Virus record (IMG/VR): IMGVR_UViG_3300008266_000309
Location: 1-30,675 of that record
Source: a virus
Length of the DNA stretch: 30,675 nt
Direction: 5' to 3' (one strand)
The notes under the pieces are model-generated. The model was not told the origin of the DNA, made no database searches, and saw nothing but the letters and a program-made list of their open reading frames with translations. Below are positions 1 to 30,675 of the stretch, piece by piece; the first letter of the stretch is position 1, and each line of letters begins with the position of its first letter. Position numbers and translations under genes: made by a program.

Positions 1-1
1 T

Positions 2-682
2 GGTTCAACTTCATTTATAGGTACACATATTTTATCTGGTTCAAATACTATCACAGGAAATACAGTATTAAGTGGTAGTATTATAGTTAGTGGTTCAGCT
101 ACATTTAGAAATACTATATTTATAGTGACTGGTTCTCAATTTTATACTGGTTCATCTAATTATGTAGGTAATCAAACAATAACAGGTTCATTAAGTTTAG
201 CAAGTAATGGTGTAGGTACTGGTTTATATATTAATGGTCAAAAACAATTTAATTATATATCTCTTTACCATACAGCAAGTATATTACCTACACAAAATGT
301 ATCTGGATCATTTATATATAGTGTAACTGGATCTTCTAGTGGTATATCTTTAGTTAGTGGAAGTAGAATAACATTTGAAAACACAGGTATATATAATATA
401 CAATTCTCAGCTCAATTATTTACAGCTACTGGAGCAACAGTAGATATATGGTTTAAACGAAATGGTACTAATATAGCTAATTCTGCTACAAAAATAGGAC
501 CTACTTCTAATAATCAATATCTTGTACCAGCTTGGAATTTTGTAGACACTTTTACTTCAGGTTCATATGTTGAAATTGTTTATCAAACTGATCAAACAAA
601 TACTCAATTCCAGTATATAACAGCTGTAGGTAATATTCCAGCAGCGCCTTCAATAATAGCATCAGTTACACAAGTAGCTTAA
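2..682 (+). CDS. Phage tail-fibre/appendage protein, C-terminal part (5' end outside window)
   Basis: The reading frame is open from base 2, so the GTG at 125 is an internal valine codon and the gene begins before the window. The visible 226 residues have two parts. Residues 1-80 are short repeats of the type GS-x-T-hydrophobic-x-GS (TGSLSL, LSGSIIVSGS), typical of beta-rich fibre shafts in T4-like phages. From about residue 84 to the end is a compact beta-rich domain that resembles a C1q/TNF-like jelly-roll tip, with motifs such as FENTGIYNIQFSAQ and a FVDTF-SGSYVEI strand pair. By inference it is a trimeric receptor-binding or decoration protein on the virion. It is followed by a hairpin and then the replication block, so it closes a structural gene unit. 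Sure that it is virion-type; the exact organelle is unknown. Confidence 0.7.
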   Translation, partial: GSTSFIGTHILSGSNTITGNTVLSGSIIVSGSATFRNTIFIVTGSQFYTGSSNYVGNQTITGSLSLASNGVGTGLYINGQKQFNYISLYHTASILPTQNVSGSFIYSVTGSSSGISLVSGSRITFENTGIYNIQFSAQLFTATGATVDIWFKRNGTNIANSATKIGPTSNNQYLVPAWNFVDTFTSGSYVEIVYQTDQTNTQFQYITAVGNIPAAPSIIASVTQVA

Positions 683-700
683 AAATAAGAATAAAATAAG

Positions 701-732
701 ATTGGCTCCTTAGGGAGCTTTTCTTATCTTTA
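701..732 (+). promoter_or_regulatory. Bacteroidota-type promoter P1 for DNA polymerase
   Basis: ATTG at 701-704, exactly 20 nt, then TATCTTTA at 725-732. The spacer begins GCTCC as in sister sites. The predicted transcription start, about 4 nt past the -7 box, is near 736, only about 2 nt before the polymerase ATG at 738, so the mRNA would be practically leaderless. Confidence 0.65.
704..724 (+). terminator. Hairpin with T-rich tail after the fibre gene
   Basis: GGCTCC pairs with GGAGCT (704-709 with 714-719, one G-T pair) around a TTAG loop and is followed by TTTTCT. It ends the fibre gene and lies inside the spacer of the promoter at 701-732, so terminator and promoter overlap. Confidence 0.6.
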
Positions 733-737
733 TATAT

Positions 738-3320
738 ATGTATCAATCAATTTATTACAATTATCGAACTTATAATTATCATATTCGTGATGATAAACAA
801 GGTTGGATGGAGTTTCAATTCCAACCTACTTATTGGAAACGAGTACCTGAATGGAGAGAAGGAGCTCAACCTGTATTAACTGGTGGATGGGCTGTACCTA
901 CAAAAAAATTAGATAAAAACGATCCAAACTTACTAGAAAAAGATATAGACAAGAAATTACTTGTACTTCGAGAATTATATTATCAATTTGATGATGTGGT
1001 TCCATCTTTTCAAAATATAGTTTATATAGATATTGAGATTGAAATGGGAGGAGCACTTACTCCAAGTTATATAAAGTCTGCTCCTATGCCTATAACATCA
1101 ATTGCTTTAATTGATATTACAACTAAACAAAAAATATGTTTTATAGTTGATAAAACAAATCAAATTAAAGAAATAGATACTGGAGATAAACTTATTATAC
1201 CTTGTAGTTCTGAAAAAGAACTTATTAAACGATTTATAGATAAATTTGAAGAACTAGATCCAACAATATTAGTTGGATGGAACTCAGAATATTTTGATAT
1301 ACCTTATTTATATTATAGATTAAAATCTGTTGTAGGTAATGAAGTAAATCGTTTATCACCATTAGGTATTATAGATGAACGTGAGTTTAATGGTGAAAAC
1401 CAAATAACAATAGCTGGTATTAACCATTTGGATTATATGTTACTTCATAAAAAGTACATTATGAAGGAAGAACCATCATATAAATTAGGTGATATAGGTA
1501 TTAAATATGTTGACCTAGGTAAAATTGAATATGAAGGTAACTTAAATACTTTATTTAGAGATGATCCTGAGAAATTTATAGATTATAATTTACGAGATGT
1601 TGAAATTGTTGAAGCATTAGAAAGTAAACTTAAATTTATTAATTTAACAATTATGATTTCTCATATCTGTAATATTCCATATGAAAGTATTTATTGGAAT
1701 ACAGTTATGAATGAAGGTGCTATTTTAAAATATTTAAAACGTGAAGGTATAGTTTCACCAAATAAACCAACAACTCATAATCCATCACTTAAAAATATAA
1801 AAGATAGTTATGCTGGAGGATATTTATTAGAACCAATACCTGGTCTATATTTTGATGTTATTGACTTAGACTTTACCTCACTATATCCTTCAATTATCAA
1901 ATCATTAAATTTAGGTATTGAAACATTAGTAGGTAGAATAAGAGTAGATCATAATCCAACTTATGAACAAAATCATAGTCTTGAAAAATTAAAAGAACGA
2001 GATCCAGATGAAATTGTAGTTGTTGAAAAATTAGATAAAACTAATTATACTCTTAAATCAGCTAATATTAAGTTAAAAACTTTAATTGATTTAATTGAAT
2101 CAAATGAATATACTATTTCAGCATCAGGTGCTATTTTTAAAACAGATGAACAAAGTGTATGTTCTAAAATATTACATGGATGGTTTGAAAAACGAGAACA
2201 TTATCGAGGATTAAAAAAGAAAGCTGGTAAGGAAGAAGATTGGGCTAACTATAAATTATATGATTTATTTCAACATGCTTTTAAAATCTTACAAAATGCT
2301 ATGTATGGTACATATGCTAAATCTGGATGGAGATATACAGACGGTAATTTAATATGTAGTGCTGCTATTACTAATTCAGGACAGAGATTAACTCAAGAAT
2401 CTATTATATATGTTAATAAAACTATAAATGATGAATTAAAAATAGATAAACAACATATATGCATCTCAGATACAGATTCTATGTATATTGTGTTAGGTGA
2501 TTTATTAAAATATAGATTTCCAAATTTAGATCCTAAAGATAAAAACGATAAAATATTAGAAATAGCTTCTGAAATACAAGACTACTCTAATAATTATTTA
2601 AATGGATTAAGTAAAAAATTATTCAACATCAAATCCGGTACTCACTATTTCCAATTAAAACAAGAAGTAATATGTGCTGGTGTATTAACAACAGGTAAAC
2701 GTCGTTATGCAATGTATGTTACTAATAAAGAAGGTATAAATGTTGAAGAATTAGACATGAAAGGACTTGAATTAATGAAGTCTAACATGAATAAACTATT
2801 TAAATCATTTGGAGAACAATTTATTAAAAACATATTGTTTGGTAAAAATAAAACAGATATTGATACAGACATTATTAATTTTTATAAAACACTTAAAACA
2901 TTAGATCCAAGACAATTAGGTAAACCAACTGGAGTTAAACAAATGGGAGCATATTATATTCCATCTCGAGCTGGAGAAATGTTTAGTACATTTAGAACTA
3001 AAGCACCTGCTAATACTAAAGCAGCTGTTCGATATAATGATTTATTAAAGTTTAAAAAACTAGATACTAAATATGAATCCATTATTGAAGGTGATAAAAT
3101 ATTTATTATTAATTTAAAACCTAATGTCTATAAATTAGAAACAATAGGATTACCAAATGCTAAAGTACCTGAAGAAATAGAAAAATTTGTTAGGGAATTT
3201 ATTGATATAGATGAGATTTTTGAATCACTATTATTAAATAAATTAAAAGAACTTTATAAAGATCTGAAATGGCAGTTTCCATTATTAAATGAAAATATAA
3301 GCAAATTTTTTAAATTTTAA
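738..3320 (+). CDS. gp43: DNA polymerase, family B (T4 gp43-like)
   Basis: Replicative polymerase with 3'-5' proofreading, 860 residues (T4 gp43 is 898). Exonuclease motifs: Exo I YIDIEIE with D98 and E100, Exo II VGWNSEYFDIPYL (179-191, D187), Exo III YNLRDVEIVE (283-292, D287). Polymerase motifs: A DFTSLYPSII (378-387, D378), B KILQNAMYGTYA (516-527, K516/N520/Y523), C SDTDSMY (577-583, D578/D580), then GKRRYAMYV as the KKRY-like element. The C-terminus ISKFFKF resembles the hydrophobic tail by which gp43 binds its clamp. The start at 738 keeps an N-terminal region that lines up with T4 gp43. All catalytic residues are present, so it should be active. The clamp gene follows 21 nt later. Confidence 0.97.
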   Translation: MYQSIYYNYRTYNYHIRDDKQGWMEFQFQPTYWKRVPEWREGAQPVLTGGWAVPTKKLDKNDPNLLEKDIDKKLLVLRELYYQFDDVVPSFQNIVYIDIEIEMGGALTPSYIKSAPMPITSIALIDITTKQKICFIVDKTNQIKEIDTGDKLIIPCSSEKELIKRFIDKFEELDPTILVGWNSEYFDIPYLYYRLKSVVGNEVNRLSPLGIIDEREFNGENQITIAGINHLDYMLLHKKYIMKEEPSYKLGDIGIKYVDLGKIEYEGNLNTLFRDDPEKFIDYNLRDVEIVEALESKLKFINLTIMISHICNIPYESIYWNTVMNEGAILKYLKREGIVSPNKPTTHNPSLKNIKDSYAGGYLLEPIPGLYFDVIDLDFTSLYPSIIKSLNLGIETLVGRIRVDHNPTYEQNHSLEKLKERDPDEIVVVEKLDKTNYTLKSANIKLKTLIDLIESNEYTISASGAIFKTDEQSVCSKILHGWFEKREHYRGLKKKAGKEEDWANYKLYDLFQHAFKILQNAMYGTYAKSGWRYTDGNLICSAAITNSGQRLTQESIIYVNKTINDELKIDKQHICISDTDSMYIVLGDLLKYRFPNLDPKDKNDKILEIASEIQDYSNNYLNGLSKKLFNIKSGTHYFQLKQEVICAGVLTTGKRRYAMYVTNKEGINVEELDMKGLELMKSNMNKLFKSFGEQFIKNILFGKNKTDIDTDIINFYKTLKTLDPRQLGKPTGVKQMGAYYIPSRAGEMFSTFRTKAPANTKAAVRYNDLLKFKKLDTKYESIIEGDKIFIINLKPNVYKLETIGLPNAKVPEEIEKFVREFIDIDEIFESLLLNKLKELYKDLKWQFPLLNENISKFFKF

Positions 3321-3341
3321 ATATTTATAATAAAATAAGTT

Positions 3342-4073
3342 ATGATACATAAATTAACATTACAGAATATCATCTCAAAATATTACTTAAATGGTATGAT
3401 TGAGGCTGTAAAATGGTCTATAAAAGACGAAACACTAGATATTAAATTCATGTTACCAACTAGAGATATGATTGGTGAACTTAAATTTAAAGAATTAAAA
3501 ATACATGATACTGAATTAGCTATTTTTAATACAACTCAATTAAATAAATTAATAGGTATAACTCAAGGTACTTTATTATTAAATATAATAAAGCATAATG
3601 GTATAGCTAATCGTTTAAATATTCAAGACAATCAATACGATTTAACATACGCTTTAGCTGATACTTTACTTATAGGTAAAGTAGGTAAAGTAGATGAACC
3701 TCAAACATATAATGTTGAAGCTTCATTAAATAATGAACAAATTTCTGCTTTAATTAAAGCTAAATCCGCTTTACCTGATACAAACCATATTATAGTTAAT
3801 AGTAATATGAATTTTAATGGAGACAATGTATTAGAATTTATATTAGGCGATGATGGTGAATATTCAAATAAAATAACATACTCAGTACCATCAACAGTAA
3901 ATTCAGCTGTATCTTTACCGTTTGATGCTGAAGTATTAAAAGAAATATTAAGCGCTAATAAAACTGCTGAATCTGGTACACTTAGTATATTCAGTGAAGG
4001 ATTAATGAAACTTCACTTTAATTACGATGATGTATTAGAAGTAACGTATTTTGTTGTAAGAAAACAAGAATAA
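3342..4073 (+). CDS. gp45: Sliding clamp, DNA polymerase processivity factor (T4 gp45-like)
   Basis: At 243 residues it is close to T4 gp45 (228), which forms a trimeric ring that tethers gp43 to DNA. No catalytic motif is expected. The call rests on length, on the layout of two repeated alpha/beta domains (strand-rich, with a helix near ELAIFNTTQLNKLIGIT that matches the gp45 pattern DVAIYDLNGFLGI, and a second half starting near NVEASLNNEQISALIKA), and on its place directly after the polymerase and before the clamp loader. The start is preceded by AAAATAAGTT, the recurring translation-start context of this window. A PCNA-like clamp of another phage group is the only serious alternative and would do the same job. 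Confidence 0.85.
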   Translation: MIHKLTLQNIISKYYLNGMIEAVKWSIKDETLDIKFMLPTRDMIGELKFKELKIHDTELAIFNTTQLNKLIGITQGTLLLNIIKHNGIANRLNIQDNQYDLTYALADTLLIGKVGKVDEPQTYNVEASLNNEQISALIKAKSALPDTNHIIVNSNMNFNGDNVLEFILGDDGEYSNKITYSVPSTVNSAVSLPFDAEVLKEILSANKTAESGTLSIFSEGLMKLHFNYDDVLEVTYFVVRKQE

Positions 4074-4105
4074 CTTGGCTTTTTAACAAAAGGATGTTAT
4101 ATTAT
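4074..4105 (+). promoter_or_regulatory. Bacteroidota-type promoter P2
   Basis: CTTG at 4074-4077 (continuing GGCT), exactly 20 nt, then TATATTAT at 4098-4105. The predicted start is near 4109, with a leader of about 15 nt to the ATG at 4124. It begins right after the clamp stop codon and probably drives the chaperonin, clamp-loader and downstream genes. Confidence 0.7.
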
Positions 4106-4123
4106 ATAAAAATAAAAAAAGTT

Positions 4124-4465
4124 ATGGATATAGAATTATTTAAAACCGCTACATTAATTAAAGACCCATCAATTGAACCTTATTTCATCTCTAAGGACAG
4201 TAATTCATTTACATTATGGGAAGCATGCACTGCAGATGAAAACGCCAAACCTAAACGAGGTAGAAAAAAAGTTATCACAGATGATAATAGAGATAAAATA
4301 ACTTATAAATCTCATGGTTACTATACTCAATTTGAAAATTGTTTAAATGGTATAGCTAAATTAAAAATCAATCATACTAAAGAATATAATAGTATTAGAT
4401 CGTATATTAAAGAATACAATCGAGTTAAAGATGAATTAAAACAAATTATTAACGTAGGAATATAA
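4124..4465 (+). CDS. Small phage protein with AT-hook-like stretch, unknown function
   Basis: 113 residues, function not recognised. A basic KPKRGRKK patch near residues 43-50 looks like an AT-hook. It is followed by a helical C-terminal half with a YYTQFENCLNGIAKLK pattern seen in small T4-like phage proteins of unknown role. An in-frame ATG exists at 4094, but it lies inside promoter P2, upstream of the predicted transcript start. The ATG at 4124 has the AAAAAAGTT context used elsewhere here, so it is taken as the start. The gene sits between the clamp and groES, with 3 nt to groES. A DNA-binding accessory factor of replication is possible but unproven. Confidence 0.75.
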   Translation: MDIELFKTATLIKDPSIEPYFISKDSNSFTLWEACTADENAKPKRGRKKVITDDNRDKITYKSHGYYTQFENCLNGIAKLKINHTKEYNSIRSYIKEYNRVKDELKQIINVGI

Positions 4466-4468
4466 ATT

Positions 4469-6406
<1,938 letters not shown>

Positions 6407-6407
<1 letters not shown>

Positions 6408-7351
6408 TGACTATGATTAATAAAAAACATACAATATTAAATGAAAAGTACCGTCCTGAATCTTTAGATACATACATTTGTACTGAAGAGAATAAAATTA
6501 AATTCCAAGAATTTATTACTAATCAGGACATACCTCATTTATTATTTGCTGGAAAACCAGGTGCTGGTAAAACAACATTAGCTAAAATATTAGTAAACAA
6601 TATTGATTGTGATTACTTATATATTAATGCTACTGATGAAAGAGGTATGGATGTAATGCGAGATAAAGTAGGTAAATTTGCATCTGCGGGTTCATTTAAA
6701 CCACTTAAAATAGTGATATTAGATGAAGCTACTCACCTACTTCAAGCATCTCAAGTTATATTATTAAACATGATGGAAACATTTAGTTTAACAACTAGAT
6801 TTATCTTAACAGGTAATTATCCAGAACGATTAATAGAACCACTTAGAAGTAGATGTCAAGAATTTGATTTACAACCTCCAACTAAAAAAGTAATTGCTAA
6901 ACATATTGATAGTATTTTAAACAATGAAAACATAGAACATACTGTTGAGGACATTGTTTTATTAATTAAAAAATTCTATCCAGATTTTAGAAAAATAATC
7001 AATAACTGTCAAAAGTATACAGTTAATGGAGTTCTAAAATTAGAAAATTTATCTGGTGTTGACAATGGATATCAAGAAAAAGTTTTAGGTGAATTAGTAA
7101 AACCAACTTCATCATCATTAATTAATATTAGACAAATTATAGCTAATAGTGATATAGAAGACTTCACTGATTTATATAAATACTTATATGATAATTTATC
7201 TAAATACTCTAGAAATAATGATGGTGAAATAATAATAATCATTGAAGAAAGTATGTATAGATCTCAATCTGTTTTCTTAGATAAAGAAATTAATATAATG
7301 GCAACAATAAGTAAAATACTTCAAATAATTAAAACAAATAAAATAATATGA
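6407..7351 (+). CDS. gp44: Clamp loader large subunit, AAA+ ATPase (T4 gp44-like)
   Basis: 314 residues (T4 gp44 is 319). It opens and loads the sliding clamp at primer ends. Motifs: RFC-type N-terminus NEKYRPESLDTY (12-23), Walker A GKPGAGKTT (49-57), Walker B VILDEAT (103-109), sensor 1 LTGNYP (N138), and SRC arginine-finger motif at 148-150. The Walker B reads DEAT instead of the common DEAD/DEFD. The start overlaps the groEL stop (TAATG). An in-frame second ATG at 6413 is possible. The small loader subunit gp62 follows after one small gene. Confidence 0.93.
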
Positions 7352-7605
7352 ACAACCAACCACAAGATTTAAAAGTAAGCATTGATTTAAAAAATACTCA
7401 ACCTGTAACATCAGAAAATGGAAATCACGTATTTACAGAAGGTTTTGTATTAAGAAAAATCTCTAAATTTTTAACTGGTACATCAGAAGATGGAGTAATT
7501 CCAGTACCATGTTTTTATGATGTTAAAACTGGTGAAATTTTACTTGACACTTTACCTAAAGAATTAAGAGAAGAGTATGCCGAGTACCAAAAAGCAAGCA
7601 AATAA
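7348..7605 (+). CDS. Small phage protein of unknown function between clamp loader genes
   Basis: 85 residues, not recognised. A beta-rich middle (FTEGFVLRKISKFLTGTSEDG) is followed by PVPCFYDVKTGEILLDTLP, which resembles a sheet with a type I turn. The C-terminus is helical and charged. It overlaps gp44 by 4 nt (ATGA) and gp62 by 29 nt, so it is co-translated with the clamp loader. Context suggests a replication accessory role, but nothing in the sequence proves it. Confidence 0.8.
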   Translation: MNNQPQDLKVSIDLKNTQPVTSENGNHVFTEGFVLRKISKFLTGTSEDGVIPVPCFYDVKTGEILLDTLPKELREEYAEYQKASK

Positions 7606-8017
7606 ATTTACAATATTTGATTGGCTTCAAGAAGTCACATACAATAAGACTTCATGGGATTCATTTTCAAATGAGCAGAAAAAATCATTTGAGCCGTATA
7701 TGATCAATCGATTACTAAGTATGAATAAAGATTATTTAGAATTGATTGATTATATACAAATGCTTCCTATTACTGATAAAGAAAAATATTACAAAATATA
7801 TTGTAGTTTAGTACCTAAGAAAAAAATTTGGAACAAATATATCAAATCAAGTTCTAATTCAAAAAATAAAGAACTAGTAAATTATATGACTTTATATTTT
7901 GAGTGCTCAATTAGAGAAGTAATTGAATACTTAAATTTACTTAATAAAGAACAAATTAAAGATATATTATCTAGTTTTGGATTAGATGATAAAAAAATAA
8001 AAGAATTAACAAAATAA
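7577..8017 (+). CDS. gp62: Clamp loader small subunit (T4 gp62-like)
   Basis: 146 residues, shorter than T4 gp62 (187) and nearer the cyanophage type. It has the family layout: N-terminal FDWLQEVTYNKTSWD, then YMINRLLSMNKDYLELIDYIQMLP, then the LVPKKKIWNKYIK basic motif, and a short helical end (EVIEYLNLLNKEQIKDILSSFG). gp62 has no ATPase site and completes the gp44 tetramer as the collar subunit. ATG 7577 is the only reasonable start although it overlaps the previous gene by 29 nt. The role is supported by both the motif pattern and the neighbour gp44. Confidence 0.85.
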   Translation: MPSTKKQANKFTIFDWLQEVTYNKTSWDSFSNEQKKSFEPYMINRLLSMNKDYLELIDYIQMLPITDKEKYYKIYCSLVPKKKIWNKYIKSSSNSKNKELVNYMTLYFECSIREVIEYLNLLNKEQIKDILSSFGLDDKKIKELTK

Positions 8018-8019
8018 AT

Positions 8020-8361
8020 ATGAAATCAGGAGAAAACGGATTAATAGGACCTGGCGATAACGATTATGGTCGAAGAGAAAATTTAACAGCTGATCTTATT
8101 GCTTTACCACAAGACAAAATTACATGTCAAGTAATGGGTGATTTAAAATCACGCGCTGATAGGGGTGTTAAAAAATATGGTACCACATTAGAAGGTAATA
8201 ATAAGGATGATTTTATGAATCATGCTTATGAGGAAGCATTAGATTTAGCTCAATATCTTAAAAAAGAAATGTCTATAATTCCTACAATTCAAAAATTAAT
8301 TGAGCAATATCCTAATAACATGGAATTAGGAGCCGCTATAAGAAACACCTACAGCAAATGA
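8020..8361 (+). CDS. Phage helical protein, MazG-like pattern
   Basis: 113 residues. The central part reads RADRGVKKYGTTLEG then FMNHAYEEALDLAQYLKKEM (about 45-85). This layout is common in phage proteins related to all-alpha NTP pyrophosphatases, where a YEEALD helix supplies acidic metal ligands. Only one EExxD-like motif is clear, so catalysis is uncertain. It lies 2 nt after gp62 and overlaps the nuclease gene by 4 nt. A role in nucleotide-pool cleaning is possible; a structural helper protein is the alternative. Confidence 0.7.
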   Translation: MKSGENGLIGPGDNDYGRRENLTADLIALPQDKITCQVMGDLKSRADRGVKKYGTTLEGNNKDDFMNHAYEEALDLAQYLKKEMSIIPTIQKLIEQYPNNMELGAAIRNTYSK

Positions 8362-9305
8362 GTAAATCATTACCCAAAATAGTAAAACAAATTCAACAGC
8401 AACAATTAGCTGAGATAAATTATGCTTACCAGCGTAGTATATCTTATAGTCAAATGACTATATATAATAGTTGTGCTTATAAATGGAAACTACAATATAA
8501 AGATGGTTTAATAGTACCTTCATTTAGTATCCATACTGTATTTGGAACAGCGGTACATGAGACTCTTCAACATTATTTAACTATACTTTATGAACAAAGT
8601 GGAGTTGAAGCTGATAAATTTGATATTGAAGAATATTTTAAAAACAAATTTATAGAACAATATCAAGTAGCTTATAAAGATAATAATAAAACTCATTTTT
8701 CATCATCTCAGGAATTAAGAGAATTTCATGATGATGGATTAGAAATAATATCTTGGGTTAAAAAACATAAATCAGATTATTTTAGTAAACGTGGGTGGTA
8801 TTTAGTAGGTTGTGAGATCCCACTTGTAATAACACCGAATAAGGCGTTTAAAAATGTATTATATAAAGGATATCTTGATCTTGTATTATATCATGAACCT
8901 ACAAATACTATCAAAATTATTGATATTAAAACATCAACTAGAGGATGGAGTGATAAAGAGAAAAAAGATGAATCTAAACAATATCAGTTAATATTATATA
9001 AAGAATATTTAAGTAAACATTTTAATATAGACCCAGATAATGTTGAAATAGAATTTTTTATTGTTAAACGTAAAATATATTCTGAGTCTGATTTTCCTCA
9101 AAAACGAGTTCAAATTTATGTACCTCCATCAGGTAAAATAAAAACTAAGAAAGCAACTAATGCTGTAAATAAATTTATTGAAGATGTTTTTAATACTGAT
9201 GGAACTATAAAAGACGGAGAATATAAAGCCAATCCATCAGATTGGAACTGCAAATATTGTCCTTTTTCTTCTAAAAAAGAAATTTGTGATAAAAGTATGT
9301 TTTAA
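8358..9305 (+). CDS. PD-(D/E)XK nuclease, RecB/Cas4-like, with Fe-S-type cysteines
   Basis: 315 residues. Signatures in order: SYSQMTIYNSCAYKWKL (29-45, with C39), FGTAVHETLQHYL (62-74, H67), GYLDLV (D174), IIDIKTS (187-193, D189 and K191) and QYQLILY (208-214, the QxxxY motif). These are the RecB-family active-site residues. One cysteine (C39) plus a C-terminal trio, C298, C301 and C310 in WNCKYCPFSSKKEIC, match the iron-sulphur staple of Cas4 and AddB nucleases. It probably trims DNA ends during phage recombination or degrades host DNA. It ends the replication block. All key residues are present. Confidence 0.88.
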   Translation: MSKSLPKIVKQIQQQQLAEINYAYQRSISYSQMTIYNSCAYKWKLQYKDGLIVPSFSIHTVFGTAVHETLQHYLTILYEQSGVEADKFDIEEYFKNKFIEQYQVAYKDNNKTHFSSSQELREFHDDGLEIISWVKKHKSDYFSKRGWYLVGCEIPLVITPNKAFKNVLYKGYLDLVLYHEPTNTIKIIDIKTSTRGWSDKEKKDESKQYQLILYKEYLSKHFNIDPDNVEIEFFIVKRKIYSESDFPQKRVQIYVPPSGKIKTKKATNAVNKFIEDVFNTDGTIKDGEYKANPSDWNCKYCPFSSKKEICDKSMF

Positions 9306-9341
9306 CAAAGTTTGTATATATTTATATATATAAACTAAGTT

Positions 9342-9524
9342 ATGGCAAGTAAAGATAATCAAATTCTAACCTCAGTAAAAGTAGATAAGGATCTATTTGA
9401 GGAATTTAAAATCCAATGTATTAAGCATAAATTTTCATTACAAAAATTAACAGATAGAGTATTGGATCTCTATTTAAAAGATGAAACATTTAGAAAATCA
9501 ATCCACAACCATCAAATAAAATAA
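9342..9524 (+). CDS. Ribbon-helix-helix-like small DNA-binding protein
   Basis: 60 residues. A short strand ILTSVKVDKDLFEEFK is followed by two helices (KIQCIKHKFSLQKLTDRVLDLYLKD overall), which is the RHH pattern of phage repressors and antitoxins. The preceding AAACTAAGTT is the recurring start context of this window. A TATATTTA box sits at 9317-9324 but lacks a TTTG 20 nt upstream, so a promoter there is weak. Its place just before the sugar cassette makes a regulatory role attractive but unproven. Confidence 0.7.
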   Translation: MASKDNQILTSVKVDKDLFEEFKIQCIKHKFSLQKLTDRVLDLYLKDETFRKSIHNHQIK

Positions 9525-9529
9525 GTTAT

Positions 9530-10975
9530 ATGAAAGAAAAATTAGGTTATGTCCCTCAAAAGGATCGAAAGAAAATACTTTTAATATGTGATGATATTAG
9601 AGTACATTCAGGAGTAGCAACTGTAGCTAGAGAATTAGTAGTTAATAGTGCTCATCATTTTAATTGGGTAAATGTTGCGGGAGCAATTCAACATCCAGAA
9701 GTAGGTAAACGTTTAGATTTATCTCAAGATACAAATCATCATGCTGGAATAGATGATTCATCAATTATATTATATCCAGTTAACGGTTATGGTGATACTA
9801 CTTTAATTCGTCATTTATTACAAGCAGAAAAACCAGACGCTATATTTTTGATTACTGATCCAAGATATTTTATTTGGTTATTTAATATTGAAAATGAAAT
9901 TAGAAAACATACTCCAATTGTTTATTTAAACATTTGGGATGATTTACCAGCACCTCATTATAATAAACCATATTATGAAGCATGTGATGCTTTATTAGGT
10001 ATTTCAAAACAAACTGTAAATATCAATAAATTAGTTTTAGGTGATAAAACTAAATCAAAAATCATTAAATATGTGCCTCATGGTTTAAATGAAAATGTAT
10101 TCAGACCATTAACTGAAGGTGATACTGATTGGAAAGAATTTAACATATTTAGAAAACAATTCTTTAAAAATAAAGAATATGATTTTGTATTATTTTTTAA
10201 TTCTAGAAATATCCGTCGTAAACAAATTCCTGATACTATGATGGCATTTAAGTTGTTTTTAGATGGATTAACATCAGAACAAGCTAAAAAATGTGCTTTA
10301 GTATTACATACAGACTTAGTAAGTGATCATGGAACTGATTTATTAGCTGTTAAAGAATTATTTTTTAATGGATATGAAGATAATATTATATTTTCAACCG
10401 ATAGAAAAGATTCTAAACAAATGAATTTTCTATATAATTTAGCTGATGCTCAAATTTTATTAACATCAAATGAAGGATGGGGATTAAGTTTAACTGAAGC
10501 TATGTTAGCTGGATTACCAATTATAGCTAATGTAACAGGTGGAATGCAAGATCAAATGCGTTTTGAAAATGATAAAGGCGAATGGATTGATTTTGATTCA
10601 GAAGTACCTTCAAATCATAGAGGTACTTATAAAAAACATGGTAAATGGGCATTTCCAGTATTTCCAAGTAATATTTCAATCATGGGTTCACCTCCAACTC
10701 CATATATTTTTGATGACAGATGTAGACCAGAAGATGCTACTGAACGTATTAAAGAATTATATGATATGTCTATAAGTGAAAGAGTAGAAAGAGGATTAGC
10801 AGGGAGAGAATGGGCTATAGGTGATGAAGCAGGATTTACAAGTGAAAAAATGTCTAACAGAGTTATTGAAGCTATTAATGAATTATTTACTACTTGGAAA
10901 CCAAGAGAAAAATTTGAATTTATTAACACTAATGAAGTTAAGAAAAAAACATTAAACCATAAATTAATATACTAA
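9530..10975 (+). CDS. Glycosyltransferase, GT-B fold, group 1 (GT4-like)
   Basis: 481 residues. The N-terminal Rossmann half contains DDIRVHSGVATVARELV (21-37). The C-terminal half has NIIFSTDRK and then NEGWGLSLTEAMLAGLPII (314-332), with E315 and E323 forming the E-x7-E motif that binds the nucleotide-sugar donor of retaining GT4 enzymes. It is the first gene of the 13-gene carbohydrate cassette and starts 5 nt after the RHH gene. It shares the S-G-x-x-x-x-x-R-x-L layout with the next gene and is probably its distant paralogue. Acceptor and sugar are unknown. Confidence 0.87.
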   Translation: MKEKLGYVPQKDRKKILLICDDIRVHSGVATVARELVVNSAHHFNWVNVAGAIQHPEVGKRLDLSQDTNHHAGIDDSSIILYPVNGYGDTTLIRHLLQAEKPDAIFLITDPRYFIWLFNIENEIRKHTPIVYLNIWDDLPAPHYNKPYYEACDALLGISKQTVNINKLVLGDKTKSKIIKYVPHGLNENVFRPLTEGDTDWKEFNIFRKQFFKNKEYDFVLFFNSRNIRRKQIPDTMMAFKLFLDGLTSEQAKKCALVLHTDLVSDHGTDLLAVKELFFNGYEDNIIFSTDRKDSKQMNFLYNLADAQILLTSNEGWGLSLTEAMLAGLPIIANVTGGMQDQMRFENDKGEWIDFDSEVPSNHRGTYKKHGKWAFPVFPSNISIMGSPPTPYIFDDRCRPEDATERIKELYDMSISERVERGLAGREWAIGDEAGFTSEKMSNRVIEAINELFTTWKPREKFEFINTNEVKKKTLNHKLIY

Positions 10976-10988
10976 TAAAAATAAAGTT

Positions 10989-12311
10989 ATGAATAAACCG
11001 TTATTTATTATATCATCACCATTTGATGTATATAGTGGCTATAGTGCCCGCAGTCGTGATTTAATTAAAGCAATTATTGAATTAAACAAATACGATGTTA
11101 AATTGCTTCCTCAACGTTGGGGTGATTGTGCTTGGGGATTTTGTAAAGACAATCCTGAATGGTCATTTTTATATGACTATGTTTTAGCTACACCTCAGTT
11201 ACCTAAACAACCTGAAATATGGATGCAAATAACTGTTCCAAATGAATTTATGCCTATAGGAAAATACAATATAGGTGTGACAGCGGGTGTTGAATCAAAC
11301 ATATGTGCTGCTGATTTAATTGAAGGAGCAAATAGAATGAATCTAACATTAATATCTTCAGAACACTCTAAACAAGTATTCAAAAATAGTAAATTTGAAA
11401 AACGTAATAAGCAAACAAACCAAGTTGAAGGTATTATTGAATTAAATAAACCTATTGAAGTATTATTTGAAGGAGCTAATTTAGATATTTATTTACCTCA
11501 AGAACCAGCTATTAAAGGAGCAAGTGTATTAAGTGATACTATATCAGATATTAAAGAAGATTTTGCTTACTTATTTGTAGGTCATTGGATGAATGGAGAT
11601 TTAGGTGAAGATAGAAAAAATGTTAGTTTACTAATAAAATCATTCTTTGAAACATTTAAAAATAAAGCCAAACAACCTGCTTTAATTTTAAAAACATCTG
11701 GAGCTGTATCATCATATGTTGATAGAGAAATTATTTTAAATAAAATTCAACAAATTAAAAATACAGTAGATTCTAAAAATTTACCAAATGTTTATTTATT
11801 ACATGGTGAATTTACAGACAATGAAATAAATGAAATATATAATCATCCAAAAGTAAAAGCAATGGTTAGTTTAACTAAAGGTGAAGGTTTTGGTCGTCCA
11901 TTACTTGAATTTAGTTTAGTTAAAAAACCAATTATAGTAAGTAATTGGAGTGGACATATGGATTTCTTAAATCCTGAATTTGTAGTAGCTATTAATGGTG
12001 AATTGAAAAATGTACATCCAAGTGCTGCTAATCAGTTTTTAATTCCTGAATCACAATGGTTTAGTCCACATTATAATGAAATTGGTAATGCTCTTAAAGA
12101 TGTATTTGAAAATTATAAAAACTATACTGAAGGAGCTAAGCGTCAAGCATATAGAAGTAAAACTGAATTTAGTTGGGAGAAAATGAAAAATAAAGTAGAT
12201 TCATTATTAACTCAATATATTCCTGAATTTCCTAAGGCTATTGAGTTAAAATTACCTCAATTAAAGAAAATAGAACTACCAAAACTTAAAAAAATAGAAA
12301 TAAATGGATAA
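10989..12311 (+). CDS. Glycosyltransferase, GT-B fold, group 1 (GT4-like)
   Basis: 440 residues. N-terminal DVYSGYSARSRDLIKAI (13-29) is followed by a conserved GVTAGVESN. The donor site is TKGEGFGRPLLEFSLVKKPII (296-316), with E299 and E307 giving E-x7-E. The last 30 residues carry three imperfect copies of a KLPxLKKIE unit, a basic amphipathic tail absent from the upstream paralogue that could contact membrane or a partner. The start is preceded by AATAAAGTT. The 3' end overlaps the zinc-ribbon gene by 8 nt. Confidence 0.86.
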   Translation: MNKPLFIISSPFDVYSGYSARSRDLIKAIIELNKYDVKLLPQRWGDCAWGFCKDNPEWSFLYDYVLATPQLPKQPEIWMQITVPNEFMPIGKYNIGVTAGVESNICAADLIEGANRMNLTLISSEHSKQVFKNSKFEKRNKQTNQVEGIIELNKPIEVLFEGANLDIYLPQEPAIKGASVLSDTISDIKEDFAYLFVGHWMNGDLGEDRKNVSLLIKSFFETFKNKAKQPALILKTSGAVSSYVDREIILNKIQQIKNTVDSKNLPNVYLLHGEFTDNEINEIYNHPKVKAMVSLTKGEGFGRPLLEFSLVKKPIIVSNWSGHMDFLNPEFVVAINGELKNVHPSAANQFLIPESQWFSPHYNEIGNALKDVFENYKNYTEGAKRQAYRSKTEFSWEKMKNKVDSLLTQYIPEFPKAIELKLPQLKKIELPKLKKIEING

Positions 12312-12753
12312 TTTAGTAATTTGTGATCGATGTGGATCAGATGCTTGTTATAAACAAGAAGTAAATTTAGATGTTAATTTATATTGGTGTTATGGATGTG
12401 GTTTCACATCTAACACCGCTATGAAAATAGACAGTGAATTTTTAAAAGAACAAATGGATATTCTTCCTGAATTGTATAAATCTTTAATAGTTGAAGATGA
12501 AACAGGAAAAATTTGGATTCCATCAACAGTAAATATTCCTGATAAAGGAATGGTATTTGCTAATGGTACAGGACCTAATAATTGGAAATGGACAGCCGTA
12601 TTAGCTGTTTCTGTTAAAGAAGAAGAAAAAGAAAAATTCAAACTTAAAAATGGAGGTTATGCTGAATGGAGAATGGATATGAATACTCAACAGCATTTTG
12701 AAGAACGTGATTATATAGAAGCTTTATCTTATATTGGTGTACTACCAAAATAA
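12304..12753 (+). CDS. Zinc-ribbon protein of unknown function
   Basis: 149 residues. The N-terminal zinc ribbon reads CDRCGSDAC (C7, C10, C15) and then WCYGCGF (C29, C32), enough to bind one zinc ion. The rest is an alpha/beta domain with IWIPSTVNIPDKGMVFANG and NWKWTAVLAV. No catalytic motif is seen. It lies between two glycosyltransferases and overlaps the first by 8 nt, so it is co-expressed with them. Similar small proteins occur in phages without a known role. Confidence 0.78.
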   Translation: MDNLVICDRCGSDACYKQEVNLDVNLYWCYGCGFTSNTAMKIDSEFLKEQMDILPELYKSLIVEDETGKIWIPSTVNIPDKGMVFANGTGPNNWKWTAVLAVSVKEEEKEKFKLKNGGYAEWRMDMNTQQHFEERDYIEALSYIGVLPK

Positions 12754-12768
12754 TATTATATTAATAAT

Positions 12769-13401
12769 ATGAAAGTAAGTTACGGTATAACAGTTTGTGA
12801 TGAAGTAGAAGAATTAGATTCATTACTTAATTTTTTATCACTCAATATTGATGAAGAAGATGAGGTTATTGTTTTAAGAGACATGACTAAAACTAATGAT
12901 GAAATTACTAAATTATTAGTTAAATATTATGAAGTGTTTAACCATAGAATGATATCTTTAGATTTTAGTCTTAATTGTGATTTTGCTACATTCAAAAATA
13001 AATTAATTGAAAATGCATCTGGTGATTACTTATTTCAGATTGATGCTGATGAAATGCCAAATGAATTTCTAATTGAAAATATTAAACCAATACTTAAAAT
13101 TAATTCAACTATAGATTGTCTCTATATACCTCGAGTTAATAAAGTAAATGGTTTAACTCAAGAACATATTCAAAAATGGGGATGGAGAGTTGACGAACAA
13201 GATAGAGTCAACTTTCCAGATCCTCAAATGAGATTGTTTAAATTGAATCAAGGTATTAAATGGAAAAATAAAGTTCATGAAGTATTAGATGGTTATAAAA
13301 CTATATCTACTCTACCTTATGATACAGAAGATTTTTGTTTATATCATATTAAATCAATAGAAAAACAAGAAAAACAAAATAATTTTTATAATACCTTATG
13401 A
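12769..13401 (+). CDS. Glycosyltransferase family 2-like (GT-A)
   Basis: 210 residues, short for GT2. It begins with the GT2 strand KVSYGITVCDEVEELDSLL. The metal-binding DxD is QIDADEMPN (D92, D94, then E95). Downstream, PRVNKVNG and W-x-D-Q-D-R-V-NFPDPQMRLFK followed by KVHEVLDG resemble the WaaE/LgtF-like LPS glucosyltransferase group. It starts 15 nt after the zinc-ribbon gene in an AT-only spacer and overlaps the next gene by 4 nt. Confidence 0.85.
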   Translation: MKVSYGITVCDEVEELDSLLNFLSLNIDEEDEVIVLRDMTKTNDEITKLLVKYYEVFNHRMISLDFSLNCDFATFKNKLIENASGDYLFQIDADEMPNEFLIENIKPILKINSTIDCLYIPRVNKVNGLTQEHIQKWGWRVDEQDRVNFPDPQMRLFKLNQGIKWKNKVHEVLDGYKTISTLPYDTEDFCLYHIKSIEKQEKQNNFYNTL

Positions 13402-14210
13402 AACTATTTATAAACCATTTAGATTCAGAACGCATAAAAAAAGATCTATATGATGTAAGTCATATAGATTTTTCTTTATTCATAGATGATGTTCCTAAAA
13501 ATCAAAACGATTTATCTTCAATTAACATATTAGTACTTCAAGAGCCAAATGAATACTTTGGATTACATGATTGGGCTATTCAAAATAAAGATTTATTCCA
13601 AGTAATAATGACTTGGGATGATAGAGTAATTAATAATTGTTCTAATACTATATTTTTTAAATTTGGAAACACATGGTTTACTCCAGAACAATATGGAGTA
13701 GAATACACTAAAAAATTTCAATTATCTCATTTATGTGGTAAATTATTAAAAACTTATGGTCAATCTATTCGTCATGAAATTTTAGCTAGAAAAAATGAAA
13801 TAACAGTACCTACTAAATTCTTTGATGTTTATGGAGATAGATATGACATTAAAAATGCTAGGGAAGGTAAAGCTGAAATATTTGGAGATTCAATGTTTGG
13901 TATAGCTATAGAAAATACCTCACATAATGGTTATTTCACTGAAAAAATAATTGATTGCTTTTTACTTAAAACTATTCCTATATACTGGGGATGTTCAGAT
14001 ATAGATAAATATTTTGATAAAGAAGGAATAATTAAGTTTGAAAACGCAGATGATCTTATTTATATTTCTAATACATTAAATGAAGAATATTATACATCAA
14101 GAAAAGATGCTATAGAAAAAAATTATCAATTAGCTCTAGATTATTTAGATTATGAGAAAACAATAATTGATAAAATAAAAGAAATATTTACCCTAAATAA
14201 TATTATTTAA
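13398..14210 (+). CDS. Glycosyltransferase, GT10 (alpha-1,3-fucosyltransferase)-like
   Basis: 270 residues. The region 167-209 carries the hallmark of GT10 enzymes: FGIAIENTSHNGYFTEKI, then ALL-like CFLLKTIPIYWG, then DKYFDKEG-I-I. In this family the block binds a GDP-sugar, normally GDP-fucose. The N-terminal half is divergent and short. Activity on fucose is inferred only by family; no GDP-fucose synthesis genes lie in the window, so the donor would come from the host. It overlaps the preceding GT2 by 4 nt and is 2 nt from the DegT-like gene. Confidence 0.82.
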   Translation: MKLFINHLDSERIKKDLYDVSHIDFSLFIDDVPKNQNDLSSINILVLQEPNEYFGLHDWAIQNKDLFQVIMTWDDRVINNCSNTIFFKFGNTWFTPEQYGVEYTKKFQLSHLCGKLLKTYGQSIRHEILARKNEITVPTKFFDVYGDRYDIKNAREGKAEIFGDSMFGIAIENTSHNGYFTEKIIDCFLLKTIPIYWGCSDIDKYFDKEGIIKFENADDLIYISNTLNEEYYTSRKDAIEKNYQLALDYLDYEKTIIDKIKEIFTLNNII

Positions 14211-14212
14211 TT

Positions 14213-14848
14213 ATGAAAAACGTTTACGATATAACAAATGAATTTGAAAAACGCTTAGCTGAATATACAGGTGCTAAATACGTTGTAACTGTTGATAATC
14301 AATCAAATGCTTTATTTTTAGCATTAATGTATGAAAACGTAAAAGGAAAAGAAATAACAATTCCATCTCGCACTTACCCATCAGTACCATGTGAAATTAT
14401 TCATGCTGGAGCAAAAGTAAATTTCAGTCCAGTTAAAGGTAAAACTATTAAAGGAGCATATCAATTAGAACCTACAAATGTATGGGACTCAGCTTTAAGT
14501 TTTACTCATGATATGTACAAACCAGGAACACATATGTGTATTTCATTTACTGGACCTTATAAGCATTTTAAATTAAGTAAAGGTGGAGCTATATTAACTG
14601 ATAATCATGAAGCATATTTATGGTTTAAAAGAGCTAGATATAGTGGTAGACGTGAGTGTTCATATCATGATGATAATTTAGATATGTTAGGATGGAATTT
14701 TTATATGATGCCTGAATTAGCAGCTAGAGGATTATTATTAATGAATCAATTTTATGATATTAATGGTAAACCTAAACATAATGAAGATCTAGAGTTACCA
14801 TATCCAGATTTATCTAAATTTGAAGTATACACTAAAGCTAATAGATAG
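14213..14848 (+). CDS. Short DegT/DnrJ/EryC1/StrS-type sugar aminotransferase-like protein
   Basis: 211 residues, against about 370-400 for normal family members. The PLP-domain core is recognisable: EFEKRLAEYTGAKYVVTVDNQSNAL (11-34), IPSRTYPSVPCEIIHAGA (50-67), and WDSALSF with D92. The lysine expected to hold PLP is K117, in SFTGPYKHFKLSKGG, spaced as in the family (K to GG, 7 residues). Most of the C-terminal small domain is missing, with no frameshift remnant in the following DNA, which goes straight into the next gene. It may be a minimal active enzyme, a non-catalytic relative, or a partner. It would supply an amino sugar to the cassette. Confidence 0.75.
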   Translation: MKNVYDITNEFEKRLAEYTGAKYVVTVDNQSNALFLALMYENVKGKEITIPSRTYPSVPCEIIHAGAKVNFSPVKGKTIKGAYQLEPTNVWDSALSFTHDMYKPGTHMCISFTGPYKHFKLSKGGAILTDNHEAYLWFKRARYSGRRECSYHDDNLDMLGWNFYMMPELAARGLLLMNQFYDINGKPKHNEDLELPYPDLSKFEVYTKANR

Positions 14849-15513
14849 TGAAAAATATAGTTTTAATAGGTGGTGGAAACCAAGCTCATTATACAATAGA
14901 TATAATTGAGAAGATGAATAAGTTTAATATACTTGGTATTATAGATTCAGTTCATGAAATTGGTAGTGATAGATTTGGATATAAAATTTTAGGCAGACAA
15001 GAAAATATTATTGACTTAATTAAAGAATATAATATTGAATGTGGTGTTATTTCAATTGGTGATAATTGGTCTAGACATTATGTTTATGAATGTATAAAAA
15101 ACTTAGCACCTGATTTTGAATTTGTAAATGCTATTCACCCTTCAGTCATTATAGGAAATAATGTAGTTTTAGGAAAAGGAATAGTAGCAATGGCTGGATG
15201 TATATTCAATCCTAAAGCAGTAATAGGTGATTTTACTTTTTTTGCTACTGGAGCTCAAGTAGAACATGATTGTGAAATAGAAGAATTTGCTAGTATATCA
15301 GCTGGTTCAATAACTGGAGGATATGTTAAAATAGGTAAATTCTCAGCTATCACATTAGGTGTAACTATAATAGATAGATTAACAATTGGTGAAAATACAG
15401 TTGTTGGAGCAGGAAGTTTAGTAACTAAATCTTTACCTGATAATGTTTTAGCATATGGTTCACCAGCTAAAATTATAAGAAATAGAATTAAAGGAGAAAA
15501 ATTTTTAAAATGA
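14848..15513 (+). CDS. Sugar O- or N-acyltransferase, NeuD/PglD family
   Basis: 221 residues, family length. N-terminal nucleotide-sugar binding half: NIVLIGGGNQAHYTIDII (3-20), the GG-x-A-x-x-x-x-D-I pattern of NeuD/PglD. C-terminal left-handed beta helix of hexapeptide repeats (VIIGNNVVLGKGIVAMAG to TIGENTVVGAGSLVTKSLPDN), with the family closing AYGSPAKIIRNR. Likely acetylates an amino sugar, which fits the adjacent DegT-like gene. It uses a GTG start that overlaps the previous stop (TAGTG), and overlaps the next gene by 4 nt. Confidence 0.88.
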   Translation: MKNIVLIGGGNQAHYTIDIIEKMNKFNILGIIDSVHEIGSDRFGYKILGRQENIIDLIKEYNIECGVISIGDNWSRHYVYECIKNLAPDFEFVNAIHPSVIIGNNVVLGKGIVAMAGCIFNPKAVIGDFTFFATGAQVEHDCEIEEFASISAGSITGGYVKIGKFSAITLGVTIIDRLTIGENTVVGAGSLVTKSLPDNVLAYGSPAKIIRNRIKGEKFLK

Positions 15514-16295
15514 CACCTCAAAACTCAAAAGAACTAAAAGAAAAAGGATATACTATTATTCGAAATGTAGTGAGTGAAGAATGGTTAAATGTTTTAAAAA
15601 ATGCTGTTGATAAAGCATTTATTGAACATAGAAACACTCAAATAAAGAATAATAATGATATCCATACTGATGGAGTAGCATTACATGTTTTACTAAGTAA
15701 TCCTGTATTTATACAATTTTTAGAGTATTTACAAAAATTAGGATTTTTTGAAAGTTTACAACAAAACTATTTTAACAGTAAATGTATTATTAATTCATTT
15801 AGCGCGTTAAATAATTTACCTAATCAACCTAATTTCTCAGCTGTAGTGCATAGAGATTTAAGATTTTATTCTGGTGATTTTAATGTAATGATTAATTGTT
15901 TATTAATGGTTGATGATTTTAGTATAGATAATGGAGGAACATATTTGTTACCATATTCACATCTAGAAGAAAGAAAACCAACAGATAAAGAATTTTTTGA
16001 TAATGCTGTTCAAGCTGTAGGTAATAAAGGTAATATTTTATTATTTAATGCTAATGTATGGCATTCATCAGCTCCAAATAAAACTCAAGATGATAGAAGA
16101 GCAATTCCAATTACTGTAAGTAAATCGTTTATGAAACAATTATTAGATTATCCAAGAGCAATAGGATATGATAAAATAGATTCATTTACATATGAAATGC
16201 AACAATTATTAGGATATCATTCTCGAGTTCCAGCTTCATTAGATGAATGGTACCAACCAGAAGATAAAAGATTTTATAAAAAACATCAAGACTAA
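15510..16295 (+). CDS. Phytanoyl-CoA dioxygenase (PhyH)-like Fe(II)/2-oxoglutarate oxygenase
   Basis: 261 residues. The iron triad is visible: H114-R-D116 in VVHRDLRFYSGD and H185 in ANVWHSSAPN. R197 (DDRRAIPITVS) is placed to bind 2-oxoglutarate. MINCLLMVDDFSIDNGGTYLLPYSH is the PhyH core strand pair. Such enzymes hydroxylate small molecules, and phages often carry them near sugar genes. Its overlap of 4 nt with the NeuD-like gene and 1 nt with the next GT suggests it modifies a sugar or lipid of the cassette. Substrate unknown. Confidence 0.87.
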   Translation: MTPQNSKELKEKGYTIIRNVVSEEWLNVLKNAVDKAFIEHRNTQIKNNNDIHTDGVALHVLLSNPVFIQFLEYLQKLGFFESLQQNYFNSKCIINSFSALNNLPNQPNFSAVVHRDLRFYSGDFNVMINCLLMVDDFSIDNGGTYLLPYSHLEERKPTDKEFFDNAVQAVGNKGNILLFNANVWHSSAPNKTQDDRRAIPITVSKSFMKQLLDYPRAIGYDKIDSFTYEMQQLLGYHSRVPASLDEWYQPEDKRFYKKHQD

Positions 16296-17194
16296 TGACT
16301 AAACATAAGGTTCTTATTCAATTATTTCCTATGGTTGATGATATTGACCAATTAGAGAAAGTATTATTTTTATTAAGACAGAATTCTAATTATGTTGATA
16401 AATCTAAATTTTATTTTATATTAGATGTAACATATCCATTATCTGATTATTTTATTGATTGGGAAAATTCCATATTACAAAAAGATTTCTTTTTAACTAA
16501 ATTTGAGATATTAAAAAAATATGGAGACTGGTGTGATGAAAGTTATTTTAATATAGATGAAAATGTCAAAGGTTGTGCTGATATGTGTATTAATAACATA
16601 TACAAGTATGATGTAGATGATATTATAATGCTAGATAACGATATTATTTTTAACCCACATACTTTAAATATAATGTTAGAATCATCTTTAGCAATAAAAG
16701 AAACAACTCCACATTATATATTAACTCCAGAATATGTTAAAATGTGGGATAGCAGTTGGGATTTAGTTACTAATGATTTTTTTAATGATAAACCAAATGA
16801 TCCATTTTATGTTTTAATTAATGATCCAATAGATGATTCAATGAAAATATATGGTGATATAAGTTTAGAACCAATGAATAGATTTAAATTTGGTGGAGGT
16901 TGGATGACATTATATTCTAAAAAACTTTTAGATTATATTGAATTTCCTAAAGACATTTATGGATACGGTCCAATAGATACATTTATTATGGACTTTAGTA
17001 AATATATACCTAACTCAAAGCAATTTAAAATTAAAAATTTAGTTATAACAGAAGATAGAAAATACCTTGGCAGATCAGCTTATTCTAATTATATTAAAAA
17101 CATTAATAGAAGAGATGAATATTTTCAAGAGGTTTGGAATAAAATGTATCAACACCTATATAATAAAATAGATGGCATTACAAAATCAAAATAG
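16295..17194 (+). CDS. GT-A-type glycosyltransferase-like protein
   Basis: 299 residues. A DxD-like site is IIMLDNDIIFNP (D114, D116), preceded by GCADMCINNIYKYDVDD and followed by a GGGWMTLYSKKLLDYIEFP segment, as in GT2-like enzymes where an aromatic-Gly-Gly loop closes on the acceptor. The N-terminus HKVLIQLFPMVDDIDQLEKVL differs from classic GT2, so the family is less sure. It overlaps the PhyH-like gene by 1 nt and the acetyltransferase by 23 nt, a larger overlap than elsewhere in the cassette. Confidence 0.72.
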   Translation: MTKHKVLIQLFPMVDDIDQLEKVLFLLRQNSNYVDKSKFYFILDVTYPLSDYFIDWENSILQKDFFLTKFEILKKYGDWCDESYFNIDENVKGCADMCINNIYKYDVDDIIMLDNDIIFNPHTLNIMLESSLAIKETTPHYILTPEYVKMWDSSWDLVTNDFFNDKPNDPFYVLINDPIDDSMKIYGDISLEPMNRFKFGGGWMTLYSKKLLDYIEFPKDIYGYGPIDTFIMDFSKYIPNSKQFKIKNLVITEDRKYLGRSAYSNYIKNINRRDEYFQEVWNKMYQHLYNKIDGITKSK

Positions 17195-17741
17195 AATTAG
17201 AAGTGTAGGTAAACACACTTATGGACATCACAATATCGAAATATACTATTGGGGTGAAGGTACTTGGCTTGATATAGGCAGTTTTTGCTCTATATCAGGT
17301 CATATTAATGTATATTTAGGAGGTAATCATAGAATAGATTGGGCCACTACATTTCCATTTGGTCATATTCATCAAAATATATTTAATAACTTTAATGGAG
17401 AAGGACATCCCCAAACCAAAGGTAATGTTAAAATAGGAAATGATGTTTGGGTAGGAACAAGTGTAGTGATTATGAGTGGAGTTACAATTGGAGATGGAGC
17501 TGTATTAGCTAATAATTCTGTTATAACTAAAGATGTTGAACCGTATACTATAGTTGGAGGTAACCCATCTAAAATAATTAAAAAAAGATTTGATGAGGAA
17601 ACTATAGCTCAATTATTAGAATTAAAATGGTGGGAATTAGATGATTCTTATATTAATGAAATGTCTCCATATCTTTGTAATCCTAATTTTAAAGAATATC
17701 TTCCAGATTTAATTAAAGCAAAACAAGAAATAAATAAATAA
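17172..17741 (+). CDS. Xenobiotic/CatB-like hexapeptide O-acetyltransferase
   Basis: 189 residues, left-handed beta-helix acetyltransferase of the XAT (CatB/Vat) type. The signature GGNHRIDWATTFPFG (50-64) contains the catalytic His53 and the family aromatic-TT-PF turn. Then GNVKIGNDVWVGTSVVIMSGVTIGDGAVLANNSVITKDVEPY and GGNPSKIIKKRF close the helix as in the family. In phage or polysaccharide clusters such proteins O-acetylate sugars, not antibiotics. It starts inside the end of the previous gene and stops 1 nt before the methyltransferase. Confidence 0.88.
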   Translation: MALQNQNRIRSVGKHTYGHHNIEIYYWGEGTWLDIGSFCSISGHINVYLGGNHRIDWATTFPFGHIHQNIFNNFNGEGHPQTKGNVKIGNDVWVGTSVVIMSGVTIGDGAVLANNSVITKDVEPYTIVGGNPSKIIKKRFDEETIAQLLELKWWELDDSYINEMSPYLCNPNFKEYLPDLIKAKQEINK

Positions 17742-17742
17742 C

Positions 17743-18327
17743 ATGTACGACTTAGAAAAAATTGTTAATCAAATTTACCAAACTCCATCAGATATTAATG
17801 AACATATTCCTACATTACTTGAATATGCTTATGAATGTGATACAATAACTGAAATGGGAGTTAGAGCTATAACTTCAACATGGGCTTTCTTAGGAGCAGC
17901 TCCTAAAAAATTAATTAGTTATGATATGGAAGATCCATCTCATTATGGTTCAAATATTCAAGTAGTGTATGATGTAGCTAAACAATATGGTTTAAACTTC
18001 TTATTCACTAAAGCAGATGTACTTAAAATAGATATTGAAGAAACAGATTTATTATTTTTAGATACATGGCATGCTTATGATCAATTAAAAGCTGAATTAG
18101 AAAGACATTCAAGTAAAGCTAAAAAGTATATTATAATGCATGATACAACTTCTTATGAATATAGAGATGAACCATTAACATCAGAAAATACATTTGAAGG
18201 AGAAAAATCATCAGGCAAAGGATTATGGCCAGCCATCACAGAATTTTTAGAATCAAACAATGAATGGGAACTCCATAAACGTTATACTAATAATAATGGG
18301 TTAACTATATTAAAGCGAATCAAATGA
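17743..18327 (+). CDS. Class I SAM methyltransferase-like protein (CmcI/Methyltransf_24 type)
   Basis: 194 residues. Motif I-like TEMGVRAITSTWAFL (the E-x-G-x-R loop that binds SAM) is followed by KLISYDMED (acidic residue for the ribose), LLFLDTWHAYDQLKAELE and YIIMHDTTSY, which is the D-x-x-H-x-Y/H-D-T-T pattern of CmcI-like enzymes. It could methylate a sugar hydroxyl of the chain built by its neighbours. Gaps of 1 nt and a 4-nt overlap place it inside the cassette. The catalytic metal site is not certain. Confidence 0.78.
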   Translation: MYDLEKIVNQIYQTPSDINEHIPTLLEYAYECDTITEMGVRAITSTWAFLGAAPKKLISYDMEDPSHYGSNIQVVYDVAKQYGLNFLFTKADVLKIDIEETDLLFLDTWHAYDQLKAELERHSSKAKKYIIMHDTTSYEYRDEPLTSENTFEGEKSSGKGLWPAITEFLESNNEWELHKRYTNNNGLTILKRIK

Positions 18328-19019
18328 AAATAAAAGTATTTGTTAGACACTGTAATTTTTCTTCAAATTCAGCTCATAAAAATAGACCTGAATGGTTTTC
18401 AAGAGAAAAATGTTGGAATAATTTAAAACAAACAATAGATTCTGATACAGAAATAAATGTTATATTTGATGGTAAACCAAATGAAGAACATTTCTTATCT
18501 AAATCATCAAAAGGATATAATTTAGTTTGTAAACAAGGAGGAAATGATGGACAATCATTTCTTAATTTATTAGAATATGTTTATGAACAAGATATAGATG
18601 ATGAAACAATTTTATATTTCTTAGAAGATGATTACATTCATAAACCAGGATGGACTAATATTTTAAGAGAAGGATTTGACTATATTGGAGTAGATTATAT
18701 CACTTTATATGATCATTATGATAAATATTTTTTACCAATGTATAATGATCTTCAAAGTAAAATTTTAGCTACTTTCTCAACTCACTGGAGAACAATTCCT
18801 TCAACTACAAACACATATGCTATGAAAGCTAAAACTTTTAAAAAGCATTATAACATCCATAGAGAATATTGTGATTTAGTTAAAGGATATACTCGTGATC
18901 ATGATAAGTTTTTAAGATTGTGGAATGAAGGTTCACATTTAATATCATGTGTTCCTGGTTATTCAACACATTGTGAAGTAGAATATTTATCACCTTGTAT
19001 AGATTGGAGTAACATATGA
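18324..19019 (+). CDS. GT-A-type glycosyltransferase-like protein
   Basis: 231 residues. An acidic cluster LYFLEDDYIHKPGW (97-110; E101, D102, D103) is the likely metal/nucleotide-sugar site. The surrounding segments INVIFDGKPNEEHF and ITLYDHYDKYF fit a GT-A scaffold, and a Cys-rich end (HCEVEYLSPC) is unusual. The family cannot be named with confidence. It overlaps both neighbours by 4 nt. Confidence 0.68.
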   Translation: MKIKVFVRHCNFSSNSAHKNRPEWFSREKCWNNLKQTIDSDTEINVIFDGKPNEEHFLSKSSKGYNLVCKQGGNDGQSFLNLLEYVYEQDIDDETILYFLEDDYIHKPGWTNILREGFDYIGVDYITLYDHYDKYFLPMYNDLQSKILATFSTHWRTIPSTTNTYAMKAKTFKKHYNIHREYCDLVKGYTRDHDKFLRLWNEGSHLISCVPGYSTHCEVEYLSPCIDWSNI

Positions 19020-19777
19020 CACCGATATCTGTAATTATCCCAACTTATAAAAGTCCTGAAGCATTAGATTTATGTTTACAATCAGCTATTGAAGGCCAAC
19101 ACAATAAAAATCAAATAATAGTTGTTGTAGATGGTTTCTATAACATTAATAAAGAAGTATTAAAAAAACATGGAGACTACATTGATATACTCATTTTAAA
19201 TGAAAATGTGGGACTGTGTCGAGGTACTAACTTAGGTGTATATAACGCAAAGTATGACTCGATTCTTATTGTTAACGATGACAACGTATTTCCAATACAT
19301 TGGGACCTACAATTAATACGAGCATACCAACCTAATTCAGTTTTATCTCCTAATCAAATTGAACCACGTCCTAGTATGTTTAGTCAATTTCATATTAAAA
19401 ATTTAGGAACTGAACCTAAACTATTTAATCTTAAAGAATTTCAAAAATATGAAATACAAATATCTAAACAAGGTAAAATAGAAGAAACAGGCTCTACTTT
19501 ACCTATCTTTATGTCTAAATTAGATTATTTAAAAGTAGGTGGTTGGGATGAAAACTATGAACAAGGTATGGTGGGAGATTGGGATTTCTTTTTAAAATGT
19601 CAACTTATAGGATTAAAAATGATGAGAACATATAATTGTTATTTTTATCATTTTGCTTCAATATCAGTTAATGGAGAAAAAAGACAACAAGCTGAACAAC
19701 AAGCTCATGAATGGGCTAGATATAAATGGGGAAAATACATTCAACATAACCCAAAAAATAATCTTAAATATTTATAA
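19016..19777 (+). CDS. Glycosyltransferase family 2
   Basis: 253 residues. Classic GT2 start PISVIIPTYKSPEALDLCL (3-21), then IVVVDG, GLCRGTNLGV, and the D-D-x metal site LIVNDDNVFP (D88, D89). The C-terminal half has GGWDENYEQGMVGDWDFFLK, where the acidic ED/DWD-like motif supplies the base of inverting GT2 enzymes. It is the last gene of the cassette; a promoter begins 6 nt after its stop codon. Confidence 0.93.
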   Translation: MTPISVIIPTYKSPEALDLCLQSAIEGQHNKNQIIVVVDGFYNINKEVLKKHGDYIDILILNENVGLCRGTNLGVYNAKYDSILIVNDDNVFPIHWDLQLIRAYQPNSVLSPNQIEPRPSMFSQFHIKNLGTEPKLFNLKEFQKYEIQISKQGKIEETGSTLPIFMSKLDYLKVGGWDENYEQGMVGDWDFFLKCQLIGLKMMRTYNCYFYHFASISVNGEKRQQAEQQAHEWARYKWGKYIQHNPKNNLKYL

Positions 19778-19782
19778 TAAAG

Positions 19783-19814
19783 TTTGGCTTTTTAAAACAT
19801 ATTTAATATATTTA
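19783..19814 (+). promoter_or_regulatory. Bacteroidota-type promoter P3, leaderless
   Basis: TTTG at 19783-19786 (continuing GGCT), 20 nt, TATATTTA at 19807-19814. The predicted start at about 19818 is 1 nt before the ATG at 19819. It marks the end of the sugar cassette. Confidence 0.75.
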
Positions 19815-19818
19815 CATC

Positions 19819-20133
19819 ATGACAAAAACTGTAAAACAATATGCACCATTGAATATTGAATTAGTAATATATGAACAAGATCAAATTGATTCATTAAAAA
19901 ATTCAGTTGAATTTAAAACATTTATATTTGAAAATATTTTAATATCTATAAAAGAAGCTATTAAAAATAAGTTAAATGAAATCAAAATATTGAATGTGAT
20001 TAATTTTAATTATACATTAACAATAAATAAAACACAATTTAAAGATATACTTAATAATATTTTAAAGTTTTATGAAGAACAAGAAAAGTATCTTGAATGT
20101 GAAGAAATAACCAAATTAATTAAAAAAATATGA
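19819..20133 (+). CDS. Small phage protein of unknown function, paralogue of the gene at 21857
   Basis: 104 residues, function not recognised. The C-terminal half, from FENILISIKE to ILKFYEEQEKYLECEEI, follows the same order as the protein at 21857-22159 (VENILINLK to LKIFECHEDYEGCAKI): helix, three strands, then two helices. The two are diverged paralogues. The ATG lies practically at the predicted transcript start. It overlaps the following small gene by 4 nt. Confidence 0.75.
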   Translation: MTKTVKQYAPLNIELVIYEQDQIDSLKNSVEFKTFIFENILISIKEAIKNKLNEIKILNVINFNYTLTINKTQFKDILNNILKFYEEQEKYLECEEITKLIKKI

Positions 20134-20294
20134 AAAATTATAGTTTTGCTTATCACAATGATGAAACAAATGAAGCAATTGATACAAAACAATTTGATTC
20201 GTTATCATCAGCTATTAAATATTTTGCTCAACAAAAACAACTTTCAATTTCTCATTTTTTAACAATATATAAAGTTTTTGATAAAAATGAGTAA
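20130..20294 (+). CDS. Small unknown protein (54 aa)
   Basis: A 54-residue frame starting ATGA over the previous stop and overlapping the next gene by 8 nt, which is the packing seen throughout the window. It begins MKNYSFAYHNDETNEAIDTK and continues with FDSLSSAIKYFAQQKQLS, a helix pattern that reads like a real small protein. No family recognised. Confidence 0.6.
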   Translation: MKNYSFAYHNDETNEAIDTKQFDSLSSAIKYFAQQKQLSISHFLTIYKVFDKNE

Positions 20295-20727
20295 TAAACA
20301 AGAATTAAATAAAATATTTAGTGATATATTAGGTGTTAATATAGATCTTAATGAAGATAATACTGGTTATGATAAACAATTGTTTATTAAAATTATTGAA
20401 AATTGGACATCAGCATATGATTTATCAAATGAACTAGCTACAAAATATGGAATAGCATTTGATGGGATTGAAAATTTACTATTTGATTCATTAGAAAATA
20501 CAATGGTACTAATGCATGGTAAAAATAAAGCTGAAATAATCCATTGGTTTGTATATGAAGGTAAAGACGAAAATGGAAAACCATATACATTAACTGATAA
20601 TAAAACCGAAACTAAATATGTCTTAAACAACGCAGAAGAATTATTTGAATTTTTAAAAGAAATTGATGATATTGAAGATTTAAGTATTGAAGATGGGGAT
20701 GAATATGAAGACGATAATGAAGAATAA
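20287..20727 (+). CDS. Acidic unknown phage protein
   Basis: 146 residues, with a very acidic tail (IEDGDEYEDDNEE). The middle reads FDGIENLLFDSLENTMVLMHGKNKAEIIHWFVYEG, an alpha/beta segment seen in small T4-like phage proteins without known role. A TTG three codons upstream (20278) is in frame, but ATG 20287 is the better start. An acidic tail of this kind could mimic nucleic acid, which is only a thought. Confidence 0.75.
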   Translation: MSNKQELNKIFSDILGVNIDLNEDNTGYDKQLFIKIIENWTSAYDLSNELATKYGIAFDGIENLLFDSLENTMVLMHGKNKAEIIHWFVYEGKDENGKPYTLTDNKTETKYVLNNAEELFEFLKEIDDIEDLSIEDGDEYEDDNEE

Positions 20728-20739
20728 AAATTAATTAAA

Positions 20740-21063
20740 ATGAAATTATGTATTAAATGTGGAGTAGAAATACATCCAAAACGCTTAGAAATCCTCCCAA
20801 ATACTACAGCATGTGTGAATTGTTCAACTGCTGGTAGAAAAAGAGGAGTCAACGTTCAGTTAGGTGAAGGAGATCATACATATGATGAAATTATCATAAT
20901 GGAAGAACACCAATACAAAAAATATATTGAACTAGAACAATCACATCGTAAAACAATAGCAGGTCAAGTAGCTCTTCATGAGTTTGAAACAGGATTATCT
21001 GAATCAGATATGGTTGAACCTGAATTTGATGTAGAAGAATCAAACAACAATGACCAAACCTAA
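20740..21063 (+). CDS. DksA/TraR-type C4 zinc-finger protein
   Basis: 107 residues. The zinc site is CIKCGVEIHPKRLEILPNTTACVNC reduced to its ligands C4, C7, C25 and C28, with the I-P-N-T-T-x-C-V-x-C spacing of DksA/TraR fingers. The coiled-coil arm that normally precedes the finger is absent; instead a 75-residue acidic, helical extension follows. It could touch host RNA polymerase as phage DksA-like proteins may do, or merely bind DNA. It overlaps the next gene by 14 nt. Confidence 0.8.
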   Translation: MKLCIKCGVEIHPKRLEILPNTTACVNCSTAGRKRGVNVQLGEGDHTYDEIIIMEEHQYKKYIELEQSHRKTIAGQVALHEFETGLSESDMVEPEFDVEESNNNDQT

Positions 21064-21682
21064 ACCTATTAGTAAAGAAGATGTCCTTAGAGCAATGAGG
21101 ATAACTAAATCTAATCGAGCTGCTGCTCGATATTTAGGAGTCTCATACATACATTATAAAGGATATGCTAAACTATATAAAAGTGAAAATGGTAAAACAC
21201 TATTTGAAGAACATAAAAATCAAAGTGGTAAAGGAATTCCTAAATTCTTAAATAATTCTAAAAAAGAACCAGCTTTAAGAGATATAATTGAAGGTAGAAT
21301 TGATATAAATCATTTTAAACCTGAAAAAATAAAAAATAGATTAATTAAAGAAGGTTTTTTAAAAGAAGAATGTTATATATGTGGATTTCATGAGCGTCGT
21401 GTTAATGATTATAAAATGCCGCTTTTATTAGATTTTATAGATAAGAATAAAAAGAACTATAAAAATAATAATCCTCGCTTATTATGTTATAATTGTTATT
21501 ACATAAATGTAGGAGACATATTCACTAGTAAACAAATTGAGGGTCTAGAAGACCATGTTGTTAAATATAATAGTGAAGTTGAATGGGAATTAGATGAGTA
21601 TACATCTCAACGTTTAAAAGAATTGGGATTAGATATTCCAACTGATTTAGACGATGGAAGTGAATTTATCAGTAAATGGTAA
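21050..21682 (+). CDS. HTH plus degenerate HNH-like zinc protein
   Basis: 210 residues. N-terminal helix-turn-helix: ISKEDVLRAMRITKSNRAAARYLGVSYIHYKGYAK (7-41), a Fis/resolvase-like layout. Middle: CYICGFHERR (C108, C111) and LLCYNCYYI (C146, C149), the two zinc knuckles of HNH proteins. Between them DYKMPLLLDFIDKNKKNYKNNNPR replaces the usual His-His-x-x-Gly-x-x-x-N. The first catalytic His position reads Asp and the final NCH reads NCY. By inference it is a DNA-binding protein that has lost cleavage activity, possibly a phage regulator. Confidence 0.75.
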   Translation: MTKPKPISKEDVLRAMRITKSNRAAARYLGVSYIHYKGYAKLYKSENGKTLFEEHKNQSGKGIPKFLNNSKKEPALRDIIEGRIDINHFKPEKIKNRLIKEGFLKEECYICGFHERRVNDYKMPLLLDFIDKNKKNYKNNNPRLLCYNCYYINVGDIFTSKQIEGLEDHVVKYNSEVEWELDEYTSQRLKELGLDIPTDLDDGSEFISKW

Positions 21683-21694
21683 TATTTATGTTAG

Positions 21695-21853
21695 ATGAAA
21701 AAAAGTAAAAAACATATTGAAGTAGTTGCTGATTTTGAAACAGCTAAACGTAAACATTTAGAAAAGTTAGCCACTAAAATCCTTAAAAAGGATGATATGA
21801 ATCAAAAATTAAAAGAAAAACAAATAAATACTAATTTTTTAAATTTATTTTAA
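21695..21853 (+). CDS. Small basic unknown protein (52 aa)
   Basis: 52 residues, lysine-rich and helical (MKKSKKHIEVVADFETAKRK at the start, ending INTNFLNLF). It sits 12 nt after the HNH-like gene and 3 nt before the next gene, filling what would otherwise be a gap in a tightly packed region. No family recognised. Confidence 0.6.
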   Translation: MKKSKKHIEVVADFETAKRKHLEKLATKILKKDDMNQKLKEKQINTNFLNLF

Positions 21854-21856
21854 AAT

Positions 21857-22159
21857 ATGAAACCAATAGAAGTTACAGTTAAAAATGGTAAAGAACTAAT
21901 ATCCCTTATGGAAAAAGGAGATTATAAAATATCTGAATCATTAGTTGAAAATATTTTAATAAATTTAAAAACAAATAAAAAAAGAATTCATGTTATAAGT
22001 GTGTTTTGTGAAGAAGATAATGAAATTTATGATTTAACACTTGAAAGAAATAATTTTTTAGATACACTTGAAAAAAATCTAAAAATATTTGAATGTCATG
22101 AAGACTATGAAGGTTGTGCGAAAATTTTAGAAGCAATTTCACAACTTAAATCTTCATAA
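21857..22159 (+). CDS. Small phage protein of unknown function, paralogue of the gene at 19819
   Basis: 100 residues. The order is strand IEVTVKNGKELISLM, helix VENILINLK, strands IHVISVFCEE and IYDLTLERNN, then helices FLDTLEKNLKIFECHEDYEG and CAKILEAISQL. The last two thirds parallel the protein at 19819. Neither function nor partner is visible. Confidence 0.75.
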   Translation: MKPIEVTVKNGKELISLMEKGDYKISESLVENILINLKTNKKRIHVISVFCEEDNEIYDLTLERNNFLDTLEKNLKIFECHEDYEGCAKILEAISQLKSS

Positions 22160-22162
22160 ATA

Positions 22163-22306
22163 ATGGCTAAAGCAAAAACAAACACAAATGTTAAAACACA
22201 TCAGGTAAAATCAAAACCAAAAAGACCAGGAATTCACGCTAAAAGTAAAACAAGTGGTCTTAAATCATCAAAAAATTATGTTAAATTGAATAGAGGGCAG
22301 GGTTAA
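22163..22306 (+). CDS. Small highly basic protein (47 aa)
   Basis: 47 residues with 15 Lys/Arg, ending KLNRGQG. The stretch RPGIHAKSKTSGLKSSKNYV resembles a tiny basic protein that recurs in phage genomes with a conserved RGQG end. The stop codon lies in the loop of the terminator hairpin at 22292-22316. A nucleic-acid-binding role is likely from composition only. Confidence 0.65.
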   Translation: MAKAKTNTNVKTHQVKSKPKRPGIHAKSKTSGLKSSKNYVKLNRGQG

Positions 22307-22320
22307 CTTGCCCTCTGTTT
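22292..22320 (+). terminator. Terminator-like hairpin overlapping the gene end and next promoter
   Basis: AGAGGGCA (22292-22299) pairs perfectly with TGCCCTCT (22309-22316) over a 9-nt loop holding the TAA stop at 22304-22306. It is followed by GTTT, which is also the start of the promoter -33 box. The short U tract makes termination less certain. Confidence 0.65.
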
Positions 22321-22349
22321 GGCTCCTCACATCTATTATGTTATATTTA
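22318..22349 (+). promoter_or_regulatory. Bacteroidota-type promoter P4
   Basis: TTTG at 22318-22321 (continuing GGCT), 20 nt, TATATTTA at 22342-22349. Predicted start about 22353, leader of 15-21 nt to the AT-hook gene. Confidence 0.8.
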
Positions 22350-22373
22350 ATATGTAATAAAAAATAAATGATT

Positions 22374-22682
22374 ATGGCAAAAAGAGGTAGACCAAGTAAA
22401 ATTAAAACAGAAGCAATTGATGCTGAAGTATCTACATTACCATTAATTAAATTTGAAAGAACATTTAATAATGAAGATGGTTCTGTAGATGTTTGGAAAT
22501 TTGATATGAATAAAAATCCAAATGGCCCCTATGAAACCACTACTTCATATCCTAAAGGTACTAAAGCATTTGAACAAATGCAAGAATCATTACCTAAAAC
22601 AAAACGTAGATATCTAAACCCAGCTACAGGTAAAGAAGTAGGATGGTTAAGATATAAACAATTAGGTTTAGATAAAAAGTAA
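22374..22682 (+). CDS. AT-hook-like small protein
   Basis: 102 residues beginning MAKRGRPSK, with the AT-hook core RGRP at the very N-terminus that binds the minor groove of AT-rich DNA. The rest (FNNEDGSVDVWKFD, RYLNPATGKEVGWLRYKQLG) is a short mixed domain not recognised. An in-frame ATG at 22368 would add MI; the second ATG is chosen because it puts the hook at the start. It has its own promoter (P4). Confidence 0.75.
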   Translation: MAKRGRPSKIKTEAIDAEVSTLPLIKFERTFNNEDGSVDVWKFDMNKNPNGPYETTTSYPKGTKAFEQMQESLPKTKRRYLNPATGKEVGWLRYKQLGLDKK

Positions 22683-22719
22683 AACTGTTTTAAAAAACAT
22701 ATATTTGTAATAAAATAGT

Positions 22720-23436
22720 ATGACTCTTATTTATTGTTTAATAAAAAATAATACACCATTTTATATAGGTAAAACTCGAAATCCTCAAAATAGATTTAAC
22801 TCACATAAAAGACAGTTTAAATGTGAGATATTAATATTAGATGAGGTAGATGATGAGTTGTGGAAATTTTGGGAAAAACATTATATTAGTTTATTTAAAT
22901 CATGGGGGTTTAAATTAGAAAATAAAAATAATGGTGGTGGTGGACCAACAACTATTATATTTTCTGAGGAAAGAAATAAAAAAATAAGTCGAGCAACAAT
23001 GGGTATATCACGCCCAAACTCAATAAATGGTGGATTTAAACCTGGTCATAAAATTAATTTAAATAGAGTACAATCTGAGGAAACAATATCTTTAATAAAA
23101 TCAAAAGCGATAAATAGAGTACAATCTGAAGAAACAAAACTTAAAAGAAGTAATAGTTTAAAAAGTTATCAACGAACAGAAGAGCATAATCTTAATTTAA
23201 GAAAACCTAAAAGTTTTGTTCCAAAAGGTCCTGAACATGGTTCATATAATATACCTAAATCAAAAGTTTTTATTGATAAAATAAGTAAACCCATTCTTCA
23301 ATATGATTTAGAAGATAATTTCATCAAAGAATGGTCCAGTATTACTGAAGCAAAAAAATATCATAAAGGAGATATACAAGCATGTTGTCAGAATAGACAA
23401 AAAACATCAGGAGGTTATATTTGGAAATATAAATAG
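22720..23436 (+). CDS. GIY-YIG homing endonuclease with NUMOD repeats
   Basis: 238 residues. GIY-YIG domain at 1-75: LIYCLIKNNTPFYIGKT (Y5, Y15, G17), R25 in NRFNSHKR, catalytic E52 in WEKHYI, and N70 before GGGG. Then NUMOD3-like DNA-binding repeats (SEERNKKISRATMGISRPNS; a duplicated NRVQSEET unit at 115-138). C-terminal NUMOD1-like domain (190-238), ILQYDLEDNFIKEWSSITEA to GGYIWKYK. Like T4 Seg enzymes it is free-standing, and no interrupted gene is visible around it. Upstream TATATTTG at 22700 lacks a TTTG partner at 20 nt. Confidence 0.93.
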   Translation: MTLIYCLIKNNTPFYIGKTRNPQNRFNSHKRQFKCEILILDEVDDELWKFWEKHYISLFKSWGFKLENKNNGGGGPTTIIFSEERNKKISRATMGISRPNSINGGFKPGHKINLNRVQSEETISLIKSKAINRVQSEETKLKRSNSLKSYQRTEEHNLNLRKPKSFVPKGPEHGSYNIPKSKVFIDKISKPILQYDLEDNFIKEWSSITEAKKYHKGDIQACCQNRQKTSGGYIWKYK

Positions 23437-23445
23437 TATCTTAAG

Positions 23446-23477
23446 TTTGGCTCTCCAAATCTATTTACTTATATTAT
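23446..23477 (+). promoter_or_regulatory. Bacteroidota-type promoter P5
   Basis: TTTG at 23446-23449 (continuing GGCT), 20 nt, TATATTAT at 23470-23477. Predicted start about 23481, leader of about 22 nt to ATG 23503. Confidence 0.75.
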
Positions 23478-23502
23478 ATATGTAAATAAAAACAAATAAG
23501 TT

Positions 23503-23715
23503 ATGAGTAAATTAAACAGAACTGCTAAGTTGAGTTTTTTCACTAGCAGAAAAAGAAGTGGAGATGTAACCCGTTTATCAGAAGTTACTGGTTATTCAAC
23601 ATCACACATTACCAATGTAATGTCAGGTGTACGTAGTGTACCACAAGCGTTAGCAAATGAGATGTATAACATCAGCCGCAGACGTATTAAGAACAGCGAG
23701 CGTTTAATCGCTTAG
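23503..23715 (+). CDS. Small XRE-like helix-turn-helix protein
   Basis: 70 residues, basic. Segment DVTRLSEVTGYSTSHITNVMSGVRSVPQAL (21-50) has the helix-turn-helix layout of XRE/Cro proteins, with the recognition helix near TSHITNVMSG. N- and C-termini are rich in Arg and Lys. It is a single-gene unit, flanked by promoter P5 and a strong terminator, as expected of a regulator expressed on its own. Confidence 0.82.
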   Translation: MSKLNRTAKLSFFTSRKRSGDVTRLSEVTGYSTSHITNVMSGVRSVPQALANEMYNISRRRIKNSERLIA

Positions 23716-23720
23716 TTACA

Positions 23721-23757
23721 GGGCAACCGAGTTGAAATATACTCGGGCCCTTTTTTT
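23721..23757 (+). terminator. Strong intrinsic terminator
   Basis: GGGC/GCCC plus CCGAGT/ACTCGG (23721-23732 with 23741-23750, AA bulge), 8-nt loop, then seven Ts. The T run is also the start of the TTTG box of the next promoter, so the elements share bases. Confidence 0.9.
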
Positions 23758-23786
23758 GGCTTTCAGGATTTAAAATATTATATTAA
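23755..23786 (+). promoter_or_regulatory. Bacteroidota-type promoter P6
   Basis: TTTG at 23755-23758 (continuing GGCT), 20 nt, TATATTAA at 23779-23786. Predicted start about 23790, leader of about 7 nt to ATG 23797. Confidence 0.72.
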
Positions 23787-23796
23787 AATAAAGGTT

Positions 23797-24033
23797 ATGA
23801 AAAAAAGATTATCAATTACAAAGTTATATGAAAATGCTAAACAACTAATTGGGCAAGGTAAAATTAAAGAAGCGGATGAACAATTAGATTGGTGTTTAGT
23901 AGTTTTATCTAAAAATGCTTTAAGTGGTTTAAAAGATACTGATTTACTTGAAGGTACTAAAATGGGAGTTTGGTATGAGAGAGTTTGGACAAGTATAGAA
24001 CACGCAGGATTATTACCCGAATTACATGATTAA
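23797..24033 (+). CDS. Small unknown phage protein
   Basis: 78 residues, all helical in appearance (LSITKLYENAKQLIGQGKIKEADEQLDWCL), like one and a half TPR-type hairpins. The C-terminus is GTKMGVWYERVWTSIEHAGLLPELHD. No family recognised. Overlaps the next gene by 8 nt. Confidence 0.75.
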   Translation: MKKRLSITKLYENAKQLIGQGKIKEADEQLDWCLVVLSKNALSGLKDTDLLEGTKMGVWYERVWTSIEHAGLLPELHD

Positions 24034-24235
24034 AAAGAAACGTAAACATAGAAAATTAGTCAAACCAAAAGAATACATTGTGATGACTGATGATGCTAGA
24101 GTATTTAGTGGATTAGAAGGAGGTTATCCTGTATTCTCAGATAATATAGATGAAGCTAAACCATTCACTGAAATTAATCAATCTGATAAATTACATTTGA
24201 TTCATCCCTATAAATTAGAAATAATATGGATTTAG
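24026..24235 (+). CDS. Small unknown phage protein
   Basis: 69 residues. Basic start MIKKKRKHRKLVKPKEY, then a beta-rich part YIVMTDDARVFSGLEGGYPVFSDNIDEAKPF, of the kind that forms a small sheet. No function recognised. It overlaps both neighbours (8 and 10 nt). Confidence 0.72.
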   Translation: MIKKKRKHRKLVKPKEYIVMTDDARVFSGLEGGYPVFSDNIDEAKPFTEINQSDKLHLIHPYKLEIIWI

Positions 24236-24612
24236 AACAAAAAATAAGATACTTTGGAAATAGTATTAAAAACTTAATTAAATGGTTTCCTATTATTTGG
24301 AATGATAGAGACTGGGACCATGGTTATGTTGAAGATATGTTGTTATTTAAGTTAAATAACATGTATAAACGATTTTCTAACCCAGATTTAACTTGTGTTA
24401 ATTGGGAAGTAGAACACGTTAAACCTGCACTTAAAGCATTAGGTTTATGTGTTAAAATACTTGAACGTAGGAGAAACAATTGGTACACAGAATATTGGTC
24501 AAATAGAGGTCAAACTCATGAAGAATTATATTTATCAGATCAATTAGAACAAAGAGATTGGAGAATATTTTGTCAATTATTAGATAAATATTTTGCTTAT
24601 TGGTGGGACTAG
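24226..24612 (+). CDS. Unknown phage protein with WND-DWD pattern
   Basis: 128 residues, rich in Trp (11). Pattern IIWNDRDWDHGYVEDMLLFKLNNMYKRF, then EVEHVKPALKALGLCVKILERRRNNWYTEYW, is one I associate with a small protein widespread in tailed phages without a known role. Highly helical. Ends YWWD. It is the last gene before promoter P7, whose -33 box begins 1 nt after its stop codon. Confidence 0.78.
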   Translation: MDLEQKIRYFGNSIKNLIKWFPIIWNDRDWDHGYVEDMLLFKLNNMYKRFSNPDLTCVNWEVEHVKPALKALGLCVKILERRRNNWYTEYWSNRGQTHEELYLSDQLEQRDWRIFCQLLDKYFAYWWD

Positions 24613-24644
24613 TTTGGCCTCTCAAGATCAAGATGTTATATTTA
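24613..24644 (+). promoter_or_regulatory. Bacteroidota-type promoter P7
   Basis: TTTG at 24613-24616, 20 nt, TATATTTA at 24637-24644. Predicted start about 24648, leader of about 27 nt to ATG 24675. It probably drives the membrane module. Confidence 0.8.
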
Positions 24645-24674
24645 ATATGTAATAAAAAATAAAAAATAAAAGTT

Positions 24675-25118
24675 ATGTCAGTAAGAAAATTCCAAATCGG
24701 AGAAAAGGTAATTGTAAATGATAAAATGCCTTCGTATTTAAATCAGTATGGTCTAAGACCAGGTGATGAAGTCACTATCCTTAATAAAGGATATGAAAGT
24801 AACTATATGATTGGGTTTAAACATTTTGGTCAGTCAAAACAAGCTGAAGTAAGAAGTAGTGCTTTAAATAAACTTGTTATTAAATCTAAACGTGAACAAT
24901 TCTTAGAACAAATTGAAAAAGCTAAAGAAAAGATTCAAGCTACTAATATGTTTATTTCTGAGACTGAATCTAAAATTAAATTTATAGATGAAACTGGTGT
25001 AGAAGATTTTGATGAGAATGAGTTTAAAGCATATCATACTTTATTAATTATTGATAAGTCAAACATGAGTATTATTGAAAAAGCTAAAGCAATTGCAAAA
25101 TTAATTTCAAATAAATAA
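24675..25118 (+). CDS. Unknown protein with SH3-like start and coiled coil
   Basis: 147 residues. N-terminal KFQIGEKVIVNDKMPSYL to YGLRPGDEVTILNKG looks like a small SH3-type barrel. It is followed by a long charged helix FLEQIEKAKEKIQATNMFIS and a helical end. No known function. First gene after P7, 4 nt before the membrane gene, so likely co-expressed with it. Confidence 0.75.
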   Translation: MSVRKFQIGEKVIVNDKMPSYLNQYGLRPGDEVTILNKGYESNYMIGFKHFGQSKQAEVRSSALNKLVIKSKREQFLEQIEKAKEKIQATNMFISETESKIKFIDETGVEDFDENEFKAYHTLLIIDKSNMSIIEKAKAIAKLISNK

Positions 25119-25122
25119 GAAT

Positions 25123-25602
25123 ATGAATTGGTATAAATTATTTTATTGGCTCACAGTAGCTGATAACGCGAAAACAATGTTTGTAGTATTTACAGCGTTG
25201 TTTACTTTAATTGCAGTAGTAGCAACTATTGCTTATTTTATAAACAATGATGAAGGACAACGAATGTCCCGAAAATGGATGTGGTGGAGTTACCCATTTA
25301 TGATTTTATTTTGGTCACTATTTGTTTTTACACCAAATAAAAAAGACGCTTTATTAATTGTAGCTGGTGGTGGTACAATGGAGTTTTTAACCACAGATTC
25401 AACTGCAAAACAAATCCCACATGAATTAAGTAACTTTGTTGTCACTGAATTGAAGAATATGGGTGAAGAAGCTAAAGTTGAATTTAATGTACAATCTCAG
25501 AAAGATAAAATACTTGATGAGGCTAAAAATATGACTTCTCAACAACTATTAGAAAGAATGAGAACTGATAGTAATTTTTCAAAGATAATTTTAAATAAAT
25601 AA
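25123..25602 (+). CDS. Membrane protein with two transmembrane segments
   Basis: 159 residues. Transmembrane helices at about 17-39 (MFVVFTALFTLIAVVATIAY) and 53-69 (WWSYPFMILFWSLFVF), then a soluble part of about 90 residues with an AGGGTMEFLTTDST patch and charged helices. Part of a four-gene membrane module ending in the SPFH protein. It could be a partner or anchor for it; function unknown. Confidence 0.78.
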   Translation: MNWYKLFYWLTVADNAKTMFVVFTALFTLIAVVATIAYFINNDEGQRMSRKWMWWSYPFMILFWSLFVFTPNKKDALLIVAGGGTMEFLTTDSTAKQIPHELSNFVVTELKNMGEEAKVEFNVQSQKDKILDEAKNMTSQQLLERMRTDSNFSKIILNK

Positions 25603-25603
25603 T

Positions 25604-25765
25604 ATGAGTCTAACATTAATTATAGGGTGGCTATTCTTATTAGCTTCGTGGTTTCCAAAACCATTCATTAAAGATGACCAAAAGCGTAAGGTTATTAATT
25701 TATATTTAAACATAATTTCGTTAATAATTTTTATAGTTGGTCTTATTATACATTTAATTAAATAA
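25604..25765 (+). CDS. Small two-helix membrane protein (53 aa)
   Basis: 53 residues, starting MSLTLIIGWLFLLASWF and ending in IISLIIFIVGLIIHL, so two membrane helices with a short charged loop (KPFIKDDQKRK) between. It lies 1 nt after the previous membrane gene and 3 nt before the next, which supports it as real. Confidence 0.7.
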   Translation: MSLTLIIGWLFLLASWFPKPFIKDDQKRKVINLYLNIISLIIFIVGLIIHLIK

Positions 25766-25768
25766 AAT

Positions 25769-25987
25769 ATGAAATTTATAGCGTTAATAATAGCACTTGC
25801 CGTGGTACTATTAGTGATAGTAAGTTACGACTTACTAATGAAAGCGGCTAAAAAGAAAAATCAACAAGACATTGATAAGTTTATTGCCACCACAGAACAA
25901 ATCCGAAAAGATATGGAGGCAATTCAAAATCTAAAATCAAAAATGGAGAAAAAACAATCTAAAAAATCAAAAACAAAATCAAAATAA
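25769..25987 (+). CDS. Small membrane-anchored coiled-coil protein
   Basis: 72 residues: N-terminal membrane helix FIALIIALAVVLLVIVSY (3-20), then a charged helix (QQDIDKFIATTEQIRKDMEA) and a lysine-rich tail (KKQSKKSKTKSK). Single-pass, most likely with the tail in the cytoplasm. Two nt before the SPFH gene. Confidence 0.75.
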   Translation: MKFIALIIALAVVLLVIVSYDLLMKAAKKKNQQDIDKFIATTEQIRKDMEAIQNLKSKMEKKQSKKSKTKSK

Positions 25988-25989
25988 AA

Positions 25990-27213
25990 ATGGAAAACAA
26001 AAGCACAATTATTAAGGCAGTACTAGGTATTGTGACCTTAATGGTATTATTATTCTTCAATCCGTTATCATATAATGACGCAGGTGAAAGAACAGTAGTA
26101 GAACAATTCGATGGTAAACAATTTGTTCAGTATTCACCTGGGGTTTATTATGCAGGTTTCTTTGCTAAAGAAAGACCATGGCCAAATCAGATTTCAGTAT
26201 CATATCAAGCAGATGCTCCTGATTTAGATCTAAAAGATGGAACTATTGAAATTGGTAAACAAACAATTCGATTTGGTGGTGACGCTACATCAGCTAGTAT
26301 AAGCGGTATTGTTCAATATATTTTACCTGTAGATGAAAAAGAAATGATTGAAATGCATAATGCACATCGTACACCTCAATCATTAGTACAAAAACGTTTA
26401 GCACCTTATACTAAAGAATGTTTACAATCATCTGCTCAATTAATGTCAAGTGAAGTACATTATAGTGGTGGTCGAGCTCAAATGGCCCAAGATTTCCAAG
26501 ACCAATTAAAGAATGGAGTGTTTATTTTAAAGACAAGTGATAAAGTAGTATATGATTCATTAGAAAAAGAAAACAAACGTGTTTATGAAACTAATCCATT
26601 AACTGATAAAAACGGTAATATTAAACGTAAAATATCATCTATTAAAGAATATGGTATCACAGTTGCAGATGCTGCAATCACAGATGTTGACTATGAAGAA
26701 CGAGTTGATAACATGTTAGCTAAGAAAATTGATGCATCAACTAAAGCATCAGTCGCTAAACAAGAGTTATTAACTGCACAACAACAACAATTAACTGCAA
26801 AAGCTAAAGGTGAACAACGACTAGTTGAAATCGAATATCAACAAAAACAAGAACAAACTAAACAAATTGTTGCCGCTCAAACTAAAGTTGAGGTTGCTAA
26901 ACAGGATATGGAACAACAACGTATTCAAGCACAAGCAGCTGATTTAGAAGCTCGTAAGGTTAAAACATTAGCTGACGCTGAAGCTTATGCTAAACAAAGA
27001 GTAATGGCAGCGGATGGCGCGTTAGATAAAAAATTAGCAGCATATCAAAATGTACAAAAATATTGGTCTGAAGCGTTCGCAAGATATCAAGGTAATATGG
27101 TTCCATATTATCAGTCAGGTGGAGGTAATAGTGGTAATGGTGGTGTTAACTTTATGGAGTTAATGGGTGCTAAAGCTGCTAAAGACTTATCATTAGAATT
27201 AAGAAATAAATAA
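25990..27213 (+). CDS. SPFH/band 7 (stomatin/prohibitin-like) membrane protein
   Basis: 407 residues. Membrane helix at 9-26 (AVLGIVTLMVLLFFNPLS), then an SPFH domain (30-240) with ERTVVEQFDGKQFVQYSPGVYY and IVQYILPVDEKEM, then a long Ala/Gln/Lys-rich coiled coil (about 245-350, AKAKGEQRLVEIEYQQKQEQ and so on) and a Gly-rich end with MELMGAKAAKDLSLELRNK. This is the layout of HflK/HflC and stomatins, which form ring or cage assemblies that gather membrane proteases. In a phage it may shield or alter the host envelope or FtsH activity. Unknown partners are the three small membrane genes before it. Confidence 0.9.
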   Translation: MENKSTIIKAVLGIVTLMVLLFFNPLSYNDAGERTVVEQFDGKQFVQYSPGVYYAGFFAKERPWPNQISVSYQADAPDLDLKDGTIEIGKQTIRFGGDATSASISGIVQYILPVDEKEMIEMHNAHRTPQSLVQKRLAPYTKECLQSSAQLMSSEVHYSGGRAQMAQDFQDQLKNGVFILKTSDKVVYDSLEKENKRVYETNPLTDKNGNIKRKISSIKEYGITVADAAITDVDYEERVDNMLAKKIDASTKASVAKQELLTAQQQQLTAKAKGEQRLVEIEYQQKQEQTKQIVAAQTKVEVAKQDMEQQRIQAQAADLEARKVKTLADAEAYAKQRVMAADGALDKKLAAYQNVQKYWSEAFARYQGNMVPYYQSGGGNSGNGGVNFMELMGAKAAKDLSLELRNK

Positions 27214-27222
27214 TAACAATAA

Positions 27223-27247
27223 AGGTACAGGTGTAATGCCTGTACCT
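27223..27247 (+). terminator. Perfect 9-bp hairpin after the SPFH gene
   Basis: AGGTACAGG (27223-27231) pairs with CCTGTACCT (27239-27247) over a TGTAATG loop. The tail is ATATTAAA and not a T run, so it may be a weak terminator or an mRNA-stabilising hairpin. Confidence 0.55.
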
Positions 27248-27263
27248 ATATTAAACCAATAAT

Positions 27264-27605
27264 ATGAAAGAACAAATTTGGACAGGTGGTTCATCAGGTA
27301 CAACAAATTGGCATTTTGGTGATACATTAAATCTAACTAACCCAAGAATTTCTACAGCAGCAGTATATGCGGGTACAGAATTAATTTTAAATAATATGAA
27401 TAAAGTAAATAATCAACTCGTCGCTATTTTTAAAATTGAGCGTAACGACAAAAACGAAATCACATCAGCTAAATTTATTAAAGAGATGTGGATTGAAACT
27501 AAAAACGGTTCATCAGTAGACTTTGAAGTAGCTAAAGATCCAGAAATTAGCAAATACAAAGCAGATGAAATCGCAATTAGAACAATATATACATTATCGT
27601 TCTAA
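27264..27605 (+). CDS. Unknown phage protein
   Basis: 113 residues, beta-rich. Starts MKEQIWTGGSSGTTNWHFGD and has ISTAAVYAGTELILNNMNKV, LVAIFKIERND and FIKEMWIETKNGSSVDFEV, a strand-helix-strand order that might form a small oligomer. No family recognised. Situated between a hairpin and the tRNA-like RNA. Confidence 0.72.
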   Translation: MKEQIWTGGSSGTTNWHFGDTLNLTNPRISTAAVYAGTELILNNMNKVNNQLVAIFKIERNDKNEITSAKFIKEMWIETKNGSSVDFEVAKDPEISKYKADEIAIRTIYTLSF

Positions 27606-27788
27606 GAAACCGTAGGTATATTTGAAAGTAAAGTCCTATTCAAAAAACTTAATAACTTTCGTTAGTCAGGTGAGTTGGTGCTCACGGAGAGTCGTTAAAT
27701 GGAAAGATACCATATCGACGAGGTGGTAAATGCCGAACAGGTTCAATTCCTGTCCTGACTACAAAAAATAAAAAATTATAGAATCAAT
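27606..27788 (+). other. Longest non-coding interval (183 nt)
   Basis: Contains the tRNA-like RNA and, just before it, a hairpin GAAAGT (27624-27629) with ACTTTC (27655-27660), extended by AGT/ACT inside. A TATATTTG box at 27617-27624 equals a perfect Bacteroidota -7 element but has ATTA instead of TTTG 20 nt upstream, so promoter status is open. Confidence 0.6.
27664..27761 (+). tRNA. tRNA-like RNA, isotype not assignable
   Basis: Perfect 7-bp acceptor stem AGTCAGG (27664-27670) with CCTGACT (27754-27760), then discriminator A. Perfect 5-bp T stem ACAGG/CCTGT (27737-27741, 27749-27753) with loop TTCAATT, giving the classic GGTTCAATTCC box. A D-arm-like TGAG-TTGGTG-CTCA follows the acceptor directly. 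The 52 nt left before the T arm do not make a normal 17-nt anticodon arm: they fold as GTCG/CGAC enclosing ATGG-AAAGATA-CCAT (no U33), or as TACCA/TGGTA. Length 98 nt, no encoded CCA. A degenerate tRNA, one with an insertion, or a tRNA-mimicking RNA are the alternatives. Confidence 0.5.
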
Positions 27789-28115
27789 ATGGAAAACATG
27801 GTGAATATAAGATTAGAATTAGGGATTAGCGCCCAAAAAATGATTCAACAAGTTCAAATACATAATGAAAATATTGAAGATCAAATTTCAAAAGGTATTG
27901 AACTTGCATTAAATGATCTTTGTGAAGGAGATAATTTTGTTCAACATGTAAGAGAGGAAACAAAAAGAGAATTAAAAAATATAGTACATCAAAGAGTTTT
28001 TAGTTATGATGTTCAATCAAAAATAGAAAAAGCAATCTCACAAAAGATAAGTAAAAAAATTGAAGATTACGCAGATGGTATAGCTGAAAAAATGATAAAT
28101 GCTTTAACTAAATAA
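27789..28115 (+). CDS. Unknown helical phage protein
   Basis: 108 residues, almost wholly helical with heptad-like spacing (AQKMIQQVQIHNENIEDQI, REETKRELKNIVHQRV, KIEKAISQKISKKIEDY). Probably a small dimeric coiled-coil protein. No function recognised. Follows the tRNA-like RNA by 27 nt. Confidence 0.75.
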   Translation: MENMVNIRLELGISAQKMIQQVQIHNENIEDQISKGIELALNDLCEGDNFVQHVREETKRELKNIVHQRVFSYDVQSKIEKAISQKISKKIEDYADGIAEKMINALTK

Positions 28116-28134
28116 ATGAATCTAATAGAACCTG

Positions 28135-28166
28135 TTTGGCTTTCCAATATTGAGATGTTATATTTA
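28135..28166 (+). promoter_or_regulatory. Bacteroidota-type promoter P8
   Basis: TTTG at 28135-28138 (continuing GGCT), 20 nt, TATATTTA at 28159-28166. Predicted start about 28170, leader of about 30 nt to ATG 28200. The site lies inside an apparent longer frame beginning at 28116, which shows that frame is too long. Confidence 0.8.
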
Positions 28167-28199
28167 AATGTAATAAATCAAGAAATTAAAAATCATTAT

Positions 28200-28400
28200 A
28201 TGACATTTATGTATGAATTAATATTAGTAGAAACATCACTACCAACTAAGAATGGATGGTATTTTTGTGGAGGATATGATGTTAATGGTAAAAAAGAACC
28301 ATATGGGTTATATAAATTTACTTTATCTGATAGAACAGGAAAACCATATTTTTCTGCATCAACACAACCTGAATGGTGGTTAAAAGACTTAAAAGAATAA
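28200..28400 (+). CDS. Small DUF551-like phage protein
   Basis: 66 residues. LILVETSLPTKNGWYFCGGY and the end STQPEWWLKDLKE follow the layout of small phage proteins of the DUF551 type (Leu-Pro-x-x-x-G-W-Y, then W-W-L). An ATG at 28116 is in frame, but translation from there would run through promoter P8 (WLSNIEMLYLNVINQ), so 28200 is taken (28209 is also possible). The next gene has a similar ending and may be related. Confidence 0.7.
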   Translation: MTFMYELILVETSLPTKNGWYFCGGYDVNGKKEPYGLYKFTLSDRTGKPYFSASTQPEWWLKDLKE

Positions 28401-28403
28401 AAC

Positions 28404-28673
28404 ATGGAAACAATATTTATAAAAGTACTTTGTAGCGATAGACTGCCGAAAGTAGCAAATAAACATTATTTAACAATTTCTCAACGTGGTTATGAAACTG
28501 CAAGATTATTTGATGGCAAACAGTTTAAAACTTCTTATCATGATGGAGAAATAATTTATTGGTTTGAAGAAGTACCTATCAACACTATTAAAGCAGATGC
28601 TTGGGATGAAGGAGTAAAGGCTGTTGAAACTTTTCTCTTTAATGATATACCATCTACTAACCCCTATAAATAA
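28404..28673 (+). CDS. Small DUF551-like phage protein
   Basis: 89 residues. SDRLPKVANKHYLTISQRG and DGEIIYWFEEVPI match the small-phage-protein pattern L-P-x-x-x-x-x-Y then Y-W-F-E-E-V. Followed by an acidic helical end. It is 3 nt after the previous gene, to which it may be distantly related. Function unknown. Confidence 0.72.
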   Translation: METIFIKVLCSDRLPKVANKHYLTISQRGYETARLFDGKQFKTSYHDGEIIYWFEEVPINTIKADAWDEGVKAVETFLFNDIPSTNPYK

Positions 28674-28708
28674 ATACAACTATGAGTAATAACGGAGGAA
28701 AATAATAT

Positions 28709-28954
28709 ATGAATTTATATTTAGGACAAAAAGTAAAACATAGAAACATTTATAATGGTTCTGAAATAATGACTGTTGTAGGCCTTAGATTTACTGAGGT
28801 AGAATTAGAAGGTGATTGGAGTGGAGGTACTCACTCAGTTACTCAAAAAGATTGGGTACCAATAAAAGGTATAATTTATCAAAACAATTGGGGAGCATGG
28901 ATTGATGAAGAAAATGATAGTAGTTTTACTAAAAATGCAGGACCAAGAGATTAA
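28709..28954 (+). CDS. Small unknown protein with Shine-Dalgarno start
   Basis: 81 residues. GQKVKHRNIYNGSEIMTVVGL and TEVELEGDWSGG look like a small SH3-type barrel. The start is preceded by GGAGG, ending 10 nt before the ATG, one of the very few Shine-Dalgarno-like sites in the window. A mini frame ATGAGTAATAACGGAGGAAAATAA (8 codons) ends just upstream and may couple translation. Function unknown. Confidence 0.7.
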   Translation: MNLYLGQKVKHRNIYNGSEIMTVVGLRFTEVELEGDWSGGTHSVTQKDWVPIKGIIYQNNWGAWIDEENDSSFTKNAGPRD

Positions 28955-28959
28955 ATAAA

Positions 28960-29118
28960 ATGAAAGCAAAACGAAAGAAAATAAATAACATGAGTATAAA
29001 TAGTTGGAATCCAACTATTGTGAGATTCCAACTAATATACGCTTCAGGTAAAAATAATTCTAGTAGAGGTTATGCTCGTCGAGAATTAATTAAAATAAAT
29101 AAATTTAAAAATAAATAA
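28960..29118 (+). CDS. Small basic protein (52 aa)
   Basis: 52 residues, starting MKAKRKKINNM and ending INKFKNK. Basic, helical at the end (YARRELIKI). It fills the space between two genes (5 nt and 1 nt), but its coding DNA also carries a 10-bp inverted repeat (29001-29034), so an RNA role is an alternative. Confidence 0.55.
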   Translation: MKAKRKKINNMSINSWNPTIVRFQLIYASGKNNSSRGYARRELIKINKFKNK

Positions 29119-29119
29119 C

Positions 29120-29374
29120 ATGGTTATAGCAATTACAATTTTATCAGTTTTACTGGTGATTACTTTATTAATTAGTTTAGCTTGTGTAGCTCATATTATT
29201 AAAATAAATAAAGAATTAACTTTAATAAGTGAAGAACAATCACGTCAAAATGAGGATATTAAAAATTTAATAACATCACAAATGGAAGTAATAAGAGTAT
29301 TGCAATATGCGGCGTCATTAGAAACTCAAAAACAAAATAATATACCTTGGTCAAATACTAAAGGAGAAGCATAA
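29120..29374 (+). CDS. Small bitopic membrane protein
   Basis: 84 residues. N-terminal membrane helix AITILSVLLVITLLISLACVAHI (4-26), then a charged helix (INKELTLISEEQSRQNEDIK) and a short tail. Possibly a holin-like or spanin-like factor, but no lysis gene is near, so this is only a guess. Its stop overlaps the next start (TAATG). Confidence 0.75.
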   Translation: MVIAITILSVLLVITLLISLACVAHIIKINKELTLISEEQSRQNEDIKNLITSQMEVIRVLQYAASLETQKQNNIPWSNTKGEA

Positions 29375-29661
29375 TGGATATAGGAAGTTTAGTTGAATGT
29401 ATTAATGATGTTTTTAATTTAGAACAACTTAAATTAATAGATAATAAACCAAAAAAAGGTAAAATATACACTATTAGAAGAATACAACATTATCCAAATA
29501 ATAAAGTAGGTGTATTATTAGAAGAAATAATTAATGAACCTTTAATAACACCTAATGTAGATGGGTTATTTGAACCAACATTTAATATAGAACGTTTTAG
29601 GGAATTACCTGAAATTAATATTGATGAATTAACAGAAATATTTGAATTAGACAACAAATAG
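29374..29661 (+). CDS. Unknown phage protein (RFREL family-like)
   Basis: 95 residues. GSLVECINDVFN, KKGKIYTIRRIQHYPNNKVGVLLEEI and FNIERFRELPEIN follow a pattern I know from small proteins in many tailed phages: a Gly-Lys-x-Tyr-Thr strand, LLEEI, then RFREL. Beta-barrel-like fold is likely. Function unknown. Ends directly before promoter P9. Confidence 0.8.
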   Translation: MDIGSLVECINDVFNLEQLKLIDNKPKKGKIYTIRRIQHYPNNKVGVLLEEIINEPLITPNVDGLFEPTFNIERFRELPEINIDELTEIFELDNK

Positions 29662-29693
29662 TTTGGCTCCTCAAGGAGCCTTCATTATATTTA
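29662..29693 (+). promoter_or_regulatory. Bacteroidota-type promoter P9
   Basis: TTTG at 29662-29665 (continuing GGCT), 20 nt, TATATTTA at 29686-29693. Predicted start about 29697, leader of about 20 nt to ATG 29717. Confidence 0.8.
29665..29685 (+). terminator. Hairpin overlapping promoter P9
   Basis: GGCTCC (29665-29670) and GGAGCC (29675-29680), loop TCAA, then TTCATT. It sits after the stop of the previous gene and inside the promoter spacer, the same arrangement as at 704-724. Confidence 0.5.
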
Positions 29694-29716
29694 CAATGTA
29701 ATAAAAACAAAATAAT

Positions 29717-29983
29717 ATGCCAACTATTGATGTAGAAGTAGATGATATACTTTGGAGTATGTCTAAATGGGATAAACAAAACATAGCTAATTCATTATAT
29801 GATAATGATGGTATTGTCCCTAAACAATTACAAAAAGATTTAGAAACTGTAATAAGTCGTGAACCATCAACTCCTCTAGAACAAGAATTATGGAACACAT
29901 TAGAATTAATTTGGGACAATAGAATGTTCTTAAATGATTATAATTTAAAAACACTAAAACATTTATCTAAAAAAGGAATATAA
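29717..29983 (+). CDS. Unknown phage protein (DILWSMS family-like)
   Basis: 88 residues, helical. DVEVDDILWSMSKWDKQNIA and SLYDNDGIVPKQLQKDL follow a small-phage-protein pattern (D-I-L-x-S-M-S then L-Y-x-D-G-x-V-P-K) that I know without a function. First gene of the last unit, driven by P9. Confidence 0.78.
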   Translation: MPTIDVEVDDILWSMSKWDKQNIANSLYDNDGIVPKQLQKDLETVISREPSTPLEQELWNTLELIWDNRMFLNDYNLKTLKHLSKKGI

Positions 29984-29984
29984 T

Positions 29985-30182
29985 ATGAAATATTTTAATG
30001 AGTCTATTTATACTAGATTTTCTAGTGAAGATTTGAAAAAAGGAAGTCTTATGATTAAAAAAGAATTTCCTAATGGCCCAGCAGTTATCACAACTTATCC
30101 TGATAGAGTATACTCATTTAATGAGATAGCAAATCATATACGATTATCATATCAAGAAATAAGTAAATCATTACATTCATAA
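29985..30182 (+). CDS. Small unknown protein
   Basis: 65 residues. FPNGPAVITTYPDRVYSFNE is beta-like and the end IANHIRLSYQEISKSL resembles a short helix-turn-helix, but this is too short to claim. It is 1 nt after the previous gene. Function unknown. Confidence 0.65.
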   Translation: MKYFNESIYTRFSSEDLKKGSLMIKKEFPNGPAVITTYPDRVYSFNEIANHIRLSYQEISKSLHS

Positions 30183-30202
30183 ATCAAATAATTATAAAAA
30201 AC

Positions 30203-30640
30203 ATGAGAGAAATAGTTTATAATGGGTTACAAACCCCTGATGGTACAATAATAGAGTCTACCCATAGGCATGATTATGTATCTTATAAAGATAAAAATGG
30301 TAAAGATTATATTATTGATGGTGGATTAAGTTATGTTAGATGTTCTAATAATGGTGATGAAAAAATATTAACTAAATATGCAGATCAACCTCATGAAGAA
30401 ATACGTAATTATGCTTTTAGAGCAGGTTATGGTAAACGAGGTGAAAAAGATTATGGTGTTTATAGAATAACTCGAATTGCTGATATGGATGATGATTATT
30501 TAAAAGACGCTATTAATTATGTTAAAGATATTATAATTAATACTCCATCAGTTGTTAATGGATTAGAAGATAATGAACATCCACCAGTATTGCAAATATT
30601 GTTAAATGAAAAAAAATATAGAAAATCATTAATAAAATGA
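30203..30640 (+). CDS. Phage protein with TPDGT / HRHDYV motif, unknown function
   Basis: 145 residues. LQTPDGTIIESTHRHDYVSY and the following DYIIDGGLSYVRCS are the hallmark of a small protein found in many tailed phages with no known role. The conserved HRHD could bind metal. The helical C-terminal part includes DDYLKDAINYVKDII. The stop overlaps the next ATG by 3 nt. Confidence 0.82.
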   Translation: MREIVYNGLQTPDGTIIESTHRHDYVSYKDKNGKDYIIDGGLSYVRCSNNGDEKILTKYADQPHEEIRNYAFRAGYGKRGEKDYGVYRITRIADMDDDYLKDAINYVKDIIINTPSVVNGLEDNEHPPVLQILLNEKKYRKSLIK

Positions 30641-30675
30641 TACTTATAGCGCTATTTAAGTTACTAGTAATTAAT
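30637..30675 (+). CDS. Start of a gene cut by the window end
   Basis: ATG at 30637 overlaps the stop of the previous gene (ATGA) and stays open to the last base, encoding MILIALFKLLVIN. The hydrophobic start suggests a membrane or exported protein. Only 13 codons are visible. Confidence 0.5.
   Translation, partial: MILIALFKLLVIN

What the first reader, a model, noticed from the sequence alone, without database searches (positions are those of the whole stretch)
27606..27762. tRNA-like RNA with normal acceptor and T arms but no anticodon arm
The acceptor stem (7 bp), discriminator A and T arm with GGTTCAATTCC are perfect, and so are strongly kept, but the 66 nt between them hold no arm with a 7-nt loop and U33. 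A second hairpin (27624-27660) lies just upstream. It could mimic tRNA to act on CCA-adding enzyme, RNase P, anticodon nucleases or elongation factor, or be a tRNA with an insertion.
Basis: seen in the sequence. Interest (0 to 1): 0.7.

Follow-up and report, generated by a model that had tools for sequence, protein, structure and literature searches.

The report
Phage anticodon-less tRNAs with swappable inserts
Many freshwater phages carry sets of small RNAs built on a tRNA frame in which the part that reads the genetic code is replaced by a highly variable folded insert, and related phages swap these inserts at the same spot, which suggests a natural, fast-evolving delivery frame for small RNAs whose purpose is still unknown.

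Summary
In detail: window 27664-27761 (98 nt) has a perfect 7-bp acceptor stem, A73, C74 and a T arm. The 66 nt between them hold no anticodon arm, and neither ARAGORN nor Rfam calls a tRNA. The upstream hairpin is noise.

It is not a lone oddity. Relatives found through neighbouring genes, plus three capped scans of viral contigs, gave 539 elements in 347 cargo families. All share the arms AGTCAGGT...ACAGGTTCRANTCCTGTCCTGACTA-C. Most have a tRNA-Leu-like D arm; the anticodon domain is a hypervariable 16-171 nt cargo with almost no anticodon arms (1.9%). The tRNA core is selected: position 15-48 pairs covary, and the leader and C74 match 710 ordinary tRNAs in the same phages. Six bacterial leucine-identity features occur together in 56% of families, against 96% of tRNA-Leu and 6% of other tRNAs, but not in the window copy. 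Cargos fold with compensatory changes and are swapped all-or-none at fixed sites.

Best reading: a phage-made, tRNA-processed scaffold delivering exchangeable small structured RNAs. What the cargos act on is unknown. No description was found in the papers searched; T4 species 1 RNA is the nearest known thing.

The parts
27664..27761 (+). anticodon-less tRNA-like element (98 nt, position 1 to discriminator A73)
   Evidence: same arms in 539 fetched elements
27664..27670 (+). acceptor stem 5' strand AGTCAGG
   Evidence: positions 1-7 are 96-100% conserved in 347 cargo families, but the family was collected by sequence similarity, so this is partly by construction
27671..27684 (+). D-arm-like hairpin TGAG-TTGGTG-CTCA with U8 and GG; shorter than in most members, without A14 or A15
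   Evidence: family comparison
27685..27736 (+). variable cargo in place of anticodon arm and variable loop; hairpins 27691-27719 and 27724-27735 predicted; no relative of this cargo found in the sequences fetched
27737..27753 (+). T arm ACAGG-TTCAATT-CCTGT
27754..27760 (+). acceptor stem 3' strand CCTGACT
27761..27762 (+). discriminator A73 and C74
   Evidence: A73 95%, C74 98% in the family; C74 91% in 710 ordinary tRNAs of the same contigs
27663..27663 (+). T at -1, the preferred base before the RNase P site
   Evidence: T-1 80% in the family, 71% in ordinary tRNAs of the same contigs; PMC11143913
27264..27605 (+). 113-aa gene just upstream, marker of the site; in L002, L003/L004 and L005/L007 an element with other cargo follows the related gene (in L005/L007 after one further short ORF)

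Best explanation
It is a member of a large family of phage-encoded small RNAs that use a tRNA body as a scaffold. The acceptor stem, T arm and, in most members, a tRNA-Leu-type D arm fold into the tRNA core. Host RNase P and the 3' maturation/CCA enzymes then cut and protect the RNA as they do a tRNA. In place of the anticodon arm each element presents a different structured cargo (hairpins and, in some families, likely pseudoknots). Because the arms are nearly identical between elements, recombination within the arms exchanges cargos between array positions and between phages. Shown here: anatomy, lack of an anticodon arm, tertiary-core covariation, tRNA-type flanks, structured cargo with compensatory changes, and all-or-none cargo exchange at fixed sites. 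Inferred: transcription, RNase P/CCA processing, stability, and that the cargo is the working part, most likely binding a host or competitor factor (counter-defence is the likeliest reason for such turnover).
For: Family: 539 elements, 347 cargo families, 252 of them singletons; up to 12 pattern matches in one 62-kb contig, almost all on one strand within a record, 0 for the control pattern. Elements lie outside >100-aa ORFs in 337/347 families and with the coding strand in 315/347. tRNA core: U8 195/195, A14 178/195, D arm with GG 161/195 vs 24% of shuffles; 15-48 complementary in 297/347 vs 268 mean and 280 maximum in 2000 shuffles; A15-U48 against G15-C48 Fisher p 1e-6. No anticodon arm: 5 bp + 7-nt loop + U33 in 1.9% vs 0.6% of shuffles. 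Processing: A-4 73%, A-2 73%, T-1 80%, C74 98%, the pattern of 710 ordinary tRNAs in the same contigs, in line with U-1/A-2 and N-4 contacts of bacterial RNase P (PMC11143913). Rfam tRNA hits several members above its cut-off. Cargo structure: family A3, 7 pairs changed on both sides, 2/500 shuffles as high; A2 with a crossing helix, 9 both-sided cells, 0/500; A1, 4 cells, 2/500. Exchange: 24 of 31 allelic pairs with flanks 85-99% identical carry unrelated cargo, while shared cargo is 95-99% identical even where flanks are only 87-91%. In two contigs 99-100% identical on both sides, one element is replaced by a 96% copy of an element from another array position, with breakpoints in the arms.
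Against: No expression data. Mean folding z of the cargo is only -0.71, so many cargos are weakly structured by this measure. Covariation rests on 3-5 sequences per family. Cargo shows no self-complementarity or long match to its own phage genome beyond shuffles, so a target inside the phage is not seen, and host targets were not tested. The window's own copy is atypical (no A14, no 15-48 pair, singleton cargo), and a model of the arms finds only its 3' half with a long deletion (19.1 bits, E 0.0095).
Confidence: 0.55

Rival explanations
1. Leucyl-tRNA decoy: the body is a minimal tRNA-Leu that LeuRS charges without an anticodon. The RNA titrates LeuRS, leucine or EF-Tu, or feeds a non-ribosomal use of Leu-tRNA, and the cargo only has to stay out of the way.
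For: A73, A14, A15, U48, GG and A20a occur together in 56% of 347 families, 96% of 75 phage tRNA-Leu and 6% of 557 other tRNAs. E. coli tRNA-Leu lacking the anticodon arm and variable arm is still leucylated, with A73, A15-U48, G18G19 and A20a as determinants (PMC9976931).
Against: 32-44% of families miss part of the set, the window copy included (A14, A15 and U48 absent). tRNA-Gln scores 60% for the same set, so it is not unique. The features may simply be inherited from a tRNA-Leu ancestor. A decoy does not explain conserved, covarying cargos or their exchange.
Confidence: 0.17
2. Processing punctuation: intergenic tRNA-like folds make RNase P and 3' enzymes cut phage polycistronic transcripts and protect ends; the middle is free to vary.
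For: Intergenic, co-directional placement and RNase P-type flanks.
Against: A neutral middle should drift gradually; instead allelic cargos are either 95-99% identical (also where flanks are 87-91%) or unrelated, and several cargos keep helices by compensatory change. Clusters inside 27-tRNA arrays need no extra punctuation.
Confidence: 0.1
3. Decoy or antagonist for tRNA-directed defence enzymes that act on the acceptor or elbow (nucleotidyl- or acetyl-transferases, tRNA nucleases outside the anticodon), with cargos tuned to particular enzymes.
For: Acceptor, elbow and CCA side are intact while the anticodon, the target of anticodon nucleases, is absent; rapid allelic turnover as in an arms race.
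Against: No enzyme, host or interaction identified; cargo need not vary for such a decoy.
Confidence: 0.1
4. Degenerating tRNA genes, or tRNAs interrupted by introns, in phage tRNA arrays.
For: Found in and near tRNA arrays; D arm resembles tRNA-Leu.
Against: Arms, tertiary pairs, leader and C74 are kept as well as or better than in intact tRNAs, which decay does not do; no anticodon-arm halves flank the cargo and short members lack the arm too.
Confidence: 0.03

Closest known systems
Phage T4 species 1 stable RNA (rnaC, AF158101 70908-71046)
   Same: Small stable phage RNA at the end of a tRNA cluster, with a T arm (CCGGG-TTCGAAT-CCCGG), a remnant acceptor and a large non-anticodon domain; annotated without a function.
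   Different: Acceptor strands I matched pair 5/7, no U8 or D arm that I can assign, not hit by Rfam tRNA, one copy per genome and 95-100% identical in 651 of the 710 phage records that hold it: no cargo exchange, different sequence.
tmRNA
   Same: tRNA-like domain with something else, including pseudoknots, in place of the anticodon arm.
   Different: 70-190 nt against about 350; 3-70 pair is U-A, not G-U; ARAGORN finds no tmRNA in the window and no Rfam tmRNA hit appears in the window or in five element-rich loci.
Engineered 'tRNA scaffold' (Ponchon and Dardel; PMC3753655)
   Same: Acceptor, T and D arms kept, RNA of interest put in place of the anticodon arm so that it is processed and protected.
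   Different: Man-made; here it occurs naturally with hundreds of different cargos.
tRNA-Leu (bacterial, class II)
   Same: D-arm sequence, A15-U48, G18G19, A20a and A73 in most members.
   Different: No anticodon arm, so it cannot decode.
Bacterial Y RNA-like RNAs (YrlA) and plant-virus tRNA-like structures
   Same: RNA mimics of tRNA parts (from general knowledge).
   Different: No YrlA match in the window or in five element-rich loci; these are discrete elements with a perfect linear acceptor stem, not viral genome 3' ends or Ro-protein-binding helices.

Membership tests
tRNA (functional) | 7-bp acceptor, T arm with UUCRANU loop, discriminator | tested here: met
tRNA (functional) | anticodon arm: 5 bp, 7-nt loop, U33 | tested here: not met
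   absent in the window; 1.9% of 161 parsed family members vs 0.6% of shuffles
tRNA (functional) | recognised by a tRNA covariance model | tested here: inconclusive
   window: no hit at E<=1; several relatives 31-44 bits, above the 29-bit cut-off
tRNA-Leu | bacterial leucine determinants A73, A14, A15-U48, G18G19, A20a | tested here: inconclusive
   all six in 56% of families; not in the window copy (A14, A15 and U48 absent)
tmRNA | G3-U70 pair, tag reading frame, ARAGORN/Rfam tmRNA match | tested here: not met
   U3-A70 in the sequence; no match. A tag frame was not searched for.
T4 species 1 RNA (rnaC) | sequence similarity to rnaC | tested here: not met
   rnaC search of 50,697 phage records returns T4-like phages of enterobacteria, and the element searches return no T4 rnaC
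bacterial Y RNA-like (YrlA) | Rfam RF02553 match | tested here: not met
   no match in the window or in L193-L197
this family (AGTCAGG anticodon-less tRNA-like) | AGTCAGGT / CAGGTTCRAWTCCTGTCCTGACTA-C arms with cargo instead of anticodon arm | tested here: met
   window matches the 25-letter 3' pattern with 0 mismatches and the 5' AGTCAGGT exactly; arms model only partly
RNase P substrate | cleavage at -1/+1 | not testable with these tools
   sequence signature present in the family; the window has T-1 but not A-2 or A-4

The most novel reading that the evidence does not exclude
A phage arsenal of exchangeable counter-defence or inter-phage RNAs: a tRNA chassis that host enzymes mature and protect, with cargo modules (hairpins, pseudoknots, separate D-loop inserts) that each neutralise a particular host or rival factor and are swapped like cassettes by recombination in the conserved arms.
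Probability: 0.3. Interest if true: 0.95.

Novelty: categorically new. Interest (0 to 1): 0.85.

Why it matters
If the RNAs are made as the sequence suggests, nature has used the tRNA-scaffold trick of biotechnology on a large scale: hundreds of unrelated folded RNAs delivered by one tRNA frame, several to a dozen per phage, with cargos replaced wholesale between phages that are otherwise 99% identical. Such all-or-none allelic exchange usually marks an arms race, so the cargos are leads to unknown host targets or defence systems. Some members are misread as real tRNAs by annotation programs (tRNA-Tyr in L002), so tRNA counts of phages are affected. The set also makes directly testable whether LeuRS charges anticodon-less RNAs in infected cells, and offers a comparison for the still unexplained T4 species 1 RNA.

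Tried and rejected
Exact-pattern scan with the window's own 5' half: no other contig. blastn of the window element against 50,697 named phages: no homologue, and of a typical member: only partial tRNA-Leu or T-arm matches. Antisense idea: longest exact match of cargo to the rest of its own genome is 11.1-11.2 nt, as in shuffles (11.2-11.5), in G029 and G030. Upstream hairpin: no better than chance. Ordinary cellular tRNA as source: the T-arm/acceptor pattern has 10 hits in all held bacterial genomes, all but one inside further elements of this kind, on metagenome-assembled contigs. Intron and pseudogene readings rejected (see rivals). Relative of the window's own cargo: none found, hits are short chance-level pieces. 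First pseudoknot register for family A1 was off by one and was recounted. A covariance model of the arms alone is weak on long cargos. Literature searches with seven term sets gave no description of the family; subscription papers and preprints are not held.

Full report
Observation. Window 27664-27761 reads AGTCAGG-TGAGTTGGTGCTCA-cargo-ACAGGTTCAATTCCTGT-CCTGACT-A, followed by C. The acceptor stem pairs 7/7, the T arm is standard, and 66 nt lie between them. ARAGORN and all Rfam models find no tRNA in the window. The fold is better than 197 of 200 shuffles. The one 7-nt loop in the middle (AAAGAUA) has no U33. The upstream hairpin is no better than chance and its sequence is missing in relatives, where about 12 nt separate gene and element.

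Relatives at the same site. Neighbour proteins led to related contigs. Downstream of the same 113-aa gene (DNA 82-93% identical over the aligned part), L002, L003/L004 and L005/L007 each carry an element with the same arms and a different middle; in L005/L007 a further short ORF lies between. Several contigs carry two or three copies, and the 171-kb contig G004 has eight pattern matches.

A large family. Together with whole-record searches (up to 12 matches in a 62-kb contig; control pattern 0) they gave 539 different elements, which fall into 347 cargo families, 252 of them singletons. The elements sit outside >100-aa ORFs in 337 of 347 families and follow the coding strand in 315. In one phage, 12 pattern matches lie in or near a 27-tRNA array. 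The pattern is almost absent from bacterial genomes: 10 hits in 84,980 species genomes, nearly all within further elements of this kind on metagenome-assembled contigs. No named phage has it.

A tRNA core without an anticodon arm. In 195 non-redundant elements U8 is invariant, A14 is kept in 178, and a D arm with GG in its loop is present in 161 against 24% of shuffles. Position 15 varies with position 48, the Levitt pair: A15-U48 dominates, G15 goes with C48 (Fisher p 1e-6), and in 347 families 297 pairs are complementary against a mean of 268 and a maximum of 280 in 2000 shuffles. The shuffle does not remove all relatedness, but cargo families are distinct. A canonical anticodon arm occurs in 1.9% against 0.6% of shuffles; the middle from position 26 to 48 is 16-171 nt, median 53. 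Some members carry a further insert in the D loop (L007 at about 6800, L087, L114).

Processing signals. Upstream, A-4 (73%), A-2 (73%) and T-1 (80%), and downstream C74 (98%) followed by A-rich sequence, are conserved; the first of the three scan patterns required C74, the other two did not. The same signature is found at 710 ordinary tRNAs of the same contigs (A-4 68%, A-2 59%, T-1 71%, C74 91%). Bacterial RNase P favours U-1, stacks A-2 and contacts N-4 (PMC11143913). I infer that the elements are matured like tRNAs; this was not shown. The window copy has T-1 and C74 but not A-2 or A-4.

Leucine identity. All six features A73, A14, A15, U48, GG and A20a are present in 56% of families, 96% of tRNA-Leu and 6% of other tRNAs in these contigs, tRNA-Gln being the main exception at 60%. 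Bacterial leucylation needs A73, A15-U48, G18G19 and A20a, and works on tRNA-Leu without the anticodon and variable arms (PMC9976931). Many members may therefore be charged with leucine. The window copy lacks A14, A15 and U48, so this does not extend to it.

Cargo. Different families keep different helices with compensatory changes: A3 (L132, L349, L177) has seven pairs changed on both sides; A2 (L264, L330, L315, L209, L369) has a 7-bp helix that passes through GC, CG and UA at one pair, plus a crossing 4-bp helix; A1 (L228, L275, L396, L369, L192) has a 6-bp helix with two covarying pairs and a crossing 5-bp helix that fits but hardly varies. Pseudoknots are thus likely in two families but rest on five sequences each. 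On average the cargo is only slightly more stable than shuffles (z -0.71). Cargo has no unusual match to its own genome.

Exchange. Nine related contigs share one site with flanks 84-96% identical, yet carry at least seven different elements. Over all data, 31 pairs share both flanks up to the element: 24 have unrelated cargo at flank identities of 85-99%, and seven share cargo that is 95-99% identical even where flanks are 87-91%. Intermediate cargo identity is not seen, which argues against neutral drift. Conversely, 293 of 338 pairs with the same cargo have unrelated flanks. The clearest case: contigs of L047 and G030 are 99.2% identical over 996 bp before and 100% over 291 bp after one element, but the element in L047 is a 96% copy of an element at another array position of G030, with breakpoints about 10 nt into the 5' arm and at the T arm. 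D-loop inserts recombine separately from cargo (L292, L220, L311).

Mechanism. The best-supported reading is a tRNA scaffold that host enzymes mature and protect and that presents exchangeable structured RNAs, with the nearly identical arms serving as homology for exchange. The function of the cargos is inferred only from their conservation and turnover; counter-defence or competition between phages is my guess. Rivals are leucyl decoy, transcript punctuation, decoy for acceptor-acting enzymes, and decaying tRNAs.

Known relatives. T4 species 1 RNA (rnaC) is the nearest in kind: a phage stable RNA with T arm and remnant acceptor beside tRNA genes, annotated without a function, but single-copy and little variable and not related in sequence. 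tmRNA and the engineered tRNA scaffold (PMC3753655) are similar in layout only. I found no paper on this family, with the limits of the library. I call it categorically new because no known class combines an anticodon-less tRNA body with hundreds of exchangeable cargos; a stricter reader could call it a new variant of phage tRNA-like stable RNAs.

Noticed in passing
L193 (G030:C1:14500-24500): A 27-tRNA array of a 62-kb phage contig with anticodon-less elements interspersed; 12 pattern matches in the contig.
   Followed up: partly
L292, L220, L311: Nearly the same D-loop insert (TGATAGTACAAAGAGTAATRGTATGTGCTTGATA) is combined with three different cargos, so D-loop inserts recombine separately.
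   Followed up: partly
L252 and L311 cargos: The cargo contains a T-arm-like hairpin whose stem is inverted between the two (CGGG-TTCGAGT-CCCG and CCCG-TTCGAGT-CGGG); GTTCGA is enriched in cargos (9 vs 1.3 expected).
   Followed up: no
L235/L019/L134 family and L258/L127/L058 family: Two of the larger cargo families contain complementary 8-mers (AATGGCAC and GTGCCATT); possible loop-loop pairing or chance.
   Followed up: no
L162 (Tenacibaculum phage pT24, 191.5-192.5 kb): Annotated tRNA-Undet, tRNA-Sup and tRNA-Pro genes and unannotated tRNA-like stretches with odd middles and other arms; a cultured phage in which to look for a cousin class.
   Followed up: no
L157 and L160 (CALMEO010000055.1): The 3' half of one element, with its last 15 cargo bases, recurs elsewhere on the same 104-kb contig without a 5' half, like an attachment-site duplicate or an assembly artefact.
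   Followed up: no
L414 (T4 rnaC): T4 species 1 stable RNA ends in a perfect T arm and a 5/7 acceptor, so it looks like a tRNA relative with a large replaced domain.
   Followed up: partly
window 738-3320 and 4761-6407: The phage has a T4-like family B DNA polymerase (best named hit Microcystis phage Mel-JY01, 33%) and a GroEL chaperonin gene.
   Followed up: no
L002 5654-5735 and others: ARAGORN reports some of these elements as ordinary tRNAs with false anticodons (tRNA-Tyr, tRNA-Pro, 'tRNA-???'), so public annotations may hide members of the family.
   Followed up: partly
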